Origin: Romboutsia ilealis
Lineage (GTDB): Bacteria; Bacillota; Clostridia; Peptostreptococcales; Peptostreptococcaceae
Assembly (NCBI RefSeq): GCF_900015215.1
Contig: NZ_LN555523.1
Span: 193,336-257,335, forward strand
Reading direction: 5' to 3'
Length of the DNA stretch: 64,000 bases
Position numbers and translations under genes: made by a program. Positions 1 to 64,000 of the stretch are shown here, one piece after another; positions within the stretch are counted from its first letter, which is position 1, and every line of letters begins with the position of its first letter. Below the pieces are notes generated by a model. It did no database searches. It was not told the DNA's origin and was given only the letters and a program-made list of their open reading frames with translations.

Positions 1-444
1 GGAAACTTAGGTAACAGACTAAGAACGCTCGGAGTTTCTGTTACAATATTAGAAGATACTTGTTATGAGGATATATGTTATTCCTTAATACGAAATGTAA
101 ATTGTAATGTTGTAAAGGGTAACTTAGAATTTTTACCATTTGAAGATAAATATTTTGACAAAGTAATTATATTAGATCATTTTAATCATACTACTAACTG
201 TGAAAGAGTAATAAGCGAGATAAATAGAGTGTTAAAAGTAGATGGAGAAGTTGTATTAGAGGATTTAAATCTAAAGAACATAAAGGTTAAATTAAAGAAT
301 TTGAAGCATAGGCTTTGTGGTGAAAACATAAATTATCACTACCCTAATGAAATCATAGATTTATTTTCAAAGGTTAATATTAAAGGTATCATGAAGGAAA
401 TAGAGAACGAAAGATATATTTATATAGGTAAGAGAAATAGATAG
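1..444 (+). CDS. Class I SAM-dependent methyltransferase, C-terminal part (5' end outside window)
   Basis: The reading frame is open from base 1 to the TAG at 442-444, so the gene starts upstream of the window. The visible 147 residues include an LEFLPFEDKYFDKVIILDH stretch, which fits the strand-4/strand-5 region of methyltransferase type 11 proteins, followed by an EINRVLKVDGEVVLEDLN motif typical of the step before the last sheet strands. The SAM-binding glycine motif lies mostly upstream. The substrate cannot be told. A terminator follows directly. Family call is from motif recognition; function is inferred. Confidence 0.6.
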   Translation, partial: GNLGNRLRTLGVSVTILEDTCYEDICYSLIRNVNCNVVKGNLEFLPFEDKYFDKVIILDHFNHTTNCERVISEINRVLKVDGEVVLEDLNLKNIKVKLKNLKHRLCGENINYHYPNEIIDLFSKVNIKGIMKEIENERYIYIGKRNR

Positions 445-457
445 TAATAAAGTATAT

Positions 458-485
458 AAAGACTAGGTTTTACCTGGTCTTTTAT
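458..485 (+). terminator. Rho-independent terminator after the methyltransferase
   Basis: AAAGACTAGGT pairs with ACCTGGTCTTT (one G-T pair) around a 2-nt loop and runs into TTTTAT. It separates the partial gene from the next unit. Confidence 0.75.
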
Positions 486-519
486 ATTTAAAAATAATAA
501 AATAGGAGAAAATATAGTT

Positions 520-660
520 ATGATAATAAATTATAATTTAGTAATAATAGTTATGCTTTTTATAGTACTTATGTCTATTCAATTTACATTAAATAAGATA
601 TATGTTTTATTAAAAGAAATTAAAGAAATACTTAATCTAAAAAAAATTAAGGACAAATAA
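520..660 (+). CDS. Small hypothetical membrane protein (46 aa)
   Basis: An ATG at 520 sits 9 nt after TAGGAG and opens a 46-residue frame ending at TAA 658-660, two bases before the cdsR start. Residues about 4-28 are strongly hydrophobic (one membrane helix), and the tail is lysine-rich ([15 protein letters not shown]). The tight spacing with cdsR suggests co-transcription and possibly translational coupling. No family is recognised. It could be a membrane partner of the regulator or an unrelated small protein. Confidence 0.5.
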
Positions 661-662
661 TT

Positions 663-2432
663 ATGATAAATCTAAAATATATAAAAGATGAAATACAAAA
701 CATAGCAGAAGCGATAGAAGCGGTTTTAGAAATAGATGTAACTATAGTTGATGAGGATTTAGTCAGGGTTGCTGGAACTGGTATATATGTACAAAAAATT
801 GGGAAAAAGGTTAATGAATATTCAGTTTTCAAGAAATCATTAATTGAAAAATCAGCTATATTGATAACTGATCCGAGTTGCGATGAAATATGTAAAGAAT
901 GTTACTCAAGATTAGATTGTAAAGAGTTCGCAGAAATGTGTTGCCCAATAGTATGTGAAGGAAAATCATATGGAGTAATAGGTCTTATTGCTTTTGATAA
1001 CAATCAAGCAGATAGAATAAATAAAAATCATGAAAACCTTATCAACTTTTTGGGGAAAATGGCAGATTTAATTTCTAATAAATTAAAAGCACAGATTAAA
1101 GCTTATGAATTAGAGTTAGAAAAGAAAAAGTTAGAAACATTATTAGATAGTATGGATAAGGCAATAGTATCTATTGATGTAAAAGGAAATATAGATAGGT
1201 ATAATTCAAAATTTAAAGAAATATTTAAATTAAGTAATCCTATATGTAGTGAAAATATTTTTGATATATTAGATTTTATGAGTGCAACACCAATCAATAA
1301 ATTCGAAAAAGAAAAATCTTATAGCTTTTATTATAAAAAAGAAAGATATACTTTAAGAGGGATATATAATATAAACAAGATAGTATTAAATAATGAACTT
1401 AAAGGATATGTTATAGATTTTATAGATAAAAAAGATGCTATAAAAAATTATAATAAAATAAATAAAGAATATAAGATAATGCTTGATAATATAATTGGAG
1501 AAAGTCAAATTATAAAAAATACAAAAAGTGAAGCATTGATGGCATCAAAGTCAACTTCTACAGTATTGATAATAGGAGAAAGTGGGACAGGCAAGGAGTT
1601 ATTTGCAAGAGCTATACATAATCATAGTCAAAGAAGTGAAAATCCTTTTATAGCTGTAAATTGTGCAGCTATACCAGATAATTTACTAGAAAGTGAGCTA
1701 TTTGGATATGAAGAAGGTGCATTTACTGGTGCTAAAAAGGGTGGAAATTTAGGAAAATTTGAACTAGCAGATAAAGGAACTATTTTCTTAGATGAAATAG
1801 GAGATATGAGTCTTCATTTGCAAGCAAAGTTACTTAGAGTTTTACAGGAAAAGGAACTTAATAAAATAGGATCTAATTCAAATAAATTAATAGATGTAAG
1901 GGTGATAGCTGCTACAAATAAAAATCTTGAAAGTATGGTAAGTAATGGATTATTTAGAGAAGATTTATTTTATAGGTTAAACGTTATACCTATAAATTTA
2001 CCTAGCTTAAGAGAACGAAAAGAGGATATCCCTTTATTAATAGATTTTATGGTTCAAGAATACGCTAGAAAACTTAATAAAGATGTAGAGTATGTTGATG
2101 AAAGTGTAATTGATACTTTAATAAAATATAGATGGCCAGGCAATATTAGAGAATTACAAAATATAATAGAGTATAGTGTAAACATGTCATCCTCTAATAG
2201 AATTACTATGGATTTATTACCGAGTAAAATAAAGCGAAAGACGACAGATCAAGTATATGTAGAAACTGAAGATATAGAAACTTTAGATGAACTAGAAAGA
2301 AGAGAAATAATAAAGGCTTTAAATAAATATAAAGGTTATAAAAAGGATAAAGATTTAGTGGCAAAAGCTTTAGGAATATCAAGGGCCACTTTATATAGAA
2401 AATTAGATAAATATAATATAATCTCAAAATGA
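663..2432 (+). CDS. cdsR: Sigma-54-dependent transcriptional activator of cysteine catabolism (CdsR type)
   Basis: This 589-aa bacterial enhancer-binding protein has a GAF-like N-terminal sensor (about residues 1-140) with a dense cysteine cluster near residues 74-101, and a PAS-like segment at about 160-265. The AAA+ ATPase has Walker A GESGTGKE near residue 305, the sigma-54 contact loop GAFTGA near 350, and Walker B DEIGD near 376. A Fis-type helix-turn-helix ([13 protein letters not shown]) ends the protein. The neighbouring gene encodes an L-cysteine desulfidase behind a -24/-12 promoter, the arrangement known for CdsR-cdsB in C. difficile. The cysteine cluster may sense thiol or redox state (inference). 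The stop codon lies inside the terminator stem. Confidence 0.8.
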
Positions 2433-2461
2433 TACAGAATATCATTTTGAGATTTTTTTTT
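2420..2461 (+). terminator. Terminator of cdsR, overlapping its stop codon
   Basis: AATCTCAAAATGAT (2420-2433) pairs perfectly with ATCATTTTGAGATT (2441-2454) and is followed by seven Ts. The cdsR stop TGA (2430-2432) lies in the left arm. The right-arm sequence ATCATTTTGAGAT is repeated at 2462-2474. Confidence 0.85.
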
Positions 2462-2687
2462 ATCATTTTGAGATATAAAATATAATTTAATTAATGTATA
2501 AAGTTTATTTTTTATATAAAATAAATTTATTAACTGAAAATAATATTAAATTAAAATAAATATATTTTTATGAATCATTTAAATGAGTCTGTAAATCGCT
2601 ATATTACAATACTAAATTATTAAATCTAGAATGAGTAAATTATTTTTGGATAATTAAAATTTGAAAAAATATATTAAAAATAAAAAG

Positions 2688-2704
2688 TTGGCATGATTAT
2701 TGCT
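2688..2704 (+). promoter_or_regulatory. Sigma-54 (-24/-12) promoter of cdsB
   Basis: TTGGCATGATTATTGCT has the invariant GG at 2690-2691 and GC at 2702-2703 with 10 bases between them. It lies about 40 bases upstream of the cdsB start and matches the consensus TGGCAC-N5-TTGC closely. It explains why an AAA+ activator and rpoN are both in this stretch of chromosome. Confidence 0.88.
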
Positions 2705-2744
2705 TGATATAAATATATCAAAAATATTTTGGAGGGATAAAATT

Positions 2745-4049
2745 ATGAGAAATGTAAAAGAACAATTAGTTAATATATTAAATGCGGAGGTAAAACCAGC
2801 ATTAGGATGTACTGAGCCAGTTGCTGTGGCACTAGCATGTGCAAAGGCTAAAGAATTATTAGGGGAAGAAATAGTAAATCATTCTGTATTAGTTAGCCCA
2901 AATGTATATAAAAATGGAATGTGTGTAGGGATACCAGGAACAGAAAGATTAGGTCTTAAGATATCAGTAGCTTTAGGATTTGTAGGTGGACATTCTGAAA
3001 ATGGATTAAGAGTATTAGAAACTTTAACGCCAGAAGAAGTTAAACTTGCAGAAGAGTATATGGATAATACTCCTATAGATATATCGCCTGCTAACACTAA
3101 GGAAAAGGTTTATATAGAAGTTTCTTTACAAGGAGCTACAAGAACTTCAAAGGTTGCAATAAGAACTAAACATGATAATTTTGTTTACTTAGAAGCTAAT
3201 GGAGAAGTATTATTAGATGAAGAACAACCAGAAGAAGTAGCAATTACAGTTGAAAATGAAGAGAATATATTAGATACAATAACTATAAAAGAATTAGTTG
3301 AAAATGTAGAAGCATTAGATTTTAATGATATAGAATTCTTATTAGAAGGAATAGCTATGAATGAAGAAATAGCTAATTATGGATTAAATCATAAAGTTGG
3401 TATCGGTGTTGGATACGGAATAAAGAAATCTATGGAAGAGGGATTACTTGGAGATGATTTATTAAACAATGCGATGATGATAACTGCAGCTGCATCAGAT
3501 GCTAGAATGGCAGGAATTAAAATGCCAGTTATGAGTTCAAATGGTAGTGGAAATCATGGTATAACAGCGATACTTCCAATAGTTGCTTATAATAAAAAAT
3601 TCCCACAAACTGATGAAAAATTAGCTAAAGCATTAGCAATATCTCATTTAGTAACAGCTTATGTTAAAAACTATACTGGTAGATTATCTGCAGTATGTGG
3701 ATGTGGTGTTGCTGCATCAACAGGAGCTACAGCTGGTATAACTTGGTTAATGAGTGGAGATATAAAGAAAATTGAAGGAGCTATGGAACATATAGTAGCT
3801 AGCTTAAGTGGTATGATATGTGATGGAGCTAAATCAGGTTGTGCAGTGAAATTAGCATCAGCAGCATCAACTGCAGTACAAAGTGCTATAATTGCAAATC
3901 AAAATTGTTTTGTGCCATCTAAAAATGGAATAGTAGGTTCAAGTGTAGAAGAAAGTATACAAAACTTAGGTAGAGTAAGTGATAAAGGAATGACAATTAC
4001 AGATGAGGTTATAATAAATGTAATGGATGATATGAATAAGGTTAAGTAA
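2745..4049 (+). CDS. cdsB: L-cysteine desulfidase (UPF0597 / serine dehydratase-like family)
   Basis: The protein (434 aa from ATG 2745, ribosome site GGAGGG at 2731) breaks L-cysteine down to pyruvate, sulfide and ammonia. It has the family's ALGCTEP motif near residue 22 and conserved cysteines in SAVCGCGVAASTGAT and MICDGAKSGCAVK, expected ligands of a labile 4Fe-4S cluster. A longer frame opens at 2700, but that start lies inside the -24/-12 promoter and would not be transcribed, so it is rejected. Expression should depend on RpoN and CdsR (inference from the promoter and neighbours). Confidence 0.85.
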   Translation: MRNVKEQLVNILNAEVKPALGCTEPVAVALACAKAKELLGEEIVNHSVLVSPNVYKNGMCVGIPGTERLGLKISVALGFVGGHSENGLRVLETLTPEEVKLAEEYMDNTPIDISPANTKEKVYIEVSLQGATRTSKVAIRTKHDNFVYLEANGEVLLDEEQPEEVAITVENEENILDTITIKELVENVEALDFNDIEFLLEGIAMNEEIANYGLNHKVGIGVGYGIKKSMEEGLLGDDLLNNAMMITAAASDARMAGIKMPVMSSNGSGNHGITAILPIVAYNKKFPQTDEKLAKALAISHLVTAYVKNYTGRLSAVCGCGVAASTGATAGITWLMSGDIKKIEGAMEHIVASLSGMICDGAKSGCAVKLASAASTAVQSAIIANQNCFVPSKNGIVGSSVEESIQNLGRVSDKGMTITDEVIINVMDDMNKVK

Positions 4050-4117
4050 TTGTCTTGCAAAACTATTTAATCTCCTATAAAATGAATAATATCATCATAT
4101 TAGTGGAGGGTTAAACT

Positions 4118-4657
4118 ATGAATATAGAAACTAAGAAGTGGGAAGTTTTATGTTCTGAAGAGCAAATAGCATCAAGACTTAAAGAATTAGGAGCTGAAAT
4201 ATCTAAAGACTATGAAGGAAAAAAACTTTTAGTAGTATCTTTATTAAAGGGAAGCTTTATATTCTGTGCAGACTTAGTAAGAAACATAACTGTGCCAGTT
4301 AAAATTGAATTTATGACTACTTCAAGTTACGGACATGCAGAACAAAGTACAGGTAATGTAAAAGTAGTATCTGATATTAATTGTGATTTAGAAGGATACG
4401 ATGTATTAATAGTTGATGATATAACAGATACAGCACTTACAATGCATCATGTTATAAATCATTTAAAATCTAAAAATCCTAACAGTGTAAAATCTTGTGT
4501 ATTACTTGATAAGCCAAGTAGAAGAAAGGTAGAATTAGTACCTGACTACTGTGGATTTGAAATAGAGGATAAATTTGTTGTAGGATACGGATTAAACTAC
4601 GGGGACTACTATAGAAATATACCTTATGTATTTAATGTTACAAATGAAGATAGATAA
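4118..4657 (+). CDS. hpt: Hypoxanthine-guanine phosphoribosyltransferase
   Basis: The 179-aa protein transfers phosphoribose from PRPP to hypoxanthine or guanine in purine salvage. The PRPP-binding motif LIVDDITDTALTM lies near residues 96-108, and the flexible-loop region TTSSYG and the C-terminal VGYGLNYGDYYRNIPYV are typical of bacterial HPRTs. Length is normal for the family. The start has GTGGAGGG 8 nt upstream. It stands alone, with a terminator directly after it. Confidence 0.9.
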   Translation: MNIETKKWEVLCSEEQIASRLKELGAEISKDYEGKKLLVVSLLKGSFIFCADLVRNITVPVKIEFMTTSSYGHAEQSTGNVKVVSDINCDLEGYDVLIVDDITDTALTMHHVINHLKSKNPNSVKSCVLLDKPSRRKVELVPDYCGFEIEDKFVVGYGLNYGDYYRNIPYVFNVTNEDR

Positions 4658-4688
4658 AAAAAGTTGCTCATAATGAGTAACTTTTTTT
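4658..4688 (+). terminator. Terminator of hpt
   Basis: AAAGTTGCTCAT pairs with ATGAGTAACTTT and is followed by seven Ts. Confidence 0.9.
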
Positions 4689-4863
4689 GTATAAGTAGAT
4701 AAATGGATATGGCCTAAGTTAATTTTAAGTAAATTATCTAATAAATATGTATAACTTTTAGATAGTGCATAGATGTATAAAACGTAAGTATTATAATATA
4801 AGAAAAATATATTTCTTAAAATAAAAAATAATAGATAATTATTAATATTAGCAAATAAAATTG

Positions 4864-4898
4864 TACACATAATAACATTATAGTCGTGACTATGTGTA
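4864..4898. promoter_or_regulatory. Dyad symmetry upstream of the VOC gene
   Basis: ATAGTCGTGACTAT is a perfect dyad (4880-4893), nested inside outer arms TACACATA (4864-4871) and TATGTGTA (4891-4898). It could be an operator 40 bases before the VOC gene start. No regulator is identified. Confidence 0.3.
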
Positions 4899-4937
4899 TA
4901 AAATAAATACTGAAAAACTATGAGGAGGATTAAAATA

Positions 4938-5339
4938 ATGATAAAAATGTTACATCATGTGTGTATTCAAACCGATAAATATAAGGAATCATTAGATTTT
5001 TATACAAATATATTAGGATTTAAAATAATTCAAGAAAGTAAGAATTTCCATACTAGAGATTATAACACTTGGATAAAATATGGAGAATTTATGATAGAGT
5101 TACAAACTGCTAAAGCTAATGATACTTTACATAAATGGAGTTCATCAAACGCAGGACCTGTACATTTAGGTTTTTTAGTTGATGATGTTCAAAAAGAATA
5201 TGAGAGAATTAAGGAGTTAGGATATACAGAGTTTAAATTAAAAAATGGACAAATTGTATATGAGGTTGAGGGAGAAAAGTTATTTAAAATAAAGGCGCCA
5301 GAAGGTACAGAAATAGAAATAAGAGATACAAATATATAG
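4938..5339 (+). CDS. VOC-family (glyoxalase/bleomycin resistance-like) protein
   Basis: The protein (133 aa) begins with MIKMLHHVCIQTDKYKESLDFYTNILGFKI and ends with a PEGTEIEIRD motif, the two beta-alpha-beta-beta-beta halves of a vicinal-oxygen-chelate fold. His6/His7 and the Glu in the last strand are the usual metal-ligand positions. A frame opens at 4920 but that ATG lies in front of the ribosome site GAGGAGG (4922-4928), so ATG 4938 is used. Substrate unknown; lactoylglutathione lyase, fosfomycin-resistance and non-enzymatic members all share this size. Confidence 0.7.
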   Translation: MIKMLHHVCIQTDKYKESLDFYTNILGFKIIQESKNFHTRDYNTWIKYGEFMIELQTAKANDTLHKWSSSNAGPVHLGFLVDDVQKEYERIKELGYTEFKLKNGQIVYEVEGEKLFKIKAPEGTEIEIRDTNI

Positions 5340-5420
5340 GAAATTTAAATAGTGTCAAAATGGGTAAAGGCTTAATATTATGATAGTAGTATGATATTTT
5401 AAATTTAAGGGGGATACAAA

Positions 5421-6026
5421 GTGAGAAATTTTAATGAAAATTACTCTTTAGTTAGAGCCTTGCATGCAGTAGTAGGTGAAGACGTTGTAGATATATACTT
5501 AAATGGAAGTCCATTTTTTTATAATGTTCAATTTACAGATTTTACACCATATGTATATGTTCCAGAAGGAGCATATACGGTAGAAGTTTTTCCTAGGGAT
5601 CAAAAGGAAAATCCTATTGCTACGGGAAAAATGGAAATTAAACCAGGTGAATTAATGACTATAGCAATTACAGGAGAGTCTGATAAGACAATAGACATAT
5701 TACCAATCGAAGAAGAAATGGAGATACCAACAGGCAATAAATCTAGAGTAAGATTTATACATCTAGTTCCGAATGGAAAATCGGTAGATATATTATTAGA
5801 TAAAGAAATGGTTTTAGAAGATGTTGAATATAAAGAAGTAACTCCATATACAGATATAGATCCTAAAACATATCAAGTAGATGTAGTATTAAATGAAAAT
5901 GGTCAACTAATTAGACAAATAAGAGTTACTATAAATCCAGGAAGAGTATATAGTTTCTATGCATTAGGGAATAAACCTAACTTTCAAATTTTTCAATCCC
6001 TTGATGGAGCTACTTTTATGATTTAA
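5421..6026 (+). CDS. DUF4397 domain-containing protein
   Basis: GTG start at 5421 with AAGGGGG upstream; 201 aa. The sequence has two DUF4397-like halves: residues about 8-90 (LVRALHAVVGEDVVDIYLNG, then a beta-rich segment) and 107-200 (SRVRFIHLVPNGKSVDILLD). Both keep the VR-hxHxxP-xxxxVDIhL signature. No signal peptide is visible, unlike many secreted family members. Related proteins in spore-formers are often associated with the cell surface or spores, but no function can be assigned here. A strong terminator follows. Confidence 0.65.
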   Translation: MRNFNENYSLVRALHAVVGEDVVDIYLNGSPFFYNVQFTDFTPYVYVPEGAYTVEVFPRDQKENPIATGKMEIKPGELMTIAITGESDKTIDILPIEEEMEIPTGNKSRVRFIHLVPNGKSVDILLDKEMVLEDVEYKEVTPYTDIDPKTYQVDVVLNENGQLIRQIRVTINPGRVYSFYALGNKPNFQIFQSLDGATFMI

Positions 6027-6036
6027 ATTAAATACA

Positions 6037-6077
6037 AAAGAGTATCTTATAAACATAAATACAGGATACTCTTTTTA
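6037..6077 (+). terminator. Terminator after the DUF4397 gene
   Basis: AAAAGAGTATC pairs with GATACTCTTTTT around an 18-nt loop. Confidence 0.75.
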
Positions 6078-6143
6078 TATTTACTTTTTTTATAAAAATA
6101 TCTCTTATTTTGAAAAAGTTTTTTATATCAACTTATTAATAAA

Positions 6144-6258
6144 TGTATTGTGATAGGTAAATTTAGTTATTGAAAATACTAGATTTTTTTAGGTGATTTT
6201 ATAGTTAAAAAGCAATATAGTATTTTAAATATATGCAATAGATTAAGAGGTACAACGG
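6144..6258. mobile_element. Degenerate MITE, same family as the copy at 19915-20033
   Basis: The left part TTGTGATAGGTAAATTTAG and the right part AGATTAAGAGGTACAACGG align along their whole length with the better preserved 119-bp copy at 19915. The terminal inverted repeats have decayed (GTTGTGCTAGTTAA in the intact copies). It fills most of the gap between the DUF4397 gene and the spore protein; nothing else is seen there. Confidence 0.6.
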
Positions 6259-6396
6259 ATTAATAAAGGTTAAAATTTATAAATTGATAAAATATACCAT
6301 TAACAGAAGGATATATTTAATGAAGTTGTACCCCTTTAAATATGTGCATAAATTTTATTCATATGATAAAACTAAAAATACAAGAGGTGATTATTT

Positions 6397-6648
6397 ATGG
6401 AAAAAGATATTTTAAATAAACCAGGTAAAAAAAGTGCAACAAAGTCTAAAAAAAGTAAGATATTGACAGATAATGATATAATGAAATATGAGATTGCATC
6501 TGAGCTTGGACTAATAGACAAAGTTACAGAGCTAGGGTGGGCAGGACTTACTGCTAAAGAAGCTGGAAAAATTGGTGGAATGTTAACATCAAGGAAAAAG
6601 CAAAAGAAAAAGGCGGAGGAAGCGAAAAAGGACGATGGAACAGTATAG
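6397..6648 (+). CDS. Small acid-soluble spore protein, minor alpha/beta type (SspF-like)
   Basis: The 83-aa protein contains EIASELGLIDKVTELGWAGL followed by TAKEAGKIGGMLTSRKK, the two conserved segments of alpha/beta SASPs including the germination-protease-cut ELGL-type region and the C-terminal DNA-binding GGxxxR motif. Lysine-rich ends suit DNA binding. Such proteins coat spore DNA and give UV resistance. Expression is expected from a forespore sigma factor, but no convincing SigG promoter could be identified. The 3' end overlaps the next gene by 14 bases. Confidence 0.8.
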   Translation: MEKDILNKPGKKSATKSKKSKILTDNDIMKYEIASELGLIDKVTELGWAGLTAKEAGKIGGMLTSRKKQKKKAEEAKKDDGTV

Positions 6649-7381
6649 AGACTTCGCATTCGTATACGATGAACTGATGAATGAAGTTGATTACAACGGA
6701 TGGGTTAAATATATAGAAGATATAATTGAAAATGAAAATGTTCAAGTGAAAAATATATTAGAACTTGCTTGTGGAACAGGTAATTTAACTATACCTTTAA
6801 CTAAGAAAAACTATGATATAGCAGGAATAGATATATCGGATGAGATGCTTAGTGTTGCAAGAGAAAAAGCAGAAAAAGAAGGTATTGAATTAGTATTACT
6901 TCAGCAAGATATAGCAGAATTAGATTTTGATGTACCAAATTTAGATTGTATATTATGTGCATGTGATGGATTTAATTACTTAACATATGATGATGAATTA
7001 GAAAGTGTATTTGAAAAAGCACATGAACTATTAAAAGATGATGGAATATTTATATTTGATATAAGTTCATATTATAAATTGTCTACCATATTAGGAAATA
7101 ACATGTATGGGGAAAATAGAGAAGATGTTGCATATATGTGGCAAAATTACTTCGATGAAGAAGAAAATATAGTAGAGATGGAATTAGCATTTTTTATAAA
7201 AGAAGAAGATGGTAGATTTAAAAGATTTGAAGAAGTACATCAACAAAGAGCTTATACGGAAAAAGAGGTTCTTAAAATGCTTAAAAAATCAGGATTCACA
7301 ACAGTGAAGACTTATGGAGATTTTACTTTTGAAGATCCAAAAGAAAATAGTGAAAGAATATTCTTTGTATGTAGAAAATAG
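6635..7381 (+). CDS. Class I SAM-dependent methyltransferase
   Basis: The 248-aa protein has motif I LELACGTGNLTIPL (residues about 41-54), an acidic residue after motif II (AGIDISDEML), and a DCILCACDGFNYL segment as found in YqeM/CmoA-like Firmicute methyltransferases. It starts inside the end of the spore-protein gene (14-base overlap in another frame), with GGCGGAGGA about 15 bases upstream. hslO follows 25 bases downstream, and this methyltransferase-hslO order recurs in clostridia. Substrate unknown. Confidence 0.75.
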   Translation: MEQYRDFAFVYDELMNEVDYNGWVKYIEDIIENENVQVKNILELACGTGNLTIPLTKKNYDIAGIDISDEMLSVAREKAEKEGIELVLLQQDIAELDFDVPNLDCILCACDGFNYLTYDDELESVFEKAHELLKDDGIFIFDISSYYKLSTILGNNMYGENREDVAYMWQNYFDEEENIVEMELAFFIKEEDGRFKRFEEVHQQRAYTEKEVLKMLKKSGFTTVKTYGDFTFEDPKENSERIFFVCRK

Positions 7382-7406
7382 AATCACTAATGGAGGAATA
7401 CAATTT

Positions 7407-8282
7407 ATGAAAGATTATGTAATAAGAGCAACAGGTGCAAATGGTCAAATAAGAGCTTTCGTAGGAATAACTACAAATATGGTAGAAGAAGCTAGAAGGC
7501 TTCATGAAACTTCAAAAGTTGCAACAGCAGCACTTGGTAGAACATTAACTGCAACTTCTATGATGGGGTTAATGATGAAAAACAAAGGTGATAAATTATC
7601 AGTTATAATAAAGGGTGGAGGTCCAATAGGAACTATACTTACTACATCTGATGTAAATGGAACTGTAAAGGGATATGTATCAAATCCAAAAGTTGAAGTA
7701 CCTGATTATGAAAATGGTAAGTTAAATGTAGCGGCTGCAGTAGGTACTAATGGAGTTGTTAAAGTAATTAAAGATTTAGGTCTTAGAGAACCATATAATG
7801 GAGCTTATCCATTAGTAAGTGGAGAAATAGCTGAAGATTTTACACATTACTTTGCAGTATCAGAACAAACACCGTCAGTAGTAGCATTAGGTGTTTTAAC
7901 AACAGAACAACATGTAGAGTGTGCAGGAGGACTTATAGTTCAACTGATGCCAGATGCAACTGAAGAATCTATAAGCCAATTAGAAAAAAATATTCAAAAC
8001 TTAAAATCAATAACAACTATGTTATCAGAAGGTAAAACACCAGAAGATATGTTAAATATAGTTTTAGAAGGATTACAACCTAGAATACTAGATAAAATAG
8101 ATGTTAAGTTTGAATGTGAATGCTGCAAAGATAAGGTTCAAGAAGCACTAGTAGCTATAGGAAAAACTGCTTTATCTCAAATAATAGAAGAAGATAAACA
8201 AGCAGAAGTAGGTTGTCAATTCTGTAACTCTAAATATATGTATAATGAAGAAGAATTATTAAATATATTAAAAGATATGTAA
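7407..8282 (+). CDS. hslO: Redox-regulated chaperonin Hsp33
   Basis: The 291-aa protein starts MKDYVIRATGANGQIRAF, the normal Hsp33 start, with TGGAGG 10 bases upstream. The frame opens earlier at 7314 inside the methyltransferase gene, but that start lacks a ribosome site. The C-terminal redox switch shows the four zinc cysteines as CEC near residue 235 and CQFC near 269. Oxidation of these releases zinc and activates holdase function (family knowledge). A terminator follows. Confidence 0.92.
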   Translation: MKDYVIRATGANGQIRAFVGITTNMVEEARRLHETSKVATAALGRTLTATSMMGLMMKNKGDKLSVIIKGGGPIGTILTTSDVNGTVKGYVSNPKVEVPDYENGKLNVAAAVGTNGVVKVIKDLGLREPYNGAYPLVSGEIAEDFTHYFAVSEQTPSVVALGVLTTEQHVECAGGLIVQLMPDATEESISQLEKNIQNLKSITTMLSEGKTPEDMLNIVLEGLQPRILDKIDVKFECECCKDKVQEALVAIGKTALSQIIEEDKQAEVGCQFCNSKYMYNEEELLNILKDM

Positions 8283-8321
8283 GCTTTAAAATATTAAAAA
8301 TTATATAAATTTAAATAAAAT

Positions 8322-8388
8322 AAAAAACCTTGTACGAAGATTTATTATAAATGGTAACGCATGCTTAGTATAAGGTTTTTTATTTTTT
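8322..8388 (+). terminator. Terminator of hslO
   Basis: AAAAAACCTTGTAC pairs imperfectly with GTATAAGGTTTTTT across a 30-nt loop and ends in a T-rich run. The A-run on the left suggests it may act in both directions. Confidence 0.65.
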
Positions 8389-8437
8389 AGTTGCAGATGT
8401 ATTCGATATATGTCGATGACACATGGTTAAAGTTAAG

Positions 8438-8655
8438 TGAATTTCTATGCTTAAGTATGTTAGAGTATTTAAAAAAGTGAATAACTTTTGAATGTAAGTA
8501 ATCTTGATAAACTGGTTTTAAGCGTAAAAAAGATTTTGAAATACTTCGCCCACACAGAGGCTAAAGCAACGGATGTATCCGTATCGGTAGCAAGGATATA
8601 TCATTGGCGAAATGAAGTATTTCGCCGACACGTCGCTCAAGCGAAGCGAATTTTT
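8438..8655. repeat. Dispersed repeat, copy 1 (longest, with an internal insert)
   Basis: The stretch from TGCTTAAGTATG through AATGTAAGTAAT and TTTTAAGCGTAAAAAAG to AGCGAAGCGAATTTTT matches the repeat at 55430-55566 in order. Between the TTTTAAGCGTAAA block and the end block it carries about 110 bases that the 55-kb copy mostly lacks. These contain facing arms GAAATACTTCGCC and GGCGAAATGAAGTATTTC. The repeat occupies the gap between hslO and rpoN and runs to within about 45 bases of the rpoN start. Confidence 0.65.
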
Positions 8656-8698
8656 ATTTAGCTTATATGTAAAAAGAGGAAGGTTATTAGGTGAAGAT

Positions 8699-10045
8699 AT
8701 GAATTTTAATAATAGTCTAGAATTGACTCAATCTCAGAAGCTTATAATGACTACACAGTTAAAACAATCTTTAAGTATATTAAATATGAGTAAGTTAGAG
8801 TTAGAGGAAGAAATAAAAAAGGAATCGGAAGATAATCCATTATTAGAAGTAGAGAAAAATAATGAAATAAATTGGGAAGAATACATAAAAGATATTGGGA
8901 ATTCACGACCAATTGATAAAAGTGAATTATATTATAATTCAGATAACGATTTAAATTTAGATAATATTATAAAAAATACACCTAATTTATATGAAAATTT
9001 ACATTTACAAATTAATTTATATAAAATTAACAAAAAAGATAAAGAAATTTGTGATTATATAATAGATAGTTTAGATGACGATGGATATTTAAGAATAGAT
9101 GAAAAAGAGATAATAAATGAATTTAATATAAATAAAGATAGATTTGAAAACTGTTTAGAAATAATACAACAATTGGAACCTATTGGTGTAGGAGCTAGAA
9201 ATTTATCAGAGTGTTTGATAATACAAATTAGAAATTTAGGAATTGATAATAAGTTATTAGAGACTATAGTATATAAAGATTTAGATTTAATTGGGAAAAA
9301 TAAATATAAAGAAATAACTAAAAAATATAATATATCTATGCAAAAATGTATAAATATTATAGATATAATAAAAACATTAGATCCAAAGCCAGGGAGAATA
9401 TGTTCTGTTGAAAATAGTGTATATGTTCAACCTGATGTTATTGTGGAAAAAATAGAAGATGAATTTGTAGTTTATATAAATGAAAGTGACAATTTGAAAA
9501 TTAGAATAAGCAATTTCTATGAAGAAATTCTAAAAAATTCAAAGTATGATGAAAGTGCTAAAAATTATATAAAGGAAAAATTAAATTCTGCAACAAGACT
9601 AGTTAAAAGTATAGAAAGTAGAAAATCTACAATATTAAAAATAGCTCAAGAAATTGTAAAAAATCAAAAGGATTTTTTTGAAAAGGGAGAGAAGTATATT
9701 AAGCCTATGAAAATGAAAGATATTGCACAAAACTTAGATTTTCATGAGTCTACTATTAGCAGAGGTGTTAATGAAAAATACATGATGACTCCATTTGGGC
9801 TATATAAATTTAAATATTTCTTTAGTAATGCATTAGAAACTAATGATGACAACTTAACATCTAGTGTTAGTATAAAAAAAATAATACAGGAGATGATAAA
9901 GTCTGAAAATAAGAAAAAACCATTAAGTGACGATCAAATATCGAAGATACTCAATGACAGAGGTATTAATGTTGCTAGGAGAACGGTTGCGAAATATAGA
10001 GAAGAACTTGGCGTATTATCATCAAGTAAAAGAAAACTGTATTAG
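8699..10045 (+). CDS. rpoN: RNA polymerase sigma-54 factor
   Basis: The 448-aa protein has the Q/L-rich activator-interacting region at the N-terminus (MNFNNSLELTQSQKLIMTTQ, residues 1-50), the core-binding domain, a helix-turn-helix region (MKDIAQNLDFHESTISRGVN) and the RpoN box VARRTVAKYRE near residue 427. A longer frame opens at 8612, but its first 29 residues are translated from the dispersed repeat and are not sigma-54-like. ATG 8699 gives the normal N-terminus. RpoN would serve the cdsB promoter in this window. It precedes cggR as in C. difficile. Confidence 0.93.
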   Translation: MNFNNSLELTQSQKLIMTTQLKQSLSILNMSKLELEEEIKKESEDNPLLEVEKNNEINWEEYIKDIGNSRPIDKSELYYNSDNDLNLDNIIKNTPNLYENLHLQINLYKINKKDKEICDYIIDSLDDDGYLRIDEKEIINEFNINKDRFENCLEIIQQLEPIGVGARNLSECLIIQIRNLGIDNKLLETIVYKDLDLIGKNKYKEITKKYNISMQKCINIIDIIKTLDPKPGRICSVENSVYVQPDVIVEKIEDEFVVYINESDNLKIRISNFYEEILKNSKYDESAKNYIKEKLNSATRLVKSIESRKSTILKIAQEIVKNQKDFFEKGEKYIKPMKMKDIAQNLDFHESTISRGVNEKYMMTPFGLYKFKYFFSNALETNDDNLTSSVSIKKIIQEMIKSENKKKPLSDDQISKILNDRGINVARRTVAKYREELGVLSSSKRKLY

Positions 10046-10091
10046 AGATAAATATAAGCTATAAAAAAATATGAAAATATTAGAAAAACTA

Positions 10092-10170
10092 TTGAAAAAT
10101 AAAATTATTTAATATAAAATTAAATTATCTTGTGGGACTAAAATAAATAGTAGGGACAGTATTTGTCCCT
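10092..10170 (+). promoter_or_regulatory. cggR-glycolytic operon promoter and CggR operator
   Basis: A SigA-type promoter TTGAAA (10092-10097) and TAAAAT (10115-10120) with 17-base spacing is followed by TGTGGGACTA (10131-10140) and the inverted pair AGGGACAGTATTTGTCCCT (10152-10170). The GGGAC half-sites, one single and one palindromic, reproduce the two-part operator known for B. subtilis CggR. Placement just after the start site suggests the repressor blocks elongation or initiation until fructose-1,6-bisphosphate accumulates (known mechanism in Bacillus). Confidence 0.85.
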
Positions 10171-10190
10171 TAAGTAATAAGGAGTAATAA

Positions 10191-11210
10191 ATGAAAGACT
10201 TATTAAAAATACAACAAAAACTTATTCCGCAAGTGATTGAACTTATGGAAAAAAGATACTCAATACTTAGACAAATATCTTTAAGTGAACCAGTTGGAAG
10301 AAGAACTCTATCAAATATACTTGATATAAGTGAAAGAGTTGTTAGATCAGAAACTGAATTTCTTAAAGATCAAGGGCTTATAGATGTTGCAGTATCTGGA
10401 ATGACCATAACATATGAAGGTATTAAGCTTTTAGATGAACTCAAAGATGTCATAAATGATGTTATGGGATTGTCTACATTACAAGATAAAGTAAAAAATA
10501 AATTAGGAATAAAAAAGGTTTTATTAGTATCTGGAAGTTTTGATAGTAATAATAGTTTAATAAAAGATGTAGCAAGGTGTGGAGCAGAATATTTCCTAAG
10601 TGTTTTAAAAGATGGAGATATAGTATCCATAACAGGTGGAAGCACTATGTTGGAATTTGCAAATAGCATAAAAACTGATAAAAGATACAATGATGTAACG
10701 GTTGTTCCTGCAAGAGGGAGTATGGGGACAGACGTAGAAATTCAATCTAACAACATTGTAGCTATAACTAGTAAAAAGTTACATTCAAATTATAAATTAC
10801 TAAATATACCGGATGAACTAGGTGAAGAAGCAATGAAAACACTTAGTCAAGAACCTGAAATAAAAAATACCTTAGATTATATACAAAAAACAAATGTATT
10901 AGTGTTTGCAATAGGTAAAGCAAGTGAAATGACAAAAAGAAGAAAACTGCCAGAAGATAAGGTTGATGAAATTATATCAAAAGGTGCAGTTGGAGAAGCT
11001 TTTGGTCATTACTTTAACGAAAAGGGAGAAATAGTTTATAAATTAAATACTGCTGGTATTGATTTGGAAACTTTTAAAAATGTTGAAGAAAGTATTGCTA
11101 TATTTGCAGGTAAAAGAAAAGCAAATGCCTTAATTGCATTATCTAATGTAAATAAAAATATAGTTCTTGTTACTGATGAAGAAAGTGCAAAGGCTATATT
11201 AGAACAATAA
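10191..11210 (+). CDS. cggR: Central glycolytic genes regulator (SorC/DeoR-type repressor)
   Basis: The 339-aa protein has an N-terminal winged helix-turn-helix (GRRTLSNILDISERVVRSETEFLKDQG written in pieces: GRRTLSNILDIS then ERVVRSETEFLKDQGL, residues about 37-65). A SorC-like sugar-phosphate-binding domain follows, with the conserved VSITGGSTM and VVPARGSMG phosphate-binding loops near residues 146 and 177. It sits first in the operon before gap and downstream of its own operator, so it represses itself and lower glycolysis. Ligand fructose-1,6-bisphosphate is known for the B. subtilis homologue. Confidence 0.92.
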   Translation: MKDLLKIQQKLIPQVIELMEKRYSILRQISLSEPVGRRTLSNILDISERVVRSETEFLKDQGLIDVAVSGMTITYEGIKLLDELKDVINDVMGLSTLQDKVKNKLGIKKVLLVSGSFDSNNSLIKDVARCGAEYFLSVLKDGDIVSITGGSTMLEFANSIKTDKRYNDVTVVPARGSMGTDVEIQSNNIVAITSKKLHSNYKLLNIPDELGEEAMKTLSQEPEIKNTLDYIQKTNVLVFAIGKASEMTKRRKLPEDKVDEIISKGAVGEAFGHYFNEKGEIVYKLNTAGIDLETFKNVEESIAIFAGKRKANALIALSNVNKNIVLVTDEESAKAILEQ

Positions 11211-11219
11211 ATGTCAATC

Positions 11220-11234
11220 ACTAGCAATGCTAGT
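11220..11234 (+). promoter_or_regulatory. Short hairpin between cggR and gap
   Basis: ACTAGC-AAT-GCTAGT lies 10 bases after the cggR stop and 33 bases before the gap start, with no T-run. In B. subtilis the cggR-gapA mRNA is cut near the cggR end and a stem-loop protects the gapA message. This hairpin is in the matching place and could do the same (inference). Confidence 0.45.
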
Positions 11235-11236
11235 AA

Positions 11237-12274
<1,038 letters not shown>

Positions 12275-12282
12275 TTTCATAT

Positions 12283-12326
12283 AAGTCCGAGTTTGTAGCG
12301 CTTTGCTACAAATTACGGACTTTTTT
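12283..12326 (+). terminator. Terminator between gap and pgk
   Basis: AAGTCCG and TTTGTAGC pair with GCTACAAA and CGGACTT in a two-part stem followed by six Ts. It probably sets a lower level for the downstream genes or separates a gap-only transcript. Confidence 0.9.
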
Positions 12327-12404
12327 AAGAAAGAGTAGATATATTAAATAAAAAGTATTATGAATTTTTACCATTAGGGTTTCTTTTTGAGAGGAGAGAT
12401 AACG

Positions 12405-13604
12405 ATGTCAATGCTTAATAAAAAAACAATAGAAGATATAAATGTAAACGGAAAAAAAGTTTTAGTAAGATGTGATTTCAACGTTCCATTAAAAGACGGT
12501 GTTATAACAGATGAAAATAGATTAAATGGAGCACTTCCAACTATAAAATATTTAATAGAAAATGGAGCGAAAGTTATATTATGCTCTCACTTAGGAAAAC
12601 CAAAAGGGGAAGCTAAACCAGAATTATCTTTAGCACCAGTTGCAAAAAGATTATCTGAAATGTTAAACAAAGAAGTAGTATTTGCTGCAGATGATAATGT
12701 TGTTGGGGAAAATGCAAAAGCAGCAATAGAAAAGATGGAAAATGGAGATGTAGTTTTACTACAAAACACAAGATATAGAAAAGAAGAAACTAAAAATGAA
12801 GAAAACTTCTCTAAAGAATTAGCTTCACTTGCTGATGTATATGTAAATGATGCATTCGGAACAGCTCATAGAGCACACTGTTCAACAGTTGGTGCAGGGC
12901 AATTCTTAGAAGAAAGAGCTTGTGGATACTTAATACAAAAAGAATTAAAGTTCTTAGGTGAAGCAGTTGAAAATCCTGTTAGACCTTTTACAGCAATATT
13001 AGGGGGAGCAAAGGTATCGGACAAAATAGCTGTTATAGAACAATTATTAGAAAAAGTAGATAACCTAATAATAGGTGGAGGAATGGCATATACATTCTTA
13101 AAAGCTCAAGGATATGAAATAGGAACTTCTTTAGTTGAAGAAGAAAAAGTAGAATATGCTAAAGAAATGATGGAAAAAGCAAAAGCTAAAGGTGTTAAAT
13201 TATTATTACCAATAGATAATGCTGTTGCTGATAAATTCGCTGATGTTGAACCTGTTATAACAGAAGATGCTAACATACCTCAAGGATTTATGGGACTAGA
13301 TATAGGACCTAAAACAATAGAAGAATATGTGAACACTGTAAACGCTTCTAAAACAATAGTATGGAATGGACCAATGGGCGTATTTGAATTTGAAAACTTC
13401 GCAAATGGTACATTAGCTGTTGCTAAAGCTATGGCAGCTTTAACTGATGCTACTACTGTAATAGGTGGTGGAGATAGTGCTGCTGCTGTAAATCAATTAG
13501 GATTTGGAGATAAGATGACTCATGTATCAACTGGTGGTGGAGCATCTTTAGAATTCTTAGAAGGTAAAGAATTACCAGGTATAGTAGCTTTAGATAACAA
13601 ATAA
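12405..13604 (+). CDS. pgk: Phosphoglycerate kinase
   Basis: The 399-aa enzyme transfers phosphate from 1,3-bisphosphoglycerate to ADP. The N-terminal [14 protein letters not shown] signature and the nucleotide-binding GGGDSAAAV near residue 369 are intact, and length is normal. ATG 12405 follows the ribosome site GAGAGGAGAG. The upstream in-frame start at 12387 overlaps that site and is rejected. Confidence 0.97.
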
Positions 13605-13714
13605 ATTTGTAAATTACTATAAAGTACTTTAAAGTACAATATGTTTATATAAATTTGACCACAGTTTAGTTTTACTTTAAGTAAAGCTACCTTAAAAATA
13701 AAATAATTAAATCC

Positions 13715-13741
13715 AGAGAAATTTGATTATCAAATTTCTCT
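13715..13741 (+). promoter_or_regulatory. Perfect 12-bp hairpin upstream of tpiA
   Basis: AGAGAAATTTGA-TTA-TCAAATTTCTCT has no T-run after it, so it is not a typical terminator. It lies 29 bases before the tpiA start in a 166-base pgk-tpiA gap and may protect or process the operon mRNA (inference). Confidence 0.5.
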
Positions 13742-13770
13742 AAGATTTAATTTTAAGTGGGAGGAAGATA

Positions 13771-14514
13771 ATGAGAAAACCAATAATAGCAGGTAACTGG
13801 AAAATGCACAAAACTATAGCAGAGGCTTTAGAATTTGTGAACGATGTTAAAGATAAAGTGAATAATGATAATGTAGAAGCTGTTATATGTGCACCTTTCA
13901 CATTATTAAAAGACCTAAAAGAAGCTACAAAAGGAACTAATATAAAAATAGGTGCACAAAATATGCACTTTGAAGAAAAAGGTGCTTTCACAGGTGAAAT
14001 CTCACCGCTTATGTTAAAAGAATTAGATATGGACTATGTAGTAATAGGACATTCTGAAAGAAGACAATACTTTAATGAAACTAATGAAACTGTAAATAAA
14101 AAAGTTTTAAAAGCATTAGAAGTTGGAATAGATCCAATATTATGTGTTGGAGAAACTTTAGAAGAAAGAGAAGCAGGAAACACTAAAGATGTTTGTAAAG
14201 TTCAAGTTGAAAAAGCTTTAGAAAATGTATCTAAGGAAGATTTAGCTAAGGTTGTTATAGCTTACGAACCAGTATGGGCTATAGGAACTGGAAAAACTGC
14301 AACATCTGAAGATGCTAACGATGTTATAGCTTACATAAGAGAAGTTGTAGCTAATCTTTACAAAGAATTAGCAAATGAAGTTAGAATTCAATACGGAGGA
14401 AGTGTGAAACCTTCAAACGTAGCTGAAATAATGAATCAAAGTGATATAGACGGAGCTTTAGTAGGTGGAGCTAGTTTAGAAGCTAATGATTATGTAAAGC
14501 TTGTTAATTTCTAA
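13771..14514 (+). CDS. tpiA: Triosephosphate isomerase
   Basis: The 247-aa TIM barrel has GNWKMHK with the substrate lysine at residue 12, the catalytic histidine in IGHSERR (near 94), the catalytic glutamate in [14 protein letters not shown] (near 166), and the phosphate loop YGGSVKPSN. It interconverts dihydroxyacetone phosphate and glyceraldehyde-3-phosphate. The ribosome site is GGGAGG; gpmI follows 12 bases after the stop. Confidence 0.97.
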
Positions 14515-14526
14515 GGAGATACATAT

Positions 14527-16053
14527 ATGAAAAAACCAGTTGCTTTAATAATAATGGATGGATTTGGAGAAAGCAAAAACCTTGATGGAAATGCTATAGC
14601 ATCTTCAAATACACCTAATTTAGATAAAATAATGAATGAATATCCTCATACATTAATTCAAGCTAGTGGACTTGATGTAGGTCTTCCAGATGGACAAATG
14701 GGTAACTCAGAAGTTGGTCATACTAACATCGGTGCAGGAAGAATAGTATATCAAGATTTAACTAGAGTTAGTAAAGCTATAGAAGATGGAGATTTCTTCA
14801 AAAATGAAGTTTTACTAAAGGCTATGGAAAATGCAAAAGAACATTCTCTTCACTTAATGGGATTATTATCTAATGGTGGAGTACACTCTCATATAGACCA
14901 TTTAAAAGCTTTAATAAAAATGGCTAAAGAAAATGGCGTAGAAAATGTATTTGTTCATGCATTTACAGATGGAAGAGACGTAGATCCAAGAAGTGCTCTG
15001 GAATTTGTAGAAGATGTAGAAAACTACATGAAGGAAGTTGGAGTAGGAAAAATAGCTTCACTTTCTGGTAGATACTATGCTATGGACAGAGATAAGAGAT
15101 GGGAAAGAGTATGCCTTGCATATGAAGCTATGGTTAATGGAAAAGGAAATACAGCAACTTCTGCTAAAGAAGCAATAGAAAAATCTTATGCTGAGGACAA
15201 AAATGATGAGTTCATTGTTCCTACAGTTATAGTTGAAGATGGTAAGCCATTAGGACTTATAAAAGAAGATGATTCTATAGTATTTGGTAACTTTAGACCA
15301 GATAGAGCTAGAGAAATAACTAGAGCTATAGTTGATACTGATTTTGCTGGATTTGAAAGACCAAACATGAAGACATTCTTCGTATGCTTAACTACATACG
15401 ATGTAACTATAAAAAATGTAAATGTAGCATTTAAACCACAAAGTTTAGAAAATACATTAGGTGAATATTTATCGTCAAAAGGGAAGAGCCAATTAAGAGC
15501 TGCTGAAACTGAAAAGTATGCTCACGTTACATTCTTCTTTAATGGTGGAGTAGAAGAACCAAATGATGGTGAAGATAGATTATTAGTTCCATCTCCAAAG
15601 GTTGCAACTTATGACTTACAACCAGAGATGAGTGCTTATGAATTAACAGATAAATTATTATCTAAAATAGATGAAGATAGATATGATTTAATCGTAGTAA
15701 ACTACGCTAATCCTGATATGGTAGGGCATACAGGTGTTATAAAAGCAGCTGTTAAAGCTGTAGAAGCTGTTGATACTTGCGTAGGAAAAGTAGTAGATAA
15801 AATACTTTCTAAAGGTGGGAAGGCAATAATAACTGCTGACCATGGTAACGCAGAGTATATGTGGGATGCAAATACAGAGTCAACTGTAACAGCTCACTCA
15901 ACTAATCCAGTACCATTTATGGTAGTAGGGGAAGAATTAAAAGATGCAAAATTAAAAGAAGATGGTAGGTTATCAGATATTGCACCTACAATCTTAGATA
16001 TGATGAACTTAGAGCAACCAGAACAAATGACTGGTCACTCTTTAATAAAATAA
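14527..16053 (+). CDS. gpmI: 2,3-bisphosphoglycerate-independent phosphoglycerate mutase
   Basis: The 508-aa alkaline-phosphatase-superfamily enzyme has the first metal motif LIIMDGFGESKN and the catalytic serine in GNSEVGHTNIGAGR (near residue 61). Further metal residues lie in NYANPDMVGHTG and TADHGNAE. It converts 3- to 2-phosphoglycerate with manganese. The ribosome site AAGGAG overlaps the tpiA stop, so translation is probably coupled. Confidence 0.97.
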   Translation: MKKPVALIIMDGFGESKNLDGNAIASSNTPNLDKIMNEYPHTLIQASGLDVGLPDGQMGNSEVGHTNIGAGRIVYQDLTRVSKAIEDGDFFKNEVLLKAMENAKEHSLHLMGLLSNGGVHSHIDHLKALIKMAKENGVENVFVHAFTDGRDVDPRSALEFVEDVENYMKEVGVGKIASLSGRYYAMDRDKRWERVCLAYEAMVNGKGNTATSAKEAIEKSYAEDKNDEFIVPTVIVEDGKPLGLIKEDDSIVFGNFRPDRAREITRAIVDTDFAGFERPNMKTFFVCLTTYDVTIKNVNVAFKPQSLENTLGEYLSSKGKSQLRAAETEKYAHVTFFFNGGVEEPNDGEDRLLVPSPKVATYDLQPEMSAYELTDKLLSKIDEDRYDLIVVNYANPDMVGHTGVIKAAVKAVEAVDTCVGKVVDKILSKGGKAIITADHGNAEYMWDANTESTVTAHSTNPVPFMVVGEELKDAKLKEDGRLSDIAPTILDMMNLEQPEQMTGHSLIK

Positions 16054-16131
16054 AGTTTATAAAAATGATAAATTACATAAATTTAAAATTTACCCATCAA
16101 ATAAATTTTAATACAATGTAATTTAATTTAA

Positions 16132-17469
<1,338 letters not shown>

Positions 17470-17507
17470 ATTAATTATAGAATTTAATATTATTTAAAAA
17501 TAAATTT

Positions 17508-17551
17508 TAAATAATAATCCCTATACAGTATATTTGTATAGGGATTATTTG
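17508..17551 (+). terminator. Terminator of the glycolytic operon
   Basis: AAATAATCCCTATAC pairs with GTATAGGGATTATTT around an 11-nt loop. The T-run is short and interrupted; the symmetric A/T ends fit a bidirectional terminator. Confidence 0.8.
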
Positions 17552-17680
17552 TATATTATACTGTTGCTAATATATTGAAGCAAAGGTTAATTTTAGGCTA
17601 CATACCTTGAATTGACTACATTAGTGTGATATATTAAAGTATGAAACAATTTTATAAACTAAAGATTAGGAGGTGGATAT

Positions 17681-17908
17681 ATGAACATAAGTAATATACT
17701 AATGGGAGTGCAAGTAGTACTAGCAATAGTTCTTATATTAAGTATAATGCCACAAGATACAAAGAGTGCAGTTCCTTCGCAATATGGTGGAGAAGGAAAC
17801 CAAAGCTACTTCAAACCAAAGGGAAAAGAAGCATTCCTTGGAAGGATGACAAAAATAGCAGCAGTATTATTCTTTATAAATGCAATAGCTATGCTTTTAG
17901 TTAAATAA
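17681..17908 (+). CDS. secG: Protein translocase subunit SecG
   Basis: The 75-aa protein has two membrane helices (about residues 4-24 and 52-73) with the linker MPQDTKSAVPSQYGGEGNQ. It is part of the SecYEG channel in the inner membrane. Position between eno and rnr is conserved in Firmicutes. The start has AGGAGGTGG 7 bases upstream. Confidence 0.9.
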   Translation: MNISNILMGVQVVLAIVLILSIMPQDTKSAVPSQYGGEGNQSYFKPKGKEAFLGRMTKIAAVLFFINAIAMLLVK

Positions 17909-17963
17909 TTGGCCATTATTTAATTTATTTATTTTTAAGAATTAAATTTAGTTTTTAAAAGGA

Positions 17964-17991
17964 CAACCACGTATATGCGTGGTTGTTTTTG
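17964..17991 (+). terminator. Terminator of secG
   Basis: CAACCACG-TATATG-CGTGGTTG followed by five Ts. Confidence 0.9.
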
Positions 17992-18188
17992 TGTTGCAAA
18001 ATATAACTAAGAAAAACTACTTATGATAGTAGAATATGAATTTTATATGTGTAACTAAAAGAAAGATATTTATATATTATATATTATTAGAAGATACCTC
18101 ATTATAAACCGCAGGCGGTAGAAAAGAATATGAACAGAAAAAATAGATTATTTATAGTTTAATTTAATTAAAAATTGGGGGAATAGAT

Positions 18189-18854
18189 ATGAATACAAGA
18201 ATAAAGCAATATGTAGATAGCTTGTTTCAAGATGCACCTAAGACTAGAAGAATATATGAATTAAAAGAAGAAATTTTTTTAAACATAAATGAGAATTATA
18301 ATAATTTAATAGAAATGGGATTAGACGAGGAAAGTGCTTATAATAAGTCGATTTCAAATGTAGATAATATAGATAAACTGATACAAGATAATTATTTTTT
18401 TATAAAAGAAGAAAAAGAATATAAGAAAAAATCGGCATTAATAATAGCAATTGCAGTTGCTATGTATATATTATGTCCAGTACCTTTGATAATTTTAGGG
18501 ACTTTAGGGGGTGACACATTTGCTATTTTAGGTGTAGGTATTTTACTTTCGATGATAGCCGTAGCCACAGGTCTTTTAATATATAACTCAAATACAAAAC
18601 CAAGATATATTGATATTGATGATGAACTATATGAAGAATTTAAAGAATGGAAATCTGAAAAAGAATTAGATAGAGACGGAGAGAGATCAATACTTTCAGT
18701 AGTAGATTCATTAACCGTAGTAATTTATTTTATAGTTAGCTTTTATTATGGAAACTGGGGAGTATCATGGGTAATATTTTTAATTGGAGGAGCTATAAAA
18801 AAAATAATAAGAGCATATTTTGATTTGAAGGAGACGAAATTACATGAGAAATAG
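18189..18854 (+). CDS. Permease-prefix/DUF1700-like membrane protein
   Basis: The 221-aa protein begins with a soluble helical segment (MNTRIKQYVDSLFQDAP, then ELKEEIFLNINENYNNL) resembling the permease prefix domain 1/DUF1700 N-terminus. Two adjacent membrane helices follow at about 82-102 and 107-128, and one or two more after 175. Its 3' end overlaps the next gene by 11 bases. In Firmicutes such proteins are paired with DUF4097 proteins, often under a PadR regulator; no PadR gene is present here. Probably an envelope-stress or signalling membrane protein, function unproven. Confidence 0.6.
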   Translation: MNTRIKQYVDSLFQDAPKTRRIYELKEEIFLNINENYNNLIEMGLDEESAYNKSISNVDNIDKLIQDNYFFIKEEKEYKKKSALIIAIAVAMYILCPVPLIILGTLGGDTFAILGVGILLSMIAVATGLLIYNSNTKPRYIDIDDELYEEFKEWKSEKELDRDGERSILSVVDSLTVVIYFIVSFYYGNWGVSWVIFLIGGAIKKIIRAYFDLKETKLHEK

Positions 18855-19806
18855 CAATGCTAAATTAAGAATTGCAATATGGTCAGTAATAACGGTAGTT
18901 TTAATTGGACTTCTAATAAATTGTACTTCAAATAGTAAATTTTATATTTTCGATAGATTATCTAACCTTATAGACTTTAGGAACTATGGAATTTTTAAGC
19001 ACCTAAGTCAAGGTGAGATAAAAGAAATTAATGAATATACATCAAAGATAGATGATATAAAAGAAATTAAATTTGATTTAAGTATAGACACAGTAATAGT
19101 GTCAGAAAGTAATGAAAAATATGTAAAAATAATAGAAAAATCTAATTATAAATTAGAGAATGATGAAAAACTAAAAGTATCTAAAAATGGAAATACGATA
19201 GAAGTATCAAGGAACGAAATAAATGTTAGAAAAAAATTTAATAATATATATAGAACAGTAGAGATTTATTTACCAAAAGATTATAGAAATAATTTAGTAT
19301 TAAATAATGAATTAGGAGACGTATACATTGAATCTCCTTTTAATTTAGAAAAGCTTGAAATAAATCAAAATACAGGTGATTTAAATATAAATTTCAATAT
19401 AGTTTGTAATGAATTTATATCACATGTAGCTACAGGAGACATAGATATAGCAAATATTTACGTAACAAAATATTATATACAGACTAATGTTGGTGATATT
19501 GATATTAAGAGATTAAATGGTTTTGGTGATATAAGGTCAAATATAGGAGATATAGAATGTAATATAAATGAAATTGGTGGGGACATATATATAGAATCAA
19601 ACACAGGTGATGTAGATATATTTTTAAATAAAGATTGCAACTTTAATTTAAATGCAAAGTATAATATTGGAGATTTTGACACTGATTTGGAGTTTGGAGA
19701 TTTTAAACAAAATAAAAAAAATATAATTGCTAAAGTTGGAGATAATCCTTTTAATAACATAAATATAAAATGCAATATAGGTGATTTAGAAATAAACAGT
19801 AAATAA
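18844..19806 (+). CDS. DUF4097 beta-strand-repeat protein, membrane anchored
   Basis: The 320-aa protein has one N-terminal membrane helix (residues about 9-27, no lipobox). A long series of short repeats around GD(I/V/L) follows: LGDVYIE, TGDLNIN, TGDIDIA, VGDIDIK, IGDIECN, TGDVDIF, IGDFDTD, IGDLEIN. These form the right-handed beta-solenoid of DUF4097 (adhesin-like, GIN-type) proteins. It is translationally coupled to the membrane protein before it. The role is unknown; the pair may act as one envelope complex. Confidence 0.7.
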   Translation: MRNSNAKLRIAIWSVITVVLIGLLINCTSNSKFYIFDRLSNLIDFRNYGIFKHLSQGEIKEINEYTSKIDDIKEIKFDLSIDTVIVSESNEKYVKIIEKSNYKLENDEKLKVSKNGNTIEVSRNEINVRKKFNNIYRTVEIYLPKDYRNNLVLNNELGDVYIESPFNLEKLEINQNTGDLNINFNIVCNEFISHVATGDIDIANIYVTKYYIQTNVGDIDIKRLNGFGDIRSNIGDIECNINEIGGDIYIESNTGDVDIFLNKDCNFNLNAKYNIGDFDTDLEFGDFKQNKKNIIAKVGDNPFNNINIKCNIGDLEINSK

Positions 19807-19914
19807 ATTTATATAAAGAATAAAGTTTAAATTATTATTACTCTAAAATTTACCAAACAATTTTATTGGTGTATAATGATTAAAAGATAGGAATAATATA
19901 GTAATAAGTAATTA

Positions 19915-20033
19915 ACTCCTTGTGCTAGTTAAATTTAGTCATTGAAATTACTAGGGCTAATTGTATAAAAGTGAATTATTAAAAAATACTGTATAGCATT
20001 TTCAATATGTATAGAGATTAACTAGCACAACAG
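19915..20033. mobile_element. MITE with IS982-type ends (119 bp)
   Basis: The left end ACTCCTTGTGCTAGTTAA and right end TTAACTAGCACAACAG form terminal inverted repeats. They match the ends of the IS982-family element at 37227-38347 (ACTCGTTGTGCTAGTTAA and TTAACTAGCACAACAG). The flanking 8-mers AGTAATTA and ATTAATTA (7 of 8 identical) look like a target duplication. No coding capacity. It lies in the 351-base gap before rnr; otherwise nothing is seen there. Confidence 0.8.
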
Positions 20034-20157
20034 ATTAATTATTAAAATAATAGCGTATAAATTCAAATAGCTAAGCTTGAACAAGATATATATAATATCT
20101 TATCAACATATAGTTTAACTTAAGCGAATTTAATCATAAAAAATAGGAGGATAATAA

Positions 20158-22341
20158 ATGTTACCTGGACTTAAAGAACGTTTATTAGGACTAATAAATG
20201 ATCCAGCATATACACCTTTAAAAAAGGAAGAACTAGCTTTAATATTTGACATACATCCAACAGAGATGCCTATGTTTTATAATTTCTTAGAAGAATTAGA
20301 AGAAGACGGATACATAGGAAAAACTAAAAAAGGAAAAATAGCATCACCTAAATCAATGGGGTACTTCGTAGGTAAATTCGTAGCTCATAGGAAAGGATTC
20401 GGATTTGTTGAGTCAGACGAAGAATACACACAAGACTTATTTATACCAGCAGCTGATGTAAATGGTGCTATGCACAACGATAGAGTTGTAGCAGAAATAA
20501 CAAAACCTGCAACTGATGAAAGAAGAGCAGAAGGTGCAATAATAAAAGTACTTGAAAGAGAAATAACTAAAGTAGTTGGTGAATTCCAATCAAACAAAAC
20601 TTTTGGATTCGTAATTGCCGATGAAAAGAAATTCAATCAAGATATATATATACCTAAAAAATACTTCAGTGGAGCAAAAGACGGAGATAAAGTTGTTGTT
20701 CAAATAACTATATGGCCACAAGCTGGAAGAAAGCCAGAAGGTAAAATAATAGAAGTATTAGGGCCAAAAGGTGAAAAGGAAGTTGAAATACTTTCTATAA
20801 TAAGAGCACATGGGCTTCCTGAAGAATTTCCTAAAAAGGTATTAGAAGAAGCTCAAAAAGTAGCAGTACCAATACCACAAGAAGAAATTGATAGAAGATT
20901 AGATATAAGAGATTTAAATATATTCACTATAGATGGTGAAGATGCAAAAGACTTAGATGACGCAATATCTATAGAAAGATTATCTAACGGAAACTTCAAA
21001 TTAGGTGTTCACATTGCAGACGTTACACATTATGTACATGAAAAAAGTAAATTAGATAAAGAAGCCTTAAAAAGAGCAACATCTGTTTACTTAGTAGATA
21101 CAGTAATCCCAATGTTACCGAAAACTCTTTCAAATGGAGTTTGTAGTTTAAATCCTCATGAAGATAAACTTACATTATCAGTATTTATGGAAATAGATAG
21201 AAAAGGTAATGTAAAACAATACGATATAAAAGAAACAATAATAAATTCTAAAGCTAGAATGACTTATACAGAAGTATCAGACATACTAGAGAATGATGAT
21301 GAAGAATTAAAGGCTAAATATTCTCATGTAGCAGAAGATTTTAAAACTGCTGAAGTATTAGCAAGAATATTAATGGATAGAAGAAGTAAAAGAGGAGCAA
21401 TAGATTTTGACTTCCCAGAAGCTAAAATAATATTAACTCCAGAAGGCAAAGTTTCTGATATAAAAGAATACGAAAGAAGAATATCTAATAGAATAATAGA
21501 AGAGTTCATGCTTATAACAAATGAAACAGTAGCAGAACATTATTTCTGGTTAAATATACCTTTTGTTTACAGAATACATGAAACTCCATCGCCTGAAAAA
21601 ATGCAAGAACTAGGCAAGTTTGTATCTACATTTGGATATACTATAAAAGGTGAATTAGAAGAAGTTCATCCAAAAGCACTACAATCAATAATAAATGCAA
21701 TAAAAGGAAAAAGAGAAGAAGAAGCTATAAGTACAATAATGCTACGTTCATTAAAGCAAGCTAGATATTCACCAGAATGTAGCGGACACTTTGGATTAGC
21801 AGCTAAGTACTATAGCCACTTTACTTCTCCAATAAGAAGATATCCAGACCTTCAAATACACAGAATAATGAAGGAACATTTAAATAATAAAATAAATAAG
21901 AAAAGACAAGAACAACTTGTAAATATAGTAGACTATGCATCAACTCAATCATCAGAAAGAGAAAGAGCTGCGGACTTAGCTGAAAGAGATGTTAAAGACT
22001 ATTACAAAGCTGTTTATATGGAAGATAAGGTTGGAGAAGAATTTGACGGAGTTGTATCAAGTGTAACTTCATTTGGTATGTTTATAGAATTACCTAACAC
22101 TGTTGAAGGATTATCTAGACTTGCAAATATGGGTGATGACTATTATATTTATGACGAAATGACATATACTATAATAGGAGAGCGTACAAGAAAGACATAT
22201 AGAATAGGTGATCCTGTTAGAATAAAAGTTGACAATGTAAATGTAGATTTAAGAGAAATAGACTTTAAGATACTTTACAAATTAGAAGATAGACCACAAG
22301 TTGAAGAGCAAGATAAACCTTTTGATGAGATAGAAGAATAA
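20158..22341 (+). CDS. rnr: Ribonuclease R
   Basis: The 727-aa 3'-5' exoribonuclease has an N-terminal winged-helix segment and two cold-shock domains (about 70-220). The RNB catalytic domain has the metal aspartates in TIDGEDAKDLDDAISIE (near residues 258-275), and a C-terminal S1 domain starts near GVVSSVTSFGMFIEL. It degrades structured RNA and works with tmRNA-SmpB in clearing faulty mRNAs; smpB and ssrA follow directly. The ribosome site is TAGGAGG. Confidence 0.95.
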   Translation: MLPGLKERLLGLINDPAYTPLKKEELALIFDIHPTEMPMFYNFLEELEEDGYIGKTKKGKIASPKSMGYFVGKFVAHRKGFGFVESDEEYTQDLFIPAADVNGAMHNDRVVAEITKPATDERRAEGAIIKVLEREITKVVGEFQSNKTFGFVIADEKKFNQDIYIPKKYFSGAKDGDKVVVQITIWPQAGRKPEGKIIEVLGPKGEKEVEILSIIRAHGLPEEFPKKVLEEAQKVAVPIPQEEIDRRLDIRDLNIFTIDGEDAKDLDDAISIERLSNGNFKLGVHIADVTHYVHEKSKLDKEALKRATSVYLVDTVIPMLPKTLSNGVCSLNPHEDKLTLSVFMEIDRKGNVKQYDIKETIINSKARMTYTEVSDILENDDEELKAKYSHVAEDFKTAEVLARILMDRRSKRGAIDFDFPEAKIILTPEGKVSDIKEYERRISNRIIEEFMLITNETVAEHYFWLNIPFVYRIHETPSPEKMQELGKFVSTFGYTIKGELEEVHPKALQSIINAIKGKREEEAISTIMLRSLKQARYSPECSGHFGLAAKYYSHFTSPIRRYPDLQIHRIMKEHLNNKINKKRQEQLVNIVDYASTQSSERERAADLAERDVKDYYKAVYMEDKVGEEFDGVVSSVTSFGMFIELPNTVEGLSRLANMGDDYYIYDEMTYTIIGERTRKTYRIGDPVRIKVDNVNVDLREIDFKILYKLEDRPQVEEQDKPFDEIEE

Positions 22342-22352
22342 GAAATTTTTTA

Positions 22353-22391
22353 AAAAATATAAGGTGTCGGTTTTCCCGACGCCCTATATTA
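22353..22391 (+). terminator. Hairpin between rnr and smpB
   Basis: AATATAAGG-TGTCGG pairs with CCGACG-CCCTATATT around a short T-rich loop. No T-run follows, so it may be a weak terminator or an mRNA-protecting stem. Confidence 0.5.
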
Positions 22392-22483
22392 AACTAGTAA
22401 ACTTGACTAATAAGTACAAATATGGTATATTTTTACTAATAGAACATATAATAAATAAGAATTTAAAGTAAGAAGGTGAACGT

Positions 22484-22939
22484 ATGGCAGGAACTAAAAC
22501 ATTAGCTACAAACAGAAAAGCAAGACATGAGTATTTTATAGAAGAAACTTATGAATGTGGTATCGAATTAAAAGGTACAGAAGTAAAATCAATCAGACAA
22601 GGAAAAGTAAACTTAACTGATGGATATGCATCTGTAGATAATAGCGAAGTATTTATAAAACAAGTTCATATAAGCCCATACGAGCAAGGAAACAGATTTA
22701 ATGTTGACCCTTTAAGAGTAAGAAAATTGTTACTTCATAAGCATGAAATAAGAAAGCTTATAGGGGCTACAACAGTTAAAGGATACTCATTAATTCCTTT
22801 AAGCATGTATCTTAAAAATGGTAAAGTTAAAGTTGAATTAGCTTTAGCAAAAGGTAAAAAGTTACACGATAAACGTCAAGACTTAGCTAAAAAAGATGCT
22901 CAAAGAACTATAGAAAGAGAGCTTAGAGGAAAATACTAA
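22484..22939 (+). CDS. smpB: SsrA-binding protein SmpB
   Basis: The 151-aa protein has the family core: [20 protein letters not shown] then [15 protein letters not shown], with the [11 protein letters not shown] motif. The C-terminal basic tail [20 protein letters not shown] is the part that mimics an mRNA helix in the ribosome. It binds the tRNA-like end of tmRNA, whose gene starts 123 bases downstream. Confidence 0.97.
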
Positions 22940-23062
22940 ATAATCCACTAAATAACATTTGATTTTAATACTAAAAAGTATTAATATATAAATACAACAA
23001 CTTAATATAAATGGTGAATAAAAAAGTTTGCGAAAACAGTCCAAGGACTTTAAACTTACCAC

Positions 23063-23414
23063 GGGGGCGTAAAGGTTTCGACGTGGGTTTGGAACTTGGG
23101 GCTGCGTGTCGTGTTACTCTGGGTCACGTAAAAACTGGGGAACTTAAAATAAACGCAAACGATAATTACGCTTTAGCAGCTTAATAATGCTGCTCGACCC
23201 GCCTCGCCCTCCTGCCGGTTAGGCCTGGTCGTCATTTATGCAGGGAACTACTTTTGGGGTGTCTCGACCAAAAGCGGACTAATTGGGACTGGTCAATCAC
23301 ATAGCCTGCCGCTGGGCGATGTGTGAGACGAGACTTTAGTACAGTTGGCTACACACGTAGATGCAACAGGGAAAAGACTTGCGGACAGGGGTTCGACTCC
23401 CCTCGTCTCCACCA
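23063..23414 (+). ncRNA. ssrA: tmRNA (10Sa RNA)
   Basis: The 5' end GGGGGCG pairs with CGTCTCC before the ACCA end, forming the tRNA-like acceptor stem. The T arm GGTTCGACTCC is intact. The tag frame at 23155-23184 reads ANDNYALAA followed by TAA TAA. The RNA rescues stalled ribosomes with SmpB. The last 17 bases (23398-23414) are the core at which element 1 is inserted; its sequence restores a complete 3' end. Confidence 0.96.
23398..23414 (+). other. Attachment site (left) of element 1
   Basis: TCCCCTCGTCTCCACCA at the end of ssrA is repeated exactly at 32734-32750. The two direct copies bound a segment that carries an integrase immediately inside, the standard layout for integration into tmRNA 3' ends. 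Confidence 0.9.
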
Positions 23415-23452
23415 ATTATATAATAATAATGGCTACAATAATTGGAATTACT

Positions 23453-23487
23453 GAGGTTTAACCTTTGGTAGTTCCTTTTATTTTATA
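23453..23487 (+). terminator. Terminator supplied to ssrA by element 1
   Basis: GGAATTACTGAGGT pairs with ACCTTTGGTAGTTCC (several G-T pairs), followed by TTTTATTTTA. It replaces the chromosomal terminator pushed away by the insertion. Confidence 0.7.
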
Positions 23488-23492
23488 GTTTT

Positions 23493-23514
23493 CCCCACAA
23501 CATGCCCACAACTA
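23493..23514. promoter_or_regulatory. Candidate integrase arm-type sites, left end
   Basis: Two tandem CCCACAAC units spaced 11 bases apart. The same arrangement, 20 of 22 bases identical and in the same orientation, occurs at 32599-32620 near the right end. Confidence 0.5.
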
Positions 23515-23630
23515 GATATTTTTAGGCTTATTTTTACCATAATAATTATAGTGATGGTGGCCTTTCCTGGTTTTGTATGCGGAGTAGGTTAAGTAATTAA
23601 TTATTTAATTTTTTTTAAAAAGTTGAAAAA

Positions 23631-23750
23631 AGTATCTTTACTATCTTCAAAGTATCTTTACATATTGGAATTACTAGTGTTTAGAAAATGTATAAGTATC
23701 TTCAAAGTATCTTTATAGTGTCTTTATACTATCTTTAAACTATCTTTATA
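23631..23750. repeat. Array of AGTATCTTT-type repeats, left arm of element 1
   Basis: At least eight 10-11-bp units of the form AGTATCTTTA / CTATCTTTA / GTGTCTTTA lie here, 217-336 bases from the left att site. Their reverse complement (TAAAGATACT) is the unit arrayed at the same distance from the right att site (32426-32535). Confidence 0.7.
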
Positions 23751-23847
23751 TATAATATATATCTTAAAAAAACTAAAACCAGGAATACCACGACCATTAT
23801 TATTATTGGTATTAAGCATAAAAAAAGAAACCATCTATTAAATGGCT

Positions 23848-25023
23848 CTATATTATAAATATACTATTAAGTTTCTCAACGGCTTCAAGTTTTGTATCAT
23901 CCATTACATGAGTATATATATCCATGGTAATACTAATATCATAATGACCCATTAATATTTGGACTGTTTTAGGTGGGATATTAGCTTCAAATAATCTAGT
24001 AGCATAAGTATGTCTTAAAGCATGAAATTTAATAGGCTCTATATTTAATTTTTTTAATATTGATGTTAGATTTCTTCCAGGCCTTTTATCATCAATACTA
24101 TTACCTATATCATCAGTAAATACATAATTATTATTGATATAAGCTTCTCCAATAAATAACCTTTGTTTATTTTGGTTTTTCTTATGTTCTTTAAGTTTAT
24201 TTAATATATCATTAGGTATTGGTATAGTCCTATTACTATTTTTAGTTTTTGGAGTTTGCTCTAATATTTCATATACTCCAGTAACTGGATTTTTACTTCT
24301 TGATAAAGTTCTATTTACAGTTAGCATACCAGTATTAAAATCTATATCAGACCATTTTAACCCTAATAACTCTCCTAATCTTAATCCAGTACCAAGTGCC
24401 ACCAGGAATAACATTTCTAACTTATGGCCTTTTATAGCTTCTATAAATTTTTGTTGTTCTTCTTTGCTTAATACTTTTATAGTCTTAGTATTATTATCCT
24501 TAGGTAATGTAACCATTTTACAATAATTTTTTTGAATATATCCTTGTTTTTCAGCCTCTCCAAGACATGGTTTAAGTCTAGTATTAATACCTTTAATTGT
24601 TGATGGTGGTTTATTGTCTACTTTTTGAAGCTTGTTATAGTATCTTTGTATATGTGTTACTCTTAAATCTTTTAATTTAACCTTACCGAGTTCACTATCT
24701 TTTATATAATTCCTATATATTCCCTCGTATTTTTCAAATGATTTAGGCTTTAAATCTTGTATTCTATGGTCATATAACCAAGTATAAAACCATTCACTAA
24801 CAGTTATTTTATCATCACTTGATATAGTACCTAATAACATTTCTTTTTTATATTGCTCTAATTTATTTTTAACGTCAGATTGTGTTTTACCTTCAAACTC
24901 TTTTCTAATAGGCTTACCATTATCATTATATCCAATGGTTATAGATGCTCTCCATCCTACTTGCTTTCCATTTCTCATCCTTTTAACGATAGACCCTTCT
25001 CCGTTTGCTCTTTTATTTGCCAT
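23848..25023 (-). CDS. int: Tyrosine recombinase / integrase (Tn916-Int type)
   Basis: The 391-aa protein has an N-terminal arm-binding domain (NKRANGEGSIVKRMRNGKQVG), a SAM-like core-binding domain and a catalytic domain. Arginine I is in GTGLRLGELLGLKWSDID, the HxxR is in HALRHTYATRLF, and the tyrosine is in ISITMDIYTHV. It should insert and excise element 1 at the ssrA end. The frame extends to 25035, but ATG 25023 with GGTGG upstream gives the usual start MANKRANGEGS. Its start overlaps the end of the repressor gene by 11 bases. Confidence 0.93.
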   Translation of the reverse strand: MANKRANGEGSIVKRMRNGKQVGWRASITIGYNDNGKPIRKEFEGKTQSDVKNKLEQYKKEMLLGTISSDDKITVSEWFYTWLYDHRIQDLKPKSFEKYEGIYRNYIKDSELGKVKLKDLRVTHIQRYYNKLQKVDNKPPSTIKGINTRLKPCLGEAEKQGYIQKNYCKMVTLPKDNNTKTIKVLSKEEQQKFIEAIKGHKLEMLFLVALGTGLRLGELLGLKWSDIDFNTGMLTVNRTLSRSKNPVTGVYEILEQTPKTKNSNRTIPIPNDILNKLKEHKKNQNKQRLFIGEAYINNNYVFTDDIGNSIDDKRPGRNLTSILKKLNIEPIKFHALRHTYATRLFEANIPPKTVQILMGHYDISITMDIYTHVMDDTKLEAVEKLNSIFII

Positions 25024-25507
25024 CAGTACCACCACTTAATAATTTATTTATTAATTCTCCTTGTTTATCAATAAACTTGTAACATGATTCAATTTCTTTA
25101 TCCTTTATTTTTATAAACTCTTCTAATTGATTAATTTTTGATAAATAAAGTAATTCTAATTGTTTTGGCTCTAATTTATCATATAAATATTCTTTGTTTT
25201 CAAGTTCATTTTCATAAAGTTGTTGATTTTTCAGTGTTATTATATCGTCAATACTCATTTTTGATAGTCTTTGGTCTATATATTCACTTAATAGATCATC
25301 ATATACATCATCTTCTATGTCTAGTAACTTATTCATATCTATATTGAATATATCCGATATAAACCTAACTACACTAGGTGGTGGTGTTATTTCATTAGAT
25401 TCATACTTTTGTATAGTTCGTAATGATTTATTTAATTTATTAGCTAGTTCAGTTTGAGTCATTTTATTTATTTTTCTATATCTTTTTATATTGTCTCCTA
25501 TCGCCAT
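25013..25507 (-). CDS. Cro/CI-type repressor of element 1
   Basis: The 164-aa protein has an N-terminal HTH_3 domain (NIKRYRKINKMTQTELANKL then NKSLRTIQKYESNEITPP), a linker with many acidic residues, and a coiled-coil-like C-terminus. It is transcribed with int, away from the HTH/replication genes, across a 200-base AT-rich control region. By position it is the master repressor of the element; there is no sign of an autoproteolytic domain. Confidence 0.8.
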   Translation of the reverse strand: MAIGDNIKRYRKINKMTQTELANKLNKSLRTIQKYESNEITPPPSVVRFISDIFNIDMNKLLDIEDDVYDDLLSEYIDQRLSKMSIDDIITLKNQQLYENELENKEYLYDKLEPKQLELLYLSKINQLEEFIKIKDKEIESCYKFIDKQGELINKLLSGGTDGK

Positions 25508-25709
25508 TTAAATACCTCCATGTATCTTTTATATATTATAATGCATTATATATCGTTAATAATTAATAATATTATAACATAATATGAACCTTATATGAAT
25601 AAAAACATCTTAAAATGAAAAAAAAATTTGACTAATACAATAAAAGTTTATATAATTAAAATAAGAATACGAATTAATATGTACTAAGTATTTTGAAAGG
25701 AGGTAAAAA
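25508..25709. promoter_or_regulatory. Divergent control region of element 1
   Basis: A near-consensus plus-strand promoter TTGACT (25628-25633) - 17 bases - TATAAT (25651-25656) drives the replication genes. A minus-strand -10 TATAAT (complement of 25535-25540) fits the repressor/int unit. Between them a direct repeat ATATGAA is present twice (around 25582 and 25595), a possible operator. Confidence 0.65.
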
Positions 25710-25898
25710 ATGTTTAGTTTAAAGTTAGCAAGAATAAAGAAAAATTTAACTCAAAAACAATTGGCTGAGTTAGTTGGTGTATCATCATCAACAATAAACC
25801 GTATAGAAACTGGCAAACAAGTGTTAAAACTTGATATGCTTAGTAAATTAGCTGAAGTATTAGAAATACAAGTAAATGAGTTATTAGAGGTAAAATAG
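25710..25898 (+). CDS. Small HTH regulator (Cro-like)
   Basis: The 62-aa protein is a single HTH_3 domain (KNLTQKQLAELVGVSSSTIN then RIETGKQVLKLDMLSKLA), with AAAGGAGG 8 bases before the start. It is the first gene after the strong divergent promoter, the place of a Cro-like antirepressor or early regulator. Confidence 0.8.
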   Translation: MFSLKLARIKKNLTQKQLAELVGVSSSTINRIETGKQVLKLDMLSKLAEVLEIQVNELLEVK

Positions 25899-25906
25899 GG
25901 GGATTT

Positions 25907-26068
25907 ATGAAGGAAATAAAAGAACATGAATTACTTCATCCAGTAGAAAGTAATTTATTAATTGATTTAGTAGAAGGACAGTATATAGCAATAGGAGAAA
26001 AAAAGACAGTTAGGAAAGTATTTGATGATTTAATAAAGAAGATAGAGAATTTAACAAGGGGGATATAA
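25907..26068 (+). CDS. Small hypothetical protein (53 aa)
   Basis: ATG 25907 follows TAGGGGG and the frame ends with TAA 26066-26068, overlapping the next ATG by one base (TAATG). The protein is mixed acidic/basic (LLIDLVEGQYIAIGEKKTVR) with no recognised domain. The coupling to the excisionase gene argues it is a real gene. Confidence 0.6.
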   Translation: MKEIKEHELLHPVESNLLIDLVEGQYIAIGEKKTVRKVFDDLIKKIENLTRGI

Positions 26069-26250
26069 TGGAAAATAAAAAACTAATGACAGTTAAAGAA
26101 TTTGCAAAAGAATATGGATTAGGAACTAATAAAGCTTATGAGATGGTAAGAGCTAAAGGATTTCCAGTAATAACATTAGGTAAAAAGAAGCTTATAGTAA
26201 GAGATAGAATAGATGAGTTTTTATATAAAAATATAGGTAATTCATTTTAG
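26068..26250 (+). CDS. xis: Excisionase-like DNA-binding protein (AlpA/Xis family)
   Basis: The 60-aa protein has a MerR-like winged helix-turn-helix: MTVKEFAKEYGLGTNKAYEM, then ITLGKKKLIVRDRIDEFLYK. This is the pattern of Tn916-type excisionases and helix_turn_helix_17 proteins. It likely bends DNA at the ends to direct the integrase to excision. It starts in the overlap TAATG with the small gene before it. Confidence 0.8.
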   Translation: MENKKLMTVKEFAKEYGLGTNKAYEMVRAKGFPVITLGKKKLIVRDRIDEFLYKNIGNSF

Positions 26251-26261
26251 GAGGTGATATA

Positions 26262-28562
26262 TTGCCTAACAATTTTGAAGTAATAAAAGTTAAAGAATTG
26301 TTTCCAGTAGTTCCAGTATTTAATTACACTAATAAACCAGTAGTACCATGGAAAAAAGATGTTAACAGATTATCTAGGGATTATGAGTTAAAAGGTGTAA
26401 ATGAATATATTGACTATGTAAATAATAAAAATGAAGTTAAAAAAAGTAAAGTAACTGGATATGCATTAATAACTGGTAAAGATAGTGGAATTATGGTGTT
26501 AGATTTAGACCGTAACCATGGAGACGGCTCTAAGGATGGTATAAAAGCATATAAAGAACTTATCGAAAGCTTAAAACTAACACAAGAGGAGCAAAAACAA
26601 GCATTTGATACATTTACTGTAAAAACTCCTAACGGTGGCCTACATTTATATTTTAAGTATAAAGAAGGTTTAAAAAATGATAGCAACAAGGATTTATCAA
26701 TAGATATTAGAACGGATGGAGGACTTATAATTGCTCCTGGCTCACTTAGAAAAATTGGTGAAGATATTAGAGAATATACAGTATATAAAGATAATCCTAT
26801 ATATGATATTCCAATAAAGTTATTTGATAAATTAACTGAGTATTTTGGAGTTAACAAAGTTAAAGGTAATAAACCTAAAGAAACAAATAAAAAGCCTGGT
26901 AGACATCCAAAGAATAAAGAATATTATACAGTTACTAACGAGGGTGGTCGAGATAATGCATTAATTAAATACTTAGGTAGATTAATAACTCAACCAATGT
27001 TTAGAGATATTCACGAGTTGTTACCAATGGCTATGATGTATAACCAATGTTATATAAATCCTCCATTGGATGCTCAAGAAGTAGAAAACAAAGTAAATAG
27101 TATATTATCTTATGCAAAACCAGTTTACTGTAAAGATAATGGTAAAATTATAAACGGCTCTTTGGTTAAATATGTATTAGATAAGTCTCCATCATACATT
27201 AAAGGTAATATGTTATATATCTATAATGAAGAATTAGGAATATATGAATATAAAGATACTAGAGACCAACTAAAGCTATATTATGACCATGTAATTATTG
27301 ATGAAGATATAGACCCTGGTAAAGCTGATAAATTCGCTAAAACAATACACTCAATAGCTGATAATCATAAAGAACTATTTATATATGAAAATAGATATAT
27401 AAACTGTTTAAATGGTGTGATAGATACAGAAACGGATGAGTTATTAGAATTTACTCCACAAATAAAACTAGATACCAAGTTTAATGGTAATTACTATGAT
27501 ATAGATAAGTATAAAGAGGATTATAACAAATCTAAGTTTAAAAGCTTCTTAGAAAATATACTTGATGATGGTACTATATTAACACTACAAGAAGCCTGGG
27601 GAGTTATGTTGTGTCCTAATGCTACCAAAGTGCAACAATGCTTTATATATAAAGGAGAAGGCTCTAATGGTAAGTCTAGTTTATTTGATATACAAACGGC
27701 TTTATTATACGATAAGGATAAATCAGTATGTGGTATAGGCTTAGGTAAATTTGGTGATGAGTTTATAATGGCTATGGCTGAGGGTAGGAGAGTTAATATA
27801 GTTAGGGATGATACCGTAGAAGGTAAAATAAATGGAGTTTTTAAAAGTGCCGTATGTGGTGAAGAAATAACAGTTAATAAGAAAAATAAAGACCATGTGC
27901 AAATGAAGTTTAATATGGCCTGGTTTTATGGTTTAAATAGGATGCCAGTTACTAATGATAAATCGTATGGATTTTTTAGGAGACCTATATTTATACCATT
28001 TAATGTAAGGTTTGGTACAATGGAACAAGTACAAAGAGGAGAAGCTGATAAAATAGGAGTGCCTGGAATAGTAGAGGATATTATATCAAATGAATTAGAT
28101 ATAGTGTTTATGTGGGCATATGAAGGACTTAAAAGGTTAAAGGCTAATAATTGGAAAGTAACACAAAGTGAAGCATCCATCCAGGAAATGGAAGAATATA
28201 AAGAGGAAGCCGACTCAGCATATGCATTTTATAAAAGGGAACTTATAAGAGTACCAGGATATAACCTTCATGCTAAAACATTATATGAAGAATATGAAAA
28301 CTGGTGTCTAATGGAAAAAATAAATAGTCCAATGAATGTAACTCAATTTGGTAGACAGATGGCATCTTATGGACATAAAAAAGGTACTGGGATGGCTCAC
28401 GATATAGATAAACCAGGTAATTCAGTGTTCTTTGGTGTAAATTATAAAAAGAATGTATATATACAAGTAGAAAATACAGAAAAGGTATTTGAAGAAAATA
28501 AGCAAAGTACTTTTATGGATGCAAGCTTCAAACCATCTGATATTGGTAACTCGCCATTTTAA
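26262..28562 (+). CDS. Primase-polymerase / D5-like helicase replication protein
   Basis: The 766-aa protein has a TTG start with GGAGGTGAT upstream. The N-terminus carries a Prim-Pol domain (GYALITGKDSGIMVLDLDRN, then TPNGGLHLYF and SIDIRTDGGLIIAPGS). The middle holds a D5_N-type region, and the C-terminal superfamily 3 helicase has Walker A KGEGSNGKSSLF near residue 470. Such fused proteins prime and unwind DNA for autonomous replication of satellites and plasmids. It is the core replication gene of element 1. Confidence 0.85.
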   Translation: MPNNFEVIKVKELFPVVPVFNYTNKPVVPWKKDVNRLSRDYELKGVNEYIDYVNNKNEVKKSKVTGYALITGKDSGIMVLDLDRNHGDGSKDGIKAYKELIESLKLTQEEQKQAFDTFTVKTPNGGLHLYFKYKEGLKNDSNKDLSIDIRTDGGLIIAPGSLRKIGEDIREYTVYKDNPIYDIPIKLFDKLTEYFGVNKVKGNKPKETNKKPGRHPKNKEYYTVTNEGGRDNALIKYLGRLITQPMFRDIHELLPMAMMYNQCYINPPLDAQEVENKVNSILSYAKPVYCKDNGKIINGSLVKYVLDKSPSYIKGNMLYIYNEELGIYEYKDTRDQLKLYYDHVIIDEDIDPGKADKFAKTIHSIADNHKELFIYENRYINCLNGVIDTETDELLEFTPQIKLDTKFNGNYYDIDKYKEDYNKSKFKSFLENILDDGTILTLQEAWGVMLCPNATKVQQCFIYKGEGSNGKSSLFDIQTALLYDKDKSVCGIGLGKFGDEFIMAMAEGRRVNIVRDDTVEGKINGVFKSAVCGEEITVNKKNKDHVQMKFNMAWFYGLNRMPVTNDKSYGFFRRPIFIPFNVRFGTMEQVQRGEADKIGVPGIVEDIISNELDIVFMWAYEGLKRLKANNWKVTQSEASIQEMEEYKEEADSAYAFYKRELIRVPGYNLHAKTLYEEYENWCLMEKINSPMNVTQFGRQMASYGHKKGTGMAHDIDKPGNSVFFGVNYKKNVYIQVENTEKVFEENKQSTFMDASFKPSDIGNSPF

Positions 28563-28580
28563 TATAAAAGGGGGATATAT

Positions 28581-28844
28581 ATGGATAATAAGTCTAAACA
28601 GTTATTAAGTGAGTATATGGACGTATTGTACAAGATAACGGTAGGAGAATATTGGTTTAATAAAGAAGGTAATATAAAAACACATGGTAAAGGCTCTAAA
28701 GAACATACAGACTTTTGTAATTTACTTTATAGAATGAGAGATTTATATATAGGACTTAGAGAGTTAAATATAAACCCACCAAGATGGGTAAATGACAATA
28801 TGAAGATAGATAAACTAATAGAAGAATATAAAGAGGGGATATAA
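28581..28844 (+). CDS. Hypothetical protein (87 aa)
   Basis: Follows the primase by 18 bases with GGGGG as ribosome site. Soluble, charged, helical, no recognised domain. By position it belongs to the replication operon. Confidence 0.6.
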   Translation: MDNKSKQLLSEYMDVLYKITVGEYWFNKEGNIKTHGKGSKEHTDFCNLLYRMRDLYIGLRELNINPPRWVNDNMKIDKLIEEYKEGI

Positions 28845-28848
28845 TAAT

Positions 28849-29124
28849 ATGATAAACAAAATACAATTTGAAGGAATAAACAAAGGGATAATATTTAGAA
28901 ATGATAGAATAATAAAGTTTAAGTTAGAGAATGTAGGAAGCTCAAAGAAGAATAAAACGGCTCTAGTAAGTACATTTGATATGGATAAACTTGATTTATT
29001 GGAAATGAGTAAAGAAAAAACCATCCTGATAGATGGCGAGTTTTACGAAACCAGTTACAAAGATAAAAATGATAACTGGATAAATGGATATTGCATAAAT
29101 GCAAAAACTATAATACTTAAATAA
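28849..29124 (+). CDS. Hypothetical protein (91 aa)
   Basis: Starts 4 bases after the preceding stop and ends before a terminator. Beta-rich sequence (IFRNDRIIKFKLENVG, then ILIDGEFYETSYKDKND), possibly an OB-like fold and so a single-strand DNA-binding accessory (speculative). Confidence 0.6.
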   Translation: MINKIQFEGINKGIIFRNDRIIKFKLENVGSSKKNKTALVSTFDMDKLDLLEMSKEKTILIDGEFYETSYKDKNDNWINGYCINAKTIILK

Positions 29125-29136
29125 AATATATATTTA

Positions 29137-29176
29137 AAGGGTAGGAAGAAGGTCGAAGGTCTCCTACTCTTTTATT
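29137..29176 (+). terminator. Terminator of the element 1 replication operon
   Basis: AAAGGGTAGGA pairs with TCCTACTCTTT and is followed by TTATTA. The rest of the gap to 29416 is AT-rich with nothing else recognised. Confidence 0.65.
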
Positions 29177-29416
29177 ATGCTTACATACATATGTAATTAA
29201 TAAAAGTATAGCATATTTAAGCCTAAAATAAAATAATGCAAAATAAAAAAATATAACACATAATATCATCCAAAAACATATAAATATTATTATCAAGGGT
29301 ATTCGTTAAAGTATTCGTGCATCTATTCATTAAGTAAGATATATAAACCACAGTAATACTAATACTTCAAGGTTATTTATTAAAATTAACTATTGTAAAA
29401 GGAGTGTTATAAAAAC

Positions 29417-29653
29417 ATGAAAAAAAAGGATACATCCGACCATGACAACACAATAGAAATATTAACATACTCAGTAATAGGTGGTTCAATTTGTTTAAGT
29501 CTTATGCCAGGATATATACCTTATGCAATATGTTATGGAGGTATTATAGTTAGTTTATATGGTATAGGAAAAATATTAGATAAGTATAAAGATGTTGAGG
29601 ATATGAACTTTGTATCTAAAGAAAACATTAAGTATTTTAATAAAGATAAGTAG
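29417..29653 (+). CDS. Small membrane protein (78 aa)
   Basis: Two hydrophobic helices (residues about 14-33 and 35-54) lie between charged ends. It starts 16 bases after AAAGGAG and precedes the FtsK-like gene by 8 bases. It may anchor or partner the translocase at the membrane (inference from context). Confidence 0.6.
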   Translation: MKKKDTSDHDNTIEILTYSVIGGSICLSLMPGYIPYAICYGGIIVSLYGIGKILDKYKDVEDMNFVSKENIKYFNKDK

Positions 29654-29661
29654 GTGATAGC

Positions 29662-30933
29662 ATGAAGTTATTTAACTTTTTATCTAATAATGATAATAAA
29701 ATGGACATTATAAACTTTGAAAAGCTCTTTATATTACTAGGTTTATATATAAATGATGGAGATGTAAAAAAACAAGTAATATACCAAGTTGATTATATGA
29801 ATAACTCACAATATAAAAGGCATAAAACCAAGTTTAATGGGTGCTTAATAGGATTAACTGATTATGGTTATATTGAACGTTTTAGAGTGCCTTATAGCTT
29901 CAATAAGGATGATATAGAAGGATTAAAAGATAAACTAGAATTACAGACTAATAAAAGCATTGATATAGAGTTTATAAGTAGTTCCAATGGTGCTTACTTT
30001 GATATTAAAGTATATAATCATAAATTAAAGTCTAAATATAACTTTGAATTAATAGAGCCACCAATAAAAGATAAAATAGTAGTTACTTTGGGATATGGTA
30101 GACTAGGATTACTTGATTTTATTATAGATAAGCATATAGGATTATTTGGAGAGAGTGGAAGTGGTAAAAGTACAACGTTAAAGACTATATTAACTCAATT
30201 AGTATTAAATTATAAACCAAGTGAATTACAGTTATATCTATCGGATAACAAAGGAGGTACAGAACTTAATATATATTCAAATATAGAGCATACAAAGGCA
30301 TTTACAAAGGATATAAAAGGATTAAAAGATATATTTAAAGACTTAAATAAAGAAGCTGATAGAAGATATAATTTATTATTTAATAGCAAATTAGAGGATA
30401 TAAAAAGTTATAATAATAAGTTTAAAAAAGATAAGTTACCAGTAATATTATTTGTTATAGAAGAGTTTGCAAGTGTATATAAAGATAAGTCTATACAAAG
30501 TATGCTACAACTTGCATTGAGTCAATGGAGGTCTATTGGAATATATATTTTAATTACAACTCAAAGACCATCATCAAAGATAGTTACTGGTGATTTAAAG
30601 TGTAACTTAGGTATTATATTAGGCCTTAAAACACTTGATAGTAATAATTCAAATGTGGTTATAGATAAGTATAATTTACTGAATAATTTACGAGGTAATG
30701 GCCATGGATATATAAGATACAATGGTAAATTAAACGAATTTCAAAGTTTTTATATAGACCATACCCAGGTTAAGAGGTTAATAAGAAAATTAGAGATTAA
30801 AAAGGAAAATATAAAGGATGATAATGTTAAATCAAATATTATAGAGTTAAAAAAAGAAGGATACAAAGACCCTAAAGACAATAATAATAATATAGGTGAA
30901 GTTAAGGATTTTAGCTTCTTGAATGATTTATAG
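29662..30933 (+). CDS. FtsK/SpoIIIE-like DNA translocase
   Basis: The 423-aa protein has Walker A FGESGSGKSTTLKTIL near residue 160, Walker B LPVILFVIEEFASV near 258, and a downstream LITTQRP motif typical of FtsK/TcpA/VirB4-type ATPases. No membrane segment of its own is seen. Together with the Replic_Relax gene it suggests DNA processing or transfer of the circular form rather than chromosome segregation. Confidence 0.8.
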   Translation: MKLFNFLSNNDNKMDIINFEKLFILLGLYINDGDVKKQVIYQVDYMNNSQYKRHKTKFNGCLIGLTDYGYIERFRVPYSFNKDDIEGLKDKLELQTNKSIDIEFISSSNGAYFDIKVYNHKLKSKYNFELIEPPIKDKIVVTLGYGRLGLLDFIIDKHIGLFGESGSGKSTTLKTILTQLVLNYKPSELQLYLSDNKGGTELNIYSNIEHTKAFTKDIKGLKDIFKDLNKEADRRYNLLFNSKLEDIKSYNNKFKKDKLPVILFVIEEFASVYKDKSIQSMLQLALSQWRSIGIYILITTQRPSSKIVTGDLKCNLGIILGLKTLDSNNSNVVIDKYNLLNNLRGNGHGYIRYNGKLNEFQSFYIDHTQVKRLIRKLEIKKENIKDDNVKSNIIELKKEGYKDPKDNNNNIGEVKDFSFLNDL

Positions 30934-30949
30934 TAGGGGATGATGTACT

Positions 30950-31543
30950 TTGAGTAGCTGCAAGTATGAGATACTAACCGATAGAGATAAAAAAATACTA
31001 GAGTTAGTAGAGCAATTAAAAGTGGTAGATGTTTTTACAGTAGATAATATATTATTTAAAAATACCAAGTGTAATAGAGTGTGTCAAAGAAGATTAACTA
31101 ATTTATCAGAGTTTAACCGTATAAAAAGATGGAGGCCTAATCAAATATCATCATATATTTATTATTTAGGTAGGAAACCTGGAAATATAGACCATAGTTT
31201 ATTAATAAGCCATTTTGTAGCATATATTAATATATTAGGTGGTGAAGTGGTGAAGCTAAAAAGGGAATGGTTAATACATGAAGGTATAAGGATAGATTTA
31301 TTTATAGGATATAGATTAAATGATAAAAATTATATTGCTATTGTAGAAGCTGAGAACACTAAAAACTTTGATAAAAAGTATGAGAAATTAGAAGAGTATT
31401 ATTTAAGTAATTCATATAAAGAGTTATTTCCTATTATGCCTAAAGTTATATGTATTACTGATAAGCCATTTAAACCAGGTGTACTGGATGTGGTTACAAT
31501 AGATACAAAGTTTAACAATATAAATATTTTATTAGAAGCTTAA
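30950..31543 (+). CDS. Replication-relaxation family protein
   Basis: The 197-aa protein starts with TTG after TAGGGG. It has an N-terminal winged helix (LTDRDKKILELVEQLKVVDV, then RRLTNLSEFNRIKRWRP) and a C-terminal IDLFIGYRLNDKNYIAIVEA segment. This is the layout of Replic_Relax (pfam13814) proteins found next to FtsK-like genes on plasmids and integrative elements. The EAE of the last segment resembles a nuclease-like fold core. Role in plasmid replication or relaxation is family-level inference. Confidence 0.75.
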   Translation: MSSCKYEILTDRDKKILELVEQLKVVDVFTVDNILFKNTKCNRVCQRRLTNLSEFNRIKRWRPNQISSYIYYLGRKPGNIDHSLLISHFVAYINILGGEVVKLKREWLIHEGIRIDLFIGYRLNDKNYIAIVEAENTKNFDKKYEKLEEYYLSNSYKELFPIMPKVICITDKPFKPGVLDVVTIDTKFNNINILLEA

Positions 31544-31556
31544 TAGCTTCTTTTTT
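31534..31556 (+). terminator. Terminator overlapping the Replic_Relax stop codon
   Basis: AGAAGCT-TAAT-AGCTTCT followed by six Ts; the loop contains the stop codon. Confidence 0.85.
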
Positions 31557-31645
31557 ATTGTTTTATTAGGATATAAATACCCTATGAAGTTTTTTTAAAG
31601 GCCTTAAAATCGATTTAAATACGTTGGAAAATGTAGGATTAAAAT

Positions 31646-31741
31646 TTAAATAATATTATTGTAAACTAGATAAAACCATAGGATACCAAATATTATTATT
31701 GTTATAGGTATTCCAATTAAATACAAATAAATTAGTTCCAT
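31646..31741 (-). CDS. Candidate 31-aa membrane peptide
   Basis: On the minus strand ATG 31741 follows AGGTGGTGATA and encodes MELIYLYLIGIPITIIIFG plus WFYLVYNN-type tail. It is one hydrophobic helix with almost no charge. A TATAAT box lies about 35 bases upstream on the same strand. Size and composition fit small membrane toxins or phage-type peptides, but no antisense RNA is evident. Real-gene status is uncertain. Confidence 0.35.
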   Translation of the reverse strand: MELIYLYLIGIPITIIIFGILWFYLVYNNII

Positions 31742-31856
31742 ATTATCACCACCTAGTAAGATGATGGTCTAATTATAAAAGTTTTATACTGGTAAAAATA
31801 TTAATAACTTATTAAAAATACAAATATATTGTAAGTATTGAAATTTCAACATTTTA

Positions 31857-32345
31857 TATATAGGGGTATACCTATTAATAAGCATAAGTTTTTCGGAGTT
31901 TTTCCAATAAAAAAGGATAAAAAGGCAATATTAGGGCAATGGTGCTTAGTTTTGCTAAGTTTAAATATTTCCAAATTATTTCCTAAATAATGTAAGGTTT
32001 AGTAAGGTACTATAATATATTAGATAATATTATAGTTATATCATAATGATATTATAGGAGAATGTAGGAATATAAACCGAAAAAATAAAATTTATAAATA
32101 GTACCGAAGTATTGCAAATACTAGATTTTATTATAGGGGGTATACCCTATTTTTACGGAAAAAATTAACTAAAAAAGATAAGATTAGGGTAAGGTATGTA
32201 AGATTAGTATAATGAATAACGAGATTTTTACGAGTACCCCAAGATTACCCTAAGGTATATGAAATTTTAATACACCATAAAGGGATAGGTACTAAGATTT
32301 TACTAAGGTATAGGTAGGTTAGGGGTAGGTATATGACTTTAATTA
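31857..32345. other. Non-coding region with palindromes and short repeats; candidate origin or transfer site
   Basis: About 1 kb at the right end of element 1 lacks genes. It holds two related palindromes, GGGGTATACCTAT (31862-31874) and GGGGGTATACCCTAT (32136-32150). It also has many copies of AAGGTA / TAGGTA / TAGGGTAAGGTA between 31990 and 32330, with some on the opposite strand (TACCCTAAGGTA). Iteron-like density next to replication genes suggests an origin or oriT. Confidence 0.45.
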
Positions 32346-32425
32346 ATATAAAAATAAGTGTATAGCTAACAAATGCTAACAAATATAACTTAGAATTTAT
32401 CTATTAAAAACATTAAAATTTTTTA

Positions 32426-32535
32426 TAAAGAGATAGTAAAGATACCTAAAGACACTTTGAAGATACATATAAAGACCCCTAGAACGTAGTAATTGCAATA
32501 GGTAAAGATAGTAAAGATACTAAAGACCCCTAAAA
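32426..32535. repeat. Array of AAAGATACT-type repeats, right arm of element 1
   Basis: Units TAAAGATACC, TAAAGACACT, TGAAGATACA, TAAAGACCCC, TAAAGATAGT, AAAGATACT and AAAGACCCC lie 199-308 bases from the right att site, mirror-imaging the left array at 23631-23750. Confidence 0.7.
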
Positions 32536-32598
32536 GTTATATAAAAAAAATAATTAATTAATTATACATATATTTATATTTTTCAGATGTAAAAAATA

Positions 32599-32620
32599 CC
32601 CCACAACATACCCACAATTA
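32599..32620. promoter_or_regulatory. Candidate integrase arm-type sites, right end
   Basis: CCCACAAC and CCCACAAT in tandem with 11-base spacing, 20 of 22 bases identical to the left-end pair at 23493-23514 and in the same orientation. Confidence 0.5.
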
Positions 32621-32733
32621 TTTCACGATAAAATAATAAATATCAATAAGATATAAAATTATAGAAGGTTAAAAAGTGCTTGTATACTGGTTTATAAAAA
32701 TACATAAAATTAAGTAAAATATATATAATACAT

Positions 32734-32750
32734 TCCCCTCGTCTCCACCA
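32734..32750 (+). other. Attachment site (right) of element 1
   Basis: Exact 17-bp copy of the ssrA 3' end. It continues CCATTGAAAT, as does the copy at 52904, so the bases after ACCA here probably reflect the sequence next to ssrA before element 1 arrived. Confidence 0.9.
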
Positions 32751-32762
32751 TTGAAATCCACT

Positions 32763-32798
32763 AAAAAGATATTGATGTAATAGTCAATATCTTTTTTC
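32763..32798 (+). terminator. Former ssrA terminator, displaced by element 1
   Basis: AAAAAGATATTGA pairs with TCAATATCTTTTTT, 12 bases after the right att core. Confidence 0.8.
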
Positions 32799-32869
32799 GT
32801 TTACATGAATATAGTATTAGATTAATATTTATTATACTAAGTTTGATAATTATAGGTATTTTAATAATA

Positions 32870-32967
32870 TATAGGGCAAATAGGGCATATGATTTAAAAA
32901 AATACTTAGTTAGAAAATCGAATTATTATTTTTAGAATTATCTTGACATTAGTGCCCTTAATGCCAT
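32870..32967. repeat. TAGGGCA iterons, remnant of an origin-like region
   Basis: ATAGGGCAAATAGGGCATAT (32870-32889) and AGTGCCCTTAATGCC (32951-32965) reproduce the repeat words and the facing-pair layout of the array at 57542-57763 beside a primase gene. No primase remains here. Confidence 0.45.
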
Positions 32968-32982
32968 TAGAGTTACTATTCT

Positions 32983-33530
32983 ATGTATATAATTAGAATA
33001 AAGAAATATTATTTAGAAGAATTTGTCCTTATAGATCTAGAAAAACATGTATTAAATTATAAAGCAATACCAGATTTAAGCAAGGAATTAAATGAAAGAT
33101 TGAAAGCTAAGTATAATGATAATCATGAAATGTTAATTAACCTTAGAAATAAGTTAGATAAAGTAAATAAGGAAATTGAAAATATACTTAATGCTATAAT
33201 GAGTGGTATAGTAAATAATATGTTAAAAGATAAGTTAGATGAATTAGAGCAAGTTAAGTTAAATTTAGATTTGAAGATAAATGAATTATCTATAGAAAGT
33301 AATGATGTAGATTCAGTAGATATAACAGAGGACAAATTAGAAGTATGTTTAGTAAGTTTAAAGAGTTTGTACTTACTAGGAACTTACCAGAATGTAAAAA
33401 GTTTATAATTGATTATGTTAAAGAAGTAATAGTATATAGAGACCACATTGAAGTGATATTCAATGTGGTCTTTTCTTTTGTTGACAATGAATTAAATCAT
33501 AATGTATATATTACAGTAAATAGAGAATAA
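32983..33530 (+). pseudogene. Large serine recombinase, C-terminal remnant
   Basis: From about 33007 the translation (YLEEFVLIDLEKHVLN, then VNKEIENILNAIMSGIVNNM and KDKLDELEQVKLNLDLKINE) aligns closely with the last 170 residues of the intact recombinase at 49751-51304. The catalytic and zinc-ribbon parts are gone. A frameshift near 33340 separates a final frame-3 part (FSKFKEFVLTRNLPECKKFI to SFVDNELNHN). Coiled-coil region is preserved; the gene is dead. Confidence 0.85.
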
Positions 33531-33550
33531 ATTATAAAATTATATTTAAT

Positions 33551-33610
33551 TTATAAAAAATACAAGAATAAAAACAGAATTTATAAAAAATACAAGAATA
33601 AAAACAGAAT
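33551..33610. repeat. Exact 30-bp tandem duplication
   Basis: Two perfect copies of a 30-base unit beginning TTATAAAAAATACAAGAATA, in the gap after the recombinase remnant. The rest of the gap to 33817 contains only a possible IS-end remnant, CTCTTGTGTTAGTTAAA near 33721. Confidence 0.85.
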
Positions 33611-33817
33611 TTGTATTATAAAAATTGTATAAATAAAGATAATATAGTGTTATCATGCTAATGGATATTTAATTTAGGAAGGAGTTATGGATGAATAGAG
33701 TTAAGTATATATGAGTCAATCTCTTGTGTTAGTTAAAAATAATTTTCTAAATAACGTAAATATTTTTAACGAAAAACACTACTTTATAATGTAAATGGAT
33801 TGATTAGAGTGAAGGGA

Positions 33818-34182
33818 GTGAAATATCACAGTTATTATAGTAATATGTGTTTCGTTATTGATAATATTAGGAATAAAAGAGAAATATGATCAAAAAATAT
33901 ATATCTAAAATACCAATTAGAGTAAATATAAATGGTATATGTGTAAAATCAACGGTTATAAGATTAATAACATGAGTTATTACTGAAGCAGGTTATAAAA
34001 CAATAGGCAAAACTACTGGAACGGCATCTAGAATGATATTTTGGTTTGACTATGAAGAAGAGATTATAAAAAGAAATCCACAAGTACCAAATATTAGTGA
34101 GCAATTAAGAGTTATAAAGAAGACTGCTAATTTAGAAGCTGAGGAACTTGTATGTGAATGTATGGCTATTAATCCTGAATAA
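33818..34182 (+). pseudogene. Truncated, frameshifted second copy of capB
   Basis: The translation parallels capB residues 1-118: a membrane helix, then IPIRVNINGICVKSTVIRLI in place of IPIRVNVNGIRGKSTATRLI, then GYKTIGKTTGTASRMIFW and LVCECMAINPE. There is a frameshift near 33897, an in-frame TGA near 33973 and a stop at 34180. The P-loop has also lost its glycine (CVKST for RGKST). It is a decayed paralogue lying directly before the working operon. Confidence 0.85.
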
Positions 34183-34287
34183 GTGTTTAAGATGGATGAT
34201 GGATGGGAACCCCAATATACAGAAGGCTATAGGATTCTTGATAAGTATGGATTTAGATGTAAAATTTACTATCACGAAATAAGCTAA
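34183..34287 (+). pseudogene. Polysaccharide-deacetylase-like remnant
   Basis: 35 codons in frame after the dead capB read FKMDDGWEPQYTEGYRILDK then YGFRCKIYYHEIS. DDGWxxQYTxxYxILxKYGF is the start of a NodB-type deacetylase catalytic domain (the DDG metal motif). The rest is missing. Confidence 0.55.
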
Positions 34288-34335
34288 CATAGCCAAAAAT
34301 TTTAATTTTGAGAATTGAAAGGATATTAATTCGTA

Positions 34336-35532
34336 ATGTTTATAATTGTAATATGTATGATACTACTTTTCATATTAGGGTTTAAAGAAAAGTTAGAGAA
34401 TGAAAAGAATATAGAAATGATTCCTATAAGAGTTAATGTTAATGGAATACGTGGTAAATCAACAGCAACAAGATTGATAACGGGTATATTAACAGAATAT
34501 GGATATAAAACAATTGGAAAAACAACAGGTACAGCTGCAAGAATGATATATTGGAATCAGGATGAAGAAAAAAAAGTTGTGAGAGGAATACAAGGAGCAA
34601 ATATAAAAGAGCAAATAAAAGTAATTGCAGAAGCTTCATATATGGGTGTAGAGGCTCTTGTATGTGAGTGTATGGCAGTTAATCCAGAATATCAAGAAGT
34701 ATATCAAGAACAAATGATAAAAGCAAATATATGTGTAATAGTAAATGTTCTAGAGGATCATATGGATGTAATGGGACCAACATTAAATCAAGTAGCGCAA
34801 GCTTTTTCAAAAACAATCCCTAATAATGGATGGCTAATAACAGTAGATGGTCCATACAGAGGATATTTTGAAGAAGAAGCAAAAAAGAAGAATACAAAAG
34901 TTATAATAGCAGATAATTCAAAAATACCTAATGGATATTTAGAGAAGTTTGACTATACATTGTTCCCAGACAATGTATCGATAGCATTAGCGGTATCAGA
35001 AGCATTAAACATAGATACAGAAATTGCATTACAGGGCATGTTAAATGCACATCCAGATCCAGGGGCAATGAGAATACACAGTATAATTAATGATAATATC
35101 GTATCTACTTTTGTAAATGGTTTTGCTGCAAATGAACCAGCATCCACTATGAGTATATGGGATAAGGTATGCGAAAAAGATTTACCTACAGATAATCCAA
35201 TAATATTATTTAATGGTAGACCAGATAGAGTAGATAGAACAGAGCAATTTGTTAAAGAGATGTTCCCACTTTTAAATGGTGGTACACTTATCGGAATTGG
35301 TGAAGGGATTAAGTGTATAAATGATGCTTATGAAAAAGGTAAGTTTAATGTAGATGAGTACATAGATTTAGGAGGAAATTCTACAGAAGAAATAATGCAA
35401 GTATTAACAAAAATTATGAATAATAGGGTAATATTTGGAATTGGCAATATACATGGTGATGGGGAGCCTTTAATAAAAGCATTACTAGATTTAGAAGAAA
35501 ATGAAAACGTAACAAATTTAGCGTTTTTATAA
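34336..35532 (+). CDS. capB: Poly-gamma-glutamate synthase subunit CapB/PgsB
   Basis: The 398-aa Mur-ligase-like protein has an N-terminal membrane helix (1-16). It also has the P-loop NGIRGKSTATRLI (near residue 37), GKTTGTAARMIYW, LEDHMDVMGPTLNQ and FNGRPDRVDRTEQ motifs of CapB/PgsB. It uses ATP to activate glutamate for polymerisation at the membrane with CapC and CapA. GAAAGGATATT precedes the start. It is the first gene of an intact capBCA unit within the tmRNA island. Confidence 0.92.
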   Translation: MFIIVICMILLFILGFKEKLENEKNIEMIPIRVNVNGIRGKSTATRLITGILTEYGYKTIGKTTGTAARMIYWNQDEEKKVVRGIQGANIKEQIKVIAEASYMGVEALVCECMAVNPEYQEVYQEQMIKANICVIVNVLEDHMDVMGPTLNQVAQAFSKTIPNNGWLITVDGPYRGYFEEEAKKKNTKVIIADNSKIPNGYLEKFDYTLFPDNVSIALAVSEALNIDTEIALQGMLNAHPDPGAMRIHSIINDNIVSTFVNGFAANEPASTMSIWDKVCEKDLPTDNPIILFNGRPDRVDRTEQFVKEMFPLLNGGTLIGIGEGIKCINDAYEKGKFNVDEYIDLGGNSTEEIMQVLTKIMNNRVIFGIGNIHGDGEPLIKALLDLEENENVTNLAFL

Positions 35533-35572
35533 TAAGTTTAATAATATTTATAAAGAGGGGAGATTAAAAGAT

Positions 35573-36022
35573 ATGTACTTAACAGATTTATATTTATCGC
35601 TTATATTAGGGCTTACAATAGGCTTAATATTTACTGAAATAACAGGAATTACACCAGGAGGAATTATAGTGCCTGGATATTTAGCACTTATGTTGGATCA
35701 ACCAATAACTATTTTGATAGTAGCATCAATCAGTATGGCAACATTCTTAATAGTTAAATTTATTTTACCAAAGTTCATAATATTATATGGAAGAAGAAGA
35801 TTTGTTGCAGTAATATTTATATCTGTATTTTTAAAATTAATATTTGAATATATATATCCAATACTACCTTTTGAAATATATGAATTTAGAGGAATAGGTG
35901 TTCTTGTTCCAGCTCTTATCGCTAATGGATTCTTAAAACAAGGTATAAAATTAACAACAGTGAGTGCAGCTGCAGTTACAGCACCTATATTTTTAATAAT
36001 GAATTTCTTATATATATATTAG
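35573..36022 (+). CDS. capC: Poly-gamma-glutamate synthase subunit CapC/PgsC
   Basis: The 149-aa integral membrane protein has about four helices and the family's GITPGGIIVPGYLAL motif near residue 27 and EFRGIGVLVPALIANGF near 104. It forms the membrane part of the polymerase with CapB. It lies 40 bases after capB, with GAGGGGAG as ribosome site. Confidence 0.92.
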   Translation: MYLTDLYLSLILGLTIGLIFTEITGITPGGIIVPGYLALMLDQPITILIVASISMATFLIVKFILPKFIILYGRRRFVAVIFISVFLKLIFEYIYPILPFEIYEFRGIGVLVPALIANGFLKQGIKLTTVSAAAVTAPIFLIMNFLYIY

Positions 36023-36035
36023 GGAGTGTGTATAG

Positions 36036-37211
36036 ATGAAGTTAAAAGATAAAATTCAAATATATATGAAAAATAATAAAGAAATAAGTCTCAAAAAGAG
36101 TATTATAATTACAGGAGTACTTTTTATAATGTTATTAAGTACGGGTTACATTAGAAATAATAAAAGTTATAATAATTCATATTCTTTAAATAAAGAAGAT
36201 AATTTATTTAAAGCTACATTTGTTGGGGATATAATGATGACTAGAAGTATAGAACAAGTTGGTGAACGAAAAGGATATGAATATTTTTTTGAAAATGTAT
36301 CTCATTTATGGAAAAATTCAGATTATGTATTAGGTAATTTAGAGAATGCAGTTTTAGAAATAGATGAATCAAATTATAATAAAGCTGATAAAGAAATACA
36401 TCTAGCAACTAAACCAAAAGCTGTAGATGCTATTAAAGATTCTGGGTTCGATATTGTATCTTTAGCAAATAATCATACTGCGGATTATAGCAGAGAAGGA
36501 GTACTATCTACAATTAATGTACTTAAAGATATAGATATTAAATATATTGGTGCAGGAGAAAATATTAAAGAAGCTATAAAATATGACATAACAGAAGTTA
36601 ACGGTATAAAGATAGCAACTATAGCTATAAGTGATGTAGTACCAAGAAGCGCATCTGCTACAAGTGAACAACCTGGTATATTAAGTACATATTATGATGG
36701 TTACATTGAAATCATAAATAAAGCATCTAAAGAAACAGATATAACAATAGTTGTATCACATTGGGGAGAAGAGTATACTTTAGAATCTGCAAGTAATAGA
36801 CAAAGTGAGTTGGCAAAAAGTTTTATAAACGCAGGTGCTGATATAGTAATAGGAGGACATCCACATGTTCTTCAACCTATTGAATTATATAAAGATGGGA
36901 TTATATTCTATAGTTTAGGAAATTTTATATTTGATCAAGGGTTTAGTAGAACTAAGGATAGTATGGTAGTAAACTATACAATAGATTCTAATGGAGATGG
37001 TCAATTTGAAATAATACCAATTAGAATAAATGAGGGTAAGCCATGTGTTACTGATAATAAGTTCTATATACAAAGATCATTCAAACTATTAACTAAATTA
37101 TTAGATAGAAGTAAGTATACTATAGAAAATAATAAATTAATCGTAAAGTCAACTTCAGTAGACTTAGATTCTATAAGAAATACGGAGTTATATAATGAAC
37201 TAAATAGTTAA
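36036..37211 (+). CDS. capA: Poly-gamma-glutamate capsule protein CapA/PgsA
   Basis: The 391-aa protein has an N-terminal anchor (residues about 22-40) and a metallophosphatase-like outer domain: FVGDIMMTRS, GNLENAV, SLANNHTADY, VSHWGEEY and GGHPHVLQP carry the metal-ligand positions. CapA is needed for polymer export. It starts 13 bases after capC. The IS982 element lies 15 bases past its stop and separates it from capD. Confidence 0.92.
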   Translation: MKLKDKIQIYMKNNKEISLKKSIIITGVLFIMLLSTGYIRNNKSYNNSYSLNKEDNLFKATFVGDIMMTRSIEQVGERKGYEYFFENVSHLWKNSDYVLGNLENAVLEIDESNYNKADKEIHLATKPKAVDAIKDSGFDIVSLANNHTADYSREGVLSTINVLKDIDIKYIGAGENIKEAIKYDITEVNGIKIATIAISDVVPRSASATSEQPGILSTYYDGYIEIINKASKETDITIVVSHWGEEYTLESASNRQSELAKSFINAGADIVIGGHPHVLQPIELYKDGIIFYSLGNFIFDQGFSRTKDSMVVNYTIDSNGDGQFEIIPIRINEGKPCVTDNKFYIQRSFKLLTKLLDRSKYTIENNKLIVKSTSVDLDSIRNTELYNELNS

Positions 37212-37218
37212 TTAAATT

Positions 37219-38355
37219 ATTAATTAACTCGTTGTGCTAGTTAAATTTTTCAATAATAAAACTCCAACAAATATAGTATCCTAAGATTATCTCTACTATT
37301 CTAAAGGAGGATTATATATGCTAGAGTTTAATAATTATTATATCCAAGATCAAAAAAATTTAACTGATTTATTTACAAATATATTTGTAATTATAGATGA
37401 TATATATAATGAGATTATACCTATAACTGTAAGTAATAGACGTAATATAAAAGATAGCAAACTTTCTGATAGTGAGATAATCACTATTAGCATAGTTGGT
37501 GAACTTTTAACTATTGATTCTGAAAAAGCATTCTTTAGTTTGCTTAAAAGGGAATATAAAAATCTATTTCCAAAGATAGGAGATAGAACGAGATTCAACA
37601 GAACTAAAAGAAACTTATATTGGGTAATATCTAAAATAAGAGAGCATATTTCTTTATTTATGCAATCTTATTCTAACAATATAAGAATTGTAGATAGTAT
37701 GCCTATTCCAGTATGTGAATTTGGTAGAGCACATTTTAGTAAATGCTTTAAAGGCGAAGCCTCTTATGGTAGATGTCCTTCAAAAAAACAAACTTATTTT
37801 GGATTTAAATTTCATGCTCTTACTACAATAGATGGATTTTTATCTGATTATATTATAACTCCAGCTAATGTAGATGATAGAAATGCAGTATGGGATTTAT
37901 GTGATAAATATAAATCTATTTCTATTATTGGTGATAAAGGGTATGTAAATAAAAGGCTAACGCCTGAACTGAAAGTTGAAAAGGATATAAATCTATTATT
38001 TTTAAAGCGCGGAAATAGTAAAGATAATTATCCCAAAGATATAAGACAATTGATATTTAAAGCTAGAAGAAGGATAGAAACTAGTTTTTCTCAGTTGGCA
38101 GAACAATTAAATTTGAATAAAGTAAAAAGTAAATCAATGTTAGGATTTATAACTAGAACTTCAATAAAAGTTTTAGCTCATAATATATCATTTCTAATAA
38201 ACAAATTAATGGGAAATGAAGATTCTATATCTAAAATAAAAAGATTAGTATTTGGATAAAAATTACAAATACTAATCTTTCATAGGATATTCTTTTTTGC
38301 ACAATTTAAATTCCTTTATTTGGAAAAATAATTAACTAGCACAACAGATTAATTA
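37219..38355. mobile_element. IS982-family insertion sequence (37227-38347) with 8-bp flanking repeats
   Basis: Terminal inverted repeats ACTCGTTGTGCTAGTTAA (from 37227) and TTAACTAGCACAACAG (to 38347) enclose one transposase gene. The 8-mer ATTAATTA lies directly outside both ends (37219-37226 and 38348-38355), a likely target duplication. The element splits the cap operon between capA and capD. Confidence 0.85.
37318..38259 (+). CDS. IS982-family transposase
   Basis: The 313-aa DDE transposase has the family's LSDSEIITISIVGELLTIDS N-terminal block and RTRFNRTKRNL. The catalytic aspartates lie in IRIVDSMPIPVCEF (near 124) and SIIGDKGYVNKRL (near 202), with the glutamate in ARRRIETSFSQL (near 246). 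All three are present and the frame is intact, so the element may be active. The start has AAAGGAGG 9 bases upstream. Confidence 0.92.
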   Translation: MLEFNNYYIQDQKNLTDLFTNIFVIIDDIYNEIIPITVSNRRNIKDSKLSDSEIITISIVGELLTIDSEKAFFSLLKREYKNLFPKIGDRTRFNRTKRNLYWVISKIREHISLFMQSYSNNIRIVDSMPIPVCEFGRAHFSKCFKGEASYGRCPSKKQTYFGFKFHALTTIDGFLSDYIITPANVDDRNAVWDLCDKYKSISIIGDKGYVNKRLTPELKVEKDINLLFLKRGNSKDNYPKDIRQLIFKARRRIETSFSQLAEQLNLNKVKSKSMLGFITRTSIKVLAHNISFLINKLMGNEDSISKIKRLVFG

Positions 38356-38456
38356 GATAAAAAATAATTGAGATAGAGTATTTATTCAATTAGCTATATA
38401 TTTTAATTTTTAAATGTAGTTAATTGTTTTTATATTAATAAAGGTGGGTGAGTTAA

Positions 38457-40052
38457 ATAAAAAGAAAGAGATTAAAAAAAAATAAAATATTATTATTGTG
38501 TCTTATCTTTGTTATATTGATTGTATATATTGGATTTACGAATTGGAATGTAATACAAGAAAATATGGATTTAAGCAAAGGTAATAAAATTATAGATGGT
38601 GAATGTGGTGTAAGCTCATCTAGTCCAATAGCAACTAAAGTAGGTATGGAAATATTAGAAAATGGTGGAAATGCAGTTGATGCAGCTATAGCAGTTTCAT
38701 ATGTACTAGGCGTTGTAGAACCTTGGGGATCTGGGATCGGAGGCGGTGGAGGAATGTTAATTTATGATTATTCAAATGATAAGTTTGACTTCTTTAATTA
38801 CAGAGACTCAGCACCAATATCTTCATCTAAAAAACTTAGTAACATAGGTGTTCCAGGATTTGTAAAAGGTATGGAAGAAATACATAAATATTATGGAACT
38901 ATAGATATTAAAGAGTTAATAGAACCAGCTATTAATTATGCTAAAAATGGATTTAAAATAGATTATGTTTTAGAAGAGCAATTAAAAAGATATGAGAAGT
39001 ACTATATTAGCGATGATTTCTATGATGATAATGGAAAAATATTAAAATATGGGGATACTTTTATTCAAAATGATTTAGCAGAAACTCTACGAGAAATAAA
39101 ACAAAATGGATCAAATGCTTTTTATGAAGGCAGTATTGCTGATAAAATTGTAAGTAACTCAACGTTAACTAAGGAGGATTTAAAAAATTATAAAGTAGAT
39201 AGATTGGAGCCAGTAAAAGGAATGTATTTAGGGTATGAAATAGTTTCAGCACCAGCACCTTTTTCTGGAGTTACATTAATACAAATGTTAAAAATATTTG
39301 AAAAAATAGGTATAAGTAATCCAGATTATGATATTGAATCATATATAGAGGATTTAAAGTTTATAAGTAATATAACTGCAGCAGATAGAGTAAATAATAT
39401 TACAGATCCAAATTTCTATAATGTAAATAATAATTATTTAGTTAGCGATGAGTATATAGATATCTTACTAAAAAAAGGTAGAGTAGCGTATAAAGAAGAT
39501 AAAGAACATGAGAGTACAACACATTTTGTTGTCTTAGATAAAGATGGTATGATAGTATCTGCTACTAATACATTAGGCGGATTTTGGGGATCTAAAGAGA
39601 GTGTTGCAGGTATTTATTTGAATGAGACACTTAATAATTTTTCATCAACAAGTGGAAATATTAATAGTTATGAGCCTGGTAAAATTCCAAGAAATTTTAC
39701 CGCTCCAACTATTATAAAAAAAGGTGATGATTATATTATGGGGATAGGATCACCAGGTGGAAGTAAAATAATTAAAATATTAGCACCAGTACTACTAAAT
39801 ATATTACAGTTTGGTACAGATATTAAAACTGCTGTAGATAAACCTAGGGTAGTATTTATTGATGAGATAAATTTAGCTGTTGAAGATAGAAAAAGTATAG
39901 ATTTTGTAAAAGTAAAAAATAATAATTATATAATAAGTGAAAAAAAAAATAGATTCTATTTTGGATCAGTACAAGCTATAGGAATATCATCAGAAGAAGG
40001 TATGTTTAGTGTTATAGATGATAGAAGAAATGGATTTAAAAAATATGAATAA
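38457..40052 (+). CDS. capD: Gamma-glutamyltranspeptidase / capsule depolymerase-anchoring enzyme CapD
   Basis: The Ntn-hydrolase precursor has an N-terminal membrane anchor, the substrate-binding NGGNAVDAAIAVSYVLGVVE and GSGIGGGGGMLIYD. The autocleavage/catalytic threonine is in ESTTHFVVLDKDG and the GSPGGSKIIKI motif follows. Beside capBCA it is best read as CapD, which cuts poly-gamma-glutamate and links it to peptidoglycan. The expected start is ATA 38457, 8 bases after AAGGTGGG, giving a basic IKRKRLKKNK before the helix. The first usable conventional start is TTG 38496, which loses the basic part and has no ribosome site. Confidence 0.8.
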   Translation: MKRKRLKKNKILLLCLIFVILIVYIGFTNWNVIQENMDLSKGNKIIDGECGVSSSSPIATKVGMEILENGGNAVDAAIAVSYVLGVVEPWGSGIGGGGGMLIYDYSNDKFDFFNYRDSAPISSSKKLSNIGVPGFVKGMEEIHKYYGTIDIKELIEPAINYAKNGFKIDYVLEEQLKRYEKYYISDDFYDDNGKILKYGDTFIQNDLAETLREIKQNGSNAFYEGSIADKIVSNSTLTKEDLKNYKVDRLEPVKGMYLGYEIVSAPAPFSGVTLIQMLKIFEKIGISNPDYDIESYIEDLKFISNITAADRVNNITDPNFYNVNNNYLVSDEYIDILLKKGRVAYKEDKEHESTTHFVVLDKDGMIVSATNTLGGFWGSKESVAGIYLNETLNNFSSTSGNINSYEPGKIPRNFTAPTIIKKGDDYIMGIGSPGGSKIIKILAPVLLNILQFGTDIKTAVDKPRVVFIDEINLAVEDRKSIDFVKVKNNNYIISEKKNRFYFGSVQAIGISSEEGMFSVIDDRRNGFKKYE

Positions 40053-40278
40053 TTTACTGAAAAGGTGCACTAGATATATTTAATATATGCTTTTTAGTTT
40101 AAGTAAAATATATTAGTGAGTTAATATTAATATGAATTTTTAGTATATTGATAATATAATAGTTTAAATTCAAAAAGTTAGTATATCTATTATTGATATA
40201 TAGTTATATAAATAAAATGATAATAAATTAGATACTAGTATTTATAAGTTAATTTACTATAATAAATATATAAGAAAA

Positions 40279-40313
40279 GAGGCTTAGAATGAATTCTATA
40301 GCCTCAATTTTTT
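40279..40313 (+). terminator. Terminator of the cap operon
   Basis: GAGGCT-AGAAT pairs with ATTCT-AGCCTC and is followed by AATTTTTT. The remaining non-coding bases up to 40475 show nothing recognisable. Confidence 0.85.
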
Positions 40314-40475
40314 AATTACAAGGGTATTGATAGTAAAACCTTTTATTGATATTTAACTATTATTAGCATAGAGATCATTCCTTTCTTGGTTTGTGTGAAA
40401 CTCTATGTTCTTTTATTTTGCAAGAAAAGTAAACACTTAAATGTCAACTAAATATTATACTATCAGGAAACATGT

Positions 40476-40670
40476 ATGAAAAATATAAAATTAGTAGCAC
40501 TAGCATTAATTATTATTTTTACAGTTGGATGTGAAAGTAATAATCTTAAAGAAGTTACTAATATAGAGTCAAAAGAAGTAGCACTAAAAGTCAAAATAGA
40601 AAAATCTGTGGGTGGATTGTTAATAGACTATGATGTATATGCAGATGATAAAAAAATAGGTCAGATTTAG
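40476..40670 (+). pseudogene. Lipoprotein gene 5' fragment, cut by a deletion
   Basis: MKNIKLVALALIIIFTVGCE is a lipoprotein signal with lipobox FTVGC. The following residues run only to about position 60, then the frame enters hsdR sequence and stops at 40670. No ribosome site of quality is seen. It is the front of a lost lipoprotein joined to the next fragment near 40655. Confidence 0.6.
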
Positions 40671-42550
40671 CAGATGCTATTGTAAATCGAGCAAAGATTA
40701 TTATAACAACTATACAAAAATTCCAGTATGCATTATCTAAGATAGAACAATTAGAAAAAAGACGTTATGCAGTAATAATAGATGAGGCACATTCTTCTAC
40801 ATCTGGAGAGAATATGAATGCTTTAAAGGAAAATTTATCAGGTAAAACTTTAGAAGAAGCTAAAAAAATTGATGAAGAAAATGAAAATAATGAACAATCT
40901 AGTTTAGACAAGATGAATGAGATTATAGAGAAAAGAACTAATGTAGGTAATATAAGTTTCTTTGCTTTTACTGCTACTCCTAAGAATAAGACTATACAAG
41001 TTTTTGGTAGGATAGGTGAAGATGGCTTACCACATGAGTTTCATTTATATTCGATGAAACAAGCTATAGAAGAAGGATTCATATTAGATGTTTTAAAGAA
41101 CTTTATGCCTGTTAGTGTATATTACAAAGTAGGTAAGAAGATTGCATATAACCCTGAGTTTGATAAGAGTGAAACAAAGAGAGCTATAAATAAGTTTGTT
41201 AGTTTAAAAGAGCATAATATAAGACAAAAGGTTGAAACTATAGTAGATGATTTTGTAGATAATAGGGCTATGTGGTTAGATGGTAGAGCTAAGTGTATGA
41301 TAGTTACTGCAAGTAGACTTCATGCTGTTAGGTATAAGTTAACAATAGATCAATATATAAAAGAAAAAGGATACAATATGAAAGCATTGGTTGCTTTTTC
41401 TGGTACGGTAAAAGATGGTGATGATGAATATACTGAATTAGATATGAATAAAGATGTAGCATCAGATATAAATGATTCTAATTTACCAACTATCTTTGAA
41501 AAAAGTGATTTTAGGTTACTTATAGTTGCAGAGAAATATCAAACAGGGTTTGACCAACCAAAGCTTTGTGCTATGTATGTTGATAAAAAATTAGATGGAG
41601 TAAAGACTGTTCAGACTTTATCAAGACTTAATAGAACTTATCCTAATAAGCAGACTTTTATATTAGATTTTCAAAATAGTGTAGAAGATATTCAAGATGC
41701 ATATAAGCCATATTTTGAAATGACTAATATAGATAAAGTTACTGACCCTAATGTGGTCAATGATCTTTGGTATCAGTTACATGAGTATGGTATATATACA
41801 GATGAAGAGATAAATGATTTTGCTGTTTTATTTTATAAAGATAAAAGAACAAATGCACAAGATGCCAAGATGAATAATTTGATTGATATGGCAGTTGAAA
41901 GATATTGTTATTTAGAAGATGAGGATGAGAAAAGAGCCGATGAGTTTAAGAAAAAATGTCAAAAGTATATTACTTTTTATAATTTCTTGATTCAGATTTA
42001 TCCTATAAAAAATTTAAATCTTTTAAGATTACAAGTTTATCTAGTTGTACTTTTAAGAAAGTTACCTAAAAAGCATAAAGAGAGAATTGATATAGATGAT
42101 ATGTTAAGTATAGATTATTATAAGTTGAAAAAGTTAGGTGAAGATAATAAAAAAGGTAATGATATATCTTTATATAAAGGTGAAGGTGAATTAGTTGGTA
42201 TATCTGAAACTGCTATAGCTCGTGTTAATGAAGTGGATGAAGAGTGTTTAGAGGATATAATTAAGAAGGTAAATGATGTTTTTGGAGTAGGTCTTACGGA
42301 AGAAGATAGAATTATAATAGATCAATATGAAGAGATATTTAAAAATGATAAGAGTATTATGGATATAGCTAAGGCAAATAGCTATGAAGATTTGGTTAGT
42401 ACTTTTGCTAAGAGCTACTTTAAGAGAGGTATTGTCAAGACTAAGAATAGAAATGATAGACTTGTTAAGGAGATATTAACTAATAGTAATTTACAAAATT
42501 ATATGATTCATTATTTAGCTGAAAAAATATATGCAGAAGCAAATCATTAA
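40652..42550 (+). pseudogene. Type I restriction enzyme R subunit, N-terminally truncated (HsdR)
   Basis: An open frame of 632 codons begins without a start codon at the junction. It contains the DEAH box (YAVIIDEAHSSTSGE), FFAFTATPKNKT (motif III), IVAEKYQTGFDQP (motif V) and TLSRLNRTYPNK (motif VI), then the C-terminal helical part. The nuclease domain and Walker A motif are missing. The first internal ATG is 40814, after the DEAH box. No hsdM or hsdS is nearby, so this is a non-functional remnant. Confidence 0.85.
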
Positions 42551-42641
42551 GATGTATTAAATTAAATTATAAATATATATTATATTTTTGAATCTATATT
42601 AAATAGAGAATATAGTAGATAGTAACATAAAATTAATTAAT

Positions 42642-42676
42642 TGAGATGTTGGTAGAAATACTAATATCTCTTTTTT
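42642..42676 (+). terminator. Terminator after the hsdR remnant
   Basis: GAGAT...GTA-GAAA-TAC...ATCTC with small bulges, followed by six Ts. A longer frame for the next gene starts inside it (42646) and is therefore rejected. Confidence 0.75.
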
Positions 42677-42705
42677 ATTGCAAAATTAAAAAGGAGGAAA
42701 TTATA

Positions 42706-43041
42706 ATGATTAACTTATGGAAGAAAGAAGATTTAAATGTATTATCAGAATATCCAAAGGAAGTAGTTGAAAATGTTGATAACATCATTAATATTCTAGA
42801 TGAAAGTTATGGGTACAACAGAAAACTAACAGATGATGGTGGATATGTGTGCATAATTGAGGATATTAAAGAAGTAGAAAACTTAAAATCAAATATATTA
42901 AAGGGGTTAGTAGAAGAGTTTAGTGATGTAATATATGAAGATGAAGTTAATACATATAATTCAACACTATACTTGTTATCTAGTGATTATAGTGTTACTG
43001 TAATTTCTAAAAATGAAGAAACTGAGTACTTATTTAAATAA
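42706..43041 (+). CDS. Hypothetical protein (111 aa)
   Basis: ATG 42706 follows AAAGGAGG by 7 bases. The acidic, soluble protein (LWKKEDLNVLSEYPKEVVEN, then DDGGYVCIIEDIKEVENL) shows no family I recognise. It opens a run of small genes typical of plasmid or phage DNA. Confidence 0.6.
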   Translation: MINLWKKEDLNVLSEYPKEVVENVDNIINILDESYGYNRKLTDDGGYVCIIEDIKEVENLKSNILKGLVEEFSDVIYEDEVNTYNSTLYLLSSDYSVTVISKNEETEYLFK

Positions 43042-43106
43042 GCATATACATTGATAAGGTGTATATGCTTATTTTAATTTTAATAAATAAAGGAGAGAAA
43101 AGCAGA

Positions 43107-43576
43107 ATGAATAAAAAGAGAACTCCTGCCAAGAGAGTTGATATAGTTTCATTTAAATTAGTAAAAGAAAGTAGTGTTCTATATGAAACGAGAAAAATAA
43201 GCAATCTTTATGATGCTTATAGATTAGCAAAGAATTTTTTATAAATAGTGCTAGTGAAAAGTTTGTAGTGGTATCTTTAGATACAAAGAATCAGCTAGTA
43301 AGCATAGAAGTTGTAAGTATAGGCACTGTAAATTCAGCTATGGTACATCCAAGAGAATTATTCAAAGTAGCTTTATTAAGTAATGCATCTAAAATAATAT
43401 GCTTTCACAATCATCCATCAGGTAATACTGACTTTAGTAAGGAAGATGAAGAGATAGCTAATATGCTACAGAAGCGTGGAGAAATACTAGGCATTGAATT
43501 AGTAGGTTGTATAGTTATTGGAGATGATGATAAATACTTTAGTTTTAAAGAAAACTGTAAGATAGAAGAGTCTTAG
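43107..43576 (+). pseudogene. RadC-like JAB-domain protein with a frameshift
   Basis: Frame 1 (from ATG 43107, AAGGAGAG upstream) reads VDIVSFKLVKESSVLYETRK and ends at TAA 43242. Frame 2 then reads KFVVVSLDTKNQLVSIEVVS, with the JAMM metal motif HNHPSGNTDFSKEDEE intact. The two halves join into one normal RadC if one T is added to the six-T run at 43235-43240. It is either a recent frameshift, slippage-expressed, or a sequencing error. Mobile-element RadC-like proteins are common but poorly understood. Confidence 0.8.
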
Positions 43577-43713
43577 CTTAAATAAATTAGGCTAAGGCTT
43601 TTTCTATGTTCCAAAGCAATTAAAAAAAAATCAATTTTAGGTTGAGCCCGGAAAGCCCTTTAAAAAAATAGTACATATAAATTTAAAATTAAAAACTAAA
43701 TAGGAGTTGTAAT

Positions 43714-44007
43714 ATGTTTAAAAAAGAAAATAGGTATATGACAAAAGAGATAGCTGAAAATTTACCAATTGAAATAGCTATACTACTATGGGATTTAATA
43801 GATAACTTAACTACAGAAAAAGATTATCTGCAAATATTTGAAATAAATCCCATAGGATTAGGAGTAGTTGAGATAGTTCATAAGCAAGAAGTACCTGAAT
43901 ATGAAGCTAGGATATATATACAGAATGATAAAATTAAAGATAAATTAAAAATATATGTTATAGATAATGTTGAATATAGAACAATGATGTTTTCAAATGA
44001 ATATTAG
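43714..44007 (+). CDS. DUF960 family protein
   Basis: The 97-aa protein reads RYMTKEIAENLPIEIAILLW, then EKDYLQIFEI and IVHKQEVPEYEARIYI, matching the DUF960 pattern common on Firmicute plasmids, phages and conjugative elements. TAGGAG lies 10 bases before the start. Function unknown. Confidence 0.65.
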   Translation: MFKKENRYMTKEIAENLPIEIAILLWDLIDNLTTEKDYLQIFEINPIGLGVVEIVHKQEVPEYEARIYIQNDKIKDKLKIYVIDNVEYRTMMFSNEY

Positions 44008-44033
44008 TTAATGATTAAAGGAGATAGAGTAAT

Positions 44034-44630
44034 ATGATAAATAATAAATCTGAAATAATTAATAAGTTATTTTTCAATGAATTAAAAGAGTTAATAGATA
44101 AATACAACAATATAGATGATAAAACTGTAGATGCAATAGAAAAGATATTTACATGTATAGAAGATGAAGAAATAAAGAATTACCTAATAAGAGATAATTG
44201 TAAGCTACAAGAGTTAGTAAATAGATACAATAAACTTGAAAATTTAAACATAGATGAAGCTATATTCTTTGCTTGGTACAACTTAAATATAAATACAATA
44301 TCTATAGATAAAGCAAGTAAGTATTACTATGATTTAACTACAAGCAACTATATAGACGTAGAAAATCATCTAATATATACAAATGAAAGAGATTTAAGGC
44401 AGTATGCTAAAGATGAATTAGAAACTATGTTAAGCATGGAACATCATATAGATAGATTACTAGATAAAGACATGTTAATAGATATGTGGTTAAACAATAC
44501 TTCAAAAGAAGAAGTACTAGAAGAAATATTAATGAGTGATGATATAGAAGATATATTGAATCTATCTCCAGAATATGCGTTTACATTAACTAATGGAATA
44601 GAATATAGATACTCAGAAAAAGAAGAATAA
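44034..44630 (+). CDS. Hypothetical protein (198 aa)
   Basis: Acidic, helix-rich, with a long leucine/isoleucine-spaced C-terminal half (LETMLSMEHHIDRLLDKDML). No recognised domain. Starts after AAAGGAG in the same unit as the DUF960 gene. Confidence 0.6.
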   Translation: MINNKSEIINKLFFNELKELIDKYNNIDDKTVDAIEKIFTCIEDEEIKNYLIRDNCKLQELVNRYNKLENLNIDEAIFFAWYNLNINTISIDKASKYYYDLTTSNYIDVENHLIYTNERDLRQYAKDELETMLSMEHHIDRLLDKDMLIDMWLNNTSKEEVLEEILMSDDIEDILNLSPEYAFTLTNGIEYRYSEKEE

Positions 44631-44636
44631 AATAAG

Positions 44637-44692
44637 TATATGTACTGAAAAATACGGGCTTTAAGGGCGTATACATTAAAGTACATATTTGA
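44637..44692 (+). other. Long imperfect hairpin
   Basis: ATATGTACT pairs with AGTACATAT at the base and AATACG with CGTAT near the loop. No T-run follows; it may be an attenuator or a structured RNA between the two genes. Confidence 0.4.
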
Positions 44693-44782
44693 AAATACTA
44701 TAGATTTTACAAGAGAAAATCAGAATGAAACTTTTTCAAATACTAGTTATTATTAATTAGTGCTAGAAAAGGAGGTGGAGTG

Positions 44783-45055
44783 ATGACTAACAACAGTAAT
44801 AATAATTGTGATTATAAAGGCATATATGCAGATATGGTTGAGGTTCTGGGTGAAGAAATAGTCATTAAATTACATAAGTATTATCGTGGACAACAAATAA
44901 CATTTCCAATGAAACTATATTCTATTGAATATGTGGAACGATATATAGTGAAGAATTATAGAACAAAAACAATAAAAGAAATGTGTAGAGAGTTAGGATA
45001 TACAGAGGGATGGATAAAGCAATTAATTAATAAAAATAGATTAAATTCAAAGTAA
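44783..45055 (+). CDS. Hypothetical protein with C-terminal HTH (90 aa)
   Basis: ATG 44783 lies 7 bases after GGAGG (GTG 44780 is a possible alternative). The C-terminal TKTIKEMCRELGYTEGWIKQ, then LINKNRLNSK resembles a helix-turn-helix; the N-terminal part is not recognised. Possibly a small regulator of the element. Confidence 0.55.
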   Translation: MTNNSNNNCDYKGIYADMVEVLGEEIVIKLHKYYRGQQITFPMKLYSIEYVERYIVKNYRTKTIKEMCRELGYTEGWIKQLINKNRLNSK

Positions 45056-45080
45056 TTAGAGAAGGAGATTGACAGTAGAT

Positions 45081-45323
45081 ATGATATTAACAGTATTAGC
45101 AATACTTATCGGGACAGGTATATTTTTTCTGATTAATTCAATGCTAGATATAACGTATTTTGGATGTGGCCCAATAGGATTTTTATGGTTTGGATGTTTT
45201 ATTGTGTCATATGCAATATTAACATCATTAGGTGGTATAGTTTTAGGATTGTTAAAGTGGATAGTTATAGGAGTGATTATACTATTTGTAATAGGATTAA
45301 TAGTAAATAAAAATAATGATTAA
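45081..45323 (+). CDS. Small membrane protein (80 aa)
   Basis: Two or three hydrophobic helices cover nearly the whole protein, with a short charged tail NKNND. A TTG start at 45069 is too close to AAGGAG, so ATG 45081 is preferred. Unknown family. Confidence 0.5.
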   Translation: MILTVLAILIGTGIFFLINSMLDITYFGCGPIGFLWFGCFIVSYAILTSLGGIVLGLLKWIVIGVIILFVIGLIVNKNND

Positions 45324-45334
45324 TATAATTTAAG

Positions 45335-45364
45335 AGCCTTGCTACAGTTAAATGTGGCAAGGCA
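45335..45364 (+). terminator. Terminator after the membrane protein
   Basis: GCCTTGC-ACA pairs with TGT-GCAAGGC and is followed by ATTATTTTTG. Confidence 0.75.
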
Positions 45365-45393
45365 TTATTTTTGTAAAGAAAGGAAGAATTAAC

Positions 45394-45696
45394 ATGGCGA
45401 ATCAAAGTAAAGAGGAACTATTTGAAAAAGAAACTAAATATTGCAAGATAATAAGAAGTGTAACAGTAGAAGATGGAGATGAAAGATTTGCAATAGAGAA
45501 AATATATATTAAGTCATTACAAAGATACGAGGTTAGAATATGCCTATATCGTGACTGCCGAGATAGAATTAATAAACTTATTCCAAGGCCTGTAGATTTA
45601 ACTATGGATAAGTTTGTAGCATTAATACTGGTAGGATTAAAGGCTGGTGTACTAGATGATGATTTCAAGCAAGAATTAATTAAAGGCTTAGCTTAG
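45394..45696 (+). CDS. Hypothetical protein (100 aa)
   Basis: ATG 45394 follows AAAGGAAG. The upstream in-frame start at 45352 lies in the terminator and is rejected. The protein is soluble (YCKIIRSVTVEDGDERFAIE, then RYEVRICLYRDCRDRINKLI) and of phage/plasmid type with no family recognised. Confidence 0.6.
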   Translation: MANQSKEELFEKETKYCKIIRSVTVEDGDERFAIEKIYIKSLQRYEVRICLYRDCRDRINKLIPRPVDLTMDKFVALILVGLKAGVLDDDFKQELIKGLA

Positions 45697-45706
45697 GAGG
45701 CAGAAT

Positions 45707-45796
45707 ATGACAATAGAAGAGTTTACAAGTGGAGTAATTTTTGGTATTTCAATCTTTAGTACAGTATTGAAGAAAGTATTGGAGAATAAAAAGTAG
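45707..45796 (+). CDS. Small hypothetical protein (29 aa)
   Basis: ATG 45707 is preceded by AGGAGG at good spacing, 10 bases after the previous stop. The peptide has a hydrophobic stretch (GVIFGISIFSTVL) with a KKVLENKK tail. Confidence 0.45.
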   Translation: MTIEEFTSGVIFGISIFSTVLKKVLENKK

Positions 45797-45814
45797 TATA
45801 CAGGAGGTTTGATT

Positions 45815-45904
45815 ATGATTGGATTTATGATAGGTACTATGATAGGAATAGGGATATGCATTAGTATAGAAATTATGATCTCGAAGAATGTCATAATATG
45901 CTAA
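45815..45904 (+). CDS. Small membrane peptide (29 aa)
   Basis: ATG 45815 follows CAGGAGG. MIGFMIGTMIGIGICISIEI is one continuous glycine-patterned helix, resembling small phage/element membrane peptides. Codon-end spacing with the gene before it suggests one operon. Confidence 0.45.
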   Translation: MIGFMIGTMIGIGICISIEIMISKNVIIC

Positions 45905-45993
45905 GTTATATTTAAATTATTAATGTATTCATATATAATTTATTTAAGCTCTTGAAGCCCAGAAAAATTTTATATGAAGGAGAAATTTATAAT

Positions 45994-47184
45994 ATGAAAT
46001 ATACGTTAAAGTATGGATTGGGACAATTAAAATTTGATATAAAAATTCAATTAGAAGATATATTAAGATTATCATCTACAGGAGAGGATAATGATGAAAC
46101 GAGATTAGCAGAAAGATCAAGTGAAATTAATGATATAATTGGAAAATTATATTTAAGACCAAGTGAAACTAAGAAGAAAAAATCTAATGATGATGGAAAA
46201 AAGAAATATAAAAGCAAATATGATAAAAATAGAATTAAGGATATCTTAACAGAAGATGAATTGAAAGTCATGGAACAGTATGTATTTTCATTTGAATCAG
46301 GAAATAATAAGTTATTTAAAGAGTACTGGGCGGACAGAAAGAAGACAGAGATACCGTTAATAACAACGATATTTTTTAGATGTATTTTAAGAATAAAGGA
46401 TACATACAGAGGTAGTCTAGATAAACTATGGGAAGATTGGAATCTAATAACAGAAGAGTTTAATGAAAGTATATATAAATCACAAGATGAAGCTATAGGA
46501 TTTATTAGATTTAAAGTTGAGGAAAGAATAGAAGAAGAAAAAGAAAGATTAGGGAAAAGTATAAATAACAAATATAAAAGCAATAAAAAAATTGTGCAAT
46601 TACAAAATTCAAGTATTGATAGTATAGTAAATGATTTGATTATATCTGATGATCCTAATAATAATGAAATATATTCTAAGATAATAATTATTACAGATTC
46701 ACTTTTTAAAATAACTGAATATAGAAGAAATTTGAGGTTAAGTAATCAAATTGCAACAGATAAGTTGATGGAAGAAATCATAAAACTATATAATATACTA
46801 CCTAGAGAATCAAGATATGATGCTACATACAAGAACTTAAGGAAGTTAAAAGAAGATATTGAGTTTAAAATTAAAGAAATAGACGGATATATGGATACAT
46901 ATAGAAGAGAAGCTATAAAAAATTGTAAGATAGTTAATGATTATAAAAAGAAAGAAGATAAATTAAAAAAGTCTGGTTATATAGAAGAAGCACAAGAAAT
47001 AGCCGAAAAATGTATAGATATAGAAACTCAATTTAATAAAAATATGAGAAAAAACATGGATATATATACTGATATGTCTCTAAAACGAATGGATTTGGAG
47101 ATAGAAGAGATGGACATGAAAAAATATGAAGATGATAATATAATGAATTCAATGATTAAATTAATAGAAGATATTAATTCTTAA
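45994..47184 (+). CDS. Hypothetical coiled-coil protein (396 aa)
   Basis: ATG 45994 follows GAAGGAG; the in-frame start at 45952 has no ribosome site. The protein is highly charged. It has a lysine-rich segment near residues 60-80 (KKKKSNDDGKKKYKSKYDKN) and several predicted coiled coils (KVEERIEEEKERLGKS, and KKEDKLKKSGYIEEAQEIAE). No catalytic motif is seen. It could be a structural or DNA-binding protein of the element. Confidence 0.6.
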   Translation: MKYTLKYGLGQLKFDIKIQLEDILRLSSTGEDNDETRLAERSSEINDIIGKLYLRPSETKKKKSNDDGKKKYKSKYDKNRIKDILTEDELKVMEQYVFSFESGNNKLFKEYWADRKKTEIPLITTIFFRCILRIKDTYRGSLDKLWEDWNLITEEFNESIYKSQDEAIGFIRFKVEERIEEEKERLGKSINNKYKSNKKIVQLQNSSIDSIVNDLIISDDPNNNEIYSKIIIITDSLFKITEYRRNLRLSNQIATDKLMEEIIKLYNILPRESRYDATYKNLRKLKEDIEFKIKEIDGYMDTYRREAIKNCKIVNDYKKKEDKLKKSGYIEEAQEIAEKCIDIETQFNKNMRKNMDIYTDMSLKRMDLEIEEMDMKKYEDDNIMNSMIKLIEDINS

Positions 47185-47195
47185 TCAGCATAAAA

Positions 47196-47227
47196 ATAGT
47201 ACACAATGAGTGTGCTATTTTTTTTAT
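47196..47227 (+). terminator. Terminator after the coiled-coil gene
   Basis: AAAATAGTACAC-AATGA-GTGTGCTATTTT with a run of eight Ts. Confidence 0.9.
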
Positions 47228-47353
47228 AAAAATGCAAAAAAATTGGATAATGGTTTGGTTAGTTTTTAATCAAAAAGTAGTTTATATTTAGTATCAGAAG
47301 GAAGAAGTGAAAAAAACACGGCCTTTCGGGCTTTGACAACAGGAGGTATATTA

Positions 47354-47671
47354 ATGACAAACTTTAAAAGTGTAAAGGTAGAATTAACTCTACTTATTGA
47401 GTGTAAAGAAGGAAATCATAGTGAATTAGAATGGATGATTGATGAAGGTGTATTAAATGAAAAAGAATATAGTTTAACTATATTGGGCAGTACAGAGTAT
47501 GAAGATAACGCAAGGGCTATTTACATACTTATGAATACAGAGGGATCATACGAAAAAAACTTACAACGATTAAGTAGATTACACTTGAAAATTGAGAACT
47601 TACTTAAAGATACAAGTGTTAAATATAGAGGTATATCTTTAGTACCGAATAATGTTAAATGGGATAAATAG
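47354..47671 (+). CDS. Hypothetical protein (105 aa)
   Basis: ATG 47354 with AGGAGG 8 bases upstream (the TTG at 47333 is rejected). Soluble, beta/alpha mixture (SVKVELTLLIECKEGNHSEL). It precedes the DUF927 helicase by 11 bases and may be its accessory protein. Confidence 0.6.
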   Translation: MTNFKSVKVELTLLIECKEGNHSELEWMIDEGVLNEKEYSLTILGSTEYEDNARAIYILMNTEGSYEKNLQRLSRLHLKIENLLKDTSVKYRGISLVPNNVKWDK

Positions 47672-47682
47672 GAGGAATACAA

Positions 47683-49446
47683 ATGAGCATGGCAATAAAC
47701 AGAGAAGAATTAATTAAATTATATGAGGAAATAGGATTAAATGTTCTAGATAATAACACAGTTATGAATTCATCTAATAAAAAGATATGCAATTTTTTAG
47801 TAAATGTAATAGAACAAAGAGTTATAGATGGAAAAATGTACTTATGTATAAATGCTCTAGGGATTAACGGAGAGGTATTACCAGAGGTAATATTAGATTC
47901 ACATACTATAAATAGACCTACATGGGTAACTGATAATTTTGGTTTTAAATATTCTATAGATAAAAAATATATTAATGACTTTATTGAATTGATACAACAC
48001 TTATGTATGAATATAAAAACTAAGTATATATATGACCACACAGGATGGATATATCAAGACAATAAGTGGATATATCTACATGGTGGAGGAGTTATAGGAG
48101 GTTCAAATGTTCAAGTTGAGTTAGATGAATCAATAGATAACTATGTACTACCAGATAAAATTAGTGATATAAATAAAGCGTGTGAAATGAGCTTAAAGCT
48201 CGTAGATTTAATGGAAGATGATAAAGGTATTATATTCTCTTCATTAGTTTACTTATCTCCACTTATTGAAATTATCAGTAGAAAAACTAAACCACCAGAA
48301 AATATAGTATGGACATATGGAAAAACAGGATCAAGAAAAACAGCAGTATCAAAAGTTGTATTAAGTCATTTTGGTGATTTTAATAAAAAGATTCCAGCTA
48401 CATTTAATGATACGATTACAGCTATTGAATTAAAAGCTAATAAGTTAAAGGATAGCCTATACTTATGTGATGACTTTGCACCTAAACAAGAATATAGGGA
48501 TAAAAAAATTCAAGACTCAAAAGCAGAATCTATTATAAGAATGTATGGAGATAGAGTAGGGAAAGGACGCTCAAGTAATAAGTTAGATATAAAGGATGCT
48601 AAGAGGCCTAGAGGAATGATATTAATAACAGGAGAAGATCTCGTATGTGGAGAATCGTCTAATGCTAGATTATTATCAATAGAATTGAATAGAAACTCAG
48701 TAGACTTAAACATATTAACTGAATTACAAAACAACAGTCATTTGCTTGGCGAAGCAATGAGAGGATACATAGAATGGCTATTATGTGGTATGGAAAATAT
48801 TGATGAATTATCTAATATATTATTATATAACTTTAAATCTTACAGGGATGAAATTAGAGAACAATATAAAGATGATATACATGGAAGAACTATTGAGTCT
48901 AGTGCATGGATATTAGTAGGTTTTAGTTGTATGTTAAATTATATTAGAGATAAAGGTGTTATAGATAAGTATGAAGATGATGAGTACATGGATAGAGCGA
49001 TTAAAGTTGTAGAAAGATTAATAGAAGAGCAGATAAAATTAATATCGAGAAACTCACCTATAGATATATTTTTAAATACATTAAAGGAATCAATAAATTC
49101 AAAGTCAATAAGAATAGCAACATTAAATGACCAGAACCAAGTTATAGAAGATAAATTAGAATATATATGTGGATATAAGGATAAGGAATATTATTACTTT
49201 TACACAGATAAAGTATATTCTTTTATAGAATTTGAAAATAAAAAAAGAGGTATACATTTGGGAATAAGTCAAAGACAACTAGTGAAACAGTTAAGAGATA
49301 GTGGAATTGTGAAAGTTGATTCTAACAATGATTCTCCTAAAAAAACTATTCATACAAAAGATGCTAGTGATTCAACAGGATATACAACAATAAGACCAAG
49401 AATGCTTCAGATAGAAAGAAGTATAATTGAGAACTTTCAAATATAA
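47683..49446 (+). CDS. DUF927-domain helicase-like ATPase
   Basis: The 587-aa protein has Walker A TYGKTGSRKTAVSKVVL near residue 211, Walker B LYLCDDFAPK near 262 and the RPRGMILITGED sensor-like segment, as in DUF927 proteins. These are found on plasmids, integrative elements and some phages and are thought to be replication helicases or primase partners. The last ~100 residues form an extra winged-helix-like tail. It is the likely replication gene of element 2. Confidence 0.75.
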   Translation: MSMAINREELIKLYEEIGLNVLDNNTVMNSSNKKICNFLVNVIEQRVIDGKMYLCINALGINGEVLPEVILDSHTINRPTWVTDNFGFKYSIDKKYINDFIELIQHLCMNIKTKYIYDHTGWIYQDNKWIYLHGGGVIGGSNVQVELDESIDNYVLPDKISDINKACEMSLKLVDLMEDDKGIIFSSLVYLSPLIEIISRKTKPPENIVWTYGKTGSRKTAVSKVVLSHFGDFNKKIPATFNDTITAIELKANKLKDSLYLCDDFAPKQEYRDKKIQDSKAESIIRMYGDRVGKGRSSNKLDIKDAKRPRGMILITGEDLVCGESSNARLLSIELNRNSVDLNILTELQNNSHLLGEAMRGYIEWLLCGMENIDELSNILLYNFKSYRDEIREQYKDDIHGRTIESSAWILVGFSCMLNYIRDKGVIDKYEDDEYMDRAIKVVERLIEEQIKLISRNSPIDIFLNTLKESINSKSIRIATLNDQNQVIEDKLEYICGYKDKEYYYFYTDKVYSFIEFENKKRGIHLGISQRQLVKQLRDSGIVKVDSNNDSPKKTIHTKDASDSTGYTTIRPRMLQIERSIIENFQI

Positions 49447-49451
49447 CTTAT

Positions 49452-49482
49452 AATCAAGAGTGCTTATGTACTCTTGATTATA
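49452..49482 (+). terminator. Hairpin after the DUF927 gene
   Basis: TAATCAAGAGT pairs with ACTCTTGATTA; the following run is T-poor (TATTCT). Confidence 0.6.
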
Positions 49483-49508
49483 TTCTATGATAAATGGAGG
49501 ATATAAAT

Positions 49509-49664
49509 ATGACAGAAACTTATAAAATCAGCATAGGAAGAAAAGATTTATATTCTAAAGACTATAAGGTAGTTGAAAGAACTGACTATGAAAAGAGACA
49601 CACAGTTAATATAAGTAGAAGCTTAGTAGATATACTTTCTATACTTGTAAAAGAAGATAGATAG
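49509..49664 (+). CDS. Small hypothetical protein (51 aa)
   Basis: ATG 49509 follows TGGAGG. The basic, soluble peptide (YKISIGRKDLYSKDYKVVER, then HTVNISRSLVDIL) has no recognised family. It is followed by a hairpin GGTTACACACT/AGTGTGTAGCC. Confidence 0.5.
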   Translation: MTETYKISIGRKDLYSKDYKVVERTDYEKRHTVNISRSLVDILSILVKEDR

Positions 49665-49750
49665 ATTAAAATATGGTTACACACTTAGTGTTAGTGTGTA
49701 GCCTCTAATATAGATTAAAATTAGTATATTTAAACTTTGGAGGAGCTAGT

Positions 49751-51304
49751 ATGGCAGCGAAGAAAGCAGTAGTATATGCAAGATTTAGTTCAGACAATCA
49801 AAGGGATGAGTCAATAGATGCTCAATTAAGAGCAATCAATGAATATGCAGATAAGAATAATATAAAGATAGTTAATCAGTTCATAGATAGAGCAAAATCA
49901 GCAACATCAGATAAAAGACCGGAGTTTCAAAATATGATTAAATTCTGTGAAGCAGATACAACAGGAATATCTATGGTAATAGTTCATAAGCTAGATAGAT
50001 TTTCTAGAGATAAGTATGATTCAGCTATGTATAAACAGAAATTAAAAGTAAAAGGAATAAGAGTTGTAAGTGTATTAGAGAACTTAGATAACTCACCTGA
50101 ATCTTTAATATTAGAATCGGTTATAGAGGGAATGGCTCAATATTATAGTGCAAACTTAGCGAGAGAAGTTGCTAAAGGTCAAAAAGAAAATGCACTTAAA
50201 GCACTTCATAATGGAGGGGATGCACCATTAGGTTATGATGTAGCACATGATAAAACCTATATAGTTAATGAAGAAGAAGCTCAAGCAGTAAAAATTATAT
50301 TTGATAGATATGTACAAGGATATTCATATAGTAAGATAATAGATGAATTAAATAATCTAGGATATAAGACTAAAAGAGGTAATAAGTTCGGCAAGAATAG
50401 TTTACATGGAATATTGAATAATGAGAAGTATACAGGAGTATATGTATTTAACAAGACCCAGAGAAAAGGTGTAGATGGAAAAAGAAATGGTCATAAGCAA
50501 AAGAGTGATGATGAAATAATAAAGGTAGAAGGTGGTATGCCAGCTATAATTAATAAAGAGATATTTGCACAAGCACAAGAGATGATTCAAAAAAGAAAGA
50601 AAACTCCAGGTGCACATAAAGCAACTACAACATATCTATTAACAGGACTAATTAGATGTGGGGAATGTGGACATGCAATGCAAGGTAATAAAAGAAAGGA
50701 CTCTTATGGAAATGATTATATTTCATATAGATGTGGATGTAGAAAACAAAAGAGGGAATGTAGTAATAGAGAGATAAAAAGAGACTATTTAGAAGAGTTT
50801 ATATTACAGGAACTTGAAAATAACATATTAAATGATGAAGCTATACCAGTTTTAAGTAAGGCATTGAATGAGAAAATGAATGATAAGAATGAAAGTAATG
50901 CAGAGTTACTTAAAAATTTAGAACAAAAGTTAGAGAAAGTAAATAAAGAGATAAATAATATACTAAATGCTATAATGAATGGTATAGTAAATAACATGTT
51001 AAAAGATAAGCTTGATGAGCTGGAACAAGTGAAGCTAAATTTGGATTTAAAAATGAATGAATTAAAGACAGAAAATAAATCTGTAGATAGTGTAGCTATA
51101 ACAGAAGAACAAATAAGAGGTATGTTTTCAAGATTTAAAGATTTTGTACTAGAGAGAAATATACCAGAATGTAAGAAGTTTATAGGAGACTATATAAAGG
51201 AAGTAATCGTATATAAAGACCATGTTGAAGTTGTATTCAATGTGGTCTTTTCTTTTGTTGAGGATAAAGTAAATTATAATATACAGTGTATTCTACATAG
51301 ATGA
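49751..51304 (+). CDS. Large serine recombinase
   Basis: The 517-aa protein has the resolvase catalytic domain with the nucleophile serine in VVYARFSSDNQRDESIDAQL, the conserved arginines in HKLDRFSRDKYD, the recombinase domain (GYSYSKIIDELNNLGYKTKR), a zinc ribbon CGECGHAMQG...CGCRKQKREC, and a long coiled coil (KLEKVNKEINNILNAIMNGI). All parts are present, so it is likely active. It is the probable mobility gene of element 2; its own att site is not identified. The stop overlaps the long frame of the next gene. Confidence 0.93.
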   Translation: MAAKKAVVYARFSSDNQRDESIDAQLRAINEYADKNNIKIVNQFIDRAKSATSDKRPEFQNMIKFCEADTTGISMVIVHKLDRFSRDKYDSAMYKQKLKVKGIRVVSVLENLDNSPESLILESVIEGMAQYYSANLAREVAKGQKENALKALHNGGDAPLGYDVAHDKTYIVNEEEAQAVKIIFDRYVQGYSYSKIIDELNNLGYKTKRGNKFGKNSLHGILNNEKYTGVYVFNKTQRKGVDGKRNGHKQKSDDEIIKVEGGMPAIINKEIFAQAQEMIQKRKKTPGAHKATTTYLLTGLIRCGECGHAMQGNKRKDSYGNDYISYRCGCRKQKRECSNREIKRDYLEEFILQELENNILNDEAIPVLSKALNEKMNDKNESNAELLKNLEQKLEKVNKEINNILNAIMNGIVNNMLKDKLDELEQVKLNLDLKMNELKTENKSVDSVAITEEQIRGMFSRFKDFVLERNIPECKKFIGDYIKEVIVYKDHVEVVFNVVFSFVEDKVNYNIQCILHR

Positions 51305-51360
51305 TAAATATATGGTATAATTATACATATTATAACAAAAACGTAAAAAGGAGTATAAAT

Positions 51361-52275
51361 ATGCCATATAGTAATAGCTTAGATAGATTGAAAAATGAGT
51401 TGAATGAAATTAATGATGGACTATGTCTATTTTTGAAAACGAATACAAATATATATTCATTTAGAAGTGAATTAACAGAAGAACAGCAGATAGAAATATT
51501 AAATCCAATAAGTACATGCTTAGATGGAAAAGAATATGCTCAATACGATTCATTAGAGAGAAGGGTTAATACAGTATATTACATTATAGATGGTATGGAA
51601 GAATTTCATGCATTCAGTAATATTATAGATCTAAATAATCAAATAATAAATAATGATGTAGCAATTGCTACAATTAGAACTATTGACACTGAGAAGATAA
51701 AAATTATTATATTTAAAAAAGGTGATTTTATATTTTTATATAGATACAATTCTAGCAAATTATTTAAACAAGGGTGGAAAGCTAGATTTAATAATGAAGA
51801 AGCTGTGGTTGAAAAAGAAAATGATAGTATATTAGTATTATCTAAGGCTATACCTGACATAATATTAGATACTAGAGAAAATTGTTCATTTATACTAAAT
51901 ATAACTCAAGCAGAGTATATTTTAGAAATAGATGAATTATTTAGGGGGACTATGAATAATGTAGAAACAAACTTAAGAAGGTTTAACCTAATGCAAGAAG
52001 ATACCATTATAGATTTTTTGAATGAAGTATCTGGAAAGAACACTTACATGAGAAAACTTCATAAAATACAAACAACACAATCATATCAATATTTTTATAA
52101 TAATATTGAAAGAGTTCCAGAAGTTTTAAGACAATATAACTTAAATGTTAATTTTGATGAGATAAATGGTCAAATTATATTTGATGAAGATACAGATGTA
52201 GGAGATGTATTACATTTGTTTGCAGATGATTATGTTAGAAGATATATAAGTGAAAGAGATGATGTTATTAAATAG
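51361..52275 (+). CDS. kwaB: Kiwa-type antiphage protein KwaB-like (DUF4868)
   Basis: ATG 51361 follows AAAAGGAG; the longer frame from 51301 begins in the recombinase stop and is rejected. The 304-aa protein shows the DUF4868 pattern: a middle region with KIKIIIFKKGDFIFLYRY and IPDIILDTRENCSFILNITQ, a helical part ending YNLNVNFDEINGQIIFDE, and the C-terminal VGDVLHLFADDYVRRYISER. In Kiwa, KwaB is the cytoplasmic DNA-binding effector. The next gene encodes a membrane protein of KwaA size. Family call is from motif recall, not a search. Confidence 0.65.
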   Translation: MPYSNSLDRLKNELNEINDGLCLFLKTNTNIYSFRSELTEEQQIEILNPISTCLDGKEYAQYDSLERRVNTVYYIIDGMEEFHAFSNIIDLNNQIINNDVAIATIRTIDTEKIKIIIFKKGDFIFLYRYNSSKLFKQGWKARFNNEEAVVEKENDSILVLSKAIPDIILDTRENCSFILNITQAEYILEIDELFRGTMNNVETNLRRFNLMQEDTIIDFLNEVSGKNTYMRKLHKIQTTQSYQYFYNNIERVPEVLRQYNLNVNFDEINGQIIFDEDTDVGDVLHLFADDYVRRYISERDDVIK

Positions 52276-52294
52276 TTAAAAAGGAGGAAGACAT

Positions 52295-52876
52295 ATGCTT
52301 CCGAAGTTAGCTCTGTCCTTAACAGGATTTTTACCTCTATATTTAGTAATGATTTTTATGTATTCATATGTATATTTATGCATAGAACAAAGTAAGAATA
52401 TTAAAAACTATATACTATGTACAATAACGATTGTATTAATAATACAAATTATTTGTATTATAATTGTAAATAAGTATATAAAAAGTAAAGAGTCGTTAAG
52501 AATTACTGAAAATGAAATTATATTTAGTAATATTAAAGAAGATAAAAAGGCTCATATGGATTATATGATGACATACTTGCTTCCTTTATTAACCTTTGAC
52601 ATAGATAAAGTTGATATTTTTTATATAGTATATACAAATATATTTATAATTATATTTGTGTTATTAAATGCAAAATCAGAAAATCTAAATATAAATATTT
52701 TATTATGGTTTAAAGGATATTCTGTTTATACAGGAATTAACAATGAAGGTGAGGAGAAAGTATTATTAATCAAGAAGAAAAGATTTTATAATATTAGAGC
52801 TAAACATGATAAATATAGATTTGTATCTTTTGGAGGTAGCAATGATATTTATTTATGTAAAAGATATATAGAATAG
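52295..52876 (+). CDS. kwaA: Membrane protein, KwaA-like partner of KwaB
   Basis: The 193-aa protein has about four membrane helices (residues about 5-25, 38-58, 85-105, 106-125), with YMMTYLLPLLTFDIDKVDIF before the third. A soluble tail follows (WFKGYSVYTGINNEGEEKVL). Size, helix number and the TYLLP-then-GY pattern fit the Kiwa membrane sensor KwaA. It starts 19 bases after kwaB with AAAGGAGG. The usual order is kwaA-kwaB; here it is reversed. The att copy at 52904 lies 28 bases after the stop. Confidence 0.55.
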   Translation: MLPKLALSLTGFLPLYLVMIFMYSYVYLCIEQSKNIKNYILCTITIVLIIQIICIIIVNKYIKSKESLRITENEIIFSNIKEDKKAHMDYMMTYLLPLLTFDIDKVDIFYIVYTNIFIIIFVLLNAKSENLNINILLWFKGYSVYTGINNEGEEKVLLIKKKRFYNIRAKHDKYRFVSFGGSNDIYLCKRYIE

Positions 52877-52903
52877 TGTATCGTGGGTATTATTCCTGCG
52901 ATT

Positions 52904-52921
52904 CGTCTCCACCATTGAAAT
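52904..52921 (+). other. Third copy of the ssrA 3'-end attachment sequence
   Basis: CGTCTCCACCATTGAAAT continues past ACCA exactly as at 32740, indicating that both derive from the same ancestral junction. It marks the right end of element 2. Confidence 0.8.
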
Positions 52922-52960
52922 AAAAAACTACTAAGTTTATTACTTGGTAGTTTTTTATTT
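52922..52960 (+). terminator. Displaced terminator next to the third att copy
   Basis: AAAAAACTACTAAG pairs with CTTGGTAGTTTTTT. Confidence 0.85.
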
Positions 52961-53195
52961 TAATTTATAATTTGTGTAAATAATATATTGAAATAAAAGT
53001 TAAGTACTAGAATATAGCTATGGAAATACAAGACAATTTAGAAATATATCCGTATAGTGAAAATATATAAAATATAATATATAATTAAGATAAATATTTC
53101 ATACTTTTATTTATTAAAATAAAATTTTAAGTTTATTAAATAGATGATTAATGTAGGAATAAGAAAAAATGAATTTATTGAATAGGGAGATTTTT

Positions 53196-54371
53196 ATGGA
53201 TGCAAAGGATAATAATGAAACGATAAATATGATGCTAGATATGGAATATATTCCATCTATTTATGATGAAAAAATTAATATTGAAAAATACACAAAAATT
53301 CCATTATCAAAATTATCTATTTTAGGGGTTGGATTTTCAAATATATCTGAGGTTACACGTACTATAACACAGAGTATTAATACTGATGGATTATATAGAT
53401 GTGTTTTACCTAAAGGTGCTACTAAATTAGCACAAGCAAAAGATGGAACAGGAGCACTAGGTTCTGCATTTGACACAAATAATAAATTAATTGGCCAAGC
53501 TAGATGGATAAAACAAGATAACGTTAGACAAGTTACAACAATGCCTTATAATCCAACAATGCTTTTTATGGCTGCCACATTAATGAGTATAGACAAGAAG
53601 CTTGATAGTATCCAAGAAACACAACAAAAAATACTCTCATTTCTAGAGAATAAAGAAAAGGCAAATTTAAAGGCAAGTTTAGATACTTTATCTGATATAC
53701 TAAATAATTACAAATATAATTGGGAGAATGAAAAATACAGGACTAATAAACATATTTTAGTCCAAAGTATCAAACATGATGCATCTAAAAGTATTGAATT
53801 TCATCAAACTCAAATTAGGGAAAAATTGAAAAAACAATCATTATTACATATTAATAAAAGCGTTAATAATAAAATGGAAAAAATTTATTCACAATTTAAA
53901 GATTATCAATTAGCTTTATATATATTTTCATTTGCTTCATTTATTGAAATAATATTACTTGGTAATTTCAATGTAGAATATCTTAATAATACTTCTAATA
54001 AAATTGAAAGTTTATCTTTAAAATATAGGGAACTTTATACTGAATGTTATAACATAATTGAAGGATATGCTAGTACATCTATGGAATCTCATTTATTAAA
54101 TGGATTAGCAAAAATAAGTAAAACTTCAGGACAATTAATTTCCAAAGTTCCAGTAGTAAATAAATCACCAATAGATGGGGTATTAATGGAAACAGGTGAA
54201 CGATTAGAAAAATTTGAATCTAATAAAACTAATAAAACACTTAAAAATTTTATTGATGCTAGAAGTAGTCAAGTTCAATTATTTGTTGATAATATAAATA
54301 CAGTGAATAAGTTATACAATGAACCACTAGAATTTTTAATATATAAAGAATACATATATATTAAAGATTAA
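53196..54371 (+). CDS. Unknown protein (391 aa), sole cargo between two att copies
   Basis: ATG 53196 follows TAGGGAG; an upstream in-frame start at 53169 has no ribosome site. No family is recognised. Features seen: an N-terminal mixed domain with LYRCVLPKGATKLAQAKDGT and LGSAFDTNNKLIGQARW, then a short coiled coil (MSIDKKLDSIQETQQKILSF). A long helical part and a weakly hydrophobic helix near 250-265 (LYIFSFASFIEIILLG) follow, then a C-terminal helical region. Codon use matches the island. It stands alone between att sequences, so it is probably accessory cargo, perhaps defence-related (speculation). Confidence 0.6.
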   Translation: MDAKDNNETINMMLDMEYIPSIYDEKINIEKYTKIPLSKLSILGVGFSNISEVTRTITQSINTDGLYRCVLPKGATKLAQAKDGTGALGSAFDTNNKLIGQARWIKQDNVRQVTTMPYNPTMLFMAATLMSIDKKLDSIQETQQKILSFLENKEKANLKASLDTLSDILNNYKYNWENEKYRTNKHILVQSIKHDASKSIEFHQTQIREKLKKQSLLHINKSVNNKMEKIYSQFKDYQLALYIFSFASFIEIILLGNFNVEYLNNTSNKIESLSLKYRELYTECYNIIEGYASTSMESHLLNGLAKISKTSGQLISKVPVVNKSPIDGVLMETGERLEKFESNKTNKTLKNFIDARSSQVQLFVDNINTVNKLYNEPLEFLIYKEYIYIKD

Positions 54372-54658
54372 AAAGTTGAATATTTAGTTTTGTATAAAAT
54401 TCAAAGGAGTAGTCTAATTTTAATTATTAAAGTACATAAGAATTACATTGATGTAATGGTCTATATGTTTTACCTTATACTGATATATTATCTAGCGAAT
54501 ACAGAATCAAGAGTATTAAATATATCTGACGATTTATATTGAAATAATATGTTATTGATATAATTTGTAAAAGATTTTTTGCAACAATAACTTTGTTCTT
54601 GTATGACCTATGGAGAAAAATTGTATAAAATAAAATTGTGGATATGATTATTGTGAAT

Positions 54659-54676
54659 CGTCTTCACTAGTGAAAT
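54659..54676 (+). other. Decayed fourth att copy
   Basis: CGTCTTCACTAGTGAAAT differs from CGTCTCCACCATTGAAAT at four positions and is followed, like the others, by a terminator. Confidence 0.55.
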
Positions 54677-54681
54677 ATATG

Positions 54682-54713
54682 AAAAGATATTAGTAAATTG
54701 CTAATATTTTTTT
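54682..54713 (+). terminator. Terminator next to the fourth att copy
   Basis: AAAAGATATTAG pairs with CTAATATTTTT and ends in seven Ts. Confidence 0.8.
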
Positions 54714-54716
54714 ATT

Positions 54717-54916
54717 TGTAAAAAACAATACAAGTAATGATTTAGATTTTCTTAAAACAGTAGTACTAGACTATTCTAGAGATGAATATCATAAAATATA
54801 AGCTATATTAACTAATGAAAATTTAATTATTACTTTAGAAGTAGAATCATTAGAATTTACTATCCAAATCTTAAAAGATTTAGATGCTTTTGAAGAAGAA
54901 GCATTAATTTCCTAGA
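54717..54916 (+). pseudogene. Degenerate reading frame of unknown origin
   Basis: A frame with protein-like composition (NDLDFLKTVVLDYSRDEYHK, stop, AILTNENLIITLEVESLEFT) is broken by an in-frame TAA near 54801 and has no start. No family recognised. The stretch from 54372 to 55000 holds nothing else except the att copy and terminator. Confidence 0.35.
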
Positions 54917-55004
54917 TAAATTTTTATAAAACTAATAATTTCAAATATTTTTTTGAATTAATAAATTAGACTAAGTAAATTTAAGGTTTATTTCTCAATA
55001 AAAT

Positions 55005-55131
55005 ATAGTATAATATATGTATATAAAGTAAAAAAGAAATTACAATCTACGGAAATAGAGTGTGATTTCTATGTAATCAATTTGATATTAATCGTTTGAA
55101 TCACTCTTATTGCCAGTAAGAGTGATTTTTA
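55005..55131 (+). ncRNA. Candidate antitoxin RNA of a type I toxin-antitoxin module
   Basis: A TATAAT box near 55010 would start a plus-strand RNA near 55020. It would end at the perfect hairpin AATCACTCTTA (55099-55109) / TAAGAGTGATT (55117-55127) with five Ts. Its last ~45 bases are antisense to the 3' end of the toxin frame on the other strand. Convergent overlap of this kind is the layout of C. difficile type I modules. Confidence 0.5.
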
Positions 55132-55210
55132 ATTTATCGTAAATAAAGGCTCCAAATATGCTAATTAATATAGCATCAGAGTTATTTAATAATAATTTTA
55201 AAATTTCCAT
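55088..55210 (-). CDS. Candidate type I toxin, small membrane protein (40 aa)
   Basis: On the minus strand ATG 55210 follows AGGAGGTGGAAGT. It encodes MEILKLLLNNSDAILISIFG, AFIYDKLKITLTGNKSDSND: one hydrophobic helix then a charged tail, typical of small pore-forming toxins. A promoter TTGGAA-18-TAAAAT (complement of 55291-55320) lies about 75 bases upstream of a long leader. The leader contains TAAGAGTGAT, complementary to ATCACTCTTA in the 3' part of the same mRNA, allowing a 5'-3' closure that could hide the ribosome site. Confidence 0.55.
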   Translation of the reverse strand: MEILKLLLNNSDAILISIFGAFIYDKLKITLTGNKSDSND

Positions 55211-55429
55211 ACTTCCACCTCCTTCCTATTTGGAAGTAGGTTTAATTCTTAGTATAGAAACCATCACTCTTAGATTGTAATTTCTATTGTATTTTAACAT
55301 AAACTACATAATCATTCCAATAAATATTTAATCATAGATATGATTTTTGAGAATAGTATCAATCATTGGAATATACTAAAATAGAGTAAGAGAACTACTA
55401 ATATATAATGATTAGTAGTTCTTTTTTTA

Positions 55430-55566
55430 CGCTTAAGGATATTATAATACTTAAAAAAATGTGGATAAATTCTGAATGTAAGTAATATCAACAAATTGGT
55501 TTTGAGCGTAAAAAGATTTTGAGCAACGGACGAAATCGTTGGCGATATGAGCGAAGCGAATTTTTT
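55430..55566. repeat. Dispersed repeat, copy 2
   Basis: It starts ACGCTTAAGGATATTATAAT and contains GAATGTAAGTAATATC and TTGGTTTTGAGCGTAAAAAG. ACGCTTAA and TTGAGCGT are inverted to each other, so the 85-base core has inverted ends. A tail AGCGAAGCGAATTTTT is shared with the copy at 8438-8655. The first 46 bases from TTTTTTACGC are identical to 63659-63704. Confidence 0.7.
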
Positions 55567-55694
55567 ATACAAACAAATTATAATATAAAATTTTCTATAA
55601 AAAACTTTATACAAATACTTTATTATACTTTGACAACATTTCTCTGATATCATCTAACCATAAAACAAAACGAAACAAAAAGGAGAAATCAAAC

Positions 55695-55895
55695 ATGAAC
55701 TACAAACTAAACACAGAACTAATAAAATCAAAAATGCTACAAAAAGGCTACTCAATCACAAAACTAGCATCAATAAGCCAAATATCAAAATCAACAGCCG
55801 CAAGAGCAGTAAAAGGACAAGGAACTCCAAGACCCAAAACCATATACAAAATCTCAAAATCACTAGACATAGACATAAAAGAAATAACACTATAA
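55695..55895 (+). CDS. HTH regulator (66 aa) of a satellite-like remnant
   Basis: A single helix-turn-helix domain (MLQKGYSITKLASISQISKS, then TAARAVKGQGTPRPKTIYKI) with AAAGGAG upstream. It precedes the primase gene by 19 bases. Codons are unusually C-ending (AAC, ATC, TAC, CTA) compared with the rest of the window. Confidence 0.75.
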   Translation: MNYKLNTELIKSKMLQKGYSITKLASISQISKSTAARAVKGQGTPRPKTIYKISKSLDIDIKEITL

Positions 55896-55914
55896 ATCAA
55901 AGGGGGGGATAAAC

Positions 55915-57522
55915 ATGTTCAAAACATATATACAAGAAATAAACAACATAAGAGACTTAGAAAGTGTAATAAACTACTACTATCCAAACCAACTAAAAAG
56001 AAACAAAATGAGCTGCCCATTTCACAAAGACAAAACACCAAGCTTTTCAATAGTAGACAAAGGAAATGGAGCTTTCTACAAATGCTTTTCTTGTAGTGAA
56101 GGTGGAGACATAATAAAATTCATTCAAAAAATAGAGAACATACCATTCATACAAGCATTACAAAAAGCTTATGAAATACTAAACAAACCCTTGAATTTAC
56201 CAAACATAAAAACTAATACATCAAAATCATTAAACAAAGAAAACTTAATAAATTTTTATAATGATAAATATGAAAAATCCCTACAAGAAGGTGACTTAGA
56301 CAAAGCTTTTGAATTAAGTTGTAAAAGTGATGAAGTAACCAATAAAAAATATAACATCGTATATCCTTTCGTAAATAAAAAAGGTGAACCTATGAAAATA
56401 TGGGACAACTTAAATGAAGTACTAAAAGCAAACAACATACAAGCTTATTATAACGAGATAACCAAAGATGTTGAAATAGATGGATTAGATGTAAGTAATG
56501 GAGATAACCAACTTGTAGAAATTCACTCATTATGCTCAAAGTGTGGATTTAATGTTAATCTTCATATGATTGATAAATTTATAGGAATAATAGCAGAATC
56601 AAATCCTAAAAATCCAGTGGCAGATTATTTAAGTGAATCTTATATGAACTTTGATGGAAACTATGAATATATACAAAAACTATGTGATGCAATTATTACT
56701 CCAAAAGATTATAGTCCTATATTAAAGAAGACACTTATAACTAAGTGGTTAATAAATACGGCAATGATACCTTTTAATGATGGAGATAAAAATATTGAAG
56801 GCATACTTACACTTCAAGGAAAGCAAGGAATCGGTAAAACAAGGCTTATTAAAAAACTAATACCAATATACGTAAAAACAGGATTAGAGTTAGATCCAAG
56901 TGATAAAGATAAAGTATATCAATGTATAAAATACTGGGTAGCAGAACTTGGTGAACTTGATTCAACATTAAAGAGAGACTTGGCTAAACTTAAAGCTTTT
57001 ATAACAGAATCAAGTGATGAGTTTAGAAGACCATATGCTATGAAACCTATGGTATATCCAAGAAGAACATCTTTTTATGCAACGGTAAACAATGGAGATT
57101 TCTTAAAGGATGACACTGGAAACAGAAGATATTGGGTAATACCTGTGGAAAAAATCGATTTTAATATAATAGATAACTTAGATATAAATATGTTATGGGG
57201 AGAGGTAATGCATTTAAAAGAAGATTATAATATTAAGCATTATTTAGAAAAGGATGAATTAGAACTACTAAATAGTAGTAATGAAGATTTTAAAATATCT
57301 TTAAATGTTGAACTTATAGTTGAAAGGGAATTTGATTGGGAAAGTGACAAGTCAAATTGGAAGTGGAAACCAACAGCAGATATATGTAGTAAGTTAAATA
57401 TAAATTCTACAAGTTCATTAAAGACAAGTTTATTTAAATATGGTGCACAGTATAAAAAGAGTAATGGAAGAAGAGGATATATTACTCCACCATATAAGTG
57501 TCCTTTATTTGATGCCATGTAG
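55915..57522 (+). CDS. Primase (CHC2 zinc finger) - VirE-type helicase fusion
   Basis: The 535-aa protein has a DnaG-like zinc finger (MSCPFHKDKTPSF...FYKCFSCSEGGD: CPFH and CFSC ligands, residues about 33-62). A virulence-associated-E helicase follows with Walker A LQGKQGIGKTRLIKKL near residue 300 and a WVAELGELD Walker B. Such fusions replicate phage satellites and plasmids. An iteron array lies directly downstream. The first ~180 codons use C-ending codons while the rest is A/T-ending, suggesting a chimaera. Confidence 0.85.
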   Translation: MFKTYIQEINNIRDLESVINYYYPNQLKRNKMSCPFHKDKTPSFSIVDKGNGAFYKCFSCSEGGDIIKFIQKIENIPFIQALQKAYEILNKPLNLPNIKTNTSKSLNKENLINFYNDKYEKSLQEGDLDKAFELSCKSDEVTNKKYNIVYPFVNKKGEPMKIWDNLNEVLKANNIQAYYNEITKDVEIDGLDVSNGDNQLVEIHSLCSKCGFNVNLHMIDKFIGIIAESNPKNPVADYLSESYMNFDGNYEYIQKLCDAIITPKDYSPILKKTLITKWLINTAMIPFNDGDKNIEGILTLQGKQGIGKTRLIKKLIPIYVKTGLELDPSDKDKVYQCIKYWVAELGELDSTLKRDLAKLKAFITESSDEFRRPYAMKPMVYPRRTSFYATVNNGDFLKDDTGNRRYWVIPVEKIDFNIIDNLDINMLWGEVMHLKEDYNIKHYLEKDELELLNSSNEDFKISLNVELIVEREFDWESDKSNWKWKPTADICSKLNINSTSSLKTSLFKYGAQYKKSNGRRGYITPPYKCPLFDAM

Positions 57523-57541
57523 ATAGCTTTATGAGACTGTA

Positions 57542-57763
57542 GTGCCCTGATTTTTTAGAAAAAATAATTAAAACTAGGGCAGTAGGGCAGTAACTTTTAT
57601 ATAGAACACTATAAAATTTAGTTAGTGCCCTGTAGTAAAAGTAAGTAATTTCAACAGATATATATCCTTAGGGCATTTGGGGCATCAAAATTACAATTTC
57701 TTATAAAATAATGAAATATATTAATTTTAAGGTTTGATAAAATAGGTGCCCTGATGCCCTAAT
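57542..57763. repeat. GGGCA iteron array, candidate replication origin
   Basis: Copies of AGGGCA / TGCCCT: GTGCCCTGA (57542), AGGGCAGTAGGGCAG (57576), TGCCCTG (57626), AGGGCATTTGGGGCAT (57670), GTGCCCTGATGCCCTAA (57746). They lie on both strands and often in close pairs, immediately after the primase-helicase gene. This is the place of the origin in satellite replicons. The 275-base gap holds nothing else. Confidence 0.6.
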
Positions 57764-57797
57764 CATAGTTTTTAATAATTATAATAGATTAAACATA

Positions 57798-58430
57798 TTA
57801 ATGTAATAGCTGATTAACCATATATTTATTATCGTTTGTTATATAAACTCTGTTTACTCTTTTAGTTAAGCAACAAAGTATTTCGTGATCTATTGTACCC
57901 ATCTTACTTGATATATCACCTATTCTTATTCCATCTATGTCACCTATTAAGATAACTTCATCTTCCATATTAACATCAAGATCATTTGGAACTTCAATCA
58001 TAGTTTGATCCATGCATATTCTTACTACTATATTTAATAATCTACCATTTATAAATGCTTGAGGATTTTTTTGTGTTCTAGGGAAACTATCTGCATAACC
58101 AACAGGTAATGTGGCTATTTTTGTATCTTCATTTGCTGTATATGTTCCAGAATAACTAACGCTAGTTTCCTTTTCTATAGTCTTTATGTTACTAACTATA
58201 GCTTTTAATTCTAAAGCTGTTTTTAGTTTTATATCTCTGCTAACTTCAGATGATGGGTAAGGTCCATATAAAGAGATTCCTAATCTAACCATGTTGAAAT
58301 CACATTCTCTTAAATCTAAAATTGCAGCACTATTTGATACGTGTTTTATTGGGATATTTAAGTTAGCCTCTTCATAATGCATTTATAACTCTGTTGTATT
58401 TCTTTATTTGCTCATAAGAAGTATTACTAA
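57798..58430 (-). pseudogene. Alanine racemase, C-terminal remnant
   Basis: A 194-codon open frame reads HVSNSAAILDLRECDFNMVR, TSVSYSGTYTANEDTKIATL (with the catalytic tyrosine), NIVVRICMDQTMIEVPNDLD and GDISSKMGTIDHEILCCLTK, the C-terminal half of Alr. The upstream sequence continues in another frame as SYEQIKKYNRVINAL and then decays near 58430. The PLP-lysine half is missing, so it cannot be an active racemase. No signs of mobility are seen in the gene itself. Confidence 0.85.
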
Positions 58431-58575
58431 GAATGAAAGTTTAGTAGTTCCTTTTTTGCTATCTAAATAACACAATACTAATACAACTAGAATTAAAGTG
58501 AACTTAAGCTTATACATTTGACTGAATTTTAATTATAATTAGGGAAAATATTTTAGGTAAATAAAAGGAGTAGAA

Positions 58576-58773
58576 TTGAAAGTGATTACTATAGAAGAAG
58601 CTTTAACTAGACCAGAAGGTCAATATTTTGATATAAAAAATTCATAAATTAACATATCTAAGTTATCTGAGATTATAGTCAGTTTAGCTATAGGAATAAA
58701 TGACGGCAAATTTGCAGGAATAAATAGTCAAGGTAATACTAAGATTCAAGATTTTATGCACAGTTACAACTGA
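58576..58773 (+). pseudogene. AlbA_2 (Schlafen-like DNA-binding) protein remnant
   Basis: From TTG 58576 (AAAGGAG upstream) the frame reads RPEGQYFDIKNS, an in-frame TAA, then INISKLSEIIVSLAIGINDG and a stop at 58771. EGxxFDxK and KLSExIVSLAN are the start of AlbA_2 domains. Only the first ~65 residues remain. Confidence 0.6.
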
Positions 58774-58797
58774 AATGTGTAAGGTTGTAATTCAAAT

Positions 58798-58838
58798 TAA
58801 AAAGGTTACTCCATAAATAAATGAGTAACCTTTTATAA
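58798..58838. terminator. Bidirectional-type terminator
   Basis: AAAAGGTTACTC and GAGTAACCTTTT flank an 11-base loop, with A/T-runs on both sides. It ends the integrase remnant and anything coming from the left. Confidence 0.75.
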
Positions 58839-59095
58839 TGCAAAAATTTCATTAAGCTTTTCTATAGCTTCTAATTTAGTATCTTTCATAACATGAGTAT
58901 AGATACCTAACGTAATGCTAATATCGGAATGTCCCATTAATACCTGAACCGTTTTAGGTGGAACATTGGCCTTAAATAGTCTAGTAGCATAAGTATGTCT
59001 TAATCAATGGAATTTAATAGGCTCGATATTAATTTTAGTTAAAATACTTTTTAAATTTTTAGCTGTTTTTTTATCATCTATAGAACGATTAACAC
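58833..59095 (-). pseudogene. Tyrosine integrase, C-terminal remnant
   Basis: The minus-strand translation (IDDKKTAKNLKSILTKINIE, then PIKFH, stop, LRHTYATRLFKANVPPKTVQ, then VLMGHSDISITLGIYTHVMK) is closely similar to the last 90 residues of the element 1 integrase. The alanine codon before LRHTY is replaced by TGA. Catalytic HxxR and tyrosine remain, but the N-terminal part is gone. Confidence 0.85.
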
Positions 59096-59329
59096 TTAAA
59101 AGAACCTTAATAAAGATTATATTAGCAAAGGAGCTATAAGAAGCAAAAATAGTGCAATTGCAGTGTTTCTGGAAATAAATGGGTACGACAAAAAACGACA
59201 CAAAAGGCAAATATAATATGTTAGAATCTTTTTTGCAATTACATTATACGACATAATATACGTTTTTATGAGTGTTAGAAAATATAATTGTATTTAAAAT
59301 TAAATAATTAGTGGAGGAAAAACGATAAT

Positions 59330-62300
59330 ATGAGGAATGATCTACAAAAGAAATTTGTATCTTGTCTACTTATCATGACAATGATAATAGGTTACATTGT
59401 ACCAAGCTTTAATGCTGTATATGCATTAACTAGCAATGAATTGCCACCAGGGTTTACAAGTGTAGCTATAGGTAATAATGATGGCACAGGAAGTGCAACC
59501 TTTGATAAGATAAATAAAGTACTGAGTATCAAAGGTTCAGGTCAATATATAGGAAAAGATCTTGGAAAAACAGATAGTTATCAATTTGTAAACTATAAAG
59601 TAGAAGGGGATGCTACAATAATAGCTAGGCTTTTAGATTTTGATATAAGTCAGGCAGCTAAAGGTCAAGCAGGAGTATTTATTCGTGAAGATAATAATAC
59701 AGATAGTGCAAACTATTATGGTGTGTATGTAGATCCAACTAAAGATGCTTATAGATGTGCATATAGAGATAATTCAGCAGGAAGATCAGGAGCAACATCA
59801 ATACAAGGACTTACATCTAGTTCAAAGAATCAATATATAAAGATAGTAAAAAAGGGAAGTAAATTCTCATATTCTATATCTAGTGATGTAACATTCCCAG
59901 AAGAGAATACTATCACTAAAACAAAAACAGTATCAAGTAATAGTAATACATGGTATGCAGGATTTGTTGTAAGTAATGGTGGAAGTGCTAATTCAGCAGT
60001 AGCTGACTTTGATAATATTATTATAGAAGATTCAACAGGTGAGCTATTTAATTCGAATAGTCAAATAGATGAGGAAACACCAGAACTTCCAGAAACACCA
60101 GAAACACCAGAAATACCAGAACTTCCAGAAATACCTGAGTTACCTGATTATAATCAAGGTATTTTACCAAATGGATTTACTAATTTATCTATAGGAAATA
60201 ATAGTGAAAATGTTTTAGCGAATTTTGATAAAGATAAAAAACAATTTACTGTTAATGGATCAGGTACGTATATAGGTAAGGATGCAGGAGCAACTGATAA
60301 TTACCAATTTGTTAATTACAAAGTTGAAGGAAATGCAACTATAGTGGCTAGACTTGTAGATTTTGATATGAGTCAAGCAATTTATGGTCAAGCAGGTGTA
60401 TTTGTTCGTGAAGATAATAATACAAATAATGCAGATTACTTTGGTGTATATGTTGAGCCAAGTAAAAATGAATATAGATATGCATTTAGAGATAAAGCGA
60501 ATGAAAGAGTAGGAGCTGCAACAATATCAGGTCTTACTAAAGACTCAAAAAATCAATATATAAAAATAGTTAGAGAAAAGACTGATACAGGAAGTCAATT
60601 TAGATATTATATATCTGAGGATAAAACATTCCCAGAAGATAAGACTTTAACAAATTCACAAACGGTATTAAGTACTAATGATACTTGGTATGTTGGATTT
60701 GTTGTAAGTAATGGTGGAAGTGAAACACCAGCAGTTGCAACTTTTGATAATGTTATAATAGAAAATGAAAGTAAAGTTTACTACAATTCAGAAGAAGAAG
60801 TAAAAGTGAACCCTATAGATACAGTAGAAAATTTAAAAGCTGAAGGTTCAGATTCTAAAGTAACTTTAACATGGAATGCAGTAGAAAATGCGACTTCATA
60901 TATTATAAACAGAGCAACATCTAAAAATGGAGAATATACAGCTATAGCAGAGATAGATGCTCCAGAAACTACTTATGTTGATAATGATGTTGTAAACTTT
61001 GATACGTATTATTATAAAGTAGCTGCTAAAAATAAAAATGGAGTAGGTAATGATTCACAAGTTGCTATGGCAATACCAAATAACAGCAATTCTTCAAACA
61101 TACAATATGAAGACAATGCAGCTATATTTAATATGACAAAGGAACCAAATGATACAGTATCTAACTCAGTAATATCATTAGAAGGTTCGACTAATAAAGA
61201 TGGATATATAAGTATAATTCAAAATGGAGAGTTAAAAGTTAAAGACTTAGCAAAGAAAGCAGATGAATTATTTGAGAAAAATTTAACTCTAGACTTAGGA
61301 AGAAATACAATAGAAATTTATCATACTACAGAAGATGGTAAAAATAGTGTAAAATCTTATAATATAGTTTATTTAGAAAATACAAACTATGATATAATTG
61401 TAGATTGTAATTATACAGGTGTTGATGGTGAAATTGTTGATGGAATAAAAACATATAAAACTATAGCATCAGCTATAAATTCAGTTCCAAAAAACAATAA
61501 AGATAGAATAAATATTTATATTAAAAATGGAACATATAAGGAAAAATTAACTATAGAAAAACCATATGTGAGTTTAATTGGTGAAGATAGTAAAAAAACT
61601 ATATTAACTTATGATGCTGCAAATGGAACTATAAATCCAGCAACAGGTAAAACATATGGAACATCAGGAAGTGCAAGTATTACTGTAAAAAGTAAATCAG
61701 TAGGATTTACAGCAGAGAACTTGACAATAGAAAATGCATTTAAAGAAACTGGTGCTAATAATGAACAAGCAGTTGCTTTAAATAACCAAGCAGACCAAAG
61801 TATATTTGTAAACTGTAGATTTATAGGAAATCAAGATACATTACTTGCAGATGCAAGTTCATCATCACCAGCAAGACAATATTACTATAAATGTTATATA
61901 GAGGGTGATGTTGACTTCATATTTGGTAGAGCACAAGCAGTATTTAATGATTGTGATATAGCATCATTTAATAGAAAATCAACAAGTAACAATGGATATG
62001 TAACAGCAGCAGATACTTGGGATAGTGATGCTTATGGATATTTAATAATGAACTCAAGATTAATAAGTCTTGATAATATAGCTGCAAATACTGTATCACT
62101 TGGTAGACCTTGGAGACCAAGTAGTCAAACAAGAAAAATGACTCCAGCAGTTACATATGTAAACTGCTATATGGGAGACCATATAACTTCTAAAGGGTGG
62201 GATGATATGGGAGTAGACTCTCTTGCATCTACATCAAGATTCTATGAATATGGAAGTTATGGACCAGGAGCTAAATTAAGTGAAACAAGAAATGTTTTAA

Positions 62301-63625
62301 GCAACAACCAAGCTATGAATTATACTATTTCTAGAGCATTTGCTAAAAATTCAGCAACTACTGTTGATGGAAATGATGCTTATGCTTATGATTGGATGCC
62401 AACAGATGAATCGGCAAATGTTAATATAAACTCATGGTATAAAAATAATGACAAAGTTGAAAAACTAGAATTAAATGCAAATGAATTACTTATGAATGTA
62501 GGAGATTCATTCAAACTTACAGCAACAGTAAGTACAACAAATAATGAAAATAATTCAACACCTGTAGTTATATTTGAATCAAGTGATAATAGTGTGGCTA
62601 CAGTTGATGAAAATGGAAATGTAAAAGCTTTAAAAGTAGGAAGTACAGTAATTACAGCAAGATGTGGAAATAAACAAGCAACTTGCACAGTAACAGTAAC
62701 TTACAAACAAGCACAAATAAATAGAGTACCAGTTATAAGTGCAGAAGATGTGGTTATAAATGTTGGTGAAGATTTTAATCCCATGTTAAATGTAACTGCA
62801 AATGACTATGAAGATGGAGATTTAACTAATAAAGTTGAGGTAATAGAAAATACAGTAGATACAACAACAAATGGAATATACAAAGTTGTATATAAAGTTA
62901 CAGATTCACAAGGAGCAAGTGTAATCAAAGAGATTAAAGTAACAGTAAATCCTAAGTTTACTCTAATAAATAGAGTACCAGTTATAAGTGCAGAAGATGT
63001 AGTTATAAATGTTGGTGAAGATTTTAATCCAATGTTAAATGTAACTGCAAAAGACTATGAAGATGGAGACTTAACTAATAAAGTTGAGGTAATAGAAAAT
63101 ACAGTAAATACAACAACAATTGGAATATATAAAGTAGTATACAAAGTTACTGACTCTAGGGGAGCAAGTGTGACTAAAGAGATTAAAGTAACTGTGAAAA
63201 AAATAGTAACAGATGAACCAGTAGAAAATCCTGGAGATGATACAAATAAACCAGGTGTAGATACTGATAACTCAACAAATACAAATAAACCAGGTGTAGG
63301 AACTGATAACTCAGCAAATATAAATAAACCAGGTGTAGACACTAATAACTCAGCGAATACAAGTAAACCAAGTGTAGGAACTGATAACTCAGCAAATACA
63401 AACAAACCAGGTGTAGGAACTGATAACTCAGCAAATACAAATAAGCCAAGTGTAGACACTGATAACTCAGAAAATACAAATGAACAAGACGTATATAACG
63501 ATAATAATATATCAGATTCATCATCGCCAGAAAAAGGTTATACTGGAATATTTGGAATGATAGCTTTAATAGTAGCAGCAGTAGCAGTAGTTATCTATGC
63601 AATAAACAGAAAAAAATCTAAATAG
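59330..63625 (+). CDS. Surface-anchored multidomain protein with pectinesterase domain
   Basis: The 1431-aa protein has a signal peptide (1-33), two homologous ~180-residue modules (about 36-218 and 253-460), and a fibronectin III domain (470-565). The pectin methylesterase domain (about 680-1000) carries QAVAL, QDTLL, GDVDFIFGRAQ and LGRPWRP, the catalytic and binding residues. A Big_2 domain (1042-1123), two near-identical DUF5011 domains (1130-1290), six 13-residue NKPGVxTDNSANT repeats, a membrane helix (1403-1424) and the tail NRKKSK end the protein. It would de-esterify pectin at the cell surface. A clear LPxTG/SPxTG motif is absent; SSPEKGYTG stands in its place. Confidence 0.88.
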   Translation: MRNDLQKKFVSCLLIMTMIIGYIVPSFNAVYALTSNELPPGFTSVAIGNNDGTGSATFDKINKVLSIKGSGQYIGKDLGKTDSYQFVNYKVEGDATIIARLLDFDISQAAKGQAGVFIREDNNTDSANYYGVYVDPTKDAYRCAYRDNSAGRSGATSIQGLTSSSKNQYIKIVKKGSKFSYSISSDVTFPEENTITKTKTVSSNSNTWYAGFVVSNGGSANSAVADFDNIIIEDSTGELFNSNSQIDEETPELPETPETPEIPELPEIPELPDYNQGILPNGFTNLSIGNNSENVLANFDKDKKQFTVNGSGTYIGKDAGATDNYQFVNYKVEGNATIVARLVDFDMSQAIYGQAGVFVREDNNTNNADYFGVYVEPSKNEYRYAFRDKANERVGAATISGLTKDSKNQYIKIVREKTDTGSQFRYYISEDKTFPEDKTLTNSQTVLSTNDTWYVGFVVSNGGSETPAVATFDNVIIENESKVYYNSEEEVKVNPIDTVENLKAEGSDSKVTLTWNAVENATSYIINRATSKNGEYTAIAEIDAPETTYVDNDVVNFDTYYYKVAAKNKNGVGNDSQVAMAIPNNSNSSNIQYEDNAAIFNMTKEPNDTVSNSVISLEGSTNKDGYISIIQNGELKVKDLAKKADELFEKNLTLDLGRNTIEIYHTTEDGKNSVKSYNIVYLENTNYDIIVDCNYTGVDGEIVDGIKTYKTIASAINSVPKNNKDRINIYIKNGTYKEKLTIEKPYVSLIGEDSKKTILTYDAANGTINPATGKTYGTSGSASITVKSKSVGFTAENLTIENAFKETGANNEQAVALNNQADQSIFVNCRFIGNQDTLLADASSSSPARQYYYKCYIEGDVDFIFGRAQAVFNDCDIASFNRKSTSNNGYVTAADTWDSDAYGYLIMNSRLISLDNIAANTVSLGRPWRPSSQTRKMTPAVTYVNCYMGDHITSKGWDDMGVDSLASTSRFYEYGSYGPGAKLSETRNVLSNNQAMNYTISRAFAKNSATTVDGNDAYAYDWMPTDESANVNINSWYKNNDKVEKLELNANELLMNVGDSFKLTATVSTTNNENNSTPVVIFESSDNSVATVDENGNVKALKVGSTVITARCGNKQATCTVTVTYKQAQINRVPVISAEDVVINVGEDFNPMLNVTANDYEDGDLTNKVEVIENTVDTTTNGIYKVVYKVTDSQGASVIKEIKVTVNPKFTLINRVPVISAEDVVINVGEDFNPMLNVTAKDYEDGDLTNKVEVIENTVNTTTIGIYKVVYKVTDSRGASVTKEIKVTVKKIVTDEPVENPGDDTNKPGVDTDNSTNTNKPGVGTDNSANINKPGVDTNNSANTSKPSVGTDNSANTNKPGVGTDNSANTNKPSVDTDNSENTNEQDVYNDNNISDSSSPEKGYTGIFGMIALIVAAVAVVIYAINRKKSK
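63245..63480 (+). repeat. Six 39-bp in-frame repeats in the surface-protein gene
   Basis: Each unit encodes NKPGVxTDNSANT with small variations (STNT, SANI, SENT; KPSV). Such tracts form wall-spanning stalks and change copy number by slippage. Confidence 0.85.
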
Positions 63626-63631
63626 ATTTAT

Positions 63632-63664
63632 CAAAGATAGTAGGTTACACCTGCTATCTTTTTT
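63632..63664 (+). terminator. Terminator of the surface-protein gene
   Basis: AAAGATAGTAGG-TTACA-CCTGCTATCTTTTTT. Confidence 0.9.
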
Positions 63665-63760
63665 ACGCTTAAGGATATTATAATACTTAAAAAAATGTGG
63701 ATAACCTGTGTGCTAAAGTAATATCAATATATTCAAAAAAGTAAAAAGTTACAAAAATAT
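63659..63760. repeat. Dispersed repeat, copy 3
   Basis: The first 46 bases (TTTTTTACGCTTAAGG through ATGTGGATAA) are identical to copy 2 at 55.4 kb. Similarity then fades (AAAGTAATATCAATATATTC, AAAAGTAAAAAG) and the GCGAAGCGAA tail is missing. It overlaps the T-run of the terminator. From here to 63912 only a palindrome GTTATATATATATAAC (63817) and an AT-rich promoter-like stretch near 63793 are seen. Confidence 0.65.
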
Positions 63761-63912
63761 TCTAAATGAAATGTGTAAATTAAGTTAGTGTTATAATATA
63801 ATAAAGGTCGCAATTGTTATATATATATAACGAACCTAGAATAGGAGGGACATATATAAGTATCAAAAGAATATTTGATTAATATATTTAAAAGGAGGTA
63901 GTAAAGGGGAAT

Positions 63913-64000
63913 ATGAAAAATAAAAAAGTTTTAATTATAGTATCAGCGCTAATCTTAATACTAATATTATCAACAGGATGTACAAGCTCAAATACAACAG
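63913..64000 (+). CDS. Lipoprotein, N-terminal part (3' end outside window)
   Basis: ATG 63913 follows AAGGGGA. MKNKKVLIIVSALILILILS then TGCTSSNTT is a lipoprotein signal peptide with lipobox LSTGC. The mature part lies beyond the window, so no function can be given; substrate-binding proteins are the commonest class with this start. Confidence 0.7.
   Translation, partial: MKNKKVLIIVSALILILILSTGCTSSNTT

Follow-up and report, generated by a model that had tools for sequence, protein, structure and literature searches.

A word array following a CHC2-VapE gene in Romboutsia ilealis as the probable, PICI-type replication origin of a compact HTH-VapE cassette

A 64-kb stretch of the Romboutsia ilealis genome (contig 1, 193336-257335), hereafter the window, carries an array of short repeated words after a gene of the VapE family. 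Our main finding is that this array is very probably the replication origin of a compact cassette made up of an HTH gene, a VapE gene and the array itself (HTH-VapE-ori), and that it would work like a SaPI/PICI origin. We favor this reading because of the position and layout of the array, the constraint on gene and words, the joint exchange of the word and the C-terminal part of the protein, and the recurrence of such arrays at other VapE genes. Indeed, the iteron and origin reading of a preliminary description of this DNA is well supported by sequence comparison. In the mechanism that we propose, the C-terminal domain of the CHC2-VapE protein would bind the AGGGCA words, helicase rings would assemble at both oppositely oriented word sets, the 62-bp AT-rich spacer would melt, the AAA+ domain would unwind the DNA, and synthesis would be started by a primase, either the protein's own or that of the host; the HTH protein probably controls expression.

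Table 1. Coordinates of the cassette, the word arrays and associated features (positions in the window unless a contig is named)
Feature	Position	Strand	Remarks
att-like tmRNA 3'-end copy	32740-32752	+	exact CGTCTCCACCATT; 120 bp left of second module
Second module	32873-32965	.	AGGGCA 32873 and 32882, AT-rich spacer (17% GC), TGCCCT 32953, TGCC 32962; without VapE gene
Serine recombinase remnant, 3' part	32983-33530	+	tblastn, 63-67% identity to residues 342-517; like the large one at 49751-51304
Further exact att-like copy	52904-52916	+	left of the segment holding the cassette
HTH gene (66 aa)	55695-55895	+	Pfam HTH_3 4.4e-10; PHROGs repressor families, 1e-6 range
CHC2 zinc finger and VapE helicase gene (535 aa)	55915-57522	+	Pfam VapE-like 1.3e-43, Zn_ribbon_DnaG 8.1e-19
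Exact AGGGCA/TGCCCT words	57543(-), 57576(+), 57584(+), 57626(-), 57670(+), 57747(-), 57755(-)		word search
GGGCA with preceding G	57680	+	word search
Outer iteron set	57543-57631	.	TGCCCT 57543, AGGGCA 57576 and 57584, TGCCCT 57626
Core, proposed origin	57670-57760	.	AGGGCA 57670, GGGCA 57680, spacer 57685-57746, TGCCCT 57747 and 57755; conserved in four arrays
Second VapE gene, own genome	contig 1, 1279055-1279708	-	ten GGTAAC/GTTACC words at its stop

The two genes of the cassette are 19 bp apart. The HTH gene is its probable control gene, and the 535-aa CHC2-VapE protein is our proposed origin-binding initiator. Its membership in the SaPI Rep/VapE family is seen in the Pfam match (Table 1) and in a match of residues 272-413 to PDB 7pds_A (E 1.2e-15), an entry entitled 'Similar to D. 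nodosus vapE', which we take to be a SaPI Rep. Pfam detects no catalytic primase domain in the protein. Within the genus the gene is under purifying selection (dN/dS 0.05-0.09). Beside the cassette we saw neither an intact integrase nor a recognized satellite gene, and no capsid, terminase or tail family matched among the window proteins scanned, which were a subset of the ORFs (Pfam 9, NCBIfam 7, PADLOC 6, PHROGs 10).

Several other features of the neighborhood were recorded. On the reverse strand 3' of the array lies an alanine racemase of which only the C-terminal half is present (57798-58382; TIGR00492 positions 192-368 of 369), and on the same strand 58836-59009 is a remnant with integrase-like C-terminal sequence and an in-frame stop, presumably of the tyrosine integrase family. 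The segment neighboring the cassette contains KwaB- and KwaA-like genes of the Kiwa anti-phage defense (51301-52876; PADLOC E 7e-13 and 5e-14), flanked by a serine recombinase on one side and the 52904 att-like copy on the other. An ORF at 40814-42550 matches a type I restriction enzyme in part (profile positions 436-701 of 1029) and is perhaps truncated. The stretch at 55040-55290 is bounded by inverted repeats, has no Rfam match up to E 1, and resembles a small type I toxin-antitoxin locus.

The array begins directly 3' of the proposed initiator gene, its first word lying 20 bp past the stop, as in SaPI/PICI elements. At least eight AGGGCA/TGCCCT words had been counted there previously; eight GGGCA words in two-strand pairs do follow the gene (57543-57760), but only seven are exact AGGGCA/TGCCCT, the eighth being GGGGCA. 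The core consists of two tandem words, a 62-bp AT-rich spacer (14.5% GC) and two inverted tandem words, so that oppositely oriented iteron sets surround an AT-rich stretch (57670-57760), which is the SaPI/PICI layout. The word as such is not enriched: its total of 14 in the window is not above that of shuffles (mean 12.1). Its clustering is exceptional, with seven words in 220 bp against at most three in 300 dinucleotide shuffles. The array is also the lowest-p 300-bp hexamer window of the 64 kb (p 8.5e-15; none of 2112 other windows is better), in tests that used hexamers only, that is, one word length, with thresholds chosen by the analyst. In the 2.59-Mb genome the pattern GGGCA-N3-5-GGGCA-N50-80-TGCC occurs only at this array and at a site at 32.9 kb, and the backward control gave 0.

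Close homologues of the 535-aa protein are present in five of 61 genomes, its own included; the others are G003 (97%), G001 (93%), [Eubacterium] tenue (63%) and Faecalimicrobium dakarense (61%). The family search gave a match at E 1e-40 or better in nine of 71 genomes, a contig scan of genomes gave three loci, all among those of the genome search, and no VapE relative turned up in either of two viral contig scans. G003 and G001, which belong to the same genus, retain the AGGGCA array beside the gene, and word positions are conserved across the three genomes of the genus. When four arrays were compared (that of the window, the gene-side arrays of G003 and G001, and a solo array of G003), 42 of 48 word columns were conserved versus 108 of 173 outside the words (Fisher p 8e-4); for G/C columns only, the figures were 28 of 33 versus 8 of 31 (p 3e-6).

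The two more distant homologues carry another word. The preliminary description had expected the AGGGCA words to follow homologous genes; they are absent after the VapE genes of E. tenue and F. dakarense, but AGTACA-type words are found there in a comparable layout, with three tandem forward words, an AT-rich stretch, and two reverse words at a distance of about 147 bp from the forward words. This is what co-evolving initiator and origin predict. The cassette common to these two hosts extends over 2.2 kb: it begins some 120 bp before the HTH gene, which both keep, and ends just past the array; the F. dakarense VapE gene is devoid of roughly a quarter kilobase of its 5' part. At the site corresponding to that of E. 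tenue, the relative G076 has an HTH remnant and a deletion of the VapE gene, and no clean empty site was seen there. For the F. dakarense cassette, no empty site was found in the sister genome, where the flanking gene is absent.

Word and initiator change together. The last 95 residues of VapE are identical at 40 of 94 positions between the AGGGCA and AGTACA groups, versus 158 of 210 in the helicase core; within the word groups, C-terminal identity is 87-94 of 95 and 80 of 94. A second VapE gene of the R. ilealis genome has a word of its own, GGTAAC, clustered at its stop (p 3.6e-19, the best in 19 kb); the word therefore tracks the initiator rather than the host, and we dropped the idea that AGGGCA is a host motif. 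This second gene is a convenient internal control. SaPI Rep is reported to recognize its downstream origin via its C-terminal domain (PMC7581432), and the covariation of word and C-terminal part fits recognition of the iterons by this domain. A model of the C-terminal domain shows its elements in a winged-helix-like order, at pLDDT 62.1 and with no significant PDB match; the full-length VapE model is poor (pLDDT 43.6) and unfit for structure search.

Arrays of this kind also occur apart from a VapE gene. In the window, the region downstream of ssrA (23063-23414) looks like a tandem accretion of elements, since exact att-like copies of the tmRNA 3' end follow the gene at 32740 and 52904; a third att-like copy, at 54659, has three mismatches and is within chance. 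It had previously been proposed that the same words recur at 32870-32965, adjoining an att copy and with the primase gene absent, and the layout, the att copy and the absence of VapE were all confirmed. Three exact words lie within 90 bp at 32.87-32.96 kb, a density that none of 300 shuffles reaches (maximum two); tblastn finds no trace of a VapE protein at 32-34 kb, and the module is flanked by the att copy and a recombinase remnant. It shares only words and spacing with the main array, and we dropped it as a DNA relative of the latter, the two sequences not being alignable.

The further proposal that this module is the abandoned origin of a related satellite is plausible from its layout, its att copy and its VapE-less state, but its sequence does not align with the main array, a satellite is unsupported by the scanned proteins, and 'abandoned' is one reading among several. 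Most likely, the module would be the origin of another element with the same word specificity, whose initiator gene was lost. It is possible that it instead belongs to the neighboring prim-pol element (26262-28562), or that it has been retained, either as a decoy or as an origin without rep that is served in trans. A P4-family primase/helicase is indeed encoded in the segment left of the 32740 att copy, other solo arrays exist (a whole one in G003, a core in G001), and lambda replication is reportedly blocked by ectopic lambda origins (PMC4488673). However, an att copy stands between the module and the prim-pol element, which are more than 4 kb apart, and one word out of four is incomplete (TGCC), consistent with decay. 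The first att-bounded segment, besides the P4-family prim-pol/helicase at 26262-28562, has short AT-rich tandem repeats at 32000-32740, just before the att copy; the two together are possibly an unrelated replicon.

Among the genomes of the genus with solo arrays, G001 carries a direct repeat of 157 bp with the core in it; its copies, 99.4% identical, lie about 2.5 kb apart around the HTH-VapE unit, and an att-like site follows the upstream copy. In G003, a whole array without VapE lies just 3' of an aldo-keto reductase gene; in the R. ilealis genome this gene is preceded by a fragment of the tmRNA 3' end and has no array, and there is likewise no array at the G002 aldo-keto reductase gene. 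Rep-less predicted origins thus appear to exist in the genus, some at or near att sites, perhaps as remnants, hitch-hikers or decoys, and VapE-less copies could act as decoys or be used in trans.

To place the array in a wider setting, we surveyed 28 VapE loci from family genomes, plasmids and phages. Of the plasmid records, 17 of 19 matches were taken (H16 and H19 were left out), and of the phage records, four of 75; L080, a near-copy of plasmid pTM2 whose gene reaches the contig end, was left out, and L074 was kept though its match covers the zinc finger only. Close relatives among the loci are window/L039, L075/L097, L096/L104, L077/L105 and L098/L101. At 15 of the 28 loci, the top-ranking 300-bp hexamer cluster in the record begins in a zone reaching from -60 to +300 relative to the VapE stop (window, L039, L041, L075, L076, L078, L081, L082, L095, L096, L097, L099 with a weak word, L103, L104 and L107). 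At the 13 others it does not. Two of these have a cluster in the zone that ranks behind other windows, namely 14 of 644 in L040 and 4 of 645 in L079. Five have a strong array near but outside the zone: 12 words lie 1.3 kb on in L073, the array is at +0.9 kb in L100, and in L077, L105 and L102 it falls within the VapE gene, in the 3' part. L077 and L102, with the array within the VapE gene itself, are cyanobacterial plasmids. The remaining six (L074, L098, L101, L106, L108 and L109) have no cluster in the zone; in L108, eight GGTGAC words are located 2.7 kb further on, and clusters of six words are situated about 2 kb upstream in L098 and L101.

A more stringent test asked for paired words, a gap and inverted paired words. 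Such a paired core lies between -700 and +1600 of the VapE stop in 15 of 23 loci and is lacking in the other eight, with a shuffle mean of at most 0.03; the positive loci include plasmids of Clostridia, Gammaproteobacteria and Cyanobacteria, and only one locus (L102, two hits) has a paired core outside this interval. As a control, 171,246 bases of 22 other loci gave a single core, that of the G003 solo array. An additional word located 42-46 bp before the core, a feature noticed post hoc, is present in the window (45 bp), L082 (43), L073 (46), L078 (44), L096 (43) and L107 (42), that is, in arrays from Clostridia, Gammaproteobacteria and one phage; L075, L040 and L076 do not have it. At the small end of the range is a Microcystis plasmid of 3.1 kb, whose annotation lists nothing but VapE and a small hypothetical protein; nine words follow its VapE gene.

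This recurrence raises the broader idea that VapE with an iteron origin is a general, self-sufficient bacterial replicon spread over several phyla, and no hallmark of PICIs, the rep-less copies of Romboutsia, kept next to att sites or host genes, acting in trans as non-autonomous hitch-hikers or as decoys that would titrate an initiator coming in. On this view, elements with VapE and the iteron geometry would comprise plasmids, phages and chromosomal cassettes, and would share paired words, a core gap of mostly 63-95 bp and, often, the outer word 42-46 bp away. We advance this idea tentatively and regard it as somewhat doubtful.

The main rival reading of the array itself is a stem-loop origin of the pRN1 type: the region would act as a DNA or RNA stem-loop, be it a hairpin origin like that of the archaeal plasmid pRN1 or an RNA element following the gene, and the words would be hairpin arms. 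pRN1 is described as having a required stem-loop downstream of its primase-helicase (PMC4234260), and single-strand folding is strong here, with z of -4.30 for the window array and -3.27, -4.72 and -4.82 for three others. However, the arrays fold well because inverted words must, and a hairpin needs no same-strand tandem repetition at 7-11 bp. Among four sequences, 34 of 145 scored cells outside the words show broken pairing and two show changes on both sides; for word pairs the broken cells number 5 of 72. In addition, Rfam gave no match up to E 1 at 54900-58400, and no terminator pattern was found. We consider a stem-loop element improbable. That the words serve as operators, bound by the HTH protein or some other regulator, and not as an origin, is more improbable still: short inverted sites in several copies are typical of operators as well, the cassette includes a small HTH gene, and the HTH sequence too differs between the AGGGCA and AGTACA groups, but the array is positioned after the operon and not at its promoter, the HTH gene is kept in E. 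tenue and F. dakarense where the word has changed together with the VapE C-terminal part, and arrays also follow VapE genes with no such HTH neighbor (Microcystis plasmid).

Read as an origin, the array belongs with the PICI-type origins already described. The same initiator-ori layout has been reported for PICIs (PMC6092414), where, according to a figure legend, deletion of pri or ori significantly lowers the maintenance of a cloned EcCICFT073 pri-ori plasmid; the paper states that this organization is absent from every other known bacterial replicon. As in the SaPI/PICI rep-ori regions presented in PMC6092414 and PMC7581432, an initiator helicase gene precedes two oppositely oriented iteron sets flanking an AT-rich stretch. 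Unlike in the elements presented there, the protein carries a CHC2 zinc finger at its N terminus, the cassette that different hosts have in common comprises only HTH, VapE and ori, no intact integrase adjoins it, no packaging gene was seen among the scanned proteins, and rep-less arrays persist in the genus. We therefore do not assign the element itself to the PICIs, whose phage-linked defining features were not seen among the scanned proteins.

Three other systems are comparable. SCCmec Cch2, whose C-terminal domain is reported to bind direct repeats just downstream of its gene at a putative origin (PMC7581432), resembles the cassette but is described there with only three iterons and separate priming proteins. 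pRN1 combines a repressor and primase-helicase operon with an origin just downstream, about 3 kb in all (PMC4234260); its origin, however, is a required stem-loop, and the abstract of that paper does not mention tandem iterons. The 8.2-kb plasmid pTM2 of Terrisporobacter mayombei encodes a CHC2-VapE protein 44.5% identical to ours and has 12 GGGACA words with the same paired core, but its array lies 1.3 kb past the gene and the plasmid encodes a phage capsid protein. Among the open-licence papers listed by our searches, none seemed by title and abstract to treat VapE as a plasmid initiator with iterons. New aspects here seem to be the host group, a cassette of nothing but HTH, VapE and ori, the predicted solo origins and the spread to small plasmids.

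The presence of this organization in plasmids, one phage and chromosomal cassettes suggests that it is wider than PICIs. Our survey also suggests that inspecting the DNA that follows a VapE gene is often enough to identify the word, which offers a simple route to predict initiator-origin pairs and to probe their specificity via C-terminal domain swaps. Finally, the solo arrays provide a concrete test case for origin decoys.
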